NCBI RefSeq assembly: GCF_900090235.1
Contig: NZ_LT607750.1
Span: 124,001-188,000, forward strand
DNA: 64,000 bases
Direction: 5' to 3'
Origin: Micromonospora echinaurantiaca
Lineage (GTDB): Bacteria > Actinomycetota > Actinomycetes > Mycobacteriales > Micromonosporaceae
Shown: piece after piece, positions 1 to 64,000 of the stretch
Layout of the letters: the number at the start of each line of letters is the position of its first letter
How positions within the stretch are numbered: position 1 is the first letter of the stretch
Notes under the pieces: generated by a model
Seen by the model: the letters and a program-made list of their open reading frames with translations, nothing else
The model's database searches: none
What the model was told of the DNA's origin: nothing
Program-made: the position numbers and the translations under genes

Positions 1-1277
1 AGCGCGGCGGCGGTCACCAGACCGAGCGCGATCAGCCAGCGGGCCCGGCCGAACCAGGTGCCGACCAGCAGGCCGAGACCGATGGTGGCCAGCGCCGCCG
101 CGAAGTAGGCCGACGCGCCGACCGCGAAGACGTCCAGCAGGTCGAGCACGGCTACCACGCCGAGGGCGAGGAAGATCAGCGAGAACGTCACGGCACCCAG
201 CGGGGACCGCTCGCGCGGCCGCTTCGGTGGCTTCGGTGGCTTGGGCGGCTTCGGTGCGGGCGCGGTCTTCCCGGCGTACGGCCCGTGCGGGGCGAACGGC
301 GGCCGGTAGCCGGCCGGAGGCAGCGGCGCGGTGACCGGCTGCCCGCTGGTCGGCGCGGGCGCGGGCCAGCCGGAGGTGGGCGCGGCGGGCGGCCAGCCGG
401 TGGCCGGGCCGGCCACCGGGGGGTAGCCCTGCGTGGGAGCGGCCGGCGGGGCCGGCGGCCAGGCGGGCAGCTCGGCGGTGGTCGCGGCCGGCTGGCCGGA
501 GATCGGCGGAGCCGGCGGCGCGCCCAGCTCACCGGTCACCGGGGCGGGTGCCGCGGCGGGCGCGACCGGCCCGGCCTGCGGCGCCGGGTACGCGGCGGGG
601 GCCGGGTAGCTGACCGGCGGGACCGGGCCGGGCGGTGGCGCCGGGGTCGGCGGGACCGGTTGCGCCGGCCGGCCCTGGTTCTCCCGGTTCAGCAGCAGCG
701 CGCCGCCGATCAGGATGGCCGCGCCGAGCAGCACCGCGCGGAACGCGTCGGTGACGATGTAGCCGAAGCTGACCGCGACCAGGATGCTGAGCACGATCAC
801 GGTGACCGGGGACATGCTCGACCGGCCCCGGCCCAGCATCGACTCGACCGGGGAGGCGCTGTCGCCCTCGCCCGGGATGATCAGCCACGCGGTGACGTAG
901 ACCAGGATGCCGATGCCGCCGAAGAAGCCGAGCACGGCGAGCAGCACCCGCCACAGCACCGGGTCGGTGTTGGTGGCCCGGCCGATCGCCGCGCAGACGC
1001 CGGCCAGGTAGCGGCCGTCGCGCGGGCGTACCAGCCCGTACCGCGTGGTGAAGCCGGCGGCGCCCGGCGGTGGCGGCGCGCCCGGGCCGGGCGGCGGCGT
1101 CCCCGCGCCAGGGGGTGGCGGCGGCGTCCCCGCGGTGCCACCGGCGTCGTTCGGCGCGGCCACCGGCGGTGGCGTCCCGAACGTGCCGGACGCGGTCCCG
1201 CCGGCGGTGGCACCGGGTGGTGGTCCACCCGGCTGCGCCGCCCCGGGACGGGGGGACTGGGCAGCTTCCTCGGTCAT
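1..1277 (-). CDS. PspC-domain membrane protein (3' end cut by window edge)
   Basis: The frame opens at ATG 1277 (MTEEAAQ...) and runs without a stop to position 1, so the C terminus is missing. Residues 1-75 are a proline/glycine/alanine-rich cytoplasmic tail. Residues about 76-138 form a PspC domain (RYGLVRPRDGRYLAGVCAAIG, then a hydrophobic helix ending in TAWLIIPGEGD). After that come two hydrophobic helices, a second long Pro/Ala/Gly-rich linker, a basic KPPKPPKPPKRPRERS stretch, and further membrane helices near the edge. PspC proteins sit in the membrane and act in envelope-stress sensing. It is divergent from a PspC-fused kinase, about 200 bp away, which suggests one regulatory module. 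The partner role is inferred. Confidence 0.85.
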   Translation of the reverse strand, partial: MTEEAAQSPRPGAAQPGGPPPGATAGGTASGTFGTPPPVAAPNDAGGTAGTPPPPPGAGTPPPGPGAPPPPGAAGFTTRYGLVRPRDGRYLAGVCAAIGRATNTDPVLWRVLLAVLGFFGGIGILVYVTAWLIIPGEGDSASPVESMLGRGRSSMSPVTVIVLSILVAVSFGYIVTDAFRAVLLGAAILIGGALLLNRENQGRPAQPVPPTPAPPPGPVPPVSYPAPAAYPAPQAGPVAPAAAPAPVTGELGAPPAPPISGQPAATTAELPAWPPAPPAAPTQGYPPVAGPATGWPPAAPTSGWPAPAPTSGQPVTAPLPPAGYRPPFAPHGPYAGKTAPAPKPPKPPKPPKRPRERSPLGAVTFSLIFLALGVVAVLDLLDVFAVGASAYFAAALATIGLGLLVGTWFGRARWLIALGLVTAAA

Positions 1278-1475
1278 GCCCTCGATCCTGCTGCGCCGAC
1301 CGCCCGAACGACCTCAGGACCCGACCCTGACCCCACCCTGAGATCCCGGCGCCCCGAATGTCGGGGGCGTCCCCGTGGCCGGGCGGCGGCGCAGCGTGTG
1401 ACGATCGAACCGGCGCCGGCAGCGGCCCGCCGCCCGCCCCGTGCCCAGCCGAACAGGGAGCCTCCGATCAGCACC

Positions 1476-2714
1476 GTGACCCAGCCACCGCGCCTCTACC
1501 GCGCCCCCGAGCACCGGATGGCCGCCGGGGTGGCCGCCGGCATCGCCGACCATCTCGGCATCTCGGTGGTCCGGGTGCGGATCGCCTTCATGGTGCTGCT
1601 CGGGCTGAGCGGGCTCGGCCTGCTGCTCTACGCGGCGTTCTGGGCGGTGGTGCCGCTGCGACCGGGCGACACCGCGGTGCCGCCCCGGCGCGACGTCGCC
1701 CAGCTGCTGCCGTTCGTGGCGATCGGCCTCGGCGTGCTGCTGGTCCAGGTGATGGTCTTCGACTCGGTCGGCGCCGCCGGCACCGCCGGCTGGCTGGTCG
1801 CGATCATCGCGGTCGGCGCCGGGGTGATCTGGCACCAGTCCGCTCCGGAGCGGCGGCAGCGGTGGGGCGAGTCGTTGCCGGTGCCGTGGCTGGGCGCGGT
1901 GGTGGAGGAGAGCGACCGCCGGGCGTTCGTGCTCCGGTTCATCGGCGGCGGGGTGCTGGTCGCGGTCGGCATCATCGGCGTCGCCGCGGTCTACTCCCCG
2001 GCGCAGAACTTCGACGCCGTGCTCAACGGGGTGATCTTCGCGCTGGTCGGCCTGGCCGGGGTCGGTGTGGTGGCGGCGCCGGTGCTCTGGCGGACGTACA
2101 ACCAGCTCCGCTCCGAGCGTGAGGGGCGGATACGGGAGCAGGAGCGGGCCGAGCTGGCCGCCATGGTGCACGACCAGGTGCTGCACACCCTCGCGCTGAT
2201 CCAGCGCAACGCCGGTGACGTGAAGACGGTGCAGCGGCTCGCCCGGGGCCAGGAACGCTCGCTGCGCAACTGGCTCTACAAGCCGACCGGGTCGCCGACC
2301 GAGCGCTTCGCCGCGGCGCTGGAGCAGGCCGCCGCCGAGGTGGAGGACACCTTCGCGATCACCGTCGAGGCGGTGGTGGTCGGTGACCGGGAGACCGACG
2401 AGCGGGTCGGCGCGCTGGTCGCGGCCGCCCGCGAGGCGCTGGTGAACGCGGCCCGGCACGCGGGGGTGCAGACCGTCTCGCTCTACGCCGAGGTCGAGCC
2501 GGATCAGGTCAGCGTCTTCGTCCGGGACCGGGGGAAGGGCTTCGACCCGGATACGGTGGAGGATCACCGGCACGGTGTCCGGGGCTCGATCATCGGGCGG
2601 ATGAAGCGGCACGGCGGCCGGGCGGAGATCCGGTCCGAGCCGGGGGAGGGGACCGAGGTCCGGTTGATCCTGCCGATCTCCCGGGACTCGTCCACGTCGG
2701 AAAGGGACAAGTGA
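1476..2714 (+). CDS. PspC-domain sensor histidine kinase
   Basis: This is a 412-residue membrane kinase. The GTG start at 1476 puts the PspC domain (LYRAPEHRMAAGVAAGIADHL) at the very N terminus; the same frame is open far upstream, but that part looks like low-complexity shadow. Several membrane helices follow (residues about 30-220). The dimerisation/phosphoacceptor segment is AAMVHDQVLHTLALIQ with the likely phosphorylated His at 232, and the C terminus is a HATPase_c domain with an N box (EALVNAARHAG) and G box (DRGKGFDP, GRMKRHGG, GEGTEVRL). It belongs to the HisKA_3 type that pairs with LuxR-type regulators. The stop codon overlaps the start of the response regulator (TGATG), so the two are translationally coupled. 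Confidence 0.93.
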   Translation: MTQPPRLYRAPEHRMAAGVAAGIADHLGISVVRVRIAFMVLLGLSGLGLLLYAAFWAVVPLRPGDTAVPPRRDVAQLLPFVAIGLGVLLVQVMVFDSVGAAGTAGWLVAIIAVGAGVIWHQSAPERRQRWGESLPVPWLGAVVEESDRRAFVLRFIGGGVLVAVGIIGVAAVYSPAQNFDAVLNGVIFALVGLAGVGVVAAPVLWRTYNQLRSEREGRIREQERAELAAMVHDQVLHTLALIQRNAGDVKTVQRLARGQERSLRNWLYKPTGSPTERFAAALEQAAAEVEDTFAITVEAVVVGDRETDERVGALVAAAREALVNAARHAGVQTVSLYAEVEPDQVSVFVRDRGKGFDPDTVEDHRHGVRGSIIGRMKRHGGRAEIRSEPGEGTEVRLILPISRDSSTSERDK

Positions 2715-3400
2715 TGACCGAGCAGTCGATGGAACCGGTCGAGGGAGCGGGTGCCGGCGCGGAGCGGCTGCGGGTCTTCCTCGTCGACGACCACGCCATG
2801 TTCCGTGCGGGGGTCCGCGCCGAGCTGGGCGCCCACGTCGAGGTGGTGGGCGAGGCGAGCACCGTGGCCGAGGCGGTCAGCCGGATCGCCGCCACCCTGC
2901 CCGACGTGGTCCTGCTCGACGTGCACATGCCCGACGGCGGGGGCCGCGCGGTGCTGGACGCGATGCGGCGTACCCACCCGCAGGTGAAGTTCCTGGCGCT
3001 GAGCGTCTCGGACGCGGCCGAGGACGTGATCGGGCTGATCCGGGCCGGTGCCCGGGGCTACGTCACCAAGACCATCTCGCCGGACGAGCTGGCCGCGGCG
3101 ATCCGCCGGGTGGCCGACGGCGACGCGGTGTTCAGTCCCCGGCTGGCCGGGTTCGTGCTGGACGCCTTCGCCGCCCGGCCGGACGCCCCGGTGGCCGACC
3201 CCGAGCTGGACCAGCTGACCAACCGGGAGCGCGAGGTGCTCCGGCTGCTCGCCCGGGGGTACGCGTACAAGGAGATCGCCAAGGAGCTCTACATCTCGAT
3301 CAAGACGGTCGAGACGCACGTGTCGAACGTGCTCCGCAAGCTCCAGATGTCCAACCGGTACGAATTGTCCCGCTGGGCGGCCGATCGACGCCTGGTGTGA
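2714..3400 (+). CDS. LuxR/NarL-family response regulator
   Basis: This 228-residue regulator is the partner of the kinase just upstream; ATG 2714 overlaps its stop (a GTG at 2711 is also in frame). Residues 20-135 are a receiver domain: acidic pair DD in VFLVDDHAMF, phospho-acceptor Asp69 in VVLLDVHMPDGG, and the conserved Lys in YVTKTIS. Residues about 160-225 are a LuxR helix-turn-helix (LTNREREVLRLLARGYAYKEIAKELYIS, then KTVETHVSNVLRKL). It should bind DNA as a phosphorylated dimer; its targets are unknown, with the divergent PspC gene an obvious candidate. Confidence 0.95.
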   Translation: MTEQSMEPVEGAGAGAERLRVFLVDDHAMFRAGVRAELGAHVEVVGEASTVAEAVSRIAATLPDVVLLDVHMPDGGGRAVLDAMRRTHPQVKFLALSVSDAAEDVIGLIRAGARGYVTKTISPDELAAAIRRVADGDAVFSPRLAGFVLDAFAARPDAPVADPELDQLTNREREVLRLLARGYAYKEIAKELYISIKTVETHVSNVLRKLQMSNRYELSRWAADRRLV

Positions 3401-3455
3401 CCTATTCCTCTTCCCCGTCAATCCGGACAGATGCCACGGATCTGGCCCGCAGGGG

Positions 3456-3485
3456 CTGACAAACGATCAATTCGCGTTTGATAAT
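3456..3485 (+). promoter_or_regulatory. Promoter of the thioester surface protein, with overlapping inverted repeat
   Basis: CTGACA (3456-3461) and GATAAT (3480-3485) are separated by 18 bp, close to the vegetative sigma consensus and rare in such GC-rich DNA. The spacer carries an inverted repeat, CAAACG...CGTTTG, with a 9-nt centre (3460-3480), so a repressor could sit on the promoter. Transcription would start about 95 nt before ATG 3587. Confidence 0.55.
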
Positions 3486-3586
3486 GCCCCGTCGCGTTCT
3501 CGCGCGCGGGTGGTGCGCATCCCGCGGGAACGGCGGCCCACGCAACCCGCCCGGAGCGGGTCACCCTGGGGAGAGGTACACATTTC

Positions 3587-4729
3587 ATGATCGGACAACG
3601 AGGACGGCGCTGGGCCCGGATCGCCCTGGGCGTCGTCGCCGGTGGTGCGCTGGCGCTCGGCTTCGCCGCGCCGGCCGCCGCCGCGCCGGCCACCGGCGTG
3701 GCCAAGTCGGTCCCCGGCAGCAAGGTCACCCTGCTGCTGAACGGCAAGCCGAAGCCGGCCAGCGCCCTGGCGCTGAAGATCGACGGCAAGACCCTGCCGG
3801 CGTTCTGCATCGACTACCACACCAACGTGGCGATCAACGGCAAGTACGCCGAGGGCACCTGGGACGAGTCCCAGGTGAAGAACCTCGGCAAGGTGCAGTG
3901 GGTGCTCACCCACGGCTACCCGAACGCCGACCAGGCGAAGCTGCTGGCGGCCGCCGGTGCCACCATGCCGGAGAAGCTGGACGAGGCCAAGCGGAACAAC
4001 CTGCTCTACTTCGGCACCCAGACCGCCGTCTGGCACTTCAGCGACGGCATCGAGTTGGGCGACTGGGTCAAGGACAAGGGCCTGCTCGGCAAGCAGCAGT
4101 ACGACGTGGTCAAGAAGGTCCACGACTACCTGGTGGCCAACGCCACCGACCAGCCCGAGCCGAAGGCCGAGCTGACCGTCGACCCGACGAACGCCAAGGC
4201 GACCGTCGGCGAGAAGGCCGGTCCGTTCACGGTGAAGGGCCCGGCCGGCGAGATCACCATCAAGGTCACCGGCGGCGTGGCCGTCGACGCCGAGGGCAAG
4301 CCGGTCACCGCGACCACCAACGGCGGCCAGTTCTGGCTGACCGCCGAGGAGGCCGGTGAGGTCGAGGCGACGCTCTCCGCCAAGGGCTCGGTCTCCTTCG
4401 GGCGGGTCTTCCTCTACACCGGCGGCAAGGCGCAGAAGCTGATCCTCGGCGGTAGCACCGACGAGACGGTGACCGCCAAGGCGGCCGCCACCTTCACCGC
4501 CGCCCCGTCGTCGCCGACCCCGACGCCGACCACGCCGGCCGAGACGCCGTCGCCGTCGGCCCCGGCCGAGAGCCCGGCGCCGTCCACCTCGCCGGCCTCC
4601 AACGGCGGCGACCTGCCGCTGACCGGTTCCCCGATCGCCACCGCGATCACCGCCGGCCTGGTGCTGCTGGCCGCCGGCGCGGTCACCGTCCTGGTGGTCC
4701 GGCGCCGCAAGGTCCGCTTCACCGCCTGA
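3587..4729 (+). CDS. Thioester-domain surface protein with LPXTG-like sortase anchor
   Basis: This is a 380-residue secreted protein. Residues 1-33 are a signal peptide (RRWARIALGVVAGGALALGF, cleavage near AAA). A thioester domain follows: Cys74 in AFCIDYHT and Gln145 in YFGTQTAVWHFSD match the Cys-Gln pair that forms an internal isopeptide-like thioester in Gram-positive adhesins. Residues about 160-290 look like an Ig-like beta domain, then a Ser/Thr/Pro stalk (about 300-340). The C terminus is a sortase signal, LPLTG at 343, a hydrophobic helix and RRRK. Such proteins can bind host or surface amines covalently. A strong RBS (GGGGAGAGG) precedes ATG 3587. It stands alone between its own promoter and terminator. 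Confidence 0.88.
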   Translation: MIGQRGRRWARIALGVVAGGALALGFAAPAAAAPATGVAKSVPGSKVTLLLNGKPKPASALALKIDGKTLPAFCIDYHTNVAINGKYAEGTWDESQVKNLGKVQWVLTHGYPNADQAKLLAAAGATMPEKLDEAKRNNLLYFGTQTAVWHFSDGIELGDWVKDKGLLGKQQYDVVKKVHDYLVANATDQPEPKAELTVDPTNAKATVGEKAGPFTVKGPAGEITIKVTGGVAVDAEGKPVTATTNGGQFWLTAEEAGEVEATLSAKGSVSFGRVFLYTGGKAQKLILGGSTDETVTAKAAATFTAAPSSPTPTPTTPAETPSPSAPAESPAPSTSPASNGGDLPLTGSPIATAITAGLVLLAAGAVTVLVVRRRKVRFTA

Positions 4730-4747
4730 CCCGCCGTAGCTCGACCC

Positions 4748-4784
4748 GGCCCCGGCACCCGCCCCGCAGGCGGGCGCCGGGGCC
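4748..4784 (+). terminator. Terminator after the thioester surface protein
   Basis: A 16-bp stem with one wobble pair (GGCCCCGGCACCCGCC with its complement) and a 5-nt loop lies 19 bp past the stop codon. There is no long T run, as is common in actinobacteria. Confidence 0.7.
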
Positions 4785-4852
4785 GTCCCCATTCAGCCGC
4801 TCTGTCGTCCGACCCTCGGCAGGGCGGAAGCGCCGTTCTCGCCGTCCCAACA

Positions 4853-5059
4853 TCAAACGATCATGTTCGGGGCCGGCTCGATCCGGCCGGCGACGACCGC
4901 GGTGGCCAGGTGGCCCTCGTCCACCCAGCTTGCTATCGTGCCCGCACAGCCGAAATCAACATCGTCCGGATGGGCAGACACGGCCGGCGCGCGGGTGACT
5001 CCGGAGAGCGCCGGAGCCGGCGCGGGGAAGGTCACAGCCGCTCCGTCCGCACCTGTCAC
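4853..5059 (-). pseudogene. Truncated PIG-L (LmbE-like) deacetylase, N-terminal fragment
   Basis: A 68-codon frame from GTG 5059 contains VSAHPDDVDFGCAGTIASWV. This is the start of the PIG-L family (mycothiol/teichoplanin-type N-acetyl-sugar deacetylases), with the HPDD zinc-binding motif. After EGHLATAVV the match is lost and a stop follows at 4853; I could not find the rest of the domain (normally 200 or more residues) in any frame downstream. It is most likely the remnant of a deleted gene. It could instead be a coincidental short ORF, but the motif and its context residues are too close for that to be likely. Confidence 0.5.
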
Positions 5060-5465
5060 AGAGCCCTACGTGGGTGTATCTTCCCTGCTCAGGGCGGTGC
5101 CGTTGAGATGCTTCATGATCTTTTCTCAAGTATCGGCAACGTGGCGACCAACTAACGGCTTGATAACGGCACCTTCACGCAACGGGCAAGTGAGTGTCAC
5201 AGTGGCAGCACCTCACCCCTCGTGTGAGGCACTCCGTACGACCTGCGACCACCCTCCGCCGCCGCGAGCGGCTGCGGTTGGTGGTCGTGACGCGTGCGCG
5301 TGCCGAACCCGGTGGGTGCGGTGGCCCGGCGGATCGGTACCTCAGGGTGTCCCGATTTCTCTGCGGTAGGACCGGCGGCCCGCGGTACGGAGCCGACGGC
5401 GGCGTCACCCCCCAACGTGCGTGAAACCCACGACGAACCAGGTTAGAAAGAGGAGGCCCCTCGGA
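5060..5465. other. Long leader/intergenic region before the peptide importer
   Basis: About 400 bp without a gene. TGTCAC (5054-5059) and TATCTT (5076-5081) are 16 bp apart and could be the importer promoter, which would give a leader of about 380 nt. A small hairpin (CCTCAC/GTGTGAGG) lies near 5212-5230. I recognise no riboswitch class. The AGGAGG ribosome binding site of the first importer gene is at 5451-5456. Confidence 0.3.
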
Positions 5466-7109
5466 ATGAGAGTCTCGAAGCGGGCAACGGGCGCGGTCGC
5501 GCTGGGCGCGGCGTTCGCGCTCGTCGCGTCCGGCTGCTCGGGCAGCGACAGCGACGGCGGCGACGCCGGCGCCAGCAGCGACGGCGCGATCACCATCGAA
5601 GGCACCCAGCCGGAGAACCCCCTGGTGCCGTCGAACACCACCGAGACCGGTGGTGGCAAGATCATCGACTGGATGTGGACCGGCCTGGTCGAGTACCCCA
5701 ACGACGGTGGTGCTCCGCGGAACGCTCTCGCCGAGTCGATCGAGACGACCGACTCCAAGGTCTACAAGATCAAGATCAAGGAGAACACGAAGTTCCACGA
5801 CGGCACCCCCGTCAAGGCCAAGAACTTCGTGGACGCCTGGAACTGGGGCGCGTACTCCCCGAACGGTGCCCAGAACGGCAGCTTCTTCGCCGACATCGAC
5901 GGCTTCACCGAGGTCCACACCGAGGACCCGGACGGCGCCGAGGGCCCGCAGAAGGCCCCCGAGCCGACGGCCAAGGAGATGAAGGGCCTGAAGGTCCTGG
6001 ACGACTGGACCTTCGAGGTCACCCTCGCGGCCCCGACCGCCGTGTTCCCGACCAAGCTCGGCTACAGCACCTTCATGCCGCTGCCGGACGCCTTCTTCAC
6101 CCAGAAGCCGGAAGAGTTCGGCCGCAAGCCGATCGGTAACGGCCCGGTGAAGTTCGTGTCGTGGGAAGACGATCAGATGATCAAGCTGACTCGCTTCGAC
6201 GACTACCAGCTGCGCGACAAGATGAAGATCAAGGACGTCAACGTCCGGATCTACCAGGACGACACGGCCGCCTACAACGATCTGCTGTCCGGCAACATCG
6301 ACTTCATGCAGCAGGTTCCGGTCTCCTCGCTCGCGGGCGACAAGTGGAAGACCGACCTGGGCGAGCGGGCGATCGCCTCGACCACCCCGTCGACCGGCAT
6401 CATCGCCTTCCCGATCTACGACGAGCGCTTCCGGAACGCCAAGCTCCGCAAGGCGATCTCGCTGTCGATCAACCGCCAGGAGATCAGCGACAAGATCTTC
6501 TTCGGCAACCGCAAGCCGGCCGACAGCTGGGCGAACCCGCTGACCCCGGGTGCCGCGCCGGGTAACTGCACCTCCTGCCAGTTCAACCCGGAGGAGGCCA
6601 AGAAGCTCCTGGCCGACGCCGGTGGCTTCACGGGCAAGCTGACCCTGGCCTACAACGCGGACGCCAGCCACAAGGAGTGGATGGAGGCCGTCGCCCAGCA
6701 GATCAAGACCAACCTGGGCATCGACGCCGTCGCCGAGGGTGTGCCGACCTTCGCGGTGTTCCGCCAGAACATCAACGCCCACAAGATGACCGGCATGTAC
6801 CGCGCCGGCTGGCAGCAGGACTACCCGGACGTGGAGAACTGGGTCAACCCGCTCTACGTGACCGGTGGTTCCTCGAACGACGGCCAATACAGCAACAAGG
6901 AGGTCGACCGGCTGGCCAGGGAGGCGAGCTCCGCGGCGAACATCGAGGAGTCGCACGCCAAGTTCGCCGAGGCGGTCAAGCTCATCGACCAGGACGTTCC
7001 GTCGGTGCCGATCTACTTCGGTGGCCAGCAGTCCGGCCACTCGGAGAAGGTCAAGAAGCTCGAGCTGACCAACGTCGGCGAGCTCGACATCACCTCGGTC
7101 GAGCTCTGA
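5466..7109 (+). CDS. Peptide ABC transporter substrate-binding lipoprotein
   Basis: This 547-residue protein is an SBP_bac_5 (DppA/OppA-like) periplasmic-type binding protein, here anchored as a lipoprotein: signal peptide 1-23 and lipobox ASGC with Cys24. An in-frame ATG exists at 5421, but AGGAGG at 5451-5456, nine bases before ATG 5466, and the proper signal-peptide length decide the start. Family motifs are visible: LAESIETTD, FHDGTPVKAKNFVDAWNWG, KLRKAISLSINRQEI and the C-terminal VPIYFGGQQ. It delivers oligopeptides to the permeases encoded downstream. A strong hairpin separates it from them, consistent with higher expression of the binding protein. Confidence 0.95.
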   Translation: MRVSKRATGAVALGAAFALVASGCSGSDSDGGDAGASSDGAITIEGTQPENPLVPSNTTETGGGKIIDWMWTGLVEYPNDGGAPRNALAESIETTDSKVYKIKIKENTKFHDGTPVKAKNFVDAWNWGAYSPNGAQNGSFFADIDGFTEVHTEDPDGAEGPQKAPEPTAKEMKGLKVLDDWTFEVTLAAPTAVFPTKLGYSTFMPLPDAFFTQKPEEFGRKPIGNGPVKFVSWEDDQMIKLTRFDDYQLRDKMKIKDVNVRIYQDDTAAYNDLLSGNIDFMQQVPVSSLAGDKWKTDLGERAIASTTPSTGIIAFPIYDERFRNAKLRKAISLSINRQEISDKIFFGNRKPADSWANPLTPGAAPGNCTSCQFNPEEAKKLLADAGGFTGKLTLAYNADASHKEWMEAVAQQIKTNLGIDAVAEGVPTFAVFRQNINAHKMTGMYRAGWQQDYPDVENWVNPLYVTGGSSNDGQYSNKEVDRLAREASSAANIEESHAKFAEAVKLIDQDVPSVPIYFGGQQSGHSEKVKKLELTNVGELDITSVEL

Positions 7110-7124
7110 TCCGAACGGTCTGAC

Positions 7125-7162
7125 CCCGGGTCGGGCTCACCTACCGGTGGGCCCGACCCGGG
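7125..7162 (+). terminator. Intercistronic hairpin between binding protein and permease genes
   Basis: CCCGGGTCGGGCTCACC pairs with GGTGGGCCCGACCCGGG around a 4-nt loop. A partial terminator or 3'-end stabiliser here would give excess binding-protein mRNA over transporter mRNA, the usual arrangement in such operons. Confidence 0.65.
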
Positions 7163-7255
7163 CCGTTCCGTGAGGAGGTGTTACAACATCTCCTCGCAAG
7201 GTCTGTCATCCCCGTGTCGGCCGTCCGACGCGCCCCCTGTCTGGAGGACCACCCC

Positions 7256-8182
7256 ATGGGCCGTTATCTGTTGAGACGGCTGCTCCAACTCATTCCGGTC
7301 TTCATCGGCACCACGTTCCTCATCTACTGGCTCGTGTGGTCGGTGCCGGGCGACCCGTTCGCCGGCAAGTGCGGTGAGCGCGCTTGCCCGGACGCGTACG
7401 TCAACATGATGACCGAGAAGTTCAAGCTGAACGAGAACATTTTCGTCCAGTACGGCAACTACATGCAGAACCTGTTCCAGGGCGACTTCGGCACCACCTT
7501 CGGTGGCCGGCCGATCGGCGACATCATCGCCACGTCGTACCCGAACACGCTGAAGCTGGCCGTGGTCGCCCTCGCCATCGAGGCCCTCATCGGTCTCACC
7601 GCGGGCGTGCTGACCGGTCTGCGCCGCAACGGCTTCCTGGACAACCTGGTTCTCGTCTCCACCCTGTTCCTGATCGCGCTGCCGGTCTTCGTCATCGGCT
7701 TCGTGCTGCAGTGGGTGCTGGGTGTGCAGTGGGGCATCGTCAAGCCGACCGTCTCGAACGAGATGCGGATCTCCGAACTCATCGTGCCCGGCTTCGTGCT
7801 GGGCAGCGCCTCCATGGCGTACATCGCCCGGGTGTCGCGGACGAGCATCGCCGAGAACCGGCGGGCCGACTACGTGCGCACGGCGATCGCCAAGGGCCTG
7901 CCGATGCGCCGGGTGGTCGGGGTGCACCTGCTGCGCAACTCCCTCATCCCGGTCGTCACGCTGCTCGGCACCGACCTCGGCGCCCTGATGGGCGGCGCCA
8001 TCGTCACCGAGGGCATCTTCGGCATCAACGGGATCGGTCGCCAGGTCTTCCGAGCGATCGTCACCAAGGAGAGCGCTACCGTTGTCTCCATCGTGGTGGT
8101 CCTGGTGCTGGTCTACCTGCTGATGAACCTGCTGGTCGACCTGCTCTACGCCGCCCTGGACCCGAGGATCCGCTATGAGTGA
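7256..8182 (+). CDS. Peptide ABC transporter permease, DppB type
   Basis: This 308-residue integral membrane protein starts at ATG 7256 behind GGAGGA (7243-7248); the longer frame from 7178 covers the intergenic leader. The N terminus MGRYLLRRLLQLIPVFIGTTFLIYWL is typical of DppB/OppB first helices, and the cytoplasmic coupling loop (EAA motif) is ENRRADYVRTAIAKGLPMRRVV. It has about six helices and forms the heterodimeric channel with the next gene product. The end overlaps the next start by 8 nt. Confidence 0.95.
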   Translation: MGRYLLRRLLQLIPVFIGTTFLIYWLVWSVPGDPFAGKCGERACPDAYVNMMTEKFKLNENIFVQYGNYMQNLFQGDFGTTFGGRPIGDIIATSYPNTLKLAVVALAIEALIGLTAGVLTGLRRNGFLDNLVLVSTLFLIALPVFVIGFVLQWVLGVQWGIVKPTVSNEMRISELIVPGFVLGSASMAYIARVSRTSIAENRRADYVRTAIAKGLPMRRVVGVHLLRNSLIPVVTLLGTDLGALMGGAIVTEGIFGINGIGRQVFRAIVTKESATVVSIVVVLVLVYLLMNLLVDLLYAALDPRIRYE

Positions 8183-9152
8183 CCCGAGCACCGCATCGAT
8201 CGTCAGCACCCCCCGTCCCGAGCAGCCGAGTCAGATCGGTGCGCCGGCCGACGCGGGGCTGCCGGAGAACGCTCGCAAGGAGAAGCCGCGGGGTCTACTC
8301 GGCGACGCCTGGCAGGATCTGCGCCGTAAGCCGCTGTTCTGGATCTCGGCAAGTTTCATCGTGCTCTTCCTGGTGATGGCGGCGTTCCCGTCGCTGTTCA
8401 CCAACGGCGACCCGGTCAACGGCTCGCTGTCGAACAGCCGGGTGGAGCCGGGGGCCAACGGCTGGTTCGGCTACGACGTGCAGGGCCGTGACGTGTTCGC
8501 CCGGGTCATCTACGGCGCCCGCGCCTCGATCGTGGTGGCGGTGCTCTCGGTGGCCGGCACGCTGCTGATCGGCGGCACGATGGGCATCATCGCCGGCTAC
8601 CGCGGCGGCTGGGTGGACGGTTTGCTGTCCCGGATCGCCGACGTCTTCTTCGGCCTGCCGTTCGTGCTCGGCGCGATCGTCATCCTGACCACCTTCAACG
8701 GCTCGGGCACCGACAACAGCACCCCGGAGATCATGGGTCTGGTGATCCTCTCCCTGACGGTGCTGAGCTGGCCGGTGGTGATGCGGCTGATGCGCTCCTC
8801 GGTGCTGGCCACCAAGGAGGCGGACTACATCGTGGCCGCGCGGGCGCTGGGTGCCGGCACCGGCCGGATCATCCTGAAGCACCTGCTGCCGAACTGCCTG
8901 GCGCCGCTGCTGGTGTACGGCACGATCATGGTGGGTTCGTTCATCGGCGCCGAGGCGACGCTGTCCTTCCTGGGCGTCGGCCTGAAGACCCCGGTGGTGT
9001 CCTGGGGCATCATGATCAGCGAGGCGCAGAACTACATCCGCGTCTCGCCGTTCCTGCTCTTCTTCCCCGCCGCGTTCCTCGTCACCGCCGTGCTGAGCTT
9101 CGTGATGCTCGGTGAGGCGGTCCGCGAGGCCCTCGATCCGAAACTCCGCTAG
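8175..9152 (+). CDS. Peptide ABC transporter permease, DppC type
   Basis: This 325-residue permease overlaps the preceding gene by 8 nt (ATGAGTGA). A hydrophilic N-terminal extension of about 45 residues is followed by LRRKPLFWISASFIVLFLV, the OppC N-terminal domain. The EAA coupling motif is ATKEADYIVAARALGAGTGRII, and the end is REALDPKLR. It pairs with the DppB-type subunit to import peptides. Confidence 0.95.
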   Translation: MSDPSTASIVSTPRPEQPSQIGAPADAGLPENARKEKPRGLLGDAWQDLRRKPLFWISASFIVLFLVMAAFPSLFTNGDPVNGSLSNSRVEPGANGWFGYDVQGRDVFARVIYGARASIVVAVLSVAGTLLIGGTMGIIAGYRGGWVDGLLSRIADVFFGLPFVLGAIVILTTFNGSGTDNSTPEIMGLVILSLTVLSWPVVMRLMRSSVLATKEADYIVAARALGAGTGRIILKHLLPNCLAPLLVYGTIMVGSFIGAEATLSFLGVGLKTPVVSWGIMISEAQNYIRVSPFLLFFPAAFLVTAVLSFVMLGEAVREALDPKLR

Positions 9153-9163
9153 GGGCGATTCAG

Positions 9164-10201
9164 TTGTCCGACATTCTCGTGTCCGAGCAGTCCGCGGCAG
9201 GCGCCTCCGGGCGCCCCGCCGGCCGGCTGCTGGAGGTCGACGACCTGCGCGTGGAGTTCCGTACCCGGGACGGCGTCGCCAAGGTCATCAACGGAGTCAC
9301 GTACCACGTCGACGCGGGGGAGACCCTCGCCGTGCTCGGCGAGTCCGGCTCCGGCAAGAGCGTCACCGCCCAGACGATCATGGGCATCCTGGACACGCCC
9401 CCCGGCTTCGTCACCGGTGGTCAGGTCCGCTTCCACGGCAAGGACATGCTGAAGATGTCCGCCGAGGAGCGTCGCCGCATCCGCGGCGAGGGGATCGCCA
9501 TGATCTTCCAGGACGCGCTCTCCGCGCTCAACCCGGTTTTCACCGTCGGGTTCCAGATCGCCGAGCAGTTCCGGGTGCGGCGTGGCCTGGGTCGCGCCGA
9601 GGCCAAGAAGCGCGCGATCGAGATGCTCGACCAGGTGAAGATCCCGAACGCCAAGGGCCGGTTCAACAACTACCCGCACCAGTTCTCCGGCGGTATGCGG
9701 CAGCGCGCCATGATCGCGATGTCGCTGGCGCTCGACCCGGAGGTGCTGATCGCGGACGAGCCGACCACGGCGCTGGACGTGACGGTGCAGGCCCAGATCA
9801 TGGACCTGCTGGCCGAGCTCCAGCGGGAGCGGCAGATGGGCATGATCCTGATCACCCACGACCTCGGCGTGGTCGCCGACGTCGCGGACCGGATCGCGGT
9901 CATGTACGCGGGCCGGATCGTCGAGGAAGCCAACGTGTACGACCTGTACGCCAGGCCGGCGCACCCGTACACGCTCGGCCTGCTCAACTCGATCCCCCGG
10001 CTCGACGAGAAGGGGCAGCAGCTCCGGACGATCAAGGGTCTCCCGCCGAACCTGATGAACATCCCGCCGGGCTGCCCGTTCAACCCGCGCTGCCCCATGG
10101 CGCAGCCGGTCTGCCGGGAGAAGGTCCCGCCGCTGCTGCAGGTGGGTGCCGGCCGGGCCAGCGCCTGCCACTTCGCCGAGGAGCTGGTGAACCGTGACTG
10201 A
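9164..10201 (+). CDS. Peptide ABC transporter ATPase, DppD type
   Basis: This is a 345-residue ABC ATPase: Walker A GESGSGKS (59-66), signature FSGGMRQR, Walker B VLIADEPTTALD and H-loop ITHDLGVV. The C-terminal oligopeptide-transporter extension has the Cys-rich GCPFNPRCPMAQPVC. The TTG at 9164 has AGGGG eight bases upstream; an in-frame GTG at 9179 is the alternative start. It energises the two permeases together with the next gene product. Confidence 0.94.
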   Translation: MSDILVSEQSAAGASGRPAGRLLEVDDLRVEFRTRDGVAKVINGVTYHVDAGETLAVLGESGSGKSVTAQTIMGILDTPPGFVTGGQVRFHGKDMLKMSAEERRRIRGEGIAMIFQDALSALNPVFTVGFQIAEQFRVRRGLGRAEAKKRAIEMLDQVKIPNAKGRFNNYPHQFSGGMRQRAMIAMSLALDPEVLIADEPTTALDVTVQAQIMDLLAELQRERQMGMILITHDLGVVADVADRIAVMYAGRIVEEANVYDLYARPAHPYTLGLLNSIPRLDEKGQQLRTIKGLPPNLMNIPPGCPFNPRCPMAQPVCREKVPPLLQVGAGRASACHFAEELVNRD

Positions 10202-11207
10202 GAACATCCTCGAGGTCCGTGACCTGGTCAAGCACTACCCCGTCACCCGCGGTGTGGTGTTCAAGAAGACGATCGGTCACGTCAAGGCCGTCGACGGGGT
10301 CTCCTTCGACCTGCGGGCCGGCGAGACCCTCGGCGTGGTGGGCGAGTCCGGTTGCGGCAAGTCGACGCTGGCCCGGGTGCTGATGAACCTGGAGCGGCCG
10401 ACCGCCGGCAGCGTGCACTACAAGGGGCAGGACATCTCCAAGCTCTCCGGCGGTGCGCTGCGGCGGCTGCGCCGGCAGATCCAGCTGGTGATGCAGGACC
10501 CGTACACCTCGCTGAACCCGCGGATGACGGTCGGTGACCTGATCGGCGAGCCGTTCGAGATCCACCCGGAGGTGGCTCCCAAGGGCAGCCGCCGGAACAA
10601 GGTCAAGGAACTGCTCGACCTGGTGGGCCTCAACCCGGAGCACATCAACCGGTACCCGCACCAGTTCTCCGGCGGTCAGCGGCAGCGCATCGGCATCGCC
10701 CGGGCGCTGGCCCTGCGGCCCGAGATCATCGTCTGCGACGAGCCGGTGTCGGCGCTGGACGTGTCGATCCAGGCCCAGGTGATGAACCTGCTGGAGCAGC
10801 TGCAGAGCGAGTTCGGCCTGTCGTACGTGTTCATCGCGCACGACCTGTCGGTGGTGCGGCACCTCTCCGACCGGGTCGCGGTGATGTACCTCGGCAAGAT
10901 CGTCGAGGTCGGCACCGAGGACGAGATCTACGAGCGGCCGACCCACCCGTACACCCAGGCGCTGCTGTCGGCGGTGCCGGTGCCGGACCCGACCGTGCGG
11001 GACAACAAGGCGATCATCCGCCTGACCGGTGACGTGCCGTCGCCGGTCAGCCCGCCCTCGGGCTGCCGGTTCCGTACCCGGTGCTGGAAGGCGCAGGACG
11101 TCTGCGCCGAGCAGGTGCCGCTGCTGGAGATCCGGCGGGGCTCGGACCACCCGAGCGCCTGCCACTTCGCCGAGAAGCGGGAGATCGTCGCCACCCACGA
11201 GGCGTGA
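10194..11207 (+). CDS. Peptide ABC transporter ATPase, DppF type
   Basis: This 337-residue ABC ATPase overlaps the previous gene by 8 nt (GTGACTGA). Motifs: Walker [10 protein letters not shown], signature FSGGQRQR, Walker [14 protein letters not shown]-loop IAHDLSVV, and the C-terminal [15 protein letters not shown] extension. It is the last gene of the five-gene importer operon and is followed by a terminator. Confidence 0.95.
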
Positions 11208-11214
11208 CCCCACC

Positions 11215-11257
11215 GGAACCGCCTGCCCGCGTCACCACGACGCCGGCAGGCGGTTCC
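11215..11257 (+). terminator. Terminator of the peptide importer operon
   Basis: A perfect 13-bp stem (GGAACCGCCTGCC and complement) with a 17-nt loop starts 8 bp after the dppF-type stop codon. It lies between convergent genes and may act on both strands. Confidence 0.7.
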
Positions 11258-11285
11258 GCGTCTGCGGGCCCGGCCGGCGTACGGC

Positions 11286-11696
11286 TCAGAGCGGCCCGCG
11301 CCCGGCGCGGAGCAGCAGCAGCGCCAGCTGGGTGCCGTCGGCGCCGAGGGCGACCCGGAAGCGCTCCAGGATCTCCCGCTCGCGGGCGAGCACCAGGCGG
11401 GTGCCGCCGGAGGCCATCCGGGTCGCGCCGACCTCCTGGGAGAGCCGGGCCCGCTCCTGCCACAGCTCGATGAGCGCCCGGTCGATCTCGTCGATCCGCT
11501 CCCGGATCTCCACGATCCGGGCGGCGGCGGACGGTTCCGCGGTGCCGGTGCCCGGGGTGGTCGTGCCGGGCCTGCCGGTCCGGCCCGCCGCGCCGTTGGC
11601 GGTCACGCCGTCGGCCGGGGCGTCGGCTTCCGCGCCGGCGCCGCCGGCGCCGGTCCGAGCCGGTCCGCCGCTCTGCTTCACCACGTCTGTCATCAT
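11286..11696 (-). CDS. Chorismate mutase, AroQ type
   Basis: This is a 136-residue protein (two consecutive ATGs at 11696 and 11693, with GAGGGGT upstream). Residues 1-55 are a Gly/Ala/Thr-rich tail; residues 57-136 are an all-helical chorismate mutase domain: ARIVEIRERIDEIDRALIEL, QERARLSQEVGATRMASGGT, then EREILERFR. The Arg residues and the RMASGGTRLV segment are shared with the short actinobacterial intracellular chorismate mutases such as Rv0948c, which need a DAHP synthase partner for full activity (family knowledge). It converts chorismate to prephenate for Phe and Tyr synthesis. It lies behind a Phe/Tyr-rich leader peptide and terminator that look like an attenuator. Confidence 0.9.
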   Translation of the reverse strand: MMTDVVKQSGGPARTGAGGAGAEADAPADGVTANGAAGRTGRPGTTTPGTGTAEPSAAARIVEIRERIDEIDRALIELWQERARLSQEVGATRMASGGTRLVLAREREILERFRVALGADGTQLALLLLRAGRGPL

Positions 11697-11742
11697 CGGG
11701 TACCCCTCGCGCTGTGGTGCCCGGTGCCGGGATCCCGGGACG

Positions 11743-11779
11743 GAAAAAGCCCCGGGCTCCAGGAGCCCGGGGCTTTTTC
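11743..11779 (-). terminator. Attenuator terminator upstream of chorismate mutase
   Basis: The 18-base arms GAAAAAGCCCCGGGCTCC and their exact complement form a very strong GC stem flanked by A and T runs, so read on the minus strand it ends in CTTTTTC. It lies upstream of both divergent genes (chorismate mutase and pcrA), where no normal gene end is expected, but directly after the leader peptide. That is the position of an attenuator. By symmetry it would also work on plus-strand transcripts. Confidence 0.8.
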
Positions 11780-11793
11780 GTAGGTCTGATCGA

Positions 11794-11859
11794 TCAGGCG
11801 CGACCTACGGCTGCCGGACTCCCGGAGCCGTAGTAAAAGTAGAAGCGCTGACCGAACAC
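11794..11859 (-). CDS. Phe/Tyr-rich leader peptide (21 residues) of chorismate mutase attenuator
   Basis: GTG 11859 to TGA 11796-11794 encodes VFGQRFYFYYGSGSPAAVGRA. Five of five residues at positions 6-10 are Phe or Tyr (TTC TAC TTT TAC TAC), with another Phe at position 2; TTT is a rare codon in this DNA. The stop is followed within about 15 nt by the attenuator stem. Two smaller pairings in the leader, ACGGCT/AGCCGT and GTAGGTC/GACCTAC, could be the competing structures. Shortage of charged tRNA-Phe or tRNA-Tyr would stall the ribosome at the FYFYY run. No ribosome binding site precedes it, and the promoter spacing suggests a leaderless message. Function is inferred from layout. Confidence 0.7.
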   Translation of the reverse strand: MFGQRFYFYYGSGSPAAVGRA

Positions 11860-11866
11860 GCCGTCG

Positions 11867-11896
11867 AGTATGCCGCCCGGCCCGCGTCCGGCGCAA
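11867..11896 (-). promoter_or_regulatory. Promoter of leader peptide and chorismate mutase
   Basis: On the minus strand TTGCGC (11896-11891) and CATACT (11872-11867) are separated by 18 bp. The first base of the GTG of the leader peptide lies 8 nt past the -10 box, which predicts a leaderless transcript starting at or next to that GTG. Confidence 0.5.
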
Positions 11897-11983
11897 GGAA
11901 ACCGGCAACCCGGCTGCCGGCGGCGGCCCGCCGGGCGTCCACGGCGGGGAAGTGTCCGGCCGGCGGCATAGACTCGCCGTGCG

Positions 11984-14389
11984 ATGCATCCTCTCTTCGA
12001 CATCCCCGCGTCCCCGCCCGCGCCGACGACCACGCCGACGCCTGCGCGGCGGCCCGGGTCCGCCGCTGCCCGCCTGGATCCGCAGGCCCTGCTCACCGGC
12101 CTGAACGGGCCGCAGCGCGACGCGGTCACCCACGCCGGCTCGCCGCTGCTGATCGTGGCCGGCGCCGGCTCGGGCAAGACCCGGGTGCTCACCCACCGGA
12201 TCGCCTACCTGCTCGCCGCGCGCGACGTGCATCCGGGCGAGATCATCGCGATCACCTTCACCAACAAGGCCGCCGGCGAGATGAAGGAGCGGGTGGCCGC
12301 CCTGGTCGGGCCGCGCGCCCGGCTGATGTGGGTGTCGACCTTCCACTCCGCGTGCGTCCGCATCCTGCGCGCCGAGCACGAGCACGCCGGGCTGAAGTCA
12401 ACCTTCTCCATCTACGACGCGGACGACTCGCGCCGGTTGATGCAGCTCGTCGCCCGCGAGTTGGACCTCGACCCGAAGCGCTACCCGGCGCGCGGGCTGG
12501 CCGCCCAGGTCTCCAACCTGAAGAACGAGCTGGTCGACCCGGAGGAGTTCGCCGGCCGCGCCAAGGGCCCGAACGAGCGGGCGCTGGCCGAGGCCTACAC
12601 GCTCTACCAGCGCCGGCTGCGCGAGGCGCACGCGCTGGACTTCGACGACCTGATCATGACGACGGTGCACCTGCTCCAGTCGCACCCGCACGTGGCGGAG
12701 AGCTACCGCCGGCGATTCCGGCACGTGCTGGTCGACGAGTACCAGGACACCAACCACGCCCAGTACGTGCTGATCAAGGAGCTGGTCTCCGGCACCGAGG
12801 GGGTGGAGCCGGCCGAGCTCTGCGTGGTCGGCGACGCCGACCAGTCGATCTACGCGTTCCGCGGCGCGACGATCCGCAACATCCTGGAGTTCGAGCGGGA
12901 CTTCACCGACGCCCGGACGATCCTGCTGGAGCAGAACTACCGCTCCACGCAGACCATCCTGAACGCGGCCAACGCGGTGATCGACCGGAACACCTCGCGC
13001 AAGCCGAAGCGGCTGTGGAGCGAGGCGGGGGCCGGCGAGCAGATCGTCGGCTACGTCGCCGACACCGAACACGCCGAGGCGGACTGGGTGGCCCGGGAGA
13101 TCGACCGGCTGGTCGACGCCGGCGACACCCGCCCCGGCGACGTGGCGGTCTTCTACCGCACCAACGCCCAGTCCCGGGTCTTCGAGGAGGTGTTCATCCG
13201 GGTCGGCCTCCCCTACAAGGTGGTCGGCGGGGTGCGCTTCTACGAGCGCAAGGAGGTCCGCGACGCGCTGGCCTATCTGCGCGCCGTGGTCAACGACGAC
13301 GACACGGTCAGCCTGCGCCGGGTGCTGAACACCCCGCGCCGGGGCATCGGCGACCGCGCCGAGGCGTGCGTGGAGGCGCTCTCCAGCCGCGACCGGATCT
13401 CCTTCGGCGCCGCACTGCGCCGGGCCAAGGACGCGCCGGGCATCTCCACCCGGGCGGCCAACGGGATCGCCGAGTTCGTCGCCCTGCTCGACGGGGCGCG
13501 TGAGCTGGCCGAGACCGGCACCCCCGAGGAGGTGCTGGAGGCGTTGCTGACCCGCTCGGGCTACCTCACCGAGCTGGAGGAGAGCCTGGATCCGCAGGAC
13601 GCCGGCCGGGTCGACAACCTCCAGGAACTGGTCAGCGTCGCCCGGGAGTACACCGAGCGGGTCGAGGCGCTCGGCGCCGAGGGGGAACGGGCCACCGTGG
13701 CCGGCTTCCTGGAGCAGGTCGCGCTGGTCGCCGACGCCGACCAGGTGCCCACCGACGACCCCGACCACCAGGGCGTGGTCACCCTGATGACGCTGCACAC
13801 CGCCAAGGGGCTGGAGTTCCCGGTGGTGTTCCTGACCGGGCTGGAGGACGGCGTCTTCCCGCACCTGCGCTCGCTCGGCGACACCCGCGAGCTGGAGGAG
13901 GAGCGTCGGCTGGCGTACGTGGGCATCACCCGGGCCCGGCAGCGCCTCTACCTCTCCCGGGCGGTCACCCGCTCGGCGTGGGGCGCCCCGGCCTACAACC
14001 CGCCCTCCCGGTTCGTCGAGGAGCTGCCGCCGGAGCTGGTGCGCTGGGAGCGCACCGAGGGGTCGTACACCTCGTGGGGTGGCGGAGGCGGCGGCGTCGG
14101 CGGCCGCGCGGACCGCACGCCCGGCGGGCGTGGCGGCTTCACCGGCGGTACGCCCAAGGCGGCGCAGCTGGCCAAGCGGCTCGGCGTCGACGGCAGCCGG
14201 CTCGCCACCGCGAGCGAGCTGCCGCAGGGGCCGAAGGTGGCCGCCGGCGACCGGGTCAACCACCAGCGCTACGGGCTGGGCCGGGTGCTCGCGGTGGAGG
14301 GGCACGGCCCGAGCGCCCGGGCGCAGATCGACTTCGGCGACCAGACGATGTGGCTGGTGCTGCGGCACGCGCCGCTCGACAAGCTCTGA
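11984..14389 (+). CDS. pcrA: ATP-dependent DNA helicase PcrA/UvrD
   Basis: This is an 801-residue superfamily 1 3'-5' helicase. Motifs: Q motif LNGPQRDAV, Walker A GAGSGKT (60-66), DEYQDTN near 250, GDADQSIYAFRGA, QNYRST, LMTLHTAKGLEFPVVF and EERRLAYVGITRAR. After a Gly-rich linker (about 695-720) the C terminus is the PcrA Tudor-like RNA-polymerase-binding domain (GDRVNHQRYGLGRVLAVEG). It acts in nucleotide-excision repair and in clearing RNA polymerase and recombination intermediates. A TAGACT hexamer at 11969-11974 lies 9 bp before the ATG, so the message probably has a very short leader. Neighbours match the mycobacterial uvrD1 locus. Confidence 0.97.
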   Translation: MHPLFDIPASPPAPTTTPTPARRPGSAAARLDPQALLTGLNGPQRDAVTHAGSPLLIVAGAGSGKTRVLTHRIAYLLAARDVHPGEIIAITFTNKAAGEMKERVAALVGPRARLMWVSTFHSACVRILRAEHEHAGLKSTFSIYDADDSRRLMQLVARELDLDPKRYPARGLAAQVSNLKNELVDPEEFAGRAKGPNERALAEAYTLYQRRLREAHALDFDDLIMTTVHLLQSHPHVAESYRRRFRHVLVDEYQDTNHAQYVLIKELVSGTEGVEPAELCVVGDADQSIYAFRGATIRNILEFERDFTDARTILLEQNYRSTQTILNAANAVIDRNTSRKPKRLWSEAGAGEQIVGYVADTEHAEADWVAREIDRLVDAGDTRPGDVAVFYRTNAQSRVFEEVFIRVGLPYKVVGGVRFYERKEVRDALAYLRAVVNDDDTVSLRRVLNTPRRGIGDRAEACVEALSSRDRISFGAALRRAKDAPGISTRAANGIAEFVALLDGARELAETGTPEEVLEALLTRSGYLTELEESLDPQDAGRVDNLQELVSVAREYTERVEALGAEGERATVAGFLEQVALVADADQVPTDDPDHQGVVTLMTLHTAKGLEFPVVFLTGLEDGVFPHLRSLGDTRELEEERRLAYVGITRARQRLYLSRAVTRSAWGAPAYNPPSRFVEELPPELVRWERTEGSYTSWGGGGGGVGGRADRTPGGRGGFTGGTPKAAQLAKRLGVDGSRLATASELPQGPKVAAGDRVNHQRYGLGRVLAVEGHGPSARAQIDFGDQTMWLVLRHAPLDKL

Positions 14390-14482
14390 GCGCGTCGCCC
14401 GGCCTGGCGGTGACGGAGGTCCTGACGCGGATGGGCCGGTACGGGTAGGGAAAGTGTCTGGGGTGGGCGATAGCGTTCCGCC

Positions 14483-15577
14483 ATGAGCGTGCTCGATCGC
14501 CGCGCCCTCAACCGGTCGCTTCTGGCCCGCCAGCTTCTGCTGCAGCGGCACGACATGCCGGTCGTCGACGCGCTTGAACACCTGGTGGGGTTGCAGGCGC
14601 AGGAGCCCCTGGAGCCGTACGTCGGGTTGTGGAGCCGGCTGGCCGGCTTCCAGCCGCCGGCGCTGGCCGAGCTGCTGCTGAGCCGCGGGGCGGTCCGCAC
14701 TCTGCTGATGCGCCGCACCCTGCACCTGGTGACCGCGCGCGACTGCCTCGCGTTGCGGCCCGTGCACCAGGCAATGCTGGTCTCACGCATGTGGTCGACG
14801 TTGCGCCGGGTGCTGCCCGGGGTCGACCTCGACGAGCTGACCAAACTGGGCCGGCCGCTGTTCGAGGAGCGGCCGCGGATGCTGACCGAGGCGGCCCGCG
14901 CCATCGCCGACCGCTGGCCAGGGGTGGAGCCGCGCTGGCTGGGCGACGCGCTCAGCACGCTCGTGCCGCTCGTACAGGTGCCACCCCGCGGCGTCTGGGG
15001 CGAGCGCGGCGCCGCGTACAACACCACGATCGAGGCGTGGCTGGGCCGCCCGCTGGAGCCGGCGTCGCCTGCCACCGTCGACGCGCTGGTCCTGCGCTAC
15101 CTCGCCGCCTACGGCCCGGCGGCCAGCGCTGACATCCGCGCATGGTCGGGGCTGAGCGGGCTGCGGGAGTCCATCCAGCGGTTGCGACCGTCGTTGCGGA
15201 CGTTCCGCGACGAGCGCGGCCGCGAGCTGCTCGACGTGCCCGACGGCGCGCTGCCCGACCCGGAGACCCCGGCGCCGCCGCGCTTCCTGCCGGCGTTCGA
15301 CAACGCGGTGCTCGGCTACGACGACCGCAGCCGCGTCATCGACGCCGAGCATCGCGGGCTGAGCGTCACGGGTGCCCGCTTCCTGCTGGTCGACGGCCGG
15401 GTCGCTGGCACCTGGGCGGTCACCGTCGACGACGGCGCGGCGACGTTGCGGGTCACGCCGCTGCGCACTTTCACGACGGGCGAGCGCGACGCCGTCGTCG
15501 CCGAGGGCGAGAGCCTGCTGACCATGTTCCAGACCGAGCCACGGCACGCCAACCACGTCTTGATCACGGACGCTTGA
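14483..15577 (+). CDS. Winged-helix DNA-binding protein, AlkZ-like (HTH_42)
   Basis: This 364-residue protein belongs to the HTH_42 superfamily (three tandem winged helices): RRALNRSLLARQLLLQRHDM, HLVGLQAQEPLEPYVGLWSRL, then RTLLMRRTLHLVTARDCLAL. The segment LQAQ fits the Q-x-Q catalytic motif of AlkZ, the DNA glycosylase that removes bulky or crosslinking alkyl lesions; YcaQ/AlkX-type members have QxD. Many actinobacterial members remain uncharacterised, so glycosylase activity is plausible, not shown. It starts at ATG 14483, about 90 bp after pcrA, in the same direction. Confidence 0.85.
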   Translation: MSVLDRRALNRSLLARQLLLQRHDMPVVDALEHLVGLQAQEPLEPYVGLWSRLAGFQPPALAELLLSRGAVRTLLMRRTLHLVTARDCLALRPVHQAMLVSRMWSTLRRVLPGVDLDELTKLGRPLFEERPRMLTEAARAIADRWPGVEPRWLGDALSTLVPLVQVPPRGVWGERGAAYNTTIEAWLGRPLEPASPATVDALVLRYLAAYGPAASADIRAWSGLSGLRESIQRLRPSLRTFRDERGRELLDVPDGALPDPETPAPPRFLPAFDNAVLGYDDRSRVIDAEHRGLSVTGARFLLVDGRVAGTWAVTVDDGAATLRVTPLRTFTTGERDAVVAEGESLLTMFQTEPRHANHVLITDA

Positions 15578-15654
15578 CGCAGGTGTGGGCTGGTGCGGCG
15601 CGTGCCCGCGTGAGCACCGCATCGAACGCTTGGAGCAGACGAGACCTACCGGGG

Positions 15655-16425
15655 TCAGCAGGCCACGTCGATGCCTCGGGCGCGCAGGAACGGCGCGGGG
15701 TCGATCTGGTTCCACATCTGCCCCTTGTGCACCTCGAAGTGCAGGTGCGGGCCGGTGGAGTCGCCGGTGGAACCCTCGTAGCCGATGACCTCGCCGGCGC
15801 TGACCTTGTCACCCACGCCGACCGCGGTGCGGCTCTGGTGCGCGTAGTGGGTCAGGTAGCCGTTGCCGTGGTCGATGAAGACCGAGATGCCGTACCCGTC
15901 GCCGGCGTCGCCGGCCTTGACCACGGTGCCGCCGAAGGCAGCGCGGATCGGGGTGCCGGCGGGCATGGCGAAGTCGATGCCGGCGTGCAGGGTGCCCCAC
16001 CGCTGGCCGTAGCAGGAGGTGATCTCGGCGCCCTTCATCGGGATGACCCAGGTCGGCTTGGGCTTGGCCTTCGGCTTCGGCTTGCTGGTGGTCGCCTTCG
16101 GGCTGGGCTTTGCGGAGGGGCTGGCCGTCGACGGGCTGGGCGCGGGGCTGGTGGGGGTGGCGCTCGGGGTGACCGGTGCCGTCGACTCCCGGTCGGACCG
16201 GTCGGCGCGGGCGGCGGCCTCGGCCCGGGCCTGCGCGTCCAGGGACACGGCGGCCGGGGTGCCGTCGTCGGCGCCGGTGGTCGCCACGGCGACGCCGCCG
16301 AGGCCGAGGGCGACCAGGACCGCCGCCGCGAGGACCACCTGCCGGGTGCGCCCGCCCATCCGCCGCCGGTGCCGGGCTGGCGCGTTCGGGGTCTTCTCGT
16401 TCTGGATGGAGCTGTCTTCCTGCAC
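15655..16425 (-). CDS. M23-family peptidoglycan endopeptidase
   Basis: This 256-residue protein has a cytoplasmic Arg-rich start, a transmembrane or uncleaved signal helix (TRQVVLAAAVLVALGLGGVAVA), a Ser/Pro/Lys-rich linker (about 90-125), and a C-terminal peptidase M23 domain with the zinc ligands in HAGIDF and HLHFEV and a catalytic His in HYAHQS. It should cleave peptide cross-links outside the membrane. The start is GTG 16425 with GAAGG about 8 bases before it. It is the first of two tandem M23 genes; mycobacteria have one (Rv0950c) at this site between pcrA and sucC. Confidence 0.92.
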   Translation of the reverse strand: MQEDSSIQNEKTPNAPARHRRRMGGRTRQVVLAAAVLVALGLGGVAVATTGADDGTPAAVSLDAQARAEAAARADRSDRESTAPVTPSATPTSPAPSPSTASPSAKPSPKATTSKPKPKAKPKPTWVIPMKGAEITSCYGQRWGTLHAGIDFAMPAGTPIRAAFGGTVVKAGDAGDGYGISVFIDHGNGYLTHYAHQSRTAVGVGDKVSAGEVIGYEGSTGDSTGPHLHFEVHKGQMWNQIDPAPFLRARGIDVAC

Positions 16426-16644
16426 GGTTGACCTTCACAGTCGAGGGGCACTTGACCTCGAAATACTGGTGTCGGCCCGATCCGCGCCGGGTACCGGGAG
16501 GATGGCGGCGCCGTCGGCCGCTGGCGCCGAGAGGCCCCTTGTCCCTCTCTGGGGTCATACGTCCGGATAAGTGATCATGCGGGTGGGTGCTCTGCGTCAC
16601 ACCGTCAACTGTGACCCGGGAGACTTTGTCGGCCCACGGGCAAC

Positions 16645-16677
16645 GAAAAACCGCCCGGATCGGCAGATCCGGGCGGT
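16645..16677 (-). terminator. Terminator of the second M23 gene
   Basis: ACCGCCCGGATC pairs perfectly with GATCCGGGCGGT around a 4-nt loop, followed on the minus strand by TTTTTCG. It begins 20 bp after the stop codon of the upstream M23 gene and so isolates the two peptidase genes from each other. Confidence 0.88.
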
Positions 16678-16696
16678 CATCGGTCGGTACGCAGCG

Positions 16697-17407
16697 TCAG
16701 GAAGCGGCTACCTCGTTGTAGATTGCCTCGACCTGTAGCTGGATGTCCACTCCGCGCTCCTGGAGGTAGGGCACCGGGTCGCGCGGCTCGCCCTTGACAT
16801 GGATCTCCAGGTGCAGGTGGGAGCCGTAGGAGTGGCCGGTGTTGCCGACCAGGCCGAGCTGGTCGCCCGCCTTGACCTGCTGCCCCACCTGGACGCTCAG
16901 TGCCTGCGAGTGGCCGTAGATGGCCTCGCTGCCGTCGGAGTGCTGGACGATCACCGTGTAGCCGTAGCCGCCGAACCAGCCGGCGGTGGTGACGGTGCCG
17001 TCGTGGATGGCGACGTACGGGGTGCCCTCGGGGGCGACCAGATCGACGCCGGTGTGCATCTTGCCCCAGCGCACGCCGTAGGGGGACTTGAAGTCGTAGC
17101 CCTGCAGCGGCAGCAGCCAGACCTCGGGCTCCGCGGCCTCCTCGGCGCGCCCGCTGTCACGGGAGGCGCGCTCGGCGGAGTCGGCGCGGGCGGCCGCGTC
17201 CTGACTCAGCGTGGAGGCCGCCTTGAGTTCGTCGAGGACCGACGGGTTGACGCTCTTCGCGTCCGGCATGGCTCCCGCGCCGAGGGCCACCACACCGGCT
17301 CCGACGAACGCGGTGGTGACGACGGCGGCGTAGCGGCTCCGCGGGGGGGTGGGTACGCGGCGGCGACCGCGATATCGATCGGGCTCAGACGACAGGCGCT
17401 GGCGCAC
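16697..17407 (-). CDS. M23-family peptidoglycan endopeptidase
   Basis: This is a 236-residue paralogue of the neighbouring M23 protein. GTG 17407 is preferred because GGAGGG stands 6-7 bases before it; the frame is open to 17491. An Arg-rich N terminus and one hydrophobic helix (AAVVTTAFVGAGVVALGAG) are followed by a short coiled-coil-like Ala/Glu/Arg segment (about 65-95) and an M23 domain with HTGVDL, YGHSQ and HLHLEI. The two M23 domains differ clearly in sequence, so this is not a recent duplication. It ends ...YNEVAAS rather than in a cysteine. Confidence 0.92.
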   Translation of the reverse strand: MRQRLSSEPDRYRGRRRVPTPPRSRYAAVVTTAFVGAGVVALGAGAMPDAKSVNPSVLDELKAASTLSQDAAARADSAERASRDSGRAEEAAEPEVWLLPLQGYDFKSPYGVRWGKMHTGVDLVAPEGTPYVAIHDGTVTTAGWFGGYGYTVIVQHSDGSEAIYGHSQALSVQVGQQVKAGDQLGLVGNTGHSYGSHLHLEIHVKGEPRDPVPYLQERGVDIQLQVEAIYNEVAAS

Positions 17408-17863
17408 GCACACCCTCCGTTGTCGGGGTCTCGAAGCGGTCGGACCGGCGTTCGTGAAGCCGTGGTGAACGTCTGCTGACCGCGTCGCCACCCGTCCGTG
17501 GACCTGATGACAACCGTGGACACGTTAGCCAACCACCAGACGAGTCACAAGCCGGAGCGCCGAATTGGTGCTGCGTTCTGTCCAAATGCGTCCGTGATTG
17601 TCATGCCTCGTACCCGTCGATCGGCGCCCCCGTTACTGCCCGTTCGTCGCGGAGCGTGACCGAACGGCGGAGTCGTCCGGCTTGACGGCGGCGGCTCAAC
17701 CGGCCTGCGGACCGGGATTCCCGCGACCGCGGCCGAGCGGCCACGAACCCCGTCCGCCGTCGCCGGCGCGGTACCGGCTGTGCGGCCCGGATTTCCGGGG
17801 GCCGGGCCGGCGGGTTACCGTTCGTTCAGGTCAAGCCGCGGAGCCGGTGAAAGGGATGCGCAG
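17408..17863. other. Divergent intergenic region between M23 gene and B12-binding protein gene
   Basis: 456 bp without a supportable gene. It holds a good minus-strand promoter (17522-17550) for the M23 gene. Near 17815 a TACCGT could be the -10 box for the plus-strand gene, but no matching -35 is clear. I looked for a c-di-AMP riboswitch, known before some actinobacterial wall hydrolase genes, and do not see its conserved core. Confidence 0.5.
17522..17550 (-). promoter_or_regulatory. Promoter of the upstream M23 gene
   Basis: On the minus strand TTGTGA (17550-17545), a 17-bp spacer and TAACGT (17527-17522) give a good vegetative promoter. The leader to GTG 17407 would be about 107 nt. Confidence 0.6.
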
Positions 17864-18268
17864 ATGAGCTCTCGTGTTCGGGTCGTCGTCGCCAAGCCGG
17901 GCCTGGACGGCCACGACCGCGGCGCCAAGGTCGTCGCGCGTGCCCTCCGGGACGCCGGCATGGAGGTCGTCTACACCGGTCTGCACCAGACCCCGGAGCA
18001 GATCGTGGAGGCCGCGATCCAGGAGGACGCCGACGGCATCGGGCTCTCGGTGCTCTCCGGTGCGCACATGACGCTCTTCCGCCGGGTGCTGGAGCTGCTG
18101 GCCGAGCGGGACGCCCGGGACATCGTGGTGTTCGGCGGCGGCATCATCCCGGACGCCGACATCCCCGAGCTGGAGCAGCTCGGCGTCGCCAAGATCTTCA
18201 CGCCGGGCGCCACCACCCAGTCCATCGTCGACTGGGTGCGGGCGAACGTGGCGCAGCCGGTCGGCTGA
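17864..18268 (+). CDS. B12-binding subunit of an acyl-CoA mutase (IcmB/MutB C-terminal type)
   Basis: This 134-residue protein is a free-standing cobalamin-binding domain of the methylmalonyl-CoA mutase family. The DxHxxG signature is D15-G-H17-D-R-G20 (GLDGHDRG), with the supporting LSVLSGAH and FGGGIIPD motifs. Its length and sequence resemble the small subunit of isobutyryl-CoA mutase, which needs a separate catalytic subunit; none is in this window. ATG 17864 follows AAAGGG by 8 bases. It stands just before sucCD, so it may feed succinyl-CoA metabolism, but which acyl-CoA it rearranges cannot be told. Confidence 0.85.
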
Positions 18269-18276
18269 CCTCTCCG

Positions 18277-18311
18277 GGGCTGCCCGCCTCGGCCTCGGCG
18301 GCAGGCAGCCC
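18277..18311 (+). terminator. Terminator after the B12-binding protein gene
   Basis: GGGCTGCC pairs with GGCAGCCC, with an inner CGCC/GGCG extension, starting 8 bp past the stop codon. Confidence 0.6.
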
Positions 18312-18782
18312 GGCAGGATGCCGGAGCGGGGCGCTGGGCGGAAGCCGGGCGGTGCGCCCGAGCCGGGCGCTGACGGCGGGCCGGCGGGACGCGGACACGG
18401 GGGAGGGGCCGGACGCACCCCTCACACGTCCGGCCCCTCTATGCACGATGCCCCGCCGCCACCCCTCGACCGACAGGGCATCGGCCGTCTCCCGTCTTCG
18501 CGCTGAGCAGCGCTCCGACACCTGACTCAACGACGCCCCCGGCGGGGGGTTACGCACCCGCCTGAACATCCCCCGGATGGTTGACGGCGGGGCGAACGGA
18601 GGCCCGCCCGGCGACGGCTGTGCATTACCGCACACCGCGCACCCGCTCGGTTGCCGGCGGTGCCCACCTCGCTAGGCTGCGCCCAATGGCCTGCTTCAAC
18701 TGATGACAGGCGTCAAACTGTTTTCCATAACGCTGGTGGCGGCGCGACGGCGCGCCGCGGAGACGGGACGGGACGCGCAAAC
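18312..18782. other. Region upstream of sucC with a second strong hairpin
   Basis: About 470 bp without a supportable gene. A perfect 13-bp hairpin (GAGGGGCCGGACG, 18403-18415, with its complement 18427-18439; 11-nt loop) looks like a second, bidirectional terminator. Further on, the less GC-rich stretch 18700-18740 (CAAACTGTTTTCCATAACG) is the likeliest sucC promoter area, but no clear box pair can be named. Confidence 0.45.
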
Positions 18783-19961
18783 GTGGACCTGTACGAGTAC
18801 CAGGGGCGGGACCTGTTCGAGCGGCACGGCTTGCCCGTGCTCGCCGGCGGCGTCGCCACGACCCCGGAGGAGGCCCGCGCGATCGCCGAACGCCTCGGCG
18901 GTCGGGTGGTCGTCAAGGCGCAGGTGAAGGTCGGCGGCCGGGGCAAGGCCGGCGGCGTCAAGCTGGCCGAGGGCGCGGAGGAGACGGTGGCCCGGGCCAC
19001 CGACATCCTCGGCATGGACATCAAGGGCCACACCGTCCACAAGGTCATGATCACCGTGACCGCGGACGTGGCTGAGGAGTACTACTTCTCCTACCTGCTG
19101 GACCGGGCGAACCGCACCTTCCTCTGCATCGCCAGCGTCGCCGGCGGCATGGACATCGAACAGGTCGCCGCGGAGACCCCGGAGAAGGTCGTCAAGGCCC
19201 CGATCGACGCGGTCGAGGGCGTGGACGAGGCCAAGGCGCGCGAGATCGTCACCGCCGCCGGCTTCCCGGCCGAGGTCGCCGACCAGGTCGTCGAGGTCGC
19301 CGTGGGGCTGTGGAAGGCCTTCGTCGCCGAGGACGCCACCCTGGTCGAGGTGAACCCGCTGGCCAAGACCGGCGACGGCAAGCTGCTGCTGCTCGACGCC
19401 AAGATCAGCCTGGACGAGAACGCCGCGTTCCGGCACCCGGACCACGAGGCGCTGGTCGACCAGGCCGCGGTGGACCCGCTGGAGCAGGCCGCCAAGGAGA
19501 AGGACCTCAACTACGTCAAGCTCGACGGTGAGGTCGGCATCATCGGCAACGGCGCGGGTCTGGTCATGTCGACCCTCGACGTGGTCGCGTACGCCGGTGA
19601 GCGGCACGGTGGCGTCAAGCCGGCCAACTTCCTCGACATCGGCGGCGGCGCGAGCGCCGCGGTGATGGCGAACGGGCTGGAGATCGTCCTCTCCGACCCG
19701 TCGGTCAAGAGCGTCTTCGTCAACGTCTTCGGCGGCATCACCGCCTGCGACGCGGTCGCCAACGGCATCGTGCAGGCGCTGGAGCTGCTGAAGCAGCGCG
19801 GCGAGCAGGTCACCAAGCCGCTCGTCGTCCGGCTCGACGGCAACAACGCCGAGGCCGGCCGGGCGATCCTCGACGGCGCTAACAACCCGCTGATCGAGCG
19901 GGTCGACACCATGGATGGCGCGGCCGAGCGGGCCGCCGAGCTGGCCGCTGCGGGGGTCTGA
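18783..19961 (+). CDS. sucC: Succinyl-CoA synthetase, beta subunit
   Basis: This 392-residue protein starts at GTG 18783 with the conserved N terminus [19 protein letters not shown]; the open frame upstream to 18651 has no family similarity. An ATP-grasp domain ([21 protein letters not shown]) is followed by the CoA-ligase domain with [13 protein letters not shown] and [14 protein letters not shown]. With SucD it interconverts succinyl-CoA and succinate with nucleotide phosphorylation in the TCA cycle. sucD begins 2 bp after its stop. Confidence 0.97.
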
Positions 19962-19963
19962 CA

Positions 19964-20851
19964 ATGGCTATCTGGCTGACCAAGGACTCGAAGGTCATCG
20001 TGCAGGGGATGACCGGCTCCGAGGGTTCCAAGCACACCCGGCGGATGCTCGCCGCGGGCACCACCATCGTCGGCGGCGTCAACCCGCGCAAGGCGGGCCA
20101 GACGGTCGACTTCGACGGCACCGAGCTGCCGGTCTTCGCCGGCGTCGCGGACGCGATGAAGGAGACCGGGGCGGACGTCACGGTCATCTTCGTGCCGCCG
20201 CAGTTCACCAAGGCCGCGGTGATCGAGGCGATCGACGCCGGCATCGAGCTGGCCGTGGTGATCACCGAGGGCGTGCCGGTGCACGACACCGCCGCGTTCT
20301 GGGCGTACAACGTGGCCAAGGGCGGCAAGACCCGGATCATCGGCCCGAACTGCCCCGGCATCGCCTCGCCGGGCGCCTCCAACGCGGGCATCATCCCGGC
20401 CGACATCACCGGCTCCGGCCGGATCGGCCTGGTCAGCAAGAGCGGCACGCTGACCTACCAGATGATGTACGAGCTGCGCGACATCGGCTTCTCCACCTGC
20501 GTCGGCATCGGCGGCGACCCGATCATCGGCACCACGCACATCGACGCCCTGGCCGCGTTCGAGGCCGACCCGGACACCGACGCGATCGTCATGATCGGTG
20601 AGATCGGCGGCGACGCCGAGGAGCGGGCCGCCGAGTTCATCAAGGCGAACGTGACCAAGCCGGTGGTCGGCTACATCGCCGGCTTCACCGCCCCGCCCGG
20701 CAAGACCATGGGGCACGCGGGCGCCATCATCTCCGGCTCGGCGGGCACCGCCGAGGCGAAGAAGGAGGCCCTGGAGGCGGTCGGGGTCAAGGTCGGCAAG
20801 ACGCCGACCGAGACCGCGCGCCTGATGCGGGAGATCATGTCCGCCGGCTGA
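19964..20851 (+). CDS. sucD: Succinyl-CoA synthetase, alpha subunit
   Basis: This 295-residue protein has the CoA-binding Rossmann domain ([19 protein letters not shown]) and the ligase domain with the phosphorylated histidine in [23 protein letters not shown] is also typical. It forms the active enzyme with SucC and is in the same operon. Confidence 0.97.
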
Positions 20852-20867
20852 CCGGACGGCTGACGAG

Positions 20868-20904
20868 CTGAGGGGGGTCGACCGGGTCCGGTCGGCCCCC
20901 TCAG
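20868..20904. terminator. Bidirectional terminator between sucD and the DUF4190-like gene
   Basis: CTGAGGGGGGTCGACCGG and CCGGTCGGCCCCCTCAG form a long stem with one bulge around GT. It overlaps the stop codon of the convergent gene, so it can end transcripts from both sides. Confidence 0.7.
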
Positions 20905-21158
20905 TCGTTCCAGCCCGGGTAGTTCCCGGTGGCCCGCAGGATCGCGCTGCCGATGATGTTGATCACGCCGAAGGTGATGGCCAGGTAACCCAGCACCGGC
21001 GACTGGCCGGACCGCTTCGCGTCGCGGATGGACAGCCAGCCGAAGATGATGCCCAGGATGCCGCAGCAGAGCAGGCCGGTGATGATGCCCAGGATGCCCC
21101 AGAGGGTGGTGCGGTCCCGACCGCGGGCGGGCGGCGGCGGTGGATACGGAGCGTTCAC
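20901..21158 (-). CDS. Small DUF4190-like membrane protein
   Basis: This is an 85-residue protein: a Pro/Tyr-rich start (MNAPYPPPPPARGRD), then two hydrophobic helices (LWGILGIITGLLCCGILGIIFGWLSI and LGYLAITFGVINIIGSAIL) separated by the basic loop RDAKRSGQSP. This is the DUF4190 arrangement common in actinobacteria; function unknown. A larger member of the same type is encoded at 22710-23285. Confidence 0.8.
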   Translation of the reverse strand: MNAPYPPPPPARGRDRTTLWGILGIITGLLCCGILGIIFGWLSIRDAKRSGQSPVLGYLAITFGVINIIGSAILRATGNYPGWND

Positions 21159-21314
21159 GGCTTGCCTCCGGGCGGTCGGTGCCGCGACTGCCGTCGCGTC
21201 CTGGGCCGAGGCTAAACCGGATCCGGAGCCGACGGCGGTGGATCACGGAACTCGCCGCCGGCACGGGGCGGTATCGGACTGCCGTCGCCCGCGCGGCATG
21301 CCAGAGTAGACGTG

Positions 21315-22604
21315 ATGTCCTCCGTCACCCCTGACCAGCCCAGCCGTCCCGTCGACGTCGGCCCCGACACCCGGCCGTCCGGCCGGGCCGGTGCGGGTCG
21401 GCGGGTGCCCGCCCCCCGGGCCGGGGAGCCGCCCCGCCGCCGGGCGCCGCTCGCCGTCGCCGCCGGGGTGGCCGCCGGGTGGGCGGCGATCACCTCGTGC
21501 CTGCCGGTCGTCGTCGTGCTCTGGCTGTTCCAGCTCAGCGAGGACGCCGCGTCGCTGCTCGGTGCGGTACGCGCCGGGCTGGCCGGCTGGCTGCTCGGGC
21601 ACGGGGTCCCGCTGGCCACCGGCGCCGGCCCGGTCGCGCTGGCCCCGCTGGCGCTCACCGCGCTGGCGTTCTGGCGGCTGACCCGGGCGGGCGTGCACAC
21701 CAGCCGGGCGATCGGCGCCCGCGGCAGCCGGTCGGTACCCCGGGCGGTCACCGCCGCCGGTGCGGTGGGCATCGCGTACGCCGTGCTGGGCGCGCTCGCC
21801 GCGCTCGCGGTCGGCACCGGCGGGCCCGGCGTGTCGCCGGTGCGGGCGGGGGTGACGCTCGGCGTGTTCGGCGGGCTCGCCGCCCTGGTCGGTGCCGCCC
21901 GCACCACCGGGGTGGCCGGCCTGCTCGCCGCACGCGCCCCGGCGCCGCTGCGGGACGCGCTCCGTACCGGCCTGGTCGCCGGGCTGCTGCTGCTCGCCGC
22001 GGGCGGCGGAGCGGCCGGGCTGGCCGTGGCGACCGGAGGCGGGGACGCCGCCGACATGATCGGCGCATACCGCACCGGGGTGGCCGGGCAGGCCGGGATC
22101 ACGCTGGTCAGCCTCGCCTACGCGCCGAACGCCACGGTCTGGTCGGCCAGCTACCTGCTCGGCCCGGGCTTCGCGATGGGCACCGACACGGCGGTACGCA
22201 CCAGCGAGGTCTCGGTCGCCGCGCTGCCGGCCGTACCGCTGCTGGCGGGGCTGCCGCGCGGGCCGGTCGACGGGCTCGGCGCCGGGCTGCTCGCGGTGCC
22301 GGTCCTCGCCGGGATGGCGGCCGGCTGCCTGCTGGCCCGCCGGCTGGTCCGGCTGGCCGCCGAGGAACGGGCGACGCTGCGCTGGGCCGGACTGCTCGGG
22401 CCGGCGGCGCTCGCCGGGCCGGTGGCCGGCCTGCTGCTCGGCGCGGCGGCCGCCGCCTCCGCCGGCCCGCTCGGCGGCGGCCGGCTGGCCGAGATCGGCC
22501 CGGTCGGCTGGCAGGTGGCCGCCGTGGCGACCGCGGTGATCGGGGTCGGCGCGCTGCTCGGCGCCGCCACCACCAAGGTGCTCGCCCGCCCCGCCGCGCG
22601 CTGA
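21315..22604 (+). CDS. Multi-pass membrane protein, PerM/DUF6350-like
   Basis: This 429-residue protein (ATG 21315; a GTG at 21312 is also possible) has a Pro/Arg-rich N terminus of about 45 residues and then some eight to ten hydrophobic helices with GWAAITSCLPVVVVLWLF and GAYRTGVAGQAGITLVSLAYAPNATVW. Its place between sucCD and purN-purH is that of mycobacterial perM (Rv0955), which supports cell division under stress (literature knowledge for mycobacteria). Sequence type and position agree; the function here is inferred. Confidence 0.75.
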   Translation: MSSVTPDQPSRPVDVGPDTRPSGRAGAGRRVPAPRAGEPPRRRAPLAVAAGVAAGWAAITSCLPVVVVLWLFQLSEDAASLLGAVRAGLAGWLLGHGVPLATGAGPVALAPLALTALAFWRLTRAGVHTSRAIGARGSRSVPRAVTAAGAVGIAYAVLGALAALAVGTGGPGVSPVRAGVTLGVFGGLAALVGAARTTGVAGLLAARAPAPLRDALRTGLVAGLLLLAAGGGAAGLAVATGGGDAADMIGAYRTGVAGQAGITLVSLAYAPNATVWSASYLLGPGFAMGTDTAVRTSEVSVAALPAVPLLAGLPRGPVDGLGAGLLAVPVLAGMAAGCLLARRLVRLAAEERATLRWAGLLGPAALAGPVAGLLLGAAAAASAGPLGGGRLAEIGPVGWQVAAVATAVIGVGALLGAATTKVLARPAAR

Positions 22605-22709
22605 GCGCCACGCCGACCGCGCCGCCGGGCGGCGTCGGGCTGGGGGCGACCCGGCGGACGGCGAGGGGCGCCCCGGACGGATCCGGGACGCCCCTGTCTC
22701 GTGCGGTGC

Positions 22710-23285
22710 TCAGGACTGGGTCGGCAGGGCCACGTTGGCCACGACTCCCAGGATGATGAGCAGGATGCCGAGTCCGGCGCCGACGGCGCCGCAGATCAGG
22801 CCCGCCTTGGCCTGGCCGGCGTTGGACGCCAGCCCCTGGTCGGCCTTCTGCTTGCCCAGGTAACCGGTCACCACGGCGGCGATGCCGACCGGGATGCCCA
22901 GGTAGAAGCAGCAGACCAGCGGGATCGACGCGATGCCGAGGATCAGCGACACCAGGCCGAGGGTGTTCTGCTGGCCCTGCCCCTGCGGGTAGCCCGCGTT
23001 CGGGTAGGACGGCGCGGCGCCGTACGGCTGCTGCTGCTGGGCGTACGGGTCCTGGTACGGCTGCTGCTGGCCGTACGGCTGGCCCGAGGTGGGCTGCTGG
23101 CCGTACGGCGCGGCCGGCGGCTGGCCGTAGGGGTCGCTCGGCTGGCCGTAGGGCTGGCCGGAGGTGGGCTGCTGACCGTACGGGGCGGCCGGCGGCTGGG
23201 CGTAGGGGTCGTTGGGCTGGCCGTAGGGCTGGCCCGAGGTGGGCTGCTGGCCGTACGGGTCCTGACCGGGCTGTCCGGGCTGCAT
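22710..23285 (-). CDS. DUF4190-like membrane protein with Gln/Pro/Tyr repeat tail
   Basis: This 191-residue protein starts at ATG 23285 behind GAGGAG. Residues 1-95 are a low-complexity tail made of repeats of the type PYGQQPTSGQPYGQ (three copies) with DPYxQPPAA between them. Residues 100-191 carry two or three hydrophobic helices (LGLVSLILGIASIPLVCCFY, GLICGAVGAGLGILLIILG) in DUF4190 style. Cytoplasmic PYG-rich tails of this kind are common in actinobacterial membrane proteins, and some phase-separate or bind partners; for this protein nothing is known. Confidence 0.8.
   Translation of the reverse strand: MQPGQPGQDPYGQQPTSGQPYGQPNDPYAQPPAAPYGQQPTSGQPYGQPSDPYGQPPAAPYGQQPTSGQPYGQQQPYQDPYAQQQQPYGAAPSYPNAGYPQGQGQQNTLGLVSLILGIASIPLVCCFYLGIPVGIAAVVTGYLGKQKADQGLASNAGQAKAGLICGAVGAGLGILLIILGVVANVALPTQS
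23040..23262 (-). repeat. Tandem coding repeats (PYGQQPTSGQPYGQ)
   Basis: A unit of about 25 codons recurs 2.3 times within the N-terminal tail of the DUF4190-like protein, with small changes. It is a slippage-prone coding repeat, not a CRISPR or mobile element. Confidence 0.8.
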
Positions 23286-23310
23286 GTGGAGGCTCCTCGC
23301 TTGGGGTCGG

Positions 23311-23610
23311 TCAGTTGGTGCTGCTGGTGTCGGCGCCAATCAGCCCGGCGAGGCCGCCGAGCAGGCAGCACACCAGGACGATCACGTACCAGCCGATGCC
23401 GACGATCAGGGCCCACTTGGACCACTTCTTCGACTCGGCGGCGGCGGCCTGCGCGCCGGCGTAGTCACCCTGCTGGAGCAGCGGGTTGACCTTGGAGGCG
23501 TTGATGATGGCCGGGATGGCCAGCGGCCAGAACAGGAAGATCGCGACGATCGACATCGTCATGTTGTTGTTGATCTGCGGCGGCTGCTGGGGCTGGTATC
23601 CGGGCTGCAT
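23311..23610 (-). CDS. CD225/dispanin-family membrane protein
   Basis: This 99-residue protein has a Gln/Pro-rich start (MQPGYQPQQPPQINNN) and the dispanin layout: first hydrophobic segment MTMSIVAIFLFWPLAIPAIINASKV, an amphipathic loop (VNPLLQQGDYAGAQAAAAESKKWSKWA) and a second helix (LIVGIGWYVIVLVCCLLGGLAGL). The family includes vertebrate IFITMs; bacterial members are membrane proteins of unknown role, often next to DUF4190 proteins, as here. GGAG precedes ATG 23610 by 9 bases. Confidence 0.85.
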   Translation of the reverse strand: MQPGYQPQQPPQINNNMTMSIVAIFLFWPLAIPAIINASKVNPLLQQGDYAGAQAAAAESKKWSKWALIVGIGWYVIVLVCCLLGGLAGLIGADTSSTN

Positions 23611-23789
23611 CGTGGGGGACTCCTCATTCCATCGACACGGCTCGCGTGCCGGTTCACTGACGGGTGCGGGCCGGACGTGCGCCTAGCCCGAGCGACGGGC
23701 AGCGTACCTGGTTCCGGCCAGCTTGGCTGTCAGCGAATGTCGTGCCGCCCAACGGATGGGCGCGCTGACCTGCCGGATAGGGTGACCGG

Positions 23790-24410
23790 GTGACCGAGCC
23801 CGCGTCCGCAGCCCGCATCGTCGTCCTGGTCTCCGGCTCCGGAAGCAACCTCCAGGCGCTGTTGGACGCGTGCGCCGATCCCTCGTACGGCGCGCGGGTG
23901 GTGGCCGTCGGCGCCGACCGGCACGGCACCGGTGGCGTGCAGCGGGCCGCGGCGGCCGGCGTGCCGACCTTCGTGGACGAGCTGAAGGCGTACCCCTCCC
24001 GGGAGGACTGGGACGCCGCGCTCACCGGGCACGTCGCCGAGCACCGGCCCGACCTGGTCATCTCCGCCGGTTTCCTCAAGTTGGTCGGCCCGCACTTCCT
24101 GGCCGAGTTCGGCGACCGCTACCTCAACACGCACAACACGCTGCTGCCGGCGTTCCCCGGCATCCACGGCCCGCGCGACGCCCTCGCCTACGGCGTGAAG
24201 ATCACCGGGGCCACCCTCTTCTTCGTCGACGCCGGGATGGACACCGGCCCGATCGTCGCGCAGGTCGCCGTGCCGGTGCACGACGACGACGATGTGGCGA
24301 CGCTCACCGAGCGCATCAAGGAAGCCGAGCGGCGCCAGCTCGTCGAGCAGGTGGGCCGACTGGTCCGTGAAGGTTGGACGATCACCGGAAGAAAGGTCAC
24401 GGTTCCGTGA
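23790..24410 (+). CDS. purN: Phosphoribosylglycinamide formyltransferase
   Basis: This 206-residue enzyme transfers the formyl group of 10-formyl-THF to GAR in purine synthesis. Motifs: [15 protein letters not shown] at the N terminus, the catalytic Asn-x-His ([12 protein letters not shown]) and Asp in [14 protein letters not shown] 23790 is the start. Its TGA overlaps the GTG of purH (GTGA), so the two purine genes are coupled. Confidence 0.96.
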
Positions 24411-25978
24411 GTTCCACTCAGGACGAGCGCCGCCCGATCAAGCGGGCGCTGGTCAGCGTCTACGACAAGACCGGCCTGGTCGAGCTGGCCCGGGCCCTGC
24501 ACGCGGCCGGGGTGGAGATCGTCTCGACCGGGAGCACGGCGGCCACCATCGCCGGGGCCGGGGTGCCGGTGACCCCGGTGGAGACGGTGACCGGTTTCCC
24601 GGAGATCCTCGACGGCCGGGTCAAGACCCTGCACCCGAAGATCCACGGTGGACTCCTGGCCGACCTGCGCAAGGAGTCGCACACCGGCCAGCTCGACGAG
24701 CACGGCATCGCCGGGATCGACCTGCTGGTGTCCAACCTCTACCCGTTCCAGGCCACTGTCGCCTCCGGCGCGTCGGACGACGAGTGCGTGGAGCAGATCG
24801 ACATCGGCGGTCCCGCGATGGTCCGGGCGGCGGCCAAGAACCACGCCTCGGTCGCCGTGGTCACCGACCCGGCGGCGTACCCGGCGCTGCTGGCCGCGCT
24901 CGACGAGGGCGGTTTCACGCTGGCCCAGCGCCGCGCCCTGGCCGCCCGTGCCTTCGCCGACATCGCCGAGTACGACGTCGCCGTCGCCGAGTGGTTCGCC
25001 ACCACGCTGGCCCCGCCCGCCGACGGCTGGCCGCGGTTCGCCGGGCTGGCCCTGCGCCGCGAGGCGGTGCTGCGCTACGGCGAGAACCCGCACCAGGAGG
25101 CCGCCGTGTACGCCGACCCGGCCAGCCCGCCCGGGCTGGCCCAGGCCGAGCAGCTGCACGGCAAGGAGATGTCCTACAACAACTACGTCGACGCGGACGC
25201 CGCCTGGCGGGCCGCGAACGACTTCCCGGACCAGCCGGCGGTGGCGATCATCAAGCACGCCAACCCGTGCGGGATCGCGGTCGGCGCGGACGTGGCCGAG
25301 GCGCACAGCCGGGCGCACGCCTGCGACCCGGTCTCCGCGTACGGCGGGGTGATCGCGGTGAACCGCCCGGTGAGCGTGGAGATGGCCCGGCAGGTCGCCG
25401 AGATCTTCACCGAGGTGGTGGTGGCGCCCGGCTACGACGACGGCGCGCTGGAGATCCTCCAGGCCAAGAAGAACGTGCGGCTGCTGCGCGCGCCGGAGTA
25501 CGCCCCGCTGCCGGCGGAGTGGCGGCAGGTCACCGGCGGCGTGCTGGTGCAGCTGCGGGACCGGATCGACGCCACCGGCGACGACCCGGCGAACTGGCGA
25601 CTCGCCACCGGCGAGGCGGCCGACGAGGCCACCCTGCGGGACCTGGTCTTCGCCTGGCGGGCGGTGCGTGCGGTGAAGAGCAACGCGATCCTGCTGGCGA
25701 AGGACGGCGCCTCGGTCGGTGTCGGGATGGGCCAGGTCAACCGGGTCGACTCCGCGCAGCTGGCGGTCAGCCGGGCCGGCGCGGACCGGGCGCGCGGCTC
25801 GGTCGCCGCCTCCGACGCGTTCTTCCCGTTCGCCGACGGTCCGAAGATCCTCATCGAGGCCGGCGTGCGGGCGATCGTCCAGCCCGGCGGCTCGATCCGC
25901 GACGAGGAGGTCATCGCCGCCTGCAAGCAGGCCGGCGTCACTATGTACCTCACCGCCACCCGCCACTTCTTCCACTGA
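24407..25978 (+). CDS. purH: Bifunctional AICAR transformylase/IMP cyclohydrolase
   Basis: This 523-residue enzyme does the last two steps of IMP synthesis. The N-terminal MGS-like cyclohydrolase domain has [21 protein letters not shown] and [21 protein letters not shown]. The transformylase domain has [23 protein letters not shown] and the C-terminal [17 protein letters not shown] 24407 overlaps the purN stop, with GAAAGG upstream; the in-frame ATG at 24374 lies inside purN and would add a non-family extension. Confidence 0.97.
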
Positions 25979-25998
25979 CCCGCAGCCCCTGCGGGGCC

Positions 25999-26019
25999 GT
26001 CGATCATGAAGTTGTTGCC
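25999..26019. repeat. Half-copy of the GATCATGAAGTTGTTGCC palindromic repeat
   Basis: The arm GATCATGAAGTTGTTGCC is identical to the left arm of the complete palindrome at 28941-29001, but no complementary right arm follows; instead the sequence runs into the IS30 remnant. It begins 21 bp after purH. Confidence 0.65.
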
Positions 26020-26039
26020 ACGACGCGCCGCTTGGGGTC

Positions 26040-26780
26040 AAGGGGTGAGTGCAATCGTTAGGTGGCGATGAGGTGGTCCAGGCGTTCGGCTGGGGTTGCC
26101 CAGTCGAGCGTCTGGCGGGGGCGGGTGTTCAGTTCGTGGGCGACTTCATCGAGGCCGGCCTGGTCGATGGTGCGGAAGTCGTAGCTGCCTTTGGGGAAGC
26201 ATTGGCGCAGTAGGCCGTTGGTGTTCTCGTTGCTGCCGCGTTGCCAGGGGCTGTGCGGGTCGCAGAAGTAGACCGGGCAGCCGGTGGTGACGGTGAAGCG
26301 GGCGTGAGCGGCCAGTTCGTTGCCCTGGTCCCAGGTCAGGGAGCGGCGCAGATGCGCCAGTAGCCGGCCGGCCAGGGCGGTCAGGACACTGATGACGGAG
26401 TTGGTGTCTCGGCCCTCGGGCAGGGCGCCGAGCATGACGTATCGGGTGGCGCGTTCCACCAGAGTCACGATCGCTGACCGGCCGGCCTTGCCGATGACCA
26501 GGTCACCTTCGCAGTGCCCAGGCACCGCCCGGTCGGTGGCCTCGGCGGGACGGGCACTGATGTGCAGGTCCCCGATCCAGGGGCGGCGACCCCGATCCGC
26601 TGCCGCCACCCGCGACTGGGAACGCCGATCGGCCCGTCCCGAGCGCAGGGCGACCTGCCGAGTCAGCTCCTCGCGCAGGCCGCCCCGCGACTGCACATAG
26701 ATCGCCTGGTAGATCGTTTCGTGCGACACCCACAACTCCGGCCGGTCGGCGAACGTGGCCCGCAACCACGCGGCGATCAC
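26040..26780 (-). mobile_element. IS30-family insertion sequence remnant
   Basis: The element carries the 3' two-thirds of an IS30 transposase gene. The end beside the transposase stop codon may be present (GAGTGCAATCGTTAGGTGGC, 26046-26065), but the other end, with the HTH coding part and its terminal repeat, is gone. The exact outer limits cannot be set from one copy. Confidence 0.6.
26058..26780 (-). pseudogene. IS30-family transposase, N-terminally truncated
   Basis: Residues visible (240) include IAAWLRATFADRPELWVSHETIYQ, the DDE core with Asp in HCEGDLVIG, Asp in LTWDQGNELA and Glu in NENTNGLLRQCF, and the end NTRPRQTLDWATPAERL. Intact family members have an additional N-terminal HTH of about 100-130 residues. 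Upstream of IAAWL the frame reads into unrelated sequence and meets a TGA, so the gene cannot make a functional transposase. Confidence 0.88.
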
Positions 26781-26810
26781 CGTCCGGATCGGGTTATGGC
26801 CGGATTCACA

Positions 26811-26857
26811 GTCGATTACTCAGCGTGACAGATGATCCATGACTCGGCGTAATCGAC
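26811..26857. repeat. Interrupted inverted repeat beside the IS remnant
   Basis: GTCGATTAC (26811-26819) and GTAATCGAC (26849-26857) are exact complements with a 29-nt centre that also holds ACTCAGCGT and ACTCGGCGT as near-direct repeats. It lies just before folD and may be an operator or an old insertion scar. Confidence 0.4.
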
Positions 26858-26922
26858 CACCGGTGGTGGTCGGTTGATCGGGGTCATCGGCTGGAAGCCG
26901 TCCGCCGTGAGACGATCTGGGC

Positions 26923-27783
26923 GTGACGGCGACGCTTCTGGACGGCAAGGCGACCGCGGCCGAGATCAAGGACGAGCTGCGCGTGCGGGTCAAGGCGCTG
27001 GCCGAACGGGGCATCACGCCGGGGCTGGGCACGGTGCTGGTCGGCGCCGATCCGGGCTCGCAGGCGTACGTCGACGGCAAGCACCGTGACTGCGCGGAGG
27101 TGGGGATCGCCTCGATCCGTCGGGAACTGCCCGCCGACGCTACCCAGCAGCAGGTCGACGAGGTGCTCGCCGAGCTGAACGCCGATCCGGCCTGCCACGG
27201 GTACATCGTCCAGCTGCCGCTGCCGGCCCACCTGGACACCCAGCGGGTGCTGGAGCTGATCGACCCGGAGAAGGACGCCGACGGCCTGCACCCGGTGAAC
27301 CTGGGCCGGCTGGTGCTCGGCTACGATGCCCCGCTGCCGTGCACCCCGCGCGGCATCGTCGAGCTGCTGCGCCGGCACGACGTGGCGTTGCGCGGGGCGA
27401 AGGTCGCCGTGGTCGGCCGGGGCAACACGGTCGGCCGTCCGCTCGGCCTGCTGCTCACCCGGCGCAGCGAGAACGCCACCGTGACGTTGTGCCACACCGG
27501 CACCCTCGACCTGGCCGCGCACACCCGGGCCGCGGACATCGTGATCGTGGCGGCCGGGGTGCCCGGGCTGCTCACCGCCGACATGGTCGACCCGGGTGCG
27601 GTGGTGGTCGACGTGGGCATCACCCGGGTGGTCGGTCCGGACGGCAAGGGCCGCTACACCGGCGACGTGGCCCCGGAGGTCGCCGAGGTGGCCGGAGCGC
27701 TGGTGCCGATGCCGGGTGGTGTCGGCCCGATGACCCGGGCCATGCTGCTCACCAACGTGGTCGAGCGCGCCGAGCGGGGCTGA
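26923..27783 (+). CDS. folD: Methylenetetrahydrofolate dehydrogenase/cyclohydrolase
   Basis: This 286-residue enzyme interconverts 5,10-methylene-THF and 10-formyl-THF, the cofactor used by PurN and PurH upstream. The catalytic Tyr and Lys are in [36 protein letters not shown] and the NADP-binding [16 protein letters not shown] loop are typical, as is the end [16 protein letters not shown] 26923 is the start. It was probably adjacent to purH before the IS30 element arrived. Confidence 0.96.
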
Positions 27784-27869
27784 CCGGGCGCGGGCGCCGG
27801 CCCGGCGAGGCGGCTTCCGCCCATCGGGGTCATAACCGTCCGCCCCTGGCCGGATCGGTGCCAGGATGA

Positions 27870-27901
27870 CTGATACGGTCCGGAAAACCGACTGGTATCA
27901 G
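27870..27901. promoter_or_regulatory. Inverted repeat in the malate dehydrogenase leader
   Basis: CTGATAC (27870-27876) and GTATCAG (27895-27901) flank an 18-nt centre just before the ribosome binding site of ATG 27916. It could be an operator or a hairpin that affects translation; nothing in the sequence tells which. Confidence 0.4.
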
Positions 27902-27915
27902 GGAGTGGGACGACC

Positions 27916-28866
27916 ATGGGTAAGAAGGTCACTGTCGTCGGCGCCGGCTTCTACGGCTCGACCACCGCACAGCGCCTGGCCGAGTACGACGTCTTCGACA
28001 CCGTCGTGATCACCGACATCGTGGAGGGCAAGCCCGCCGGTCTCGCCCTGGACCTCAACCAGTCGCGGGCCATCGAGGGCTTCGAGACCAAGGTGGTCGG
28101 CGTGACCACCGGCCCGAACGGCGAGGGCTACGAGGCGATCGAGGGCTCGGACGTCGTGGTCATCACCGCCGGCCTGCCCCGCAAGCCGGGCATGAGCCGG
28201 ATGGACCTGCTGGAGACGAACGCCAAGATCGTCCGTCAGGTCGCCGAGAACGTCGCCAAGTACGCCCCGAACGCCGTCGTCATCGTGGTCTCCAACCCGC
28301 TCGACGAGATGACCGCGCTGGCCCAGATCGCCACCCAGTTCCCGAAGAACCGAGTGCTCGGCCAGGCCGGCATGCTCGACACCGCCCGGTTCACCAACTT
28401 CGTGGCGGAGGCGCTGAACGTACCGGTGAAGTCGGTGAAGACGCTGACCCTCGGCTCGCACGGCGACACCATGGTGCCGGTGCCGTCGAAGAGCACGGTG
28501 AACGGCAAGCCGCTGCGCGACGCGATGCCGGCCGAGCAGATCGAGGAGCTGGTCGTCAAGACCCGCAACGGTGGCGCCGAGGTGGTCGCGCTGCTCAAGA
28601 CCGGTTCGGCGTACTACGCCCCGTCGGCCGCCGCCGCTCGGATGGCCAAGGCGGTCGCCGAGGACTCCGGCGAGGTCATGCCGGTCTGCGCCTGGGTCGA
28701 CGGCCAGTACGGCATCGCCGGCGTCTACCTGGGCGTCGAGGCCGAGATCGGCGCCGAGGGCGTCAAGCGGGTCGTCGAGACCGACCTGGACGCCGACGAG
28801 CTGGCCAGCCTCAAGGAGGCCGCCGAGGCCGTCCGCGCCAAGCAGGCTGACGTCGCCAACATGTGA
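27916..28866 (+). CDS. mdh: Malate dehydrogenase (LDH-like type)
   Basis: This 316-residue NAD-dependent enzyme has the Rossmann GAGFYGSTTA, the substrate-loop Arg in AGLPRKPGMSR (Arg favours malate over lactate), and the catalytic His in LTLGSHGDTMVP. It converts malate to oxaloacetate in the TCA cycle. The form is the LDH-like homotetrameric one, not the eukaryotic type found in many other actinobacteria. A strong terminator follows. Confidence 0.93.
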   Translation: MGKKVTVVGAGFYGSTTAQRLAEYDVFDTVVITDIVEGKPAGLALDLNQSRAIEGFETKVVGVTTGPNGEGYEAIEGSDVVVITAGLPRKPGMSRMDLLETNAKIVRQVAENVAKYAPNAVVIVVSNPLDEMTALAQIATQFPKNRVLGQAGMLDTARFTNFVAEALNVPVKSVKTLTLGSHGDTMVPVPSKSTVNGKPLRDAMPAEQIEELVVKTRNGGAEVVALLKTGSAYYAPSAAAARMAKAVAEDSGEVMPVCAWVDGQYGIAGVYLGVEAEIGAEGVKRVVETDLDADELASLKEAAEAVRAKQADVANM

Positions 28867-28882
28867 CCTGAGCACCACCCGC

Positions 28883-28915
28883 GAAGGGGCACGCCGGATC
28901 CCGGCGTGCCCCTTC
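28883..28915 (+). terminator. Terminator after malate dehydrogenase
   Basis: A perfect 15-bp stem, GAAGGGGCACGCCGG with its complement, and a 3-nt loop, 17 bp past the stop codon. Confidence 0.85.
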
Positions 28916-28940
28916 CGCGTCTCCGCCCCCGCCCCTCCCC

Positions 28941-29001
28941 GTCGATCATGAAGTTGTTGCCCTCCGCGCCGGCGGGTCGCGGCAACAACTTCATGATCAA
29001 C
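28941..29001. repeat. Complete palindromic repeat, GATCATGA family
   Basis: The 21-base arms (GATCATGAAGTTGTTGCC plus three bases, and complement, one mismatch) enclose a GC-rich 19-nt loop. It sits between the convergent mdh and hydrolase genes. A half copy is at 25999 and a variant with GAGGTTG at 58367-58427, so it is a dispersed family of REP or MITE-like hairpins. Confidence 0.8.
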
Positions 29002-29028
29002 GCGCCTCCAGGGTGAGGAAGGGTGGGG

Positions 29029-29823
29029 TCAGGTGGGGGGTGGCCAGGGTGGTGGGGGGTGGGAGGCGAGGGTGGGGGTGAGGGTGGTCAGGAGGGTGGT
29101 GCGGGAGGTGCGGGCGGCCGCCGGGTCCATCTCGTGGGCGTACGCCAGGGTCGGATCGACCAGTTGGACGGCGTGCACCAGCAGGTCGCCGGTGAGCAGC
29201 AGGCGCTCGTCCCCGCCGTCGAGCAGCACGCACTGGTGTCCGGGGGTGTGCCCGGGCGTCGGCAGCAGCCGTACGCCCGGCGCGATGGTGGCCTCGCCGT
29301 CGACCGCCCGGAGCTGGCCGGCGGCGCGCAACGGCGCGACCAGGCCGGCCGGCAGGCCCGGGGTGATCGACCCGATCGCGTCCAGCTCGGCCCGCTGGAC
29401 GAGGTAGTCGGCGTTCGGGAAGTACGGCGTGCCCGGCGAACCGGTGACCGCCCAGCCGATGTGGTCGCTGTGCAGGTGGGTGAGCACCACGGTGCGGACG
29501 TCGGCCGGTTCGATGCCGGCGGCGGCCAGCTCGGCGGGGAGCCGGCCGGGCACCGGCGCCCAACTGGCCGCGGCGGAGCCGGCCGGGCCGATGCCCGCGT
29601 CGACCAGGGTGACCGGCCCGTCCCCGACCCGCAGGGCGAAGCTGCGGAAGCGGAGCCACCACCGCCCGTCGGCGGTGACCGAGCCCGGGTCCAGTTGGTC
29701 GGCGGCGCGCCACTGCTCCGCCGTGGCGTGCGGGAACGCCTCCTCGCGGGGCTGGAAGAACGGCCCCTCGCCGTCGGTGAGCGCGGTGACCGTGATAGAC
29801 CCGAGGGTGCGGTTCGGCGGCAT
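29029..29823 (-). CDS. Metallo-beta-lactamase-fold hydrolase
   Basis: This 264-residue protein starts at ATG 29823 (MPPNRTLGSITVTALTDGEGPFF); the frame is open to 29958 but upstream codons overlap the icd promoter area. Metal ligands: THLHSDH, a His in LLPTPGHTPGHQ and an Asp in LLLTGDLL. This is the quorum-lactonase/glyoxalase II-like MBL group with a C-terminal Pro-rich tail; the substrate is unknown. It is divergent from icd. Confidence 0.88.
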   Translation of the reverse strand: MPPNRTLGSITVTALTDGEGPFFQPREEAFPHATAEQWRAADQLDPGSVTADGRWWLRFRSFALRVGDGPVTLVDAGIGPAGSAAASWAPVPGRLPAELAAAGIEPADVRTVVLTHLHSDHIGWAVTGSPGTPYFPNADYLVQRAELDAIGSITPGLPAGLVAPLRAAGQLRAVDGEATIAPGVRLLPTPGHTPGHQCVLLDGGDERLLLTGDLLVHAVQLVDPTLAYAHEMDPAAARTSRTTLLTTLTPTLASHPPPPWPPPT

Positions 29824-29984
29824 CGGGCGATGGTGCCACCGATCCCGCTGGTCGGGCATCCCCGTTTTCCCGCGCCCGCATCCGGGCAGGTCAGCGCGCC
29901 GACGGAGGCCGAGTGGGGAACGCCAGCCGGTTCCAGTACGCTCGTACTGCTTGAGCACGTGTCCCCCGAGAGGAGCGCCGGCCG

Positions 29985-31202
29985 ATGGCGAAGATCAAGG
30001 TAAACAACCCGGTCGTGGAGCTCGACGGCGACGAGATGACCCGGATCATCTGGAAGCAGATCCGGGAGCAGCTGATCCTGCCCTACCTCGACGTCGACCT
30101 GCACTACTACGACCTGTCGATCCAGCACCGCGACGAGACCGACGACCAGGTCACCGTCGACGCCGCCAACGCCATCAAGGAGCACGGCGTGGGCGTCAAG
30201 TGCGCGACGATCACCCCGGACGAGGCCCGGGTGGAGGAGTTCGGCCTCAAGAAGATGTGGCGGTCGCCGAACGGCACCATCCGCAACATCCTCGGCGGCG
30301 TCGTGTTCCGCGAGCCGATCATCATGTCCAACGTGCCGCGGCTGGTCCCCGGCTGGACCAAGCCGATCATCATCGGCCGGCACGCCCACGGCGACCAGTA
30401 CAAGGCCACCGACTTCGTCGTCCCCGGCCCGGGTACGGTGACCATCACCTACACCCCGGCCGACGGCTCCGCCCCGATGGAGATGGAGGTCGCCAACTTC
30501 CCCGGCGGCGGCGTCGCCATGGGCATGTACAACTTCGACGAGTCGATCCGCGACTTCGCCCGCGCCTCGATGCGGTACGGCCTGGACCGGGGCTACCCGG
30601 TCTACCTGTCGACCAAGAACACCATCCTCAAGGCGTACGACGGCCGGTTCAAGGACATCTTCGCCGAGGTGTTCGAGAACGAGTTCAAGGCCGAGTTCGA
30701 GGCCGCCGGCATCAGCTACGAGCACCGGCTGATCGACGACATGGTCGCCGCCGCGCTCAAGTGGGAGGGCGGCTTCGTCTGGGCCTGCAAGAACTACGAC
30801 GGTGACGTGCAGTCCGACACCGTCGCGCAGGGCTTCGGGTCGCTGGGCCTGATGACCTCGGTGCTGATGACCCCGGACGGCCGTACGGTCGAGGCCGAGG
30901 CCGCGCACGGCACTGTCACCCGGCACTACCGGCAGTACCAGAAGGGCGAGAAGACCTCGACCAACCCGATCGCGTCGATCTACGCCTGGACCCGGGGCCT
31001 CGCCCACCGGGGCAAGCTGGACAACACCCCGGCGGTCACCGAGTTCGCCAACACCCTGGAGCAGGTCATCATCGACACCGTCGAGGGCGGCCAGATGACC
31101 AAGGACCTCGCGCTGCTCATCTCGCGCGACGCTCCGTGGCTGACCACCGACGAGTTCATGGGCGCGCTCGACGAGAACCTGGCGCGCCGCCTCGCCGCCT
31201 GA
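29985..31202 (+). CDS. icd: NADP-dependent isocitrate dehydrogenase, homodimeric type
   Basis: This 405-residue enzyme is of the eukaryote-like homodimeric class: [75 protein letters not shown] and [14 protein letters not shown]. It makes 2-oxoglutarate and NADPH in the TCA cycle, upstream of the step that supplies SucCD. GAGAGGAG precedes ATG 29985. A strong terminator ends the transcript. Confidence 0.97.
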
Positions 31203-31220
31203 GTCGTCGACCAGCACCAC

Positions 31221-31256
31221 CCGGAAGCCCGCCGGCACCCGCCGGCGGGCTTCCGG
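31221..31256 (+). terminator. Terminator after isocitrate dehydrogenase
   Basis: A perfect 16-bp stem (CCGGAAGCCCGCCGGC and complement) with loop ACCC, 18 bp past the stop codon. Confidence 0.85.
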
Positions 31257-31506
31257 CGTGTCGCGGGGGCGACACGCACGTAGCGTCACCATCCTCGGCG
31301 CGCCTCGTTGACCTGGGTGGACGAGATGCCAGTCGCGTCCAGGAGGGTTGACGCGGTCGCCTCGCGGCAGAGTGCCGATCAGCCAGCCTTCCCGGCTGTC
31401 GTGCACAGCCAGCCGTCCCTTCCCTGCGGGGGGCCCTGTCCCGGGCCCCCCGCGCCCTGTCCGGACCCTCCGCTGGCCGCCAGGCCCGTCAGGTGGCGAG
31501 GGCCCG

Positions 31507-32579
<1,073 letters not shown>

Positions 32580-32583
<4 letters not shown>

Positions 32584-33401
32584 TCCGCCACCTCTCCACT
32601 CGTCGGGGTGGTCGTCCGTGCCCCGCCCGTCCCGGAAACCATCACCAGCTCACCCACCCGCTCGCCGAGTACCCGGCGGGCGTCGGCCGGCAACCGGTCG
32701 TCGCTGACCAGCACGTGGGCGGCGGAGAGCTCGACGATGGAGGAGATGCCGACCGTGCCCCACTTGGTGTGGTCGGCCAGCACCACCAGCCGGTCCGCCG
32801 CCGCCACCAGGGCCCGGTCGGTCTCGGCCTCCATCAGGTTGGGGGTGGTGAAGCCGGCCCGCTCGCTGATCCCGTGCACCCCGAGGAAGAGCAGGTCCAG
32901 GTGCAGCGACCGGATCGCGGTCACGGCCAGCGGCCCGACCAGGGCGTCCGAGGGCGTACGCACCCCGCCGGTGAGCACCACCGTCTGGTCGGAGCGGCCG
33001 CCGGCGTGCAGGATCTCGGCCACCGGCAGCGAGTTGGTCACCACGGTCAGGCCGGGCACGTCGACCAGCCGGCGGGCCAGCTCGGCGGTGGTGGTGCCGG
33101 CGGAGAGGGCGATCGCCGCGCCGGGCCGGACCAGTTCGGCGGCCCGGCCGGCGATGGCCGCCTTCTCCGGCAGCTGCCGCACCGACTTGGCCCGGAAGCC
33201 GGGTTCGTCGGTGGAGCCGGGGCCGGCCGCGGTGGCCCCGCCGTGCACCTTGGCCAGCAGGCCGCGGTCGTGCAGCGCCTCCAGGTCGCGCCGGATGGTC
33301 ATGTCCGAGACGCCGAACTCGGCGGCCAGCTCGGTGACCCGGACCCCGCCGGTGCTCCGCACCCGGTCGAGGATGGCCGCCTGCCGCTGCTGGGCGAGCA
33401 T
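32580..33401 (-). CDS. DeoR-family transcriptional regulator
   Basis: This 273-residue regulator starts at ATG 33401 (MLAQQRQAAILDRV) with GGGAGGTG upstream; the longer frame to 33437 lacks family similarity. The N-terminal HTH is VRVTELAAEFGVSDMTIRRDLEALHDRGLL; the C-terminal sugar-phosphate-sensing domain has LSAGTTTAELARRL, TNSLPVAEIL and LGVHGISERAG. It probably represses itself and galT until a galactose-pathway phosphate is present (inference from linkage). A matching inverted repeat lies in the promoter. Confidence 0.93.
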
Positions 33402-33447
33402 CGCGCCGCACCTCCCGCACCAGCCGCGCAGTCTCACGCGGTCGAAC

Positions 33448-33469
33448 GTGTTCCAACAAGAATGAACAC
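33448..33469. promoter_or_regulatory. Likely operator of the DeoR-galT operon
   Basis: GTGTTC and GAACAC (33448-33453 and 33464-33469) form an inverted repeat with a 10-nt AT-rich centre, 47 bp upstream of the regulator start, in an otherwise GC-rich region. Confidence 0.5.
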
Positions 33470-33513
33470 TAGCGCGTACGGCTCGACGGCGGGAAGGAAC
33501 CCCGCGCAGGTGA

Positions 33514-35043
33514 TCAGGTGGACTGCAGGCGGGGCTCGACCCAGCCCGTCTCGGTCAGGTGGTGCAGCACCGCCTGCACCGCCTCGTCAACGGTCAGCTC
33601 CGTGGTGTCGATGACCAGGTCGGCGTCGGTCGGCTCCTCGTACGGGTCGTCGACGCCGGTCATCCCGGTGAGCAGGCCGGCCCGGGCCCGCGCGTACAGG
33701 CCCTTGCGGTCGCGCTGCTCGCAGACCTCCAGCGGGGTGGCGACGTGCACCAGCAGGAAGCCCGCCCCGGCCGCCAGCGCCATCTCCCGGGCGGTCGCCC
33801 GCGCCTGGGCGTACGGGGCGATCGGGCAGCAGATGCCGACCCCCCGATGCCGGGCGATCTCGGCGGCGACCCAGCCGATCCGGCGGACGTTGAGGTCCCG
33901 GTCGGTCTTGCTGAAGCCCAGGCCGGCGGAGAGTTCCCGGCGCACCACGTCGCCGTCGAGCAGGCTGACCGTTCGGTCGCCCTGCTCGCGCAGCGCGTCG
34001 GCCAGCCCACGGGCGATGGTCGACTTGCCGGAACCGGAGAGGCCGGTCAGGAAGACCACCAGGCCCCGGTGCCGCCGGGGCGGCCGGGCCCGGGCCAGCT
34101 CCTTGGCGACCGCTGGCGGGGTGTGCCACTCCGGCAGCGGGAAGCCGCGGTCCAGCAGGTCGTCGATCTCGGCCTGGGTGAGCGCGAGCCGCCGGTTGCG
34201 CGGCGGGATGTCCTCCCGCCAGCGCCACTGCCCGTCCCGGTTGTCGTAGGCCAGCTCCCGCGGCACCAGCACCCGCAGCCCCGCTCCGGAGAGCATCTCG
34301 CCGGTGGAGAGCAGGTGGGTCACCCCGTACGCGGCGGAGACCCGGGCCCGCAGCAGCGCGTCGCTGATCTCGTCCCGGCGGCGGGACAGCGGCACCGCCA
34401 CCAGCGTGGCCGGCGGCATCCGGTCGCGGGCGGCGAAGATGCTGCGCACCAGCGCCTCCGGCGGCAGCCCGCCGGTGCCGTCCTCGCCGACCGGGATCAT
34501 CACCAGCAGGTGCGCGGCCAGGGTGCGGGCGGCGTGCGCGATCTGGGCCAGCTGCGGCCGGTGCAGCGGCCGGTCGGCCACCACCCCGAGCACCCGGCCC
34601 GGGGGCAGCAGCGCGCGGACCTCCTCCGGGGTGCGGCGCAGCCGCTGGAACGGACCGCGGCCGCCGTCGCCGAGCCGGCGCACCGTACCGCCGACACCGG
34701 CCACCCCCTCGCGCACCTGCCACGCGTCGGCCACGTCCAGCGCGGCCACCGGGGCGCCCTCGCCGTCGGTGAGCACCAGCACCCGGCGCGCCGGGTCGCG
34801 CGGATCGAGCCCCTGGGCCAGCGCCGCGGGCACCTGGAGGGTCACCGCGACCTGCCACGGGGTGTCGTCGGCGAGCCGGCCGCGGCGGCTGACCGAGACC
34901 AGGTCGGCGCGGGTCATGAAGCCGGTGAGCGGAGCGTACGCCCCGATCAGCAGCAGTTCCAGATCGGCCAGCTCGCCGGGCCGCGGTGTGTACGCCGGCG
35001 CGTCCCGCAGCACCTCGTCCGGCAGCACCCATCCGTTGCTCAT
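33514..35043 (-). CDS. Adenylylsulfate kinase fused to a degenerate ATP-sulfurylase domain
   Basis: This 509-residue protein starts at ATG 35043 (MSNGWVLPDEV). Residues 1-315 have an ATP-sulfurylase architecture: a PUA-like part (PLTGFMTRADLVSV, a hallmark) and a nucleotidyltransferase part. Where active enzymes have QxRNPxHxxH this one has VADRPLHRPQ (about 150-160), and the later RDHAG motif is absent (HLLSTGEM in that area). Residues 325-505 are an intact APS kinase: Walker A GLSGSGKST, LLDGDVVRREL, GFSKTDRDLNVRRI and KGLYARARAG. The kinase makes PAPS; the N-terminal half is probably catalytically dead and structural or regulatory. No cysDN or sulfotransferase gene is nearby. Confidence 0.85.
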   Translation of the reverse strand: MSNGWVLPDEVLRDAPAYTPRPGELADLELLLIGAYAPLTGFMTRADLVSVSRRGRLADDTPWQVAVTLQVPAALAQGLDPRDPARRVLVLTDGEGAPVAALDVADAWQVREGVAGVGGTVRRLGDGGRGPFQRLRRTPEEVRALLPPGRVLGVVADRPLHRPQLAQIAHAARTLAAHLLVMIPVGEDGTGGLPPEALVRSIFAARDRMPPATLVAVPLSRRRDEISDALLRARVSAAYGVTHLLSTGEMLSGAGLRVLVPRELAYDNRDGQWRWREDIPPRNRRLALTQAEIDDLLDRGFPLPEWHTPPAVAKELARARPPRRHRGLVVFLTGLSGSGKSTIARGLADALREQGDRTVSLLDGDVVRRELSAGLGFSKTDRDLNVRRIGWVAAEIARHRGVGICCPIAPYAQARATAREMALAAGAGFLLVHVATPLEVCEQRDRKGLYARARAGLLTGMTGVDDPYEEPTDADLVIDTTELTVDEAVQAVLHHLTETGWVEPRLQST

Positions 35044-35205
35044 CAGACCCCCAACCCGCTGACCGGCACACAGTTTCTCAGTCGACCGTGAATCGGTCGA
35101 GAGCGCCACTCCACTCGCGCCGGGTCGGCGACGCGACCGGCGGGTGGGGTGCGGCGACCCGGGTCGGGTGGGGTGCGGAGAACGGAGGCCGGTGCCGGGC
35201 GGGCG

Positions 35206-35766
35206 TCAGCCGGCGGGGTTCAGCGGCGCGGCGCCGAACGAGACGGCGAACCGCTTGCACCAGATGGAGACGCTGGTCAACCCGGCCAGGTCGACCCCGG
35301 CCGGTATCTCGTAGCCCTGGTCACCCCGGTTGCCCTTGAGCCGGCCCAACTCGACCCAGCGGCCGTCGTCGAAGACCCGCCAACCCGCGGTGCCGGTGCG
35401 CACCGGCTGGTCGGTGAGCCAGACCCGCAGGTCCGGCCCGTTCGACGTGTCCAGCCCGACGAGTTCCAGCCGGTGCCGGCCGTCCACGCCCCGGACGATC
35501 CGGGCGGTGCCGGAGGTGTCGTGCTCGTGGGTGACGAACGTGCCGCTGCGGACCACCGTCGGGCCGGCGGGCGGGGCGGTTGGGGCGTCGGCGGGGGTCA
35601 CCGGCCCGCTCGGCACGGCGGTGGCCACCACCGACAGTTCCTCGTCGACCTCGGCGTCGGTGACCAGCTTCCACGGCTGGAACCACCAGAGGCCGAGGGC
35701 GGCGCCCGCGCCGACCGTGGCGAGCACCAGCCAGGTCAGGGGCGTACGGAACAGGTGGCTTCGCAT
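35206..35766 (-). CDS. DM13-domain membrane-anchored protein
   Basis: This 186-residue protein starts at ATG 35766 with the anchor FRTPLTWLVLATVGAGAALGLWWF. Residues about 80-180 resemble the DM13 domain (GTFVTHEHDTSGTARIV, LELVGLDTSNGPDLRVWLTD, GYEIPAGVDLAGLTSVSIWCKRFAVSFGAAPL). DM13 has been proposed to be an extracellular redox or electron-transfer module; the Cys in IWCKRF is its conserved one. The protein's role here is unknown. Confidence 0.82.
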   Translation of the reverse strand: MRSHLFRTPLTWLVLATVGAGAALGLWWFQPWKLVTDAEVDEELSVVATAVPSGPVTPADAPTAPPAGPTVVRSGTFVTHEHDTSGTARIVRGVDGRHRLELVGLDTSNGPDLRVWLTDQPVRTGTAGWRVFDDGRWVELGRLKGNRGDQGYEIPAGVDLAGLTSVSIWCKRFAVSFGAAPLNPAG

Positions 35767-35974
35767 GGCGTCCAGTCTCGTCGCCGGCCGGCGGGCGGTC
35801 ACCGGGTCGACCGGTTACGGGACCCTTACCGATCCCGCCGCGCCGCGCCCCGGGTCGCGGGCCGCGGGCCGCTCAAGCGTCCATAGCTCGTCCACAGGTC
35901 GTTCACATGGCCTTCGCATCCTGGTCGGTTTCCCTTCCACCGGTCCGCACCGAGTGACGACCGGAGGAAGGTCT

Positions 35975-36904
35975 ATGCGTCTACGGTTCACCCGTCCCGC
36001 CCGTCCCGCCCGTCCACCCGACCGGGCCGCCGAGGCCGCCGCCCCGGCGACCGGACGTCCGGCGAGCCCTCGCCGGGACGGGGACCAAGCCGGTCACGCG
36101 CTGCGCGCACCGAGCAAGCTGCACGCCTTCAACCGGTACGAGATCAAGTACCTGGTCGACACGGCCCGGGTGCCGGCGTTGCGGGAGCAGCTCGCCGTCC
36201 GCCTGGCGCCGGACAGTCACGGCGCCGACGGCGGGTACGGCGTGTGGAGCGTCTACTACGACACCGCCGGGCTGCGGTTCTACTGGGAGAAGATCGAAGG
36301 GCTGCGGTTCCGCCGCAAGCTGCGGATCCGGCACTACGGCGACCGGTCCACGGTGGACGACGACAGCACCGTCTACGTCGAGATCAAGCAGCGGGTCAAC
36401 CGGGTCACCCAGAAGCGCCGGATCGCGCTGCCGTACCGGACCGCCCGCCGGCTCTGCGACGAGCGGGTGCTGATCGAGCACGACCCGGCCCAGCGGGGTT
36501 TCGTGTCCGAGGTGCTCGGCCTCGTCTCCGGCCTGGACCTGCGGCCGGTCGCGATGACCGGCTACCAGCGCGAGGCGTTCGTCGGCCAGGACGCCGACCT
36601 CGGCCTGCGGGTCACCCTGGACCACCGGGTACGCGGCCGGGACCGGGACTTCCACCTCGGCGCGGACGCCGAGAACCGGCTGATCGTCCCGGCCTCCCGG
36701 TCGATCGTCGAGGTCAAGGCCAACGAGCGGGTCCCGTACTGGCTCACCGACCTCGCTGCCCGCGCCGAACTGCAGGTGGTGCGGGTCTCCAAGTACTGCC
36801 AGAGCGTCGAGGCGTTCGGCCGGGCGCCGCGCTCGATCTTCCACGTCCACGACCACGATCCGGCCGCCGACCTGACGGCGGCCGCCCCGGGAAGCGAGGC
36901 CTGA
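35975..36904 (+). CDS. VTC-domain (polyphosphate-polymerase-like) protein
   Basis: This 309-residue protein starts at ATG 35975 behind GGAGGAAGG. After a basic, Pro-rich N terminus (1-45) comes a VTC domain of the CYTH/tunnel-fold group: NRYEIKYLVD, WSVYYDT, RRKLRIRHYG, VYVEIKQRV, GYQREAF, RVTLDHRVRG, IVEVKANERVPYWL and SKYCQSVE. The basic and acidic tunnel residues of polyphosphate polymerases are present. It is the first gene of a VTC-DUF4956-CotH operon. Polyphosphate synthesis is possible, but in bacteria this has not, to my knowledge, been shown for this operon type. Confidence 0.85.
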   Translation: MRLRFTRPARPARPPDRAAEAAAPATGRPASPRRDGDQAGHALRAPSKLHAFNRYEIKYLVDTARVPALREQLAVRLAPDSHGADGGYGVWSVYYDTAGLRFYWEKIEGLRFRRKLRIRHYGDRSTVDDDSTVYVEIKQRVNRVTQKRRIALPYRTARRLCDERVLIEHDPAQRGFVSEVLGLVSGLDLRPVAMTGYQREAFVGQDADLGLRVTLDHRVRGRDRDFHLGADAENRLIVPASRSIVEVKANERVPYWLTDLAARAELQVVRVSKYCQSVEAFGRAPRSIFHVHDHDPAADLTAAAPGSEA

Positions 36905-36909
36905 ACTTC

Positions 36910-37587
36910 ATGGACATCACGTTCCAGGATCTGTCCGGCACCTTCAGCGTCGGCGACATCGCCCTCGCGCTGTCGCTGTCGTTCCTGCTGAGCACCATGA
37001 TCGGCCTGGTCTACCGGGCCACCCACCGCAACGTGTCGTACAGCCAGTCGTACGTCCAGACGCTGATCGTCCTCGGCATGCTGATCTCGCTGATCATGCT
37101 GGTGGTGGGTTCCAACATCGCGCGGGCCTTCGCCCTGGTCGGGGCGCTGTCGGTGGTCCGCTTCCGCAACGCGATCAAGGAGACCCGCGACGTCGGTTTC
37201 ATCTTCCTGGTGATGGGTGTCGGCATGGCCTGCGGCACCCGCTTCTACACCCTGGCCGTGGTCGCCGCCTTCGCGATCAGCCTGGTCGTCGTGGTGATGT
37301 ACCGGTTCAACTGGTTCGCCCTCCAGGTGCAGCGGCAGGTGGTGAAGGTGCAGGTGCCCGCCGGCGGTGACCGCACGGCGGACATCCAGGACGTGCTGGT
37401 CCGGTACACCACCGAGTTCGAGCTGGTGAGCCTGGAGTCGATCCGGGCCGGCGCGCTCACCGAGCTGATGTACACGGTCCGGCTGAAGAAGGGCAGCGAG
37501 CCGGGTGACCTGGTCTCGGCGCTCAGCGAGCGGACCTCGGGCCAGCGGGTCACCGTGCTGACCGGCTACGACCAGACGGACCTGTGA
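36910..37587 (+). CDS. DUF4956 membrane protein
   Basis: This 225-residue protein has four hydrophobic segments in residues 15-140 (VGDIALALSLSFLLSTMIGLVY, TLIVLGMLISLIMLVV, FALVGALSVVRFRNAIKETRD, FIFLVMGVGMACG, LAVVAAFAISLVVVVMY) and a soluble C-terminal domain. The conserved loop GALSVVRFRNAIKET is the DUF4956 hallmark. It begins 6 bp after the VTC gene and its stop overlaps the CotH gene start. It is probably the membrane partner of the VTC protein. Confidence 0.88.
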   Translation: MDITFQDLSGTFSVGDIALALSLSFLLSTMIGLVYRATHRNVSYSQSYVQTLIVLGMLISLIMLVVGSNIARAFALVGALSVVRFRNAIKETRDVGFIFLVMGVGMACGTRFYTLAVVAAFAISLVVVVMYRFNWFALQVQRQVVKVQVPAGGDRTADIQDVLVRYTTEFELVSLESIRAGALTELMYTVRLKKGSEPGDLVSALSERTSGQRVTVLTGYDQTDL

Positions 37588-39395
37588 TGCCGCGGCTTCC
37601 CCGCCCGGCGCTGCCGCGTCGGCTCCGGCGCCGGATCCCGGTCCGGGTCCGGCAGAACTGGCGGCTGCTGACCACCTGTGTGGCCTTCCTCGCCGTGCTC
37701 ACCCTGGTGCTCGGCACCGAGCGGATCCGCCCGTACGTGGCCAGCGCCGGCACCGCCGGGGCGGAGACGGTGACGGTCGACATCGCCGGCACCCGGGACC
37801 TCTTCGACGCCGGGGCGGCCCACTCGATCAGCCTCACCTTCCGGGACGCGGACTACCAGCGGATGCTGGAGACGTACTGGACGGAGGGGGAGAAGGAGTA
37901 CGTCGAGGCGGACCTGGTCGTCGACGGCACCTCGATCCCCAGCGTCGGTGTCCGGCTCAAGGGCAACTCGACCCTGGGCGCGTTGACCTGGAACGGGCAG
38001 ACCCGGCCGCGCCAGGAGGGCGAGGCGGGTGGGCCGGCCGGCGGCCGGCCGCCCACCGGCGCCGACCAGCGGCAGGGCGACCAGCAGCCGGGCGACCGCC
38101 CGCAGCGGGTTCGCCCGGGCGGCGCGGCGCCGGGCGGCGCGGCGCCGGGCGGGACGGCCCCGGGCGGGGCAGCTCCCGGCGGGACGGCCCCGGGCGGGAC
38201 GGCGCCGGGCGGGACGGCGCCGGGCGGGACGGCCCCGGGCGGTACCGGTCCGGGCGCGGCCGGACCCGGCGGCGGGATGGGTCGGGTCGGCCTGAAGGCC
38301 GAGGAACCGGAGACGCTGCCCTGGTTGATCAGCTTCGACGAGTTCGTCGAGGGGCGCCGCTACCAGGGGCACCGGGAGGTGGCGGTCCGGGTCGGCGGGA
38401 TGGGCGGTGGCTCGACCGTGCTGAACGAGGCCCTGTCGCTGTCCCTGCTGGACGGCGTCGGCGAGACCACCCAGCGGTACGCGTACTCGTCGTTCACCGT
38501 CAACGACCGGCCGACCACGGCCCGGCTGCTGGTCGAGCACCCGGACGAGCACTTCGCCGAGCGGCTGGACGGCGACGGGGTGCTCTACAAGGCGCTGGCC
38601 GGCGGCAGCTTCACCGACCAGGGTGACGACCCGACCGACTACCAGGACGACTTCAAGCAGATCACCATGCGCGGCAGCCAGGACCTGCAACCGGTGATCA
38701 ACCTGATCCGCTGGGTGCACTCGGCGAGCGACGAGGAGTTCGCCGCCGGGCTCGCCGAGAAGGTGGACGTGGGGTCCTTCGCCCGCTACGTCGCGCTGCA
38801 GAACCTGCTGCTCAACTTCGACGACATGGCCGGCCCGGGGCGGAACTACTACCTCTGGTACGACCTCGGCACGAAGAAGTTCAGCGTGCTCAGCTGGGAC
38901 CACAACCTGACGTTCAGCGGCAGCGCCACCCAGGGCCCGCACGACACCGGCGGGCTGGGCATGCGCGGCGCCGGCCGTACCCAGGGAACCGGCCCGGCCC
39001 CCGACACGCCGGACAACCCGGACGCCGGCACCGCTCCGGACGCCGCCGCAGCCGCCCCAGGGGCCGACGTGGCGGACGCCCCGGGCGCCGGTGCCGCTCC
39101 GGAGGGCGGGCGGCGGGGTGGCGCGATGGGCGGCCACCGGCTGAAGGAGCGGTTCCTGGCCAGCGCCGCCTTCACGCAGGTCTATGAGGACGCGTACCGG
39201 GAGCTGTTCCAGGAGGTCTACGGCAGCGGCCGGGCCACCGGAGCGCTGGACGCGATCAGCACGGTGCTGAAGACGGTGGCCGGGGTGGACGCCGCGGCCG
39301 TGGACCGGGACGCCGGCCAGTTGCGCACGCTGATCCAGCAGCGCACCGAGAGCCTGCGCGACGACGAGGTGGTCACCGGGGGAGGCGGCGGCTGA
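37587..39395 (+). CDS. CotH-kinase-family secreted/membrane protein
   Basis: This 602-residue protein overlaps the DUF4956 stop by one base (TGATG). An Arg-rich start and a signal-anchor (LLTTCVAFLAVLTLVLG) are followed by a CotH kinase-like domain: VGVRLKGNST, then LPWLISFDEFVEGRRYQG, EALSLSLLDGVG, FARYVALQNLLLNFDDMAGPGRNYYLWYD and FSVLSWDHNLTF, the last two holding the likely catalytic Asp residues. An expanded linker of PGG(T/A)A repeats splits the domain (about residues 175-230), and a second Ala/Pro-rich insert lies near 455-510. CotH of Bacillus phosphorylates spore-coat proteins on Ser. Its end overlaps the convergent glycosyltransferase gene by 23 bp. Confidence 0.86.
   Translation: MPRLPRPALPRRLRRRIPVRVRQNWRLLTTCVAFLAVLTLVLGTERIRPYVASAGTAGAETVTVDIAGTRDLFDAGAAHSISLTFRDADYQRMLETYWTEGEKEYVEADLVVDGTSIPSVGVRLKGNSTLGALTWNGQTRPRQEGEAGGPAGGRPPTGADQRQGDQQPGDRPQRVRPGGAAPGGAAPGGTAPGGAAPGGTAPGGTAPGGTAPGGTAPGGTGPGAAGPGGGMGRVGLKAEEPETLPWLISFDEFVEGRRYQGHREVAVRVGGMGGGSTVLNEALSLSLLDGVGETTQRYAYSSFTVNDRPTTARLLVEHPDEHFAERLDGDGVLYKALAGGSFTDQGDDPTDYQDDFKQITMRGSQDLQPVINLIRWVHSASDEEFAAGLAEKVDVGSFARYVALQNLLLNFDDMAGPGRNYYLWYDLGTKKFSVLSWDHNLTFSGSATQGPHDTGGLGMRGAGRTQGTGPAPDTPDNPDAGTAPDAAAAAPGADVADAPGAGAAPEGGRRGGAMGGHRLKERFLASAAFTQVYEDAYRELFQEVYGSGRATGALDAISTVLKTVAGVDAAAVDRDAGQLRTLIQQRTESLRDDEVVTGGGGG
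38114..38270 (+). repeat. 15-bp coding repeats (PGGTA/PGGAA) in the CotH gene
   Basis: About ten in-frame units of 15 bp encode PGG(T/A)A. They are nearly identical at DNA level, so copy number is likely to vary between strains; changes by whole units keep the frame. Confidence 0.8.
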
Positions 39396-40893
39396 CCGCC
39401 CAGCGTGCCCGCCGCCACAGCCCCACCCGGTCGCGTACCACCGGTCGGGCGCCGTCGGCGGAGAAGTGCAGGACGAGCGCCAGCGGAGTGTCAGCGGTCC
39501 ACCCGGCACTGGTGATCCGGGCCTTCAGGAACCAGGTGCCTCTCGTCCGGCCGGAGTTGAGCCGGTCGAGGTCGACCGTGGCGGTGGCGTGGTGGACGAG
39601 GTGCAGGGTGCCGTCGTCCGTGGTGCCGGTCACCTTCTCGGTGTGGAAGGTGACCGGCAGGAAGACCTCCTCGTTGGTCTCCCGGCGCCGGGCGATCAGG
39701 TCGAGCCGGCTCTTGTCGAGCGTGCCGGTCGAGTCGCTCAGCGCCGGGTCGACGTCGGTCACCGGCAGCACCAGCACCTCCCGGCCACTGTCGGCGGCGA
39801 AGGTCACCGGCCGGCCCCCGGACTCCAGGTGGGCGGAGACGGCGACGGTCAGGGTCGAGCCGCTCAGCTCACGGCGGTCCACGGCGCCGGTGGCCGCGAT
39901 GCCCGTCTCCCACTCGGCGAGCCGGCGCAGGTCGTCCACCCGCCCCTGCTCGGCGAGGTGGGCGGCCACCCGCTGCAGCGGCGGCAGTCCGGCGGCGACG
40001 CCGGGTGCGAAGCGTTCCCGGATGATCTGCCGTACCTCGTGGGCGACCTGGTCGGCCCACTCCGGCGGGGCCTCCAGCAGCCGCCGCCGGCGCAGCCGGT
40101 GGAGCATCTCGTGACGCAGCCACCGTCGGTGCAGGCGGTCCCGCACCTCACCCGGTGCGATGTGCGCGTCGACGATGTCGAGCGCCTCGCGCAGACCGGC
40201 GAAGTAGCTGGCCGGGTCGAAGAACTTGCGGGCCGTGACGTTGCCGGCGTCCTTTCGCCGCCGGTGGTGGTAGCAGGTGTAGTCGGCCAGGACGCAGGTC
40301 CGCTTGGAGAGCAGGTAGGCCCGGATGACCATCCGGTGGTCCTCCAGCCGCAGGTGCGGCCCCTCGGAGAAGCGCAGCCGGTGTTCGTCGAGGAAGGACC
40401 GCCGGAACAGCTTGTGGCAGGTCAGGCTGTCGATCAGCGGGGAGTTGGCGAGCGTGGCGTCGAAGCGGTTGCGGCGGAACAGCTCGCGGGGCACCCGCCG
40501 GCCGTGCCCGGCCATCTTGCCGACCACCACGTCGGCGGCGTGCGTCGTCGCGCAGTCGTGCAGGCGTTCGAGCGCCTCGTCGCCGAACCAGTCGTCGTCG
40601 TCGGCGAAGAAGACGTACTCGCCCCGGGCGCGCTCGATGCCCAGGTTGCGCGGTCGCGACGGCCAGCCGGAGTTGGGGATGTGCAGCACATGCAGGTGCG
40701 GGTGCGCGGCGGCCAACTCGTCCAGCCGGGCCGGCGTGCCGTCGGTCGAGCCGTCGTCGACGAAGATCACCTCGAACTCGTCGGCCGGCAGCGACTGACG
40801 CAGCAGCGAGGCGACCAGCTTCTCGATGTGCGCCCCACTGTCGTGTACCGGAACCACGACACTGACCCGGGGCGCCCTGGTGTCGAGGGTCAT
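39373..40893 (-). CDS. Family 2 glycosyltransferase with long C-terminal domain
   Basis: This 506-residue protein starts at ATG 40893 behind GGAGGA. The GT-A domain fills residues 1-230: RVSVVVPVHDSGAHIEKLVASLL, FEVIFVDDGSTDGT, SRPRNLGIERARGEYVFFADDDDW (DxD metal site) and the acceptor part LTCHKLFRRSFL. Residues about 260-350 are a helical region and the remainder is a beta-rich domain of unknown type. No signal peptide; it probably acts at the inner face of the membrane on a wall or surface glycan. It faces the VTC-CotH operon tail to tail. Confidence 0.88.
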   Translation of the reverse strand: MTLDTRAPRVSVVVPVHDSGAHIEKLVASLLRQSLPADEFEVIFVDDGSTDGTPARLDELAAAHPHLHVLHIPNSGWPSRPRNLGIERARGEYVFFADDDDWFGDEALERLHDCATTHAADVVVGKMAGHGRRVPRELFRRNRFDATLANSPLIDSLTCHKLFRRSFLDEHRLRFSEGPHLRLEDHRMVIRAYLLSKRTCVLADYTCYHHRRRKDAGNVTARKFFDPASYFAGLREALDIVDAHIAPGEVRDRLHRRWLRHEMLHRLRRRRLLEAPPEWADQVAHEVRQIIRERFAPGVAAGLPPLQRVAAHLAEQGRVDDLRRLAEWETGIAATGAVDRRELSGSTLTVAVSAHLESGGRPVTFAADSGREVLVLPVTDVDPALSDSTGTLDKSRLDLIARRRETNEEVFLPVTFHTEKVTGTTDDGTLHLVHHATATVDLDRLNSGRTRGTWFLKARITSAGWTADTPLALVLHFSADGARPVVRDRVGLWRRARWAVSRRLPR

Positions 40894-41087
40894 CTGTCCT
40901 CCGGTGGGTTCGGTACCGCTCGGGATGGCGTCCGGACAGTCGTCGACGAACGGCACCATTCTGGTCGCGATGCCGCCCGCTGTGGGGGCAGGCCGTCGGG
41001 ACCCTAGGGGACCCCGGCCGCAGAATCAGGGGCGCGCCAGGGGTCCACCAGGCCCGCGACGGCCGCGGAATGCCTACGCTGGGCGGC

Positions 41088-42002
41088 GTGACACTCATCG
41101 CGACCGAGTCGCTGACCAAGACGTACGGGGGTGGGGTCACCGCGCTGGCCGACCTGACCGTCGCGGTCGAGCCCGGGATCATCGGCCTGGTCGGCGCGAA
41201 CGGCGCCGGCAAGTCGACGCTGATCAAGATCCTGCTCGGCCTGCTCGCCCCGACCAGCGGTCGGGTGCGGGTGCTGGGCCTCGACCCCACCACCGAATCC
41301 GCGGGCGTCCGCGCGCGGGTCGGCTACATGCCCGAGCACGACGCCCTGCCGCCCGACCTCACCGCCGCCGAGCTGGTCACCCATCTCGGCCGGATCAGCG
41401 GGCTGCCGCGTACGGTGGCCCGCGAGCGGGCCTCCGAGGCGCTGCGGCACGTCGGGCTCTACGAGGAGCGCTACCGCCCGGTGGGCGGCTACTCCACCGG
41501 CATGAAGCAGCGGGTGAAGCTCGCCCAGGCGCTGGTGCACGACCCCGACCTGCTGCTGCTCGACGAGCCCACCAACGGCCTCGACCCGGCCGGCCGGGAC
41601 GCCATGCTGGCCCTGGTGCACCGGATCGGCACCGAGTTCGGCATCTCCGTCCTGGTCTGCTCGCACCTGCTCGGCGAGGTGGAGCGGATCTGCGACACCC
41701 TGATCGCCATCGACGGCGGGCGGCTGCTGCGCGCCGACCGTATCGACGCGATGACCTCGGCCACCGACGTGCTCGCCGTCGAGGTCAGCGAGGGCACCGA
41801 GGAGTTGGCCGCCCGGCTCGGCGCGCTGCGGCTGCCGGTGCGCCGGGACGGCCGACTGCTGCTCGTCGAACTCGCCGACGACGCCACCTACGACCTCATC
41901 CTCGGCGCGGTCGCCGAGCTGGACCTGCCGCTGCACCGGCTGGACCAGCGCCGGCACCGGGTGGCCGAGCTCTTCGCCACGAGGGAGCCCAGCCATGTCT
42001 GA
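41088..42002 (+). CDS. ABC-2 type transporter ATPase
   Basis: This 304-residue ATPase has Walker A GANGAGKST, signature YSTGMKQR, Walker B LLLLDEPTNGLD and H-loop CSHLLGE. The C-terminal extension (about 215-304) is typical of ABC-2 exporters. GTG 41088 is preferred to ATG 41070: TACGCT (41074-41079) is a good -10 box ending 8 bp before it, so the message is probably leaderless. It is the first of four tightly packed genes (overlaps of 8 and 4 nt, gap of 1 nt). Confidence 0.9.
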   Translation: MTLIATESLTKTYGGGVTALADLTVAVEPGIIGLVGANGAGKSTLIKILLGLLAPTSGRVRVLGLDPTTESAGVRARVGYMPEHDALPPDLTAAELVTHLGRISGLPRTVARERASEALRHVGLYEERYRPVGGYSTGMKQRVKLAQALVHDPDLLLLDEPTNGLDPAGRDAMLALVHRIGTEFGISVLVCSHLLGEVERICDTLIAIDGGRLLRADRIDAMTSATDVLAVEVSEGTEELAARLGALRLPVRRDGRLLLVELADDATYDLILGAVAELDLPLHRLDQRRHRVAELFATREPSHV

Positions 42003-42882
42003 GCCCACCGGCGTCATCCACGACATCGGATACCAGCGCTACACCGGCCCCCGGCTGGGGCGCCGCCAGGTCTTCGGCGCCCTCTACCTGCACGGCCTGC
42101 GTACCGCCTTCGGTCTGGGTCGCAGCGCCAAAGCCAAGATCTTCCCCTGGCTGGTGGTCGGCATCGTCACCGTGGTGGCCGCCGGCGCGACAGCGGTCCG
42201 CAGCCAGATCGGCGAGGTGGTGATGACATACGCCCAGTTCGCCGACAACATGAGCTGGCTGGTCATCTTCTTCGTCGCGGTGGTCGCACCCGAGCTGGTC
42301 TCCCGGGACCTGCGCAGCGGGGTGCTGCCGCTCTACTTCTCCCGGCCGCTGCCCCGGTCGGACTACCCGCTGGCCAAGCTGCTGGCGATGGCGACCGCGC
42401 TCTGGCTGCTGCTCGGCGCGCCGCAACTGGTGATGTTCCTGGGCGCCGCCTTCACCACCAAGGAGGGGATGCGGGGCGTCTGGAACGAGCTGCTCGACCT
42501 GCTGCCGGGGCTGCTCTACGCCGGGCTCTGGGCGGTGGTCTTCGCCTCGATCGGCCTGCTGATCGCCTCGCTCACCGGCAAGCGGGCGTTCGCCGCCGGC
42601 GGGATCGTGGCGGTCTTCCTGATGACCACGCCGATCGTCGGCATCCTCTCCATCCTGCCCTCTCAGACGGTCAACGAGCTGGCCTTCATCGCCTCGCCGT
42701 CCACCCTGGTGCAGGGGGTCGGGGTCTGGTCTCTCGGCGACCTGTTGGTCACCGAGGACGCGGCCCCGTTCAGCAGCCTGATCGGCGACTTCGGCCCGGT
42801 CTACGCGGTCGCCGCCGTACTGCTGGTGGCCGTCTGCGTCACCCTGCTGCTTGCCCGGTACCGGAAGGTGGCCGCCCGATGA
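41995..42882 (+). CDS. ABC-2 type transporter permease
   Basis: This 295-residue protein has the N terminus TGVIHDIGYQRYTGPRLGRR and six hydrophobic helices, with VVAPELVSRDLRSGVLPLYFSRPLPRSDYPLAKLLA as the conserved cytoplasmic loop. It overlaps the ATPase gene by 8 nt and pairs with it. The substrate is unknown. Confidence 0.88.
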   Translation: MSEPTGVIHDIGYQRYTGPRLGRRQVFGALYLHGLRTAFGLGRSAKAKIFPWLVVGIVTVVAAGATAVRSQIGEVVMTYAQFADNMSWLVIFFVAVVAPELVSRDLRSGVLPLYFSRPLPRSDYPLAKLLAMATALWLLLGAPQLVMFLGAAFTTKEGMRGVWNELLDLLPGLLYAGLWAVVFASIGLLIASLTGKRAFAAGGIVAVFLMTTPIVGILSILPSQTVNELAFIASPSTLVQGVGVWSLGDLLVTEDAAPFSSLIGDFGPVYAVAAVLLVAVCVTLLLARYRKVAAR

Positions 42883-43850
42883 GCACGACGAGTGCCGACA
42901 CCCGGCCCACGGCGGCCGGTGAGCCGCCCGCCCCGACCGTGAGCACCCTGGAGCTGGCCGGCGTCTCCCGCTGGTACGGCAACGTGGTGGCGGTCAACGA
43001 CGTCAGCATGAGCCTCGGCCCGGGTGTCACCGGGCTGCTCGGCCCGAACGGCGCGGGCAAGACCACCCTGCTGCACATGATGGCCGGCTTCCTCGCCCCG
43101 TCGCGCGGCGCGGTCACCCTGGACGGCCGACCCACCTGGCGCAACCCCGACGTCTACCGCCGACTCGGCCTGGTCAGCGAGCGGGAGGCGGTACACACCT
43201 TCCTCACCGCCCACGAGTTCGTGCTGGCCAGCGCGAAGCTGCACCGGCTGCCGGACCCGGCGGAGGCGGCCCGACGGGCGATCGCGCTGGTCGAGATGGA
43301 GAGCGCGCAGGACCGCCGGATCGGCACGTACTCCAAGGGCATGCGGCAGCGCGCCCGGGTGGCGGCGGCCCTCGTGCACGACCCGCAGGTGCTGCTGCTC
43401 GACGAGCCGTTCAACGGGATGGACCCGCGCCAGCGGCTGCACATGATGGAGCTGCTGCACCGCCTCGGCGACGCGGGCCGGACGATCCTGTTCAGCTCGC
43501 ACATCCTGGAGGAGGTCGAGCAGGTCTCCGGCACGGTCCAGGTGATGGTCGCCGGCCGGCTGGCCGCCTCCGGCGACTTCCGTACCATCCGTCGGCTGAT
43601 GACCAACCGGCCGCACGTGTTCGCGGTGCGCTCCACCGACGACCGGGCGCTGGCGGTCGCGCTGATGGCCGAGGCGTCGGTGACCGGCGTCGAGCTGGAC
43701 CGCACCGGCCTGACCGTGCGGGCCGGCGACTACGGCGCGTTCACCCGGGCGCTGCCGCGGATCGCGCTGGCGCACGGCATCCGGGTCCGGCAACTGGTGC
43801 CCGAGGACGAGTCCCTGGAGAGCGTCTTCTCCTACCTGGTGGAGGCCTGA
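42879..43850 (+). CDS. ABC-2 type transporter ATPase
   Basis: This is a 323-residue ATPase, the second of the cluster: Walker A GPNGAGKTT, signature YSKGMRQR, Walker B VLLLDEPFNGMD, H-loop FSSHILEEVE. It starts with an ATGA overlap of the first permease gene. The two ATPases differ enough to serve different permeases or a mixed complex. Confidence 0.92.
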   Translation: MSTTSADTRPTAAGEPPAPTVSTLELAGVSRWYGNVVAVNDVSMSLGPGVTGLLGPNGAGKTTLLHMMAGFLAPSRGAVTLDGRPTWRNPDVYRRLGLVSEREAVHTFLTAHEFVLASAKLHRLPDPAEAARRAIALVEMESAQDRRIGTYSKGMRQRARVAAALVHDPQVLLLDEPFNGMDPRQRLHMMELLHRLGDAGRTILFSSHILEEVEQVSGTVQVMVAGRLAASGDFRTIRRLMTNRPHVFAVRSTDDRALAVALMAEASVTGVELDRTGLTVRAGDYGAFTRALPRIALAHGIRVRQLVPEDESLESVFSYLVEA

Positions 43851-43851
43851 C

Positions 43852-44562
43852 ATGTCGACCGTTTCCTGGATCACCGCGCGGGGACTGTTCGGCCGGCGCC
43901 GGTTCCTCCTGCTGCTGCCGCTCCCGGCGGTGCTGGTGCTGCTCGCCGTGCTCTCCCGCGCGCTCGGGGTCGACCCGGGCGAGTGGGGGCCGGCGGTGCT
44001 GGTCGGCCTCGGCCTGGCCGTGGTGCTGCCGGTGGTGGCCCTGATCGTCGGCACCGGCGTGCTGGGCGCCGAGATCGACGACGGCACCGTGGTGCACATC
44101 CTGACCAAGCCGCTGCCGCGCTGGCAGATCGTGCTGCCGAAGCTCGCGGTGGCCACCGGCGTCAGCGCGGTCACCGTAGCGGTGCCGCTCTACGTCGCGG
44201 GCGTGCTGGCCGATTCGGTACGCCTCGGACTGGCGCTGGCCGCCGCCGCGTCGGCCGGGGCGCTGGCCTACTCGGCGCTGTTCGTGGCGCTCAGCCTGGT
44301 CACCCGGCGACCGGTCCTGCTCGGCCTGGTCTACGTGCTGATCTGGGAGGGGCTGCTGGGCAACTTCGTCAGCGGCACCAAGGTGCTCTCCATCCAGCAG
44401 TACGTGATCGCCCTCGCCGACCGGCTCGCCCCGACCGGCATGCTGGAGGCCGACGTCTCCGTGCCGGTGGCGGCGGTGATGACCACGCTGATCAGCGTCG
44501 GCTTCACCGTGCTGGCGATCGACCGGCTGCGCTCGTTCAGCGTGGCCGGCGAGACCAGCTGA
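43852..44562 (+). CDS. ABC-2 type transporter permease
   Basis: This 236-residue permease has six helices: FLLLLPLPAVLVLLAVLS, LGLAVVLPVVALIVG, then the loop GAEIDDGTVVHILTKPLPRWQIVLPKLAVATG, and LIWEGLLGNFVSGTKVLSIQQY near the end. It starts 1 bp after the second ATPase gene and closes the operon. Confidence 0.88.
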   Translation: MSTVSWITARGLFGRRRFLLLLPLPAVLVLLAVLSRALGVDPGEWGPAVLVGLGLAVVLPVVALIVGTGVLGAEIDDGTVVHILTKPLPRWQIVLPKLAVATGVSAVTVAVPLYVAGVLADSVRLGLALAAAASAGALAYSALFVALSLVTRRPVLLGLVYVLIWEGLLGNFVSGTKVLSIQQYVIALADRLAPTGMLEADVSVPVAAVMTTLISVGFTVLAIDRLRSFSVAGETS

Positions 44563-44915
44563 GCGACGCTGGCCGGCACGCGGCCGGCGCGCGCCGGACA
44601 CATCTCCCGTGGCGGCGCGCCGGGCGCTCGCGGCGCTGGATCCGCTCACCGGTGCCCCGCTCCCGGTGGACGTGCTCGACGAGGGCGACATGGTTCCACG
44701 AGGGTGATACCGCTGAGTCAGCACGATGACTCAGCGGTATCACCCTCGCGCCGTATCGGCCCGGACGGCCGGCCGGTTCCGGGCTGGGCGTCCTCACCGG
44801 CGCCGGCCCGCCGCCGCGGTGGGACGGCTGGCGCCAGGGGCGTCCGGGCTGCCGGTGGGCGGATGGTAGGGCTGGCCGGATGGACCGGGCCGGGCCGGTC
44901 GGCGAGGCTGGACGG
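44563..44915. other. Gap after the ABC exporter operon
   Basis: 353 bp with no supportable gene. Its main feature is the perfect palindrome at 44699-44748. The rest is GC-rich spacer leading to the next gene. Confidence 0.5.
44699..44748. repeat. Perfect 22-bp palindromic hairpin
   Basis: Arms starting CGAGGGTGATACCGCTG are exactly complementary over 22 bp around the 6-nt loop GCACGA. It starts 137 bp past the ABC operon, lacks a T run, and includes the palindrome-like TGACTCA found in both arms. It looks more like a MITE/REP-type element than a plain terminator, although it could stop transcription. Confidence 0.7.
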
Positions 44916-45560
44916 GTGAGTGCAGAAGCGGGACGCGTCCTGCCGCGCCAGCCGTACCCGGCCGCGCGGCACTGGCTGGTGAGCCTCGCGGCGGCCGGGC
45001 TGGCCGCCGCGGTGACCACGACGGCGGCGCAGGGCAGCGGTCACTTCCACTGGTGGGCCGGGTTCGTGCTGATCCCGGGCGCGCTGATCGCGGCCACCGG
45101 CGGCCCGCTGCTGGCCCGCGGCGGCGGGCGGGCGTTCGCCGGGTACGTGGTCGCCTGCCTCGGCACGCTGGTCTTCGCCGTCGGCGCATTGCTGATGTTC
45201 GGCGTGATGGGCCGCGGCTGGCCGGTCATGATCATCCTGCCCTGCCTGGCGGTCGCCGGCACCTACCTGTGGCGGCCGGCGCATCCGCTGGCCCGCGGGC
45301 TGCACCGGGCCGCCGCCCTGCTGGCCCTGGCCGGCGCCCTGCTCGGCGGCACCTTCCAGCTGATCCGGGCCGGTCTGGTGGACTTCGGCGACACCGGCTG
45401 GTGGGGCGCGTACCTCATGCTGGCCGGGGTGATCGTGCTCGGCAACGCGGTCGAGCTGACCCGGCACCGGATGCCGTACCGGCTCCAGGCCATCACCCTG
45501 CTGGTCGGCCCGGCCGTGATCTCCTTCCTGCTCGGCCTGCGCTTCCTGCGCGGCTGGTGA
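44916..45560 (+). CDS. Six-helix membrane protein of unknown function
   Basis: This protein has 214 residues from GTG 44916 (GAGG upstream); ATG 44880 in the same frame is the alternative. It has about six hydrophobic helices (HWLVSLAAAGLAAAVTT, HWWAGFVLIPGALIAATGG, GYVVACLGTLVFAVGALLMF, VMIILPCLAVAGTYL, AAALLALAGALLGGTFQLI, YLMLAGVIVLGNAVEL). I recognise no family. Its 3' end overlaps the convergent gene by 68 bp. Confidence 0.7.
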   Translation: MSAEAGRVLPRQPYPAARHWLVSLAAAGLAAAVTTTAAQGSGHFHWWAGFVLIPGALIAATGGPLLARGGGRAFAGYVVACLGTLVFAVGALLMFGVMGRGWPVMIILPCLAVAGTYLWRPAHPLARGLHRAAALLALAGALLGGTFQLIRAGLVDFGDTGWWGAYLMLAGVIVLGNAVELTRHRMPYRLQAITLLVGPAVISFLLGLRFLRGW

Positions 45561-45993
45561 CCGCGCGACGGCCGGGTCCGCCGGCAGTCCCCGCCGCCGC
45601 GGCGAGCAGAGCCAACATGACGATGGCCAGGAAGATCTGCCCGTGCAGGCCGAGGACGAAGACGGTCCGATCGGCGAACTCCGGGTCGTAGGCGGCCGTA
45701 CCCGGGAACAGCAGCGCGCCGATCATGCCGAGCCAGGGGGTGGCCAGCACCACGGTGGCGCAGCGCAGCTGGGGGCGCGGGTCCACACCCCGCCGGGTCG
45801 TGAGCACCAGACCGGTGAGACCGAGCAGGACGGTCATCACCAGGTACTGGGCGTCGTGGAACTTGGCGTGTGGTGGCCAGTGGGGATTGTGGACGTGCTG
45901 TGCCGCCAGGTCGGGGATGACCAGGTCAGCGAGGACCGCGCTGACCGTGGTCACCAGTCCGACCACGATGATCAGGATCCGGGGGAGGGTCAT
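45493..45993 (-). CDS. Small membrane protein (possibly DUF6640)
   Basis: This 166-residue protein has four hydrophobic segments (ILIIVVGLVTTVSAVLADLVI, YLVMTVLLGLTGLVL, TVVLATPWLGMIGALLF, IFLAIVMLALLAAAAG) and polar HVHNPHWPPHAKFHDAQY between the first two, which resembles the uncharacterised DUF6640 group. The C-terminal 30 residues are Arg/Gly-rich and lie in the overlap with the convergent gene, so they may be poorly conserved. GAGGAG precedes ATG 45993. It is the last gene of the TetR-controlled operon. Confidence 0.8.
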   Translation of the reverse strand: MTLPRILIIVVGLVTTVSAVLADLVIPDLAAQHVHNPHWPPHAKFHDAQYLVMTVLLGLTGLVLTTRRGVDPRPQLRCATVVLATPWLGMIGALLFPGTAAYDPEFADRTVFVLGLHGQIFLAIVMLALLAAAAGTAGGPGRRAVTSRAGSAGRAGRRSRPGRPAG

Positions 45994-46023
45994 GATTCTC
46001 CTCGTGTCGTGGTCGCCGCCGGT

Positions 46024-46773
46024 TCAGTGCAGGCCCCGCTTGCCCGGGGCCCAGAACGGTTTGACCTTGATGGCGGTACGCGGCCAGTGGCGCTCGCGGA
46101 CCAGGAAGTCGCGTACCAGCTGACAGGTCCTGGCCTCGCCGGCCACGTACGCGGCCCCGGCCTCGCCCGGTAGATCGAGGTCGGCCACGGCCGCGAGCAG
46201 TACCGGGGAGGACGTGGCCGGCCGCCCGCGGCGATGGACGCGGCGCAGTGGCCGGGTTCCGGGCATGGGCAGGTCGTGCTCGGGGGCCTCGCTCTCCAGC
46301 ACCCCGTGGACCTCGGCCGAGGCGTCCAGCGCCCGGATCATCGGCCCGAAGGCGGCGCTGGCGGTCTCCTCCCCGATGAACACGTGGTAGGGCGCGGGGC
46401 GGGTGAAGAGGTCGCCCTGCGGCCACCAGAAGGTCACCCGGTCACCGACCCGGGCCGCGCGTGCCCACCGCAGCCCGATGCCGTCGCCCGCGTACAGGTG
46501 GATGCGCAGTTCGATGGCCCGCTTGTCGGGGTCGAGCTCCCAGATGGTGTACGTGCGCAGCGTCTCGGCCGGGCGCAGGATGCCCGACACCGACAGCGGG
46601 TCCATCAGCTGGATCCGGATGTGCTGGCCGGGGGTGTAGGGGAAGGCGACGGGCTCGTCGGCCACCAGCCGCAGCCGCCGCATGGTGGGGGTGACCTGCT
46701 CGGTGTCGGTGACCGTCGCCTCCTTGGCGTACTTGCCGAAGACGCTGACCAGGGGGTTGCGCGTGCGGGCCAT
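46024..46773 (-). CDS. Siderophore-interacting (SIP/ViuB-like) flavoreductase
   Basis: This 249-residue protein has the SIP FAD-binding domain: VTDTEQVTPTMRRLRLVAD, PYTPGQHIRIQL, RTYTIWELD and the C-terminal NAD(P)H-binding part with HVFIGEETASAAFGPMIRAL and the terminal VKPFWAPGKRG, a hallmark. Such enzymes reduce Fe(III)-siderophores to release iron. No siderophore biosynthesis or uptake gene is nearby, and the operon is under a TetR, not an obvious iron box, so another acceptor is possible. Confidence 0.9.
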   Translation of the reverse strand: MARTRNPLVSVFGKYAKEATVTDTEQVTPTMRRLRLVADEPVAFPYTPGQHIRIQLMDPLSVSGILRPAETLRTYTIWELDPDKRAIELRIHLYAGDGIGLRWARAARVGDRVTFWWPQGDLFTRPAPYHVFIGEETASAAFGPMIRALDASAEVHGVLESEAPEHDLPMPGTRPLRRVHRRGRPATSSPVLLAAVADLDLPGEAGAAYVAGEARTCQLVRDFLVRERHWPRTAIKVKPFWAPGKRGLH

Positions 46774-46774
46774 G

Positions 46775-46903
46775 TCAGGAGTCCTCGGGTCGGCCGGCCG
46801 GGCCGGGCAGGCCGCGCCGGAGGTGAGCGGACCTGGACATCCGCCACCACACGGCGGTGAGGAGCAGCAGTGCGCCGGAAAGGAGCCACCAGCGAGGTTC
46901 CAT
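46775..46903 (-). CDS. 42-residue single-pass membrane protein
   Basis: ATG 46903 to TGA 46777-46775 encodes a short protein, MEPRWWLLSGALLLLTAVWW then a basic tail RMSRSAHLRRGLPGP. The evidence for expression is the near-perfect AAGGAG six bases before the ATG, the operator and promoter directly upstream, and a stop only 1 bp before the ATG of the flavoreductase gene. One Trp-flanked helix with a positive C-terminal tail points to a membrane peptide. Function unknown; it may anchor or regulate the flavoreductase. Confidence 0.7.
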   Translation of the reverse strand: MEPRWWLLSGALLLLTAVWWRMSRSAHLRRGLPGPAGRPEDS

Positions 46904-46912
46904 CGACTTCTC

Positions 46913-46945
46913 CTTAGAGTCTCTAGACTATTTAGAGGTTCTAAG
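46913..46945. promoter_or_regulatory. TetR operator in the divergent promoter region
   Basis: CTTAGAGTCTCTA (46913-46925) and TAGAGGTTCTAAG (46933-46945) are complementary at 11 of 13 positions around a 7-nt centre. It is the most AT-rich spot in the area and lies between the TetR gene and the operon it faces. Confidence 0.75.
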
Positions 46946-47001
46946 AAAACATACGTACCCTAAGCTGTCAACGGCGGAACCGGGCGACAAGAGGGGTGAC
47001 G

Positions 47002-47724
47002 ATGTCCGCACCAACCGGCAGGCGAGCGAGACTGCGTCAGGCCACCGTGGCGGAGATCCACGCGGCGGCCCGGAAGCTGCTGGTCGAGCAGGGATCGGCC
47101 GCGGTGACGATCAACGGGGTCGCCCGCGAGGTGGGCATGAGCGGCCCGGCCCTCTACCACTACTACGCCGGCCACGACGAGCTGGTCGGCGCGGTGACGG
47201 CGGGCTTCTTCCGCGAGATGGCCGCCGCGATGGAACAGGCCCGGGACGCCCACTCCGACGCGCCGGTCGGCGAGCGCATCCTGGCGGTGTGCCGAGCCAT
47301 GCGCGCCTGGGCCGTCGCCCATCCGGCCGAGTTCGGCTGGATCTTCGCCAGCCCGATCGCCGCGCCGAACCGCCGGCCGGGCTCCCCGCGGCACCAGGCC
47401 GCCCAGCGGTTCGAGCAGGTTCTGCTTGACCTCATCGTCGAGCTGTGGCGGACCCGGCCGTTCCCCGTGCCCGACCTGGCCGACCTGCCCCCGTCCCTGC
47501 GCGAGCAGCTGACCGCCTACTCCGCCGCCATCGACGGGCAGCTGCCGCCGGAAGCCGCGCACCTCTTCCTGACCTGCTGGATCCGGCTGTACGGGCTGCT
47601 GTGCATGGAGGTCCTGCACCAACTGGACTTCGCCTACACCGACCTGGAGCCCGTCTACGAGGAGTGTCTGCGCGAGCTCGCCGGCCTCCTCGGCTTCGGC
47701 TACTCCGGGAGGTCGTCCGCCTGA
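47002..47724 (+). CDS. TetR-family transcriptional regulator
   Basis: This 240-residue protein starts at ATG 47002 (GAGGGG upstream; GTG 46996 also possible). HTH: SAAVTINGVAREVGMSGPALYHYYAGHDELVGAV. The ligand-binding part has AMRAWAVAHPAEFGWIFASPI and CWIRLYGLLCMEV, as in the TetR group with a WHG-like C-terminal domain. It probably represses itself and the divergent flavoreductase operon through the palindrome between them. Confidence 0.92.
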   Translation: MSAPTGRRARLRQATVAEIHAAARKLLVEQGSAAVTINGVAREVGMSGPALYHYYAGHDELVGAVTAGFFREMAAAMEQARDAHSDAPVGERILAVCRAMRAWAVAHPAEFGWIFASPIAAPNRRPGSPRHQAAQRFEQVLLDLIVELWRTRPFPVPDLADLPPSLREQLTAYSAAIDGQLPPEAAHLFLTCWIRLYGLLCMEVLHQLDFAYTDLEPVYEECLRELAGLLGFGYSGRSSA

Positions 47725-47788
47725 GGCCGCCCCCGGCGCCCGGGACGGCCGGAACCCCGCCGCGCTGGCGGGCGCGGCGGGGTCGCGG

Positions 47789-50353
47789 TCAGAACGCGCA
47801 GGCGATGACGAGTTCGGGCGTACGGTCGGGAAGCAGGTCCAGTTTGCTGATCCGACCGGCGGCCCGCAGGTCGTCGGCGACCAGGGTCAGCTTCTCCAGC
47901 AGCGCGGCCGGGCCGAGCGCCTCGGCCAACGGCACCTCCGCCTTCATCGACAGCTTTCGCTCCGACTTGGCCCGCCGCACCTGGCTGAGCGCGTCACCGG
48001 CCAGCCGCAGCAGCTCCGGATCGCCCTCGCCCTGGATCGCCCGGCCCACCTCGTAGGTGGTCGGCCACGGCGCCCGGTGCACCGAGCCGTACCGCCACCA
48101 GGACCAGACCTCCTCGGTCACGAACGGCAGCACCGGGGCGAAGAGCCGCAACTGCACCGACAGCGCGTTGGCCAGCCCGGCCCGCGCCGACTCGGCTCCC
48201 GGGCCGGAGCCGTAGGCGCGCTCCTTGACCAGTTCGATGTAGTCGTCGCAGAACCGCCAGAAGAACGCCTCGGTGGCCAGCAACGCCGCCGTGTGGTCGT
48301 ACGCCTCGAGCGCGGACGTCGCGGTGGCGACCAGGCCGGAGAGTTCGGCGAGCATGGCGCGGTCCAGCGGCTCGGTCGCCGGCGCGCGCAACGCGTCGGC
48401 GGCGCCCAGCCCGAGGGCGAACCGGGACGCGTTGAGCAGCTTGGTGGCGAGCCGCCGGCCAACCTTGATCTGCGCCGGATCGAAGGCGAGGTCCATGCCA
48501 GGCTTGCCGTTCGCCGCCCAGTACCGGACCGCGTCGGAGCCGTGCTGCTCCAGCAGCGCCATCGGGGTGACCACGTTCCCCTTGGACTTCGACATCTTCT
48601 TCCGGTCCGGGTCGAGGATCCAGCCGGAGAGCACCGCGTCCCGCCAGGGCAGCACCCCGTGCTCGGAGTGGGCCCGCACCACGGTGGAGAAGAGCCAGGT
48701 GCGGATGATCTCCTGCCCCTGCGGGCGCAGGTCCATCGGGAAGACCCGGGCGAACAGGTCCGGGTCGGTCTCCCAGCCGCCGACGATCTGCGGGGTCAGC
48801 GACGAGGTGGCCCAGGTGTCCAGCACGTCCGGGTCGCCGACGAAGCCGCCCGGCCGCCCGCGCTGGGACTCCTCGTACCCGGGCGGGGCGTCGCTGGACG
48901 GGTCGACCGGCAACGCGGACTCCGCCGGCGTGAGAGGGTGGGTGAAGTCCGGCTCGCCAGCGTCGTCGAGCCGGTACCACACCGGCACCGGCACGCCGAA
49001 GAAGCGCTGCCGGCTGACCAGCCAGTCGCCGGTCAGGCCGCTGACCCAGTGCTCGTAGCGGTGCCGCATGTGCTCCGGCACCCAGCGCAGGTCCCGCCCC
49101 CGGGCCAGCAGCGCGTCGCGCAGCGCGGTGTCCCGGCCGCCGTTGCGCAGGTACCACTGCCGGGTCGAGACGATCTCCAGTGGCCGGTCGCCGCGCTCGT
49201 AGAACTTCACCGGGTGGGTGATCGGTCGCGGCTCGCCGACCAGGTCACCCGCGTCGGCCAGCAGCTCGACGATGGTCCGCCGGGCGCCGTTGACGGTCTG
49301 CCCCGCCAGCGCCGCGTACGGCTGCGCCGGCACGCCGGCCGGCGGTTCCGGCAGCAGCCGGCCGTCCCGCCCGATCACCACCCGGGTGTCCAGTTGGAGC
49401 TCGCGCCACCAGGTCACGTCCGTCAGGTCGCCGAAGGTGCAGACCATCGCGATGCCGGTGCCCTTCGCCGGGTCGGCCAGCGGATGCGCGCGCACCGGCA
49501 CCTCGACCGCGAAGAGCGGGCTGCGCACGGTGCCGCCGACCAGGTCGGCGTAGCGCTCGTCGTCGGGGTGGCAGACCAGCGCCACGCAGGCCGGCAGCAG
49601 CTCCGGGCGGGTGGTGTCGATCAGCACCTCGCGCCCGCCCCGGCCAGCGAACCGCAGCCGGTGGTACGCGCCGGGACGCTCCCGGTCCTCCAGCTCCGCC
49701 TGGGCGACCGCGGTGGCGAAACCGACGTCCCAGAGGGTCGGCGCCTCCGCCTGGTAGGCCTCGCCCCGGGCCAGGTTGCGCAGGAACGCCCGCTGCGAGG
49801 TGGCCCGGGCCGCCCGGCCGATCGTGGTGTACGTCAGCGACCAGTCCACCGACAGGCCGAGCCGGCGCCACAGCGCCTCGAAGACCTGCTCGTCGGCGAC
49901 CGTCAGCCGCTCGCACAGCTCGATGAAGTTCTGCCGCGAGATCGGCGTCGGGTCGCGGCGGGCGGCGTCGCTGACCGGGGTGGCCGGCGGCCGCCAGCCC
50001 GGGTCGTACGGCAGGGCGGGATCGCAGCGCACCCCGTAGACGTTCTGCACCCGCCGTTCGGTGGGCAGGCCGTTGTCGTCCCAGCCCATCGGATAGAAGA
50101 CCGCCCGACCGCGCATCCGCTGGAAGCGGGCCACCAGGTCGGTGTGCGTGTACGAGAAGACGTGCCCCATGTGCAGCTCGCCCGATACGGTCGGCGGCGG
50201 GGTGTCGATCGCGTACACGTCCGAGCGCTGCTTCGAGCGGTCGAACGCGTACGTGCCCTCCTCCTGCCAGCGGCGCGCCCAGGTCTCCTCGAGCCCGTCC
50301 AGGGTCGGACGCTCGGGGACGCCGGCGCGGGCCGTCCTCGCCGTATCGGTCAT
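47789..50353 (-). CDS. valS: Valyl-tRNA synthetase, archaeal-type
   Basis: This 854-residue class I synthetase has the HIGH motif HMGH (61-64), KKMSKSKGN near 585 and a CP1 editing domain between them. The signature GWDDNGLPTERRVQ and the lack of a C-terminal coiled-coil arm mark the archaeal/rickettsial type; typical bacterial ValS has G.DHAGIATQ and the arm. ATG 50353 has TACGAT six bases upstream and no ribosome binding site, so it is probably leaderless. Whether it is the only ValS of the organism or an extra, perhaps resistance-linked copy cannot be seen here. Confidence 0.95.
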   Translation of the reverse strand: MTDTARTARAGVPERPTLDGLEETWARRWQEEGTYAFDRSKQRSDVYAIDTPPPTVSGELHMGHVFSYTHTDLVARFQRMRGRAVFYPMGWDDNGLPTERRVQNVYGVRCDPALPYDPGWRPPATPVSDAARRDPTPISRQNFIELCERLTVADEQVFEALWRRLGLSVDWSLTYTTIGRAARATSQRAFLRNLARGEAYQAEAPTLWDVGFATAVAQAELEDRERPGAYHRLRFAGRGGREVLIDTTRPELLPACVALVCHPDDERYADLVGGTVRSPLFAVEVPVRAHPLADPAKGTGIAMVCTFGDLTDVTWWRELQLDTRVVIGRDGRLLPEPPAGVPAQPYAALAGQTVNGARRTIVELLADAGDLVGEPRPITHPVKFYERGDRPLEIVSTRQWYLRNGGRDTALRDALLARGRDLRWVPEHMRHRYEHWVSGLTGDWLVSRQRFFGVPVPVWYRLDDAGEPDFTHPLTPAESALPVDPSSDAPPGYEESQRGRPGGFVGDPDVLDTWATSSLTPQIVGGWETDPDLFARVFPMDLRPQGQEIIRTWLFSTVVRAHSEHGVLPWRDAVLSGWILDPDRKKMSKSKGNVVTPMALLEQHGSDAVRYWAANGKPGMDLAFDPAQIKVGRRLATKLLNASRFALGLGAADALRAPATEPLDRAMLAELSGLVATATSALEAYDHTAALLATEAFFWRFCDDYIELVKERAYGSGPGAESARAGLANALSVQLRLFAPVLPFVTEEVWSWWRYGSVHRAPWPTTYEVGRAIQGEGDPELLRLAGDALSQVRRAKSERKLSMKAEVPLAEALGPAALLEKLTLVADDLRAAGRISKLDLLPDRTPELVIACAF

Positions 50354-50540
50354 CCGTCGATCGTAGGCAGCAGCCGGTGCCCGGACCACGCGTTAACCCG
50401 CGCGCCGCGACCGAATTCGGGCCGCTCGGCCCGCCGACCGGGAGCGGCCCGCCGCCCGGTGTCCGACCGTCCCGGGCGGGGCAGCGGCGGGTTGATCGGT
50501 TGTGACACCATCGGCCTCCATCGCGCTCGGGAGGCCGCTC

Positions 50541-51974
50541 ATGGCTGTGGAACCGCAGTCCCGTCCCGCCATGCCGGTCGGCGAGACGGTCGCCGGCGCG
50601 TTGGCCGCGCTCGCCGTGGGCGCGTACTTCGCCACCGAGCCGGTACGGGTCGCCGTCTACGCCGGCATCGAGGGCCTGATCAGCCCCGAGTGGACGGTGA
50701 CCGGGCTGCTCGCCGCCCCCGTCCTGCTCCTCGCCCTGGTGGCACCGCTCCTGCTCGCCCGGGCCGGCGGCTGGTGGCTGGCGGCCGCCGGCCTCACCGC
50801 GCTGGCCGTCGTCGACCTGGTGCCGGCGCTGACCGGCGAATCCGACCAGCTGCCCCGGTCCACCGCGATGATCCTGGTCGCGGTGTCCGGCGGCGGCCTG
50901 GCGGTGGGCGGGACGCTGCTCGCCCTCGCCCAGCTCGGCCGGCGGTCGCGGCAGGTGGTCGCCGTCGCCTTCGCGGCCGGGGTGGTGCTCCAGCCAGCCA
51001 CCCCGCTCGCCGACCCCGGCCGCTCCGCCGACACCGCCGTCGACCTGGTCGCCTGGGTTGCTCTGCTGCTGGTGGCGGGCGCGGCGCTGCTGACCGGCGG
51101 TGGCACGTTCACGGTGCCCGGCCCGCCGGTCCGGCGGGGCGTGGTGCCGCTGGTCGTCGCCGTGGCGGCGGCCGCGGCGGCCGTGCGGTGGTGGCTGGTG
51201 GAACGGTCGTCGCCCCGGTTGCCCGACGAGCGGGACGTGCTGGCGGCACACCCGCCGGACCGGCCGTACCAGATCGGGTTGGCCGTGCTCGCCGCGATGG
51301 TGCTGGTCGGCTACGCCTGGTACGCCTGGCGTGCCACGGGCGCCCGCTGGGCGCTGGCGGCCTACGTGCTGGGCCCGGCCACGCTCTACGTCTTCGGCGG
51401 CCGCCCGGACCGGGCCTCGGCGCTGCTGCTGCCACTGGTCCTGGCGGTCGTCGCCGTCGCCGTCGTGGTCACCCGGTACGCCGAGCGGGCGCTGCCCTGG
51501 GACGCGGTGGCGCTGCTGCTGCTCGGCGGGGCGTACGCGCTGGTTGCGGAGGTGTCGTTCGGGCGCGAGGATGCCACGACCGCCGGGCATCTGCTCGTCC
51601 TCGCCTTCGCCCTGGGCTGGGTCGCCGCCTTCCTCCGGGCGGCGGGCCGGCCGGATCCGGCGCCGGAACCACCCGCCGGGCTGCTGACCCTGGGCGTCGC
51701 CGCGCTGCTGCTCGGCTGCCAGCTGGTACTGCCGGTGCTGCTCGGCGCGGGGGAGGACCAGCCCGGGGTGCGCACCTGGGGGGTGCCGGCGTTGGCCGCC
51801 GGGGCCGCCCTGGTGGTGGTGCTGCTCTTCGCCGTCGACCTGTCGACCCGTGACCGGCGGCGCACACCCCCGACCGACCCGGCGCCGGTCGCCGCCGACC
51901 CGGCGGATCCGGCGTCGGTCACCGGTGGCCCGGCCGAGCCCGCTGCCGGCGAGCGGGCCACCGGCCCGGCCTGA
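50541..51974 (+). CDS. Large multi-pass membrane protein of unknown function
   Basis: This 477-residue protein starts at ATG 50541 behind GGGAGG (GTG 50502 is in frame). It has some 12-13 hydrophobic helices, for example VTGLLAAPVLLLALVAPLLLARA, MILVAVSGGGLAVGGTLLAL, IGLAVLAAMVLVGYAWYAW and AGLLTLGVAALLLGCQLVL, and an acidic Pro/Ala-rich C-terminal tail of about 40 residues. I recognise no transporter or enzyme motif. Confidence 0.8.
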   Translation: MAVEPQSRPAMPVGETVAGALAALAVGAYFATEPVRVAVYAGIEGLISPEWTVTGLLAAPVLLLALVAPLLLARAGGWWLAAAGLTALAVVDLVPALTGESDQLPRSTAMILVAVSGGGLAVGGTLLALAQLGRRSRQVVAVAFAAGVVLQPATPLADPGRSADTAVDLVAWVALLLVAGAALLTGGGTFTVPGPPVRRGVVPLVVAVAAAAAAVRWWLVERSSPRLPDERDVLAAHPPDRPYQIGLAVLAAMVLVGYAWYAWRATGARWALAAYVLGPATLYVFGGRPDRASALLLPLVLAVVAVAVVVTRYAERALPWDAVALLLLGGAYALVAEVSFGREDATTAGHLLVLAFALGWVAAFLRAAGRPDPAPEPPAGLLTLGVAALLLGCQLVLPVLLGAGEDQPGVRTWGVPALAAGAALVVVLLFAVDLSTRDRRRTPPTDPAPVAADPADPASVTGGPAEPAAGERATGPA

Positions 51975-52043
51975 GCCACCGCCGCGCAGGCCCGTCACCC
52001 CCGCTGGCCGCGCCGCCCGTGGACGCGGCCAGGAGGGGGCCGG

Positions 52044-53612
52044 TCAGGGTGCGATCGGGCCGAGCAGCGGGCCGCGGGTGGGCAGCTGGAAGCCGAGCCC
52101 GGTGCGCGCGTTCACCCGGTCGAGGATGGTGGAGACCGGGGCGTAGTAGTTGCGCTCGTTCGGGTTGGTGCAGGCGCCCTGCCCCGGGTCACCGGTGGAG
52201 AGGATGCCCAGCGCCGTGCCGGTCGACTCGACGAACAGCGGGCCGCCGCTGTCGCCCGGCCGGGCGCAGATGTACACGTCGATGCCGCCGCTGGCCTTGC
52301 CGAAGACCTCCCCGCACCGGGTGCCCGGCACGTAACCGGCGCCGGCGCCCGAGTCGACGTACGTCTCGCCCGCCTTCGGCGTGTACGCCGACCCGGTGGC
52401 GCAGACGATCCAGCCGACCTGGACCGCGCTCGCCGCGACGTACCCGGTGATCGGCACGTCCCGGCTGCCCTCCTCGTCGGTGCAGTTCGGGTTGTCCGAC
52501 ACGCACCAGTAGTTGACCAGGTTGACCGGGTCGGTGGTGGCGCGGCGCGGGTACGCCCAGCGGTCCGCCGCACCCGGCTGGTACGGGATCACCGCGTAGT
52601 CGTTCGGGAAGGTGGCGTTCTCGGCCAGCACCGGGCTGGTCGACTCGACCCCGATCGGCACCTTCGGCCCGAGGAACTGGTGCCAGGTGCGGTCCTGCTC
52701 CTGGTGCCGGCCACCGACCACGCAGTGCCCGGCGGTCAGCACGTAGTACGCCCCGGAGCGGGCGCGGAGGTTGAAGCCGGAGGTGCAGCCGCCCACCGTG
52801 TCGTCGTCGCGGGGCACGTCGAGCCGGATGCCGCCGCGCATCGGCGCCTGGGCGCAGTAGCGGGGGTCGCACGCCTTCTGCACGGTGCCGGCGGGCAGCC
52901 GGGTACGCGCCCGCGCCGGCACCCCGGCCGCGCCGAGCGCGTCGGCCAGCCGCGGGTCGTCGGCGGCCACCACGTCGCCGGTGAGCACCGCCACCTCGTT
53001 CGCCTGTACGTCGACCACCACGTCGCTGCCGGCGGTGGCGTCCAGGGCCGAGGCGAGCCGGGTCGTCCCGGCGGTGAGCTGCCGCAGCGAGTGCCGCACC
53101 GGCACCACCTTGACGTGTGCCGCGTCCGGCAGGCCGGCCACCGCCGCGCGCAGTGGCGCCGGGTCGGTGGCTGCGATGGTGAGCACGCCGCCGCCGGCCT
53201 GGTCCAGCCACATGCCGGCGTACTGGTCGGGGAAGCGGGTGGTCAGTTCCTCGGCGAGTGGCGCGGAGAGTTCCTGGAGGGCGAGCCGGCGGGCCGCCTC
53301 GTCGGCGCCGACTCGGTAGCGGGCCCGCAGGTAGGAGGTGGACGCCGGGCCGTCCTTGGCGACCGCGTCCGCCGGGCGGGCGGCGCCGGCCGCGGCGGCC
53401 GAGCCCGGGGCAGTGGACGGGCGGGCCGCGCCGAGGCCGGCCGTCCCGGCCGGTTCGCCCGGATCCGCGTCGGCCGTGCCGGTCGTCGCCGCGGCGGGCG
53501 GGCCGCCCGCCGGCTCCCGGTCCGCCCCGGACGCCAGCACCACCGCCGTCGTCCCCAGCACGCAGACGGCCGTGGCCAGCCCTGCGATGATCATGCGCCG
53601 TCGTGTCCGCAC
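52044..53612 (-). CDS. Secreted S1 serine protease, streptogrisin-like
   Basis: This 522-residue protein starts at GTG 53612 (GGGGGAAGG seven bases upstream; GTG 53618 also in frame). Signal peptide RRRMIIAGLATAVCVLGTTAVVLASG, an Ala/Pro linker, an alpha-lytic-type pro-domain (about 85-225) and a chymotrypsin-fold protease (about 260-510). Catalytic triad: His in YYVLTAGHCVVGG, Asp in FPNDYAVIPY, Ser in ARPGDSGGPLF. Six or more Cys residues suggest disulfides. It should be exported as a zymogen and mature by self-cleavage. Confidence 0.92.
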   Translation of the reverse strand: MRTRRRMIIAGLATAVCVLGTTAVVLASGADREPAGGPPAAATTGTADADPGEPAGTAGLGAARPSTAPGSAAAAGAARPADAVAKDGPASTSYLRARYRVGADEAARRLALQELSAPLAEELTTRFPDQYAGMWLDQAGGGVLTIAATDPAPLRAAVAGLPDAAHVKVVPVRHSLRQLTAGTTRLASALDATAGSDVVVDVQANEVAVLTGDVVAADDPRLADALGAAGVPARARTRLPAGTVQKACDPRYCAQAPMRGGIRLDVPRDDDTVGGCTSGFNLRARSGAYYVLTAGHCVVGGRHQEQDRTWHQFLGPKVPIGVESTSPVLAENATFPNDYAVIPYQPGAADRWAYPRRATTDPVNLVNYWCVSDNPNCTDEEGSRDVPITGYVAASAVQVGWIVCATGSAYTPKAGETYVDSGAGAGYVPGTRCGEVFGKASGGIDVYICARPGDSGGPLFVESTGTALGILSTGDPGQGACTNPNERNYYAPVSTILDRVNARTGLGFQLPTRGPLLGPIAP

Positions 53613-53691
53613 GCCCACACCTTCCCCCGTGTGTCCGGCGCCGCGCCCACGATCCTGCCGAGGCGGCGGCGCAGTGGCTGGCTGATTGTAG

Positions 53692-55572
53692 TCAGAGCAG
53701 CGATTCGCGCCACTGCCGGTGCAGATCGGCGTACCGGCCGCCGCCGGCGGCGAGCCGCGCGGGCGGGCCGTCCTCGACGATCCGACCGCCGTCGAGGACC
53801 AGCACCCGGTCGGCGATCTCCACGGTGGAGAGCCGGTGCGCGATCACCAGCGCGGTGCGGTCGCGCAGGATGGTGCCGAGTGCGCGCTGCACCAGCCGCT
53901 CGGTGGGCACGTCCAGCGACGAGGTCGCCTCGTCCAGGATCAGCACCGTCGGGTCGGCCAGGAAGGCCCGGGCGAACGCGACCAGCTGCCGCTGCCCGGC
54001 GGAGAGCCGGCCGCCGCGGCGGTGCACCTCGGTGGCGTACCCGTCGGGGAGGGCGGCGATGAAGTCGTGCGCGCCGATCGCCCGGGCGGCCGCCTCGACG
54101 GCGTCGTCGTCGGCGCCCGGCCGACCGAAGCGGATGTTCTCCGCGACCGTACCGCCGAACAGGTGGGTCTCCTGGGTGACCAGCACCACCGCCCGGCGCA
54201 GCTCCGCGTCGGCCACGTCCCGCAGGTCGACCCCGTCCAGGCTCACCGTGCCGGCGAGCGGGTCGTGGAACCGGGCGAGCAGCTTGGCGATGGTCGACTT
54301 GCCCGCGCCGGTCGGCCCGATCAGCGCGACGGTCTGCCCGGCCGGGACGGTCAGGTCCAGCTCGGTGAGGATCGGCGTCTCCGGTCGGTAGCCGAAGGTG
54401 ACCGCGCGGAAGGCCACCGCCCCACGCGGCGGCCCGGCGGGCAGCGGTACGGGCCGGGCCGGCTCGGCCACCGCCGGTCGCTCGTCGAGCACCCCGGCGA
54501 GCTTCTCCAGCGCGGCCGTGGCCGACTGCAACGAGTTGTAGAACTGGCTCAGCTCCTGCATCGGTTCGAAGAACCGCCGCAGGTAGAGCAGGAACGCCGC
54601 GAGCACGCCGACGCCGGTGGCCCCGCCCAGCACCCGCCAGCCGCCGTAACAGAGCACCACCGCCACGGTGACGTTGCCGATCACCTTGATCCCCGGCGAG
54701 TACGTCGCGATCAGCCGGAACGCGTCCCGGCTGGCCCGCCGGTAGTCGTCGTTCACCGCGTCGAAGATGCGCTGGTTGCGCGGCTCCCGGCGGAACGCCT
54801 GGACCGCGCGGATGCCCCGGGTCGACTCGACGAAGTGGACGATGACCAGCGCCATCGCCTCCCGGGTGTGCCGGTACGCGCCGGCCGAGGCGCGGGCGAA
54901 CCAGCGGGAGAGCCAGAACAGGAACGGAAAGGCGAGCAGCGTCACGGCGGCCAGCGGCAGGTCCAGCCAGAGCAGGATGGCGGCCACCGACACGATCGAC
55001 AGCACGGCGAGGACCAGGCTGTCGATGCCGCCGTCGACGAGTTCGGCGATCGAGTCGAGGTCGCTGGTCAGCCGGGAGACCATCCGCCCCGACGTGTACC
55101 GCTCGTGGAACGCCACCGGCAGGCGCAGGAAGTGCCCGTACACCCGCTGGCGGAGGTCGAGCAGGACGGCCTGGCCGAGCTGCGCGGAGCGGGTCAGGAA
55201 GCCGCGCCGGGCCAGGAACTCGACGGCGGTGGCCGCGCCGAACGCGCCGGCGACGGCGACCAGCGGGCCGGCGTCGCCGGCGCGCAGCGGCGGGATGGCC
55301 CGGTCGATGCCGAGCATCACCAGGTACGGCCCGGCCATCGCGGCCGCGTTCTGGCTCAGCAGCAAGGCGACCGCCGTGCCGAGCCGGCGCCGGTGCGGGC
55401 GGAGCAGGTCGCGCAGCAGCAACCGGCTGCGGGCCCGCAGCCGGGCCACCGCCTCGGGCGTGGCCTCCTCGGCTCGGCTGCGGTCGGCCTCCGGGTCGGT
55501 GGCGATTCCGCGCCACCGGGCCAGGTCCGGCCCGTCGTCGGCCTCCTCGCCGGACCCGGCCTCGGCGGTCAC
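53692..55572 (-). CDS. ABC exporter half-transporter (canonical ATP site)
   Basis: This 626-residue protein starts at GTG 55572, overlapping the stop of the partner gene (GTGA); the open frame beyond is shadow. An acidic N terminus of about 45 residues precedes a six-helix type IV exporter domain (AGPYLVMLGIDRAIPPLR, FLRLPVAFHERYTSGRMVSRLTSDLDSI). NBD: Walker A GPTGAGKST, Q-loop VTQETHLFGG, signature LSAGQRQL, Walker B VLILDEATSSLD with catalytic Glu, and H-loop IAHRLSTVE. It forms a heterodimer with the upstream product. Confidence 0.94.
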   Translation of the reverse strand: MTAEAGSGEEADDGPDLARWRGIATDPEADRSRAEEATPEAVARLRARSRLLLRDLLRPHRRRLGTAVALLLSQNAAAMAGPYLVMLGIDRAIPPLRAGDAGPLVAVAGAFGAATAVEFLARRGFLTRSAQLGQAVLLDLRQRVYGHFLRLPVAFHERYTSGRMVSRLTSDLDSIAELVDGGIDSLVLAVLSIVSVAAILLWLDLPLAAVTLLAFPFLFWLSRWFARASAGAYRHTREAMALVIVHFVESTRGIRAVQAFRREPRNQRIFDAVNDDYRRASRDAFRLIATYSPGIKVIGNVTVAVVLCYGGWRVLGGATGVGVLAAFLLYLRRFFEPMQELSQFYNSLQSATAALEKLAGVLDERPAVAEPARPVPLPAGPPRGAVAFRAVTFGYRPETPILTELDLTVPAGQTVALIGPTGAGKSTIAKLLARFHDPLAGTVSLDGVDLRDVADAELRRAVVLVTQETHLFGGTVAENIRFGRPGADDDAVEAAARAIGAHDFIAALPDGYATEVHRRGGRLSAGQRQLVAFARAFLADPTVLILDEATSSLDVPTERLVQRALGTILRDRTALVIAHRLSTVEIADRVLVLDGGRIVEDGPPARLAAGGGRYADLHRQWRESLL

Positions 55573-57398
55573 GACCGCACCAGGCCACGACCGCCGGGCG
55601 CCGGTTCGGTGGTCGCGTCCGGCGGCTCGGCGGAGAGCACCGCGCGGTACGCCGGCACCGTGGCGAGCAAGTCGGTGTGCCGGCCCACCGCGGCGATCCG
55701 GCCGCCGTCGAGCAGCGCCACCCGGTCGGCGAGCGCGATGGTCGACGGCCGGTGTACCACCAGCAGCGCCGTGGTCTCCCGCAGCACCCGCTTCAGCGCC
55801 GCTTCCACCAGCGCCTCGGTCTGCACGTCGAGAGCGGAGAGCGGGTCGTCGAGGACGAGCAGCGCCGGCCGACCGAGCACCGCCCGGGCCAGCGCGAGCC
55901 GCTGCCGCTGCCCGCCGGAGAGGGAGAGCCCCTGCTCGCCGACCCGGGTGGCCAACCCCCACGGCAGGTCGTACGCGAAGTCGGCCTGGGCCAGCGCGAG
56001 CGCGGCCCGGACCTCGTCCTCGCCGGCGTCCGGCCGGCCCAGGGTGAGGTTCTCCCAGACCGACATGGAGAACAGCGTCGGCTCCTCGAACGCCACCCCG
56101 ACCAGCCGGCGCAGCGAGGCCAGCCGCACCTGCCGCAGGTCGTGCCCGTCGAGGGTGATCCGCCCACCGGTCACCTCGTGCAGCCGGGGCACCAGGGAGA
56201 GCAGCGTGCTCTTACCGCAGCCGGTCGCGCCGACCAGGGCCAGCGTCTCGCCGGGCTCGACGGTCAACTCCACGTCGCGCAGCACCGGGGTGCCGGCCCC
56301 GGGGTAGCGGAAGCTGACCCGCTCGAAGCGGAGCCGGCCGCGGACCGCGGCGCGGGGCAGCGACACCGCCCCGGGGGCGTCCACGATGGCCGGCGGGGTG
56401 TCCAGCACCTCCTGGACCCGGTCCGCCGCGGTGGCCGCCTCCTGCCCGTTGGCGATGATCCAGCCCAGCGACTGCACCGGCCAGATCAGCATCAGCTGGA
56501 GGCTGACGAAGGCGACCAGCTCGCCGATGGTGAGCACCCCGGCGGCGGCCGCCGCGGCCCCGGCCACCAGCACGATGCCCAGGGTCAGGTTCGGCACCAG
56601 GTCGAGCCGGGCGGAGGTGCGGGCCAACAGCCGCCCCTTGCCCACCCCGGTGTCGTGCAGCGCCCGCGCGCCGGCGGCGAACCGGGCCGCCAGTTCCGGC
56701 CCCCGGCCGTACGCCTTCATGGTGCGCAGGCCCTGCGCGGTCTCCTCGACCAGCGTGGCGACGTCGCCCTGCTGGTCCTGCATCCGCCGGGACGCGGTGT
56801 GGTACGCGCGGGCGAAGCGGCGACTGATCAGCAGCAGCGGCACCGCGCTGGCCGCCACCAGCAGCCCCAGCGCGGGGTGCAGCCGGATCAGCAGCACCAC
56901 CACGACCAGGTAGGTGACCAGGTTGAGCACCAGGAAGAACAGGCCGAAGGAGAGGAACCGGCGGATCACCGACAGGTCGCTGGTGATCCGGGAGAGCAGT
57001 TGGCCCGACTGCCACCGGTCGTGGAAGCTGGCCGGCAGGCGTTGCAGGTGGGCGTAGACGTCCGCCCGGATGGCCGCCTCCATGGCCACCGACGAGGACG
57101 ACTGCACCCACCGCCGGACGAAGATCAGCAGCGCTTCGGCCAGACCGAGCAGCAGGGCCAGCCCGGCCAGCCGGAACAGGCCGGCCGGGTCCTGCCGGGC
57201 GACCGGCCCGTCGACCACCCGCTGGGCCACCAGCGGGATCGCGATGCTGGCCCCGGTGGCGGCCAGCGCGGCGAGCAGCAGCCAGCCGAACTCGACCGCG
57301 TACGGGCGCAGGTAGTGGCGCAGTCGCCAGAGGTTGTGCAGCGGATGCCGGCCAGCCGCGACCCCGGGAGCCGGGTTGCCGTCGCTCTCCGCAGGCAC
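55569..57398 (-). CDS. ABC exporter half-transporter (degenerate ATP site)
   Basis: This 609-residue protein starts at GTG 57398, with TACCGT six bases upstream (likely leaderless). The exporter domain has VAQRVVDGPVARQDP and LQRLPASFHDRWQSGQLLSRITSDLSVI. NBD: Walker A GATGCGKST, signature LSGGQRQR, but Walker B is LLVLDDPLSALD, with Asp in place of the catalytic Glu, and the H-loop is VVHRPSTIA. This is the mark of the non-hydrolysing site in heterodimeric exporters of the TM287/288 or LmrCD kind. Substrate unknown; drugs or lipids are usual. Confidence 0.94.
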   Translation of the reverse strand: MPAESDGNPAPGVAAGRHPLHNLWRLRHYLRPYAVEFGWLLLAALAATGASIAIPLVAQRVVDGPVARQDPAGLFRLAGLALLLGLAEALLIFVRRWVQSSSSVAMEAAIRADVYAHLQRLPASFHDRWQSGQLLSRITSDLSVIRRFLSFGLFFLVLNLVTYLVVVVLLIRLHPALGLLVAASAVPLLLISRRFARAYHTASRRMQDQQGDVATLVEETAQGLRTMKAYGRGPELAARFAAGARALHDTGVGKGRLLARTSARLDLVPNLTLGIVLVAGAAAAAAGVLTIGELVAFVSLQLMLIWPVQSLGWIIANGQEAATAADRVQEVLDTPPAIVDAPGAVSLPRAAVRGRLRFERVSFRYPGAGTPVLRDVELTVEPGETLALVGATGCGKSTLLSLVPRLHEVTGGRITLDGHDLRQVRLASLRRLVGVAFEEPTLFSMSVWENLTLGRPDAGEDEVRAALALAQADFAYDLPWGLATRVGEQGLSLSGGQRQRLALARAVLGRPALLVLDDPLSALDVQTEALVEAALKRVLRETTALLVVHRPSTIALADRVALLDGGRIAAVGRHTDLLATVPAYRAVLSAEPPDATTEPAPGGRGLVRS

Positions 57399-57435
57399 TA
57401 CCCGACGGTATCGGCAAACATGAGATCGACAGGTG

Positions 57436-57951
57436 TCAGCTTGCCGTCAACCGCCGCTCATGACCGAGAAGCCACTTCTTCACGTCCAGCCCCCAGCGAT
57501 AGCCGCCGAGGGTTCCGTCGGTGCGCAGCACCCGGTGGCAGGGGACGAAGAGCGCGGCGGCGTTGCGCGCGCAGGCGGCCGCGGCGGCGCGTACCGCCTG
57601 CGGGCGGCCGGCCAGCCCGGCGAACCCGGTGTAGGTGACCGGCTCGCCCGGCTTCACCTCGCGCAGCACGTCCCAGGCGTGCGCCAGGAAGACGCCGCCG
57701 CTGTGCTGCCGTACCGGCACCCCGTCGATCGCGGTCAGGTCGCCGTCCAGGTAGGACGCCACGGCGGCGGTGACCGGGCCGAGGTCGGCCCGGTGCCGCA
57801 GCGGCGCCCGCAGGCTCGGGTGCATCACCGGCAGCAGCTGCTGCGGGTCGGCGGTGAAGCCGGCCGCCCGGACCGCGCCGTCGGCGTCGACGAGGATGCT
57901 CAGCGGTCCGGTCGGGGTGGTGAGGACGGTGCTGTCGATGGTCGTGCTCAT
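57436..57951 (-). CDS. ogt: Methylated-DNA-protein-cysteine methyltransferase
   Basis: This 171-residue suicide repair protein removes methyl groups from O6-methylguanine. Active-site Cys138 is in LFVPCHRVLRTDG; the DNA-binding helix has GRPQAVRAAAAACARN and the end is KKWLLGHE. ATG 57951 has GGAGAG upstream and overlaps the stop of the ada-alkA gene (ATGA), so both repair genes are one operon. Confidence 0.95.
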   Translation of the reverse strand: MSTTIDSTVLTTPTGPLSILVDADGAVRAAGFTADPQQLLPVMHPSLRAPLRHRADLGPVTAAVASYLDGDLTAIDGVPVRQHSGGVFLAHAWDVLREVKPGEPVTYTGFAGLAGRPQAVRAAAAACARNAAALFVPCHRVLRTDGTLGGYRWGLDVKKWLLGHERRLTAS

Positions 57952-59483
57952 GCTGCTCTCCAGAGTCTGATCACCGCGTACGAGCGCCAGGGGCGCCAGC
58001 GTTCGGCGTACGCGTCGAGGGTCTTCGGGTCGGTGGGCAGGCCGAGGGCGGCGGCGCCACGGCGGACGGCCAGGTCGGTGGGGAGCAGGACGTCCGGGTC
58101 GCCGAGTGCGCGCATGGCCACGTAGCCGGCGGTCCACGGCCCGATCCCGGGCAGCGTCAGCAGCCGCCGCACCGCCTCCTCCCGGTCCCCACCCGGATCG
58201 AGGTCGAGCTCGCCGTCGGCAACGGCCCGGGCCAGCGCCCGAATGGTCTCCCGCCGCCCGGCAGGCATCCCGAACGCCCCATCCGCCAGCCCAACCACCT
58301 CCGCCGCCCCCGGAAACCCCCGCAACCCCCCACCCCCGCCCCCGGGGCGCTCGCCGCCCTCAGGGTGTTGATCATGAGGTTGGCGGTGGTTCCGGAGATC
58401 CAGTTCGCCGTCAACCTCATGATCAACGGCGGCAGCGGCGGTGGGCGCGGGTTGGGTGTGGGTGAGGAGGCGGGTGAGGGTGGTGCGGGCGGAGGTGACC
58501 GAGACCTGCTGGCCGACGATGGCGCGGACGGCCATCTCGAAGCCGTCGACCGAGCGGGGGAGGCGGATCCCGGGCTCGGCGGCGACCACCGGGGCCAGCG
58601 CCGCATCGGCGGCCAGGGTCTGGTCGACGGCGGCGGGATCGGCGTCGAGGTCGAGCAGGCGGCGGCAACGGGCCACCGCCGGAGCCAGATCGCGCATGTC
58701 GGTCAGCCGCAGCGTCGCCGACACGTGCCCGTCGGCCGGGGTGAGCGCCACCTCGCCGGTGCCGTGCGGCAGCCGCAGGCCGCGCCGGTAGGTGCCGTCG
58801 CGCACCTCCTCCATGCCCGGCAGCGCGCGCAGCGCGAGGAAGTCCAGCAGCGCGCGGGCGTGCAACGGCGGGCGGTACGCCAGCCGCAGCGTGATCGTGC
58901 CCGCCCCGCCCGGCGCCGGCCGCCGCCGGGCGGCCCGCAACTCGGACGGCGGCACCCCGTACACCTCGCGGACCGTGTCGTTGAACTGCCGTACGCTGCC
59001 GAACCCGGCCGCGAACGCGATCTCGGCCAGGCCGAGGTCGGTGGTCTCGATCAGGGTGCGGGCGGTCTGCGCGCGCTGCGCCCGGGCCAGTGCGAGCGGC
59101 CCGGCGCCCATCTCCGTACGCAGCATCCGGTGCAGGTGCCGCTCGGTGTAGCCGAGCCGGGCGGCCAGCCCCGGCACGCCCTCCCGGTCCACCACCCCGT
59201 CGGCGATCAGCCGCATCGCCCGGCCCACCACGTCGGCGCGGACGTCCCACTGCGGCGAACCGGGCGCCGCGTCCGGCCGGCACCGGCGGCAGGCACGCAG
59301 CCCGGCGCCCTGGGCCGCCGCGGCGGACGGGAAGAACCGGACGTTCTGCCGCTTCGGCGTCATCGCCGGGCAGGACGGCCGGCAGTAGATCCCGGTCGAG
59401 GTCACCCCGGTGTAGAACCACCCGTCGAACCGCTGGTCGCGGCTGTCGACGGCTCGGTAGCACCGTTCGAAGTCCAATTCCAC
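57948..59483 (-). CDS. Ada regulator fused to AlkA 3-methyladenine DNA glycosylase, with repeat inserted in frame
   Basis: This protein has 511 residues from GTG 59483 (VELDFERCYRAVDSRD); ATG 59534 is possible. Domains: Ada methyl-phosphotriester zinc domain (Cys34, 38, 65, 68; acceptor in GIYCRPSC), AraC HTH (GVPGLAARLGYTERHLHRML and LAEIAFAAGFGSVRQFNDTVREVYG), AlkA N-terminal domain, and HhH-GPD glycosylase domain (AIVGQQVSVTSARTTL, LPGIGPWTAGYVAMRAL, catalytic Asp in LLPTDLAVR). Residues about 353-373 are encoded by a palindromic repeat and flanked by Pro/Ala- and Gly-rich spacer; they enlarge a loop just after the QQVS helix. Whether the glycosylase still folds is open. Autoregulated by methylation in relatives. 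Confidence 0.9.
   Translation of the reverse strand: MELDFERCYRAVDSRDQRFDGWFYTGVTSTGIYCRPSCPAMTPKRQNVRFFPSAAAAQGAGLRACRRCRPDAAPGSPQWDVRADVVGRAMRLIADGVVDREGVPGLAARLGYTERHLHRMLRTEMGAGPLALARAQRAQTARTLIETTDLGLAEIAFAAGFGSVRQFNDTVREVYGVPPSELRAARRRPAPGGAGTITLRLAYRPPLHARALLDFLALRALPGMEEVRDGTYRRGLRLPHGTGEVALTPADGHVSATLRLTDMRDLAPAVARCRRLLDLDADPAAVDQTLAADAALAPVVAAEPGIRLPRSVDGFEMAVRAIVGQQVSVTSARTTLTRLLTHTQPAPTAAAAVDHEVDGELDLRNHRQPHDQHPEGGERPGGGGGGLRGFPGAAEVVGLADGAFGMPAGRRETIRALARAVADGELDLDPGGDREEAVRRLLTLPGIGPWTAGYVAMRALGDPDVLLPTDLAVRRGAAALGLPTDPKTLDAYAERWRPWRSYAVIRLWRAA
58367..58427. repeat. Palindromic GATCATGA-family repeat inside the ada-alkA gene
   Basis: GTTGATCATGAGGTTGGCGG (58367-58386) pairs with 58408-58427, with one wobble, around a 21-nt loop. 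It shares GATCATGA and the AGTTG/GGTTG block with the element at 28941. It lies within coding sequence and adds about 20 codons in frame. Confidence 0.75.
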
Positions 59484-59668
59484 GACACCGATGATGCTCC
59501 TGCTCGCGGCCCCTGGCTCGCGGGATTCGGACATGGCCGTGCGGCTGGTGTCCGCCGCCTCTGCCGGGTTGGCCGGCCAGTGCCCGCCGGCCCGGGTGCG
59601 AGCGTCGCCGCCGTCCCGGCCCGGCCCGGCTTGACCCGGCCCGGCCCGGCTCGGTCAGCGCCGCCGGG

Positions 59669-61015
59669 TCAGCGGCGCCGACCGGGTCGCTCGGGTCGAC
59701 CGCGCTCGGCGAGCAGGGCCGGCCGGAACAGGCCGTCCGGGTCGTAGCGGCGCCACGCCCGGGCCACCCGGCGGCCGGTCTCGCCCGGGTAGATCCGGTC
59801 GAACGCGGCGCGGTCCGGCCGGGACTCGAAGTTCACGTACGCCCCGTCGGTGTGCCGGGCGACGTCCCGGAAGGCCGCGTCGAGCGCCGCCCCGCCCTGC
59901 GGCGGGAAGACCGAGGCGACCACGAGCGTGCTCTGGTGCCGGTGCGGGTACGCGGTCGCCTCCGGGGCGACGTCGTTGACCGCGCCGCCGACCGACCGCA
60001 GCTGCACCAGGGCCCGGTGCGGGCCGGTCACCGTCCGCATCACCGCCCGGGCGCTGCCCTCGTCCAGCTCGGGCAGCAGCCCGTTGGTGGTGAGCGACGG
60101 CTGCTGGCCCACGTTCGGGTGCAGGTGCGCCGGCGGCACCAGGGCGGCGTACGGCACCAGGTCGCTGCGGTGCTCCAGCAGCTTGCCGATCTCCAGCAGC
60201 GGTGCCACGGCGGGCCGGACCCGGCGCGGGCTCTCCGCCGCGACCACGGCGGTGATCTGCATGACCGCCGACGACCCGTACGGGAACAGCACCACCGCCG
60301 TGCTGAGTTCCCGCGGCGCCTCGGCCAGCCGGCCCGCCCACTCCCGCAGCGTGCTGCCGTCCGGGCTCGCCTCGACGGCGAGCTGGGCCACGCCGACGGT
60401 GCGGATCTCGGCCGCCTCGATCTCGAAGGCCACCACGATGCCGACGCCCGCGCCGGCGCCCCGGACCGCCCAGAACAGCTCCGGCTCGTGCTCCGCGTCC
60501 GCGCGCAGCACCGTCCCGTCGGCCAGCACCACCTCGACCGCGCGGACGTGGTCGATGGTGAGCCCGTACGAGCGCACCAGCCAGCCGACGCCGCCACCGG
60601 TGGCCAGGCCGCCGACGCCGACGTTGCCGTGGTCGCCAGAGCTGATCGCCAGCCCGTACCGGGTCAGCGTCTGGGCGACCTGCGCCCAGCGCGCGCCGGC
60701 CTCGACCCGGACCAGCCGGGTGCGCCGGTCGAGCACCTCGACCCGGTTCAGCGCGGACAGGTCGATGACCACCCCGCCGTCGTTGCTGGCGGAGCCGGAC
60801 AGGCCGTGGCCGCCGCTGCGGACCGCGACCGGCAGCCCCTGCTCGCGGGCGTGGCGGACGGCGGCGACCACCTCCGCGGTGGTCTCCGGCAGCAGTACGG
60901 CCGCCGGGTTGGCCCGGGTGGTGTACGTCGAGCGGAGCATCGCGTACCGCCGGTCGCCGGGCGTGACGAGCTTGCCGGTCAGCTGCTCCGGCAGGTTGGC
61001 TCGCACCTGGTTCAC
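59669..61015 (-). CDS. FAD-linked oxidase, berberine-bridge-enzyme-like
   Basis: This 448-residue protein starts at GTG 61015, overlapping the stop of the upstream gene by 4 nt. The PCMH FAD-binding domain has LLPETTAEVVAAVRHAREQGLPVAVRSGGHGLSGS; His70 of SGGHG is the usual covalent FAD attachment. The second attachment Cys of bicovalent members is not there (SGDHGNVGVGGLATGGG). The C-terminal BBE motif is AYVNFESRPD...RIYPGETGRRVARAWRRYDPDGLF. Substrates in this family are sugars, alkaloids or polyketides; here unknown. Confidence 0.92.
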   Translation of the reverse strand: MNQVRANLPEQLTGKLVTPGDRRYAMLRSTYTTRANPAAVLLPETTAEVVAAVRHAREQGLPVAVRSGGHGLSGSASNDGGVVIDLSALNRVEVLDRRTRLVRVEAGARWAQVAQTLTRYGLAISSGDHGNVGVGGLATGGGVGWLVRSYGLTIDHVRAVEVVLADGTVLRADAEHEPELFWAVRGAGAGVGIVVAFEIEAAEIRTVGVAQLAVEASPDGSTLREWAGRLAEAPRELSTAVVLFPYGSSAVMQITAVVAAESPRRVRPAVAPLLEIGKLLEHRSDLVPYAALVPPAHLHPNVGQQPSLTTNGLLPELDEGSARAVMRTVTGPHRALVQLRSVGGAVNDVAPEATAYPHRHQSTLVVASVFPPQGGAALDAAFRDVARHTDGAYVNFESRPDRAAFDRIYPGETGRRVARAWRRYDPDGLFRPALLAERGRPERPGRRR

Positions 61016-61911
61016 CGCTGCCCCCTGATCTGTCGTACCTGCTCGCGGACGGCCGGCACCACCTGCGCGGCGAACACCTCGAGCTGGGCCCGGTGGGCCG
61101 TCACCGGCCAGAAGACGAACGTGTCGAAGCCGAGGTCGACGGCCCACCGGGTGAGCGTGTCCACCCAGACGTCGGTGTCGCCGACCAGGCCGGTGGCGCC
61201 GCGGTACGGACCGATGGCGCCGATGACGTTGTAGATCCGCCGGATCGACGCCGGGTCCCGGCCGGCCGCCCGGGCCGCCTCGTCGATGACCCGCTGGCGG
61301 GCCGGCACCTCGGCCGACGGCACGTAGATGTTCAGCGGTGAGATCCACCCGTCGGCGTATCGGCCGGCGACGCTGAGCATGCGTGGTCGCTGGCCACCCA
61401 GCCAGAGCGGCACCGGGGCCGGTGGCACCGGCCCGGCCTGGTAGCCCTCGACGGTGTGCTGCTCGCCGCGGAAGCGCACCGCTTCGCCGGCCAGCGCCCG
61501 CCGCATGATCTGCAGCGCCTCGGCCGTGTACGCCACGGTGGCCGGGCCGCCGCGCCGGGGCCCGCCCATCGCGGCGATGGCGTCCGGGCTCGGGCCGCCG
61601 CCGACGCCGAGGACCACCCGGCCGCCGGTCAGCACGCTCAGCGAGGCGGCCGACTTGGCGAGCATGGTCGGCGGGCGCAGTTGCAGGTCGGCCACGTCGG
61701 TGAGGAACGAGATCCGCTCGGTCTCGGCGGCCAGGTGGCTGATCAGGGTCCAGGTGTCGAAGTAGCTGGGCTGGTAGGCGTGGTCCTGGACGGCCAGGTA
61801 GTCCAGTCGGCCCGCGACGGCCGCCCGGGCCATCTGTCGGGTTTCGGGTAGTTTGTCGACTGACGGGTCGAGGCTCACCCCGAACGTCAGCGGCTGTTGG
61901 TGATCGGTCAT
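61012..61911 (-). CDS. LLM-class (luciferase-like) F420/FMN-dependent oxidoreductase
   Basis: This 299-residue TIM-barrel oxidoreductase starts at ATG 61911 (MTDHQQPLTFGVSLDP). Motifs: YLAVQDHAYQPSYFDTWTLISHLAAETERI, GGRVVLGVGGG, VPLWLGGQRPRML and ADGWISPL. Actinobacterial members mostly use F420. It is coupled to the covalent flavoprotein gene and divergent from an HxlR regulator that probably controls both. Confidence 0.92.
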   Translation of the reverse strand: MTDHQQPLTFGVSLDPSVDKLPETRQMARAAVAGRLDYLAVQDHAYQPSYFDTWTLISHLAAETERISFLTDVADLQLRPPTMLAKSAASLSVLTGGRVVLGVGGGPSPDAIAAMGGPRRGGPATVAYTAEALQIMRRALAGEAVRFRGEQHTVEGYQAGPVPPAPVPLWLGGQRPRMLSVAGRYADGWISPLNIYVPSAEVPARQRVIDEAARAAGRDPASIRRIYNVIGAIGPYRGATGLVGDTDVWVDTLTRWAVDLGFDTFVFWPVTAHRAQLEVFAAQVVPAVREQVRQIRGQR

Positions 61912-61956
61912 GACCCCAGGCTGCGCGGACCGGATCCGCTTGCCAAACCCCAGGTT

Positions 61957-61977
61957 AGTTACTAATCTTTGGTAAGT
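61957..61977. promoter_or_regulatory. HxlR operator in the divergent promoter
   Basis: AGTTACTAAT and TTTGGTAAGT form an imperfect inverted repeat (7 of 10 pairs, with TTAC/GTAA conserved) around one base. It overlaps the start of the HxlR gene and is AT-rich within GC-rich surroundings; a regulator bound here would block both directions. Confidence 0.55.
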
Positions 61978-62368
61978 GACCGATCGACCACCGCCCATCA
62001 GTCGGGCGTACCAGGACATCGACGACGCGGGCTGTCGGGTCTTCCAGGACGCGCTGGAACTGGTCGGCCGCCGGTGGACCGGAGCGATCCTGCTGGCCGC
62101 GGCCCGCGGCGCCCGTCGGTTCGGCGAGTACCGGGTGGCGGTGACCGGGATCTCCGACCGACTGCTCGCCCAGCGGCTCAAGGAGTTGGAGGCCGACGGC
62201 CTCATCGAGCGCACCGTGATCCCGACGTCCCCGGTGCAGGTCCGCTACGCCCCGACCCGCGACGGCGCCGAGCTGATGAGGGTGCTGCAACCCCTGGTCG
62301 ACTGGGGCCACCGGCACCGCGGGCGGGTGGCCGGCGGCCCGCCCGGGGCCGGCGACGGCGGCCGGTGA
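61976..62368 (+). CDS. HxlR-family transcriptional regulator
   Basis: This 130-residue winged-helix regulator starts at GTG 61976. The family core is CRVFQDALELVGRRWTGAILLAAARGARRFGEYRVAVTGISDRLLAQRLKELEADGLIERTV, then VRYAPTRDGAELMRVLQPLVDWG. The single Cys near residue 20 is at the place where redox- or aldehyde-sensing members have theirs. It probably represses the divergent oxidoreductase operon. Confidence 0.92.
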   Translation: MTDRPPPISRAYQDIDDAGCRVFQDALELVGRRWTGAILLAAARGARRFGEYRVAVTGISDRLLAQRLKELEADGLIERTVIPTSPVQVRYAPTRDGAELMRVLQPLVDWGHRHRGRVAGGPPGAGDGGR

Positions 62369-62464
62369 CCGGCCGGCGGTGACGGCGGCGGGCGTCGTCG
62401 GCCGCCGAAACTGTCGGTTGTGGTCGGTACCGTCCCGGCACCAACTCAAGAAGGGGTGCGAGCG

Positions 62465-63064
62465 ATGGCGAGCGTGGCGGGTCGAGAAGCGGCGTCGACA
62501 CGGGACGGGCACCCCCCGCTGGACCGGGCCGTGGTGCAGGGCTTCTACGACCGGATGCGCGCGGTCGCCCCGGCCGCGGTCGGCGCCATCGAGCGCGACC
62601 GGGCCGGTGACCCGGGCCGCGCCTTCGGCGACACCGCCTGCGGCCGGCTGGTCCGCTCGCTCGACGCCCCGGGGCTCCGCGCGCTCGGCATGTGGGTGCA
62701 CCACTGGTGCATGCGGTTCTACGACGACGACACCCGGGTGGGGCTGCGCCTGCTCCGCGAGATCGCCGGCCGCTCGCGGCTCGGCTGGACGGCCGACGAG
62801 GTGCGCTGGATGCTCCGCGAGTCGTACGCGGCCGGCCCGGCCGCCGACGCCCGCTTCACGCTGCCCCTGGTCGCGGCCGGCGAGCTGCCGCCGGGCTCGC
62901 TCGCGCCCGAGGAGCTGCCGGTGGGCCGGCCGGCGACCGGCGGGCCACCCGTGGCCGAGCCGTTCGCACCGCCCGCGCCCGCCACGTCCCGGCCCGGGCC
63001 GGACGCCGCTGGGCGGATCGCGGCGATGATCCCCCGCCAGCCCGGCCCGGCCCAGCGGGGCTGA
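62465..63064 (+). CDS. Hypothetical protein
   Basis: This 199-residue protein starts at ATG 62465 with GAAGGGG upstream. Residues 15-135 look like a helical globular domain (VVQGFYDRMRAVAPAAVGAIERD, MWVHHWCMRFYDDDTRVGLRLLREI, WTADEVRWMLRESYAAG); the remainder is Pro/Ala-rich and ends in RIAAMIPRQPG. No family recognised. Its last 346 bp are overlapped on the other strand by the EamA reading frame; codon bias favours this gene in that stretch. Confidence 0.65.
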   Translation: MASVAGREAASTRDGHPPLDRAVVQGFYDRMRAVAPAAVGAIERDRAGDPGRAFGDTACGRLVRSLDAPGLRALGMWVHHWCMRFYDDDTRVGLRLLREIAGRSRLGWTADEVRWMLRESYAAGPAADARFTLPLVAAGELPPGSLAPEELPVGRPATGGPPVAEPFAPPAPATSRPGPDAAGRIAAMIPRQPGPAQRG

Positions 63065-63930
63065 CCGGTGCCGACCGGTCGGGCCGGCAGTTGCCCGACC
63101 ACGGTCGCGCCCACCGCCACCGCGAAGCCGGCCAGCTGCCACCCGGTCATCGCCTGACCGAGCACGACCCAGCCGAGCACCGCGGCGGTCAGCGGGCTGA
63201 GCGCCCCGAGCAGTGAGACCTGGGTGACCGGCAGCCGGGCGGCGCCCCGGAACCACAGCGCGTAGGCCAGCGCCGTACCGACCAGGGTCAGCCAGGCGTA
63301 CCCGGCGAGACCGGCCAGGTCGGGCGTCGGCGGCCGCCCCTCGACGGCCAGGGCCAGCGGCAGCACCATCAGCCCGCCGGCGGTGAGCTGCCAGCCGGTG
63401 GCGGTCAGCGTGCCGACGCCGGGCGGTCGGCCCCAGCGGCGGGTCAGCACCAGGCCGGTGCCCATCGCGGCGGTGCCGGTCAGCCCGGCGGCGATGCCGG
63501 CCGGGTCCAGCCCGGCGGTCGGGCGCAGCACCACCAGGGTCACTCCGACCAGCGCCGCCACCGCGGCGGCCAGGGCCCGGGGCCGGGGGCGCTCGCCGAG
63601 CAGCAGCACGGTCAGCCCGGCGACCAGGAGCGGCTGGGTGGCGCCGAGCACCGCGGCGGTGCCGCCGGGCAGGTGGTAGGCGGCGTAGAAGAGCAGCGGG
63701 AAGAACGCCCCGATGTTCAGTGCGCCGAGCACCGCCGACCGCCACCACCACGCGCCGTGCGGGCGGTGTCGGGTGAGCGCGAGCAGCAGCAGGCCGGCCG
63801 GGAGGGCCCGGATCACGCCGGACCAGACCGGTCGGCCGGGCGGCAGCAGCTCGCTGGTGACCAGGTACGTGGTGCCCCAGGTGATCGGCGTGACGGCGGT
63901 GAGCAGGGGGTCGGCCCAGCGGCGGTCCAT
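62719..63930 (-). CDS. EamA-family (DMT) transporter with 116-residue extended tail
   Basis: This 403-residue frame from ATG 63930 has GGAG six bases upstream. Residues 1-287 are a ten-helix DMT transporter with two EamA repeats (TPITWGTTYLVTSELLPPGRPVWSGVIRALPAGLL; YAAYHLPGGTAAVLGATQPLL; LVGTALAYALWFRGAARLPVTQVSLLGALSPLTAAVLGW). Normal members end near this point (about 290-310). The extra tail of low-complexity Ser/Arg/Gly is antisense to the hypothetical gene and looks like read-through after loss of the ancestral stop. The substrate could be an amino acid, metabolite or drug. Confidence 0.88.
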   Translation of the reverse strand: MDRRWADPLLTAVTPITWGTTYLVTSELLPPGRPVWSGVIRALPAGLLLLALTRHRPHGAWWWRSAVLGALNIGAFFPLLFYAAYHLPGGTAAVLGATQPLLVAGLTVLLLGERPRPRALAAAVAALVGVTLVVLRPTAGLDPAGIAAGLTGTAAMGTGLVLTRRWGRPPGVGTLTATGWQLTAGGLMVLPLALAVEGRPPTPDLAGLAGYAWLTLVGTALAYALWFRGAARLPVTQVSLLGALSPLTAAVLGWVVLGQAMTGWQLAGFAVAVGATVVGQLPARPVGTGQPRWAGPGWRGIIAAIRPAASGPGRDVAGAGGANGSATGGPPVAGRPTGSSSGASEPGGSSPAATRGSVKRASAAGPAAYDSRSIQRTSSAVQPSRERPAISRSRRSPTRVSSS

Positions 63931-63958
63931 CGGTGCTCCAAGATAGCTTGACGATAAA

Positions 63959-63976
63959 TAGCTTAGAGCTAAGCTA
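63959..63976. promoter_or_regulatory. MarR-like operator at the right edge
   Basis: TAGCTTA and TAAGCTA form a perfect inverted repeat around GAGC, in an AT-rich stretch with additional TAGCTT and CAAGC half-sites (63944-63990). AAAGGGG at the window end looks like the ribosome binding site of a plus-strand gene starting just beyond; a MarR-type regulator is the usual neighbour of an EamA gene with this layout. Confidence 0.55.
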
Positions 63977-64000
63977 CTTGAGGTCAAGCGAAAGGGGAAG

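Follow-up and report, generated by a model that had tools for sequence, protein, structure and literature searches.

Locus organization

The window, a 64,000-nucleotide stretch of a Micromonospora echinaurantiaca contig (NZ_LT607750.1), includes a gap between two divergent genes, pcrA (11984-14389, plus strand) and a chorismate mutase gene (11696-11286, minus strand), that holds the parts of a putative leader-peptide attenuator. All of these parts are found on the minus strand, at the coordinates where they were first noted (11743..11896), and are given below in the direction of transcription of the chorismate mutase gene:

11891..11896, minus strand: -35-like hexamer TTGCGC, with an 18-nt spacer to the -10 box
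11867..11872, minus strand: -10 box CATACT, 7 nt from the GTG at 11859
11859-11794, minus strand: leader peptide frame, GTG start, 21 codons and TGA, kept in relatives
11830..11844, minus strand: regulatory codons TTC TAC TTT TAC TAC (Phe Tyr Phe Tyr Tyr), read from the sequence
11826..11833, minus strand: 5' arm of helix 1:2, overlapping the last Tyr codons
11814..11822, minus strand: 5' arm of the predicted antiterminator, GGAGUCCGG, pairing with 11762..11770
11805..11812, minus strand: 3' arm of helix 1:2, pairing with 11826..11833
11802..11809, minus strand: 5' arm of helix 2:3, with bases in common with the 3' arm of helix 1:2
11779..11786, minus strand: 3' arm of helix 2:3, GACCUACG, between the leader stop codon and the terminator
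11762..11770, minus strand: 3' arm of the predicted antiterminator, CCGGGCUCC, within the 5' arm and loop of the terminator
11743..11779, minus strand: intrinsic terminator, a perfect 17-bp stem with a 3-nt loop and a U run
11703..11708, minus strand: Shine-Dalgarno-like GAGGGG, 6 nt 5' of the ATG at 11696, identified by reading only
11286..11696, minus strand: chorismate mutase gene, the sole CM_2 match genome-wide

The leader frame encodes the peptide VFGQRFYFYYGSGSPAAVGRA and ends with the TGA at 11794, and 14 nt separate this stop codon from the terminator hairpin. The downstream gene was identified as a chorismate mutase by both NCBIfam (NF005894, 103.1 bits against a cut-off of 73) and Pfam (CM_2, 41.2 against 27), and accordingly is a pathway gene of Phe and Tyr, the amino acids of the leader. 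Thus, the 21-codon frame with the FYFYY run, the strong terminator directly after it and the chorismate mutase gene downstream, all of which the earlier note had claimed, are indeed present, the last of these above both cut-offs.

A search for leaderless, aromatic-rich frames (8-45 codons, at least 4 Phe or Tyr codons per 6, and a [CT]AnnnT box ending 6-7 nt short of the start) retrieved this single frame in the 64-kb window and none in 60 order-1 Markov sequences of equal length. A generic scan scored the terminator as a mere 6-pair stem; the attenuator stretch, folded as the plus strand, lies 4.9 standard deviations below shuffled sequences. No matches at the gathering threshold were obtained across the whole window with release 15 of Rfam, a collection that includes T-box and amino-acid leader families. 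As a separate observation, runs of A and U border the terminator stem at 11743-11779, which could therefore serve as a terminator on either strand, in the gap before pcrA.

Because a generic sigma-70 scan of positions 10500-13500 reported no promoter, the promoter call rests on conservation in relatives. Among the leaders of the family (Micromonosporaceae), CATACT is the -10 box in 161 of 178, 6 or 7 nt separate this box from the start codon in 177 of the 178 (scan range, 5-9 nt), and TTG is found at a spacer of 16-19 nt in 139 of 177, being absent in 38; the start codon is GTG in 169 leaders and ATG in 9. The persistence of the box and of the 6-7 nt spacing upholds the promoter proposed in the earlier note, and places the leader GTG at the predicted +1, that is, on a transcript that is predicted to be leaderless. 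The same note had called a leaderless leader peptide unusual, a view that does not hold for this group of bacteria: seven of the eight leaders listed for Streptomyces lividans in the available part of PMC8079986 are described there as leaderless, and initiation at a 5' ATG or GTG is described as routine in mycobacteria in the consulted sections of PMC4633059.

Conservation of the leader in the Micromonosporaceae

A protein search with the mutase yielded at least 110 confirmed relatives, the best 80 of which were taken as named loci (Micromonospora, Salinispora, Phytohabitans, Asanoa, Actinoplanes, Catenuloplanes and other genera), and protein matches were detected in 99 of 101 family genomes. 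The upstream DNA was read for these 80 loci as well as for 103 of the 107 family-genome matches, with the weak matches in genomes G002, G009 and G010 and the third match in G044 left out; the two sets overlap in species and are not independent. All of these 80 top-ranking loci carry the leader, 79 as found by script and one (L063) as recognized separately, and so do 98 of the 99 family genomes with a protein match. The first scan, which demanded 4 Phe or Tyr codons in 6, missed six of the 80 loci, all of which carry a leader with fewer aromatic codons; overall, the number of Phe and Tyr codons per 6 ranges from 2 to 6 among the family leaders. Phe and Tyr codons occur together in all 177 family leaders for which codons were counted (these counts leave out L063, L167, L174, L176, L179, L182 and the duplicate L081), and Trp occurs in two of the 177, which are the same leader met twice. 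In the 9 nt past the terminator stem, three or fewer T were counted in 24 of the 168 scored leaders, with the other 9 of the 177 unscored. The comparison that the earlier note had proposed, namely whether the aromatic codons and the terminator are kept in relatives, thus comes out in favor of both.

The exception among the 99 genomes, G030, encodes two chorismate mutase copies with divergent aromatic leaders, one with Phe only (L167, LFTGFLGF) and the other with Tyr and Phe (L182, RYAHRFVGY), possibly sensors that split after gene duplication. Second gene copies in other genomes (L174, L176 and L179) have no leader upstream.

Alternative RNA structures and covariation

The earlier note stated that ribosome-mediated attenuation needs exactly the parts that it named. 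These parts are all in place; the list itself was incomplete given that an antiterminator, missing from the note, was also found and covaries. Helix 1:2 and helix 2:3 exclude each other because they have bases in common, and the same applies to the antiterminator and the terminator. A different helix, GUAGGUC:GACCUAC, was considered as the sole antiterminator and rejected: it overlaps the terminator stem by 1 base, and GGAGUCCGG:CCGGGCUCC was preferred because its overlap with the stem is full.

To assess these structures, we aligned 91 of the 93 non-redundant leaders with MAFFT, with no structure fitted (alignment A1; a long atypical leader, L069, and a leader at the end of a sequence stretch, L164, were left out). 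The antiterminator alone is paired in 90.7% of the cells of the 91 sequences. For the antiterminator together with helix 2:3, 89.8% of the cells are paired, against 86.6% in shuffled alignments (a level that 0 of 500 attain) and 22-49% with slid arms, and 36 cells are changed on both sides, against 9.9 in shuffled alignments (0 of 500) and at most 25 in slid versions, although the shuffle test is inflated by relatedness, and the structure was named after viewing the same sequences and is thereby favored over the slid versions. Pair 48:113 is seen as GC, AU, GU, UA and CG, and pair 49:112 as AU, GU, CG, UA and GC, five standard types in each case. The count of antiterminator pairs showing double changes (7) discriminates less well: at least as many were obtained in 17 of 500 shuffles, and 8 in one of the slid versions. 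The outermost pair of helix 2:3 is mostly unpaired or gapped in relatives. Helix 1:2 is paired in 93.6% of the cells of the 91 sequences and shows weak covariation: 401 of 500 shuffles equal it in further pair types and 50 of 500 in the number of doubly changed pairs, and double-change cells are more numerous in two of the slid versions.

The terminator itself is paired in 94.1% of the cells, with covariation above all shuffles. Because the terminator is unpaired at column 112 (pair 112:121) in 20 of the 91 sequences, its pairing alone cannot explain the covariation of the antiterminator. As judged from the alignment, a predicted antiterminator that is mutually exclusive with the terminator exists and has evolutionary support, covarying with the 5' arm of the terminator.

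Distribution outside the family

We used a covariance model of the attenuator element (R1), with strict filters under which weak members are missed. In the genome of M. echinaurantiaca, the model finds one strong copy at 128.8 bits, followed by a next match at 29.9 bits. Within the order, 214 of 298 genomes gave matches (~54 of these belong to the own family), and within the class 54 of 296 did; both totals include false matches, given that six of the examined matches outside the family lack a leader or gene. The outside-family loci that we examined, 57 distinct ones, combine the best-scoring matches with a hand-picked set covering many families (33 stretches, from which L278 and L279 were dropped as repeats of L225 and L235, respectively, and in which L282 is a 10-base placeholder). 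Among these 57 loci, 43 carry a leader before a chorismate mutase gene, 8 carry a leader before a DAHP synthase gene, and 6 are false (L269, L272, L276, L277, L280 and L281), as they lack a leader and tblastn detected neither of the two genes downstream. Phe and Tyr codons are present in all 43 mutase leaders, and Trp in one; in two of the 43 (L250 and L256), the -10 box departs from the search pattern and the leader was assigned by visual inspection. The class-level search also brought up leaders of the TFVFTYG type in family f33, presumably the Streptomycetaceae.

Proposed mechanism of attenuation

Taken as a whole, the locus very probably controls transcription by ribosome-mediated attenuation of the classical type, with a leader peptide that is itself leaderless. 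From the computed parts, conservation and covariation, we infer how it would act, that is, the start site, stalling, termination and the response to Phe and Tyr; the codon content suggests that tRNA-Phe and tRNA-Tyr are sensed jointly. RNA polymerase would start at or beside the G of the GTG, and a ribosome would load on the bare 5' end and translate behind the polymerase. If charged tRNA-Phe or tRNA-Tyr were scarce, the ribosome would halt on the FYFYY codons and cover the 5' arm of helix 1:2, allowing helix 2:3 to form and to bracket the antiterminator GGAGUCCGG:CCGGGCUCC, which would capture the 5' arm of the terminator before the 3' arm is made, such that the chorismate mutase gene would be transcribed. 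If both tRNAs were charged, the ribosome would reach the UGA and cover the arms of helix 2:3, the terminator would form and transcription would stop. If there were no translation, helix 1:2 would form, and the terminator would win likewise.

Folding of the leader RNA with the ribosome-covered nucleotides masked is in partial agreement with this scheme. With no ribosome, the terminator state is better by 12 kcal/mol at full length, and the antiterminator is the best fold when the RNA ends at nt 104, at that length only. With a ribosome on any of aromatic codons 1-4, helix 1:2 is gone and the antiterminator together with helix 2:3 is the best fold for RNA ends at nt 98-108, that is, before the 3' arm of the terminator is complete. 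For RNA ends at nt 112 and 118, the terminator state leads by 2.6-11.1 kcal/mol, and the full-length RNA shows a difference between the states of no more than 3 kcal/mol. A ribosome on the fifth aromatic codon shortens the antiterminator, and the terminator is favored throughout from nt 108. Across all stall positions, RNAs ending at nt 112 and 118 favor the terminator state with a margin of 2.6 to 17.6 kcal/mol, and the difference between the states at full length is +2.0 to -9.5 kcal/mol. Given that the terminator state is favored at nt 112 and 118 despite the stalled ribosome, antitermination would have to be kinetic. For a ribosome on the stop codon, the antiterminator is still the best fold at nt 98-108 when nt 47-76 are covered, and the terminator is favored by 8-15 when nt 43-77 are covered; at full length, the difference is +1.0 or -8.9, set by the assumed footprint. 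The folds thus separate the states imperfectly and are partly decisive; alone, they are no proof of a switch, and the scheme appears plausible.

Alternative explanations

The same set of elements could, in principle, work in other ways. The response might in practice be to tRNA-Phe only, or to tRNA-Tyr only, with the other codons as passengers; such is the behavior of the F-Y-F leader before aroF of Corynebacterium glutamicum, on which Phe limitation acts and Tyr limitation does not according to the consulted part of PMC11802643, and the L167 mutase copy of G030 has a Phe-only leader. The joint presence of Phe and Tyr in all 177 family leaders and in all 43 mutase leaders examined outside the family makes a single sensor unlikely. 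Action at the level of translation, whereby the ribosome position would control mRNA stability or the start of the structural gene rather than termination, has a precedent in the translation-level attenuation by leaderless Cys-rich frames of Mycobacterium smegmatis (Canestrari 2020, as cited in the available text of PMC13236596). With a 17-bp terminator between the leader and the gene, and with a covarying alternative helix that captures the 5' arm of this terminator and not a ribosome-binding site, we consider such action very improbable here.

A reading in which the small frame specifies a peptide with a function of its own, and the hairpin merely ends the small mRNA of that frame, is hardly credible. 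The tail SPAAVGRA does recur in 105 of 177 leaders, but this tail coincides with the RNA arms, and several genera preserve these arms with the tail shifted to a different frame (RPGRRSR, RPSRRSSR, EVRQP), indicating that it is the RNA, not the peptide, that is conserved past the aromatic codons; the covariation with the terminator arm would be left unexplained as well. A published result that counts against the ribosome-mediated transcription attenuator, the reading that we prefer, comes from ilvB of Streptomyces coelicolor, where codon swaps are without effect despite the presence of a leader, as given in the available part of PMC1262725.

A second leader, before type I DAHP synthase

The genome of M. 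echinaurantiaca contains another putative attenuator of the aromatic pathway:

G000:C1:523773-524639, minus strand: type I DAHP synthase (L284), with a leader ~340 nt before the matched domain that contains TAT, TGG and TTT codons

This gene (NCBIfam aroFGH) is preceded by the leaderless frame VTRSYRWFRQPARQPVTSP and then a hairpin with a T run. Type I DAHP synthase matches were found in 38 of 61 family genomes, at 41 places, the best 30 of which were examined. A leader is present at all 30 of these loci, 26 of which also scored positive for a hairpin followed by a T run; the leaders contain Tyr, Trp and Phe in 27 cases and lack Trp in the remaining 3, and these numbers are the same whether the leaders are picked by Phe and Tyr alone or with a bonus for Trp. 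Trp is also present in 7 of the 8 DAHP synthase leaders from outside the family (for example, FWRFYGY and FWFWYG), 5 of the 8 coming from one family. With three amino acids at the entry enzyme and two at chorismate mutase, the codon content of the leaders follows the pathway branch; the amino acids that the two leaders would sense are deduced from these codons.

The choice among synonymous codons in the leaders is distinctive. In the 177 family mutase leaders, TTT accounts for 234 of 368 Phe codons and TAT for 54 of 409 Tyr codons, and in the 30 family DAHP synthase leaders (the best 30 of 41), the counts are 32 of 33 and 30 of 31, respectively; in ten family-confirmed coding stretches of the M. 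echinaurantiaca genome, TTT accounts for 0 of 69 and TAT for 1 of 69, a yardstick taken from this genome only, whereas the leader counts come mostly from other family genomes with common ancestry. Looser yardsticks give TTT counts of 2 of 352 for 36 window frames with GC3 > 0.88, a choice that itself disfavors T-ending codons, and 7 of 142 for the 26 longest window frames with no GC3 filter, some of which may be non-coding. The aromatic codons of the window leader are one TTT, one TTC and three TAC. The other codons before the last aromatic codon end in G or C in 644 of 835 cases. One explanation for the use of TTT and TAT is that slow wobble reading raises the sensitivity of the leader; another is that these codons keep the 5' end unstructured.

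The chances seem to us evenly balanced that actinobacteria possess tiered leaderless attenuators in which the codons match the amino acids that each enzyme supplies and the sensitivity is tuned by U-ending codons (TTT, TAT) that genes of these G+C-rich genomes hardly use. Within the same reading and with the same half confidence, the tiers would consist of Tyr, Trp and Phe before DAHP synthase, and of Phe and Tyr, with no Trp, before chorismate mutase.

Relation to known attenuators

An aroR leader before aroF in C. glutamicum was reportedly described by Neshat in 2014. This F-Y-F leader before the DAHP synthase gene aroF (PMC4046766, PMC11802643) is similar to the element described here in that, as far as the accessible parts of these sources go, it is an actinobacterial attenuator of the aromatic pathway with a Phe-Tyr-Phe leader; it differs in regulating DAHP synthase and in its shorter aromatic run, whereas here chorismate mutase is directly downstream, and its nearer counterpart in M. 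echinaurantiaca is the Tyr/Trp/Phe leader of type I DAHP synthase. In Escherichia coli, pheL-pheA also represents leader-peptide attenuation of a chorismate mutase activity, but pheA, according to the consulted part of PMC11802643, encodes a fused chorismate mutase-prephenate dehydratase, with sensing of tRNA-Phe; here, by contrast, a stand-alone mutase acts before the split between Phe and Tyr, the leader contains both Phe and Tyr codons, and there is no room for a ribosome-binding site. The leader peptides of S. lividans (trpL1, trpL2, ilvL, leuL1, leuL2, metL, thrL and alaL) resemble the present one in that all but one are described as leaderless and several are followed by a terminator, and differ in that none of the eight in Table 4 of the available text of PMC8079986 is for Phe or Tyr or for chorismate mutase. 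Attenuators for trp, leu and ilv have been published for actinobacteria (PMC1262725, available part).

In the open-access literature, we found no report of a chorismate mutase attenuator in actinobacteria. Considering the published attenuators, the leaderless leaders and the F-Y-F leader of aroF, the mutase element is counted within a known class; two features appear worth the attention of specialists, namely the use of U-ending codons and the pair of leaders matched to the pathway branch. The stand-alone chorismate mutase of a large actinobacterial group would gain a concrete switch at the point where the flux splits between Trp and Phe/Tyr, paired with a switch for three amino acids at the entry enzyme. 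The element would also provide a clean model of attenuation that starts from leaderless initiation, the recurrent TTT and TAT codons would permit a direct test of wobble-read codons setting the threshold of an attenuator, and an applied use could be found in precursor supply for aromatic natural products.

Other aromatic-pathway genes

A scan of the M. echinaurantiaca genome for leaderless frames located 5-8 nt after a -10-like box returned none before the genes for prephenate dehydratase, prephenate dehydrogenase, type II DAHP synthase and a PabB-like protein (L318). A CFF frame before an anthranilate synthase-like gene (L317) is weak and was not accepted as real. Finally, ~500 nt before the chorismate-binding domain of another anthranilate synthase-like gene (L319), there is a leaderless frame, MLARLTCWWPADPAAIPRA, that contains two Trp codons and is accompanied by inverted repeats rich in G+C; the arrangement resembles a Trp attenuator, but one lacking a distinct U run.
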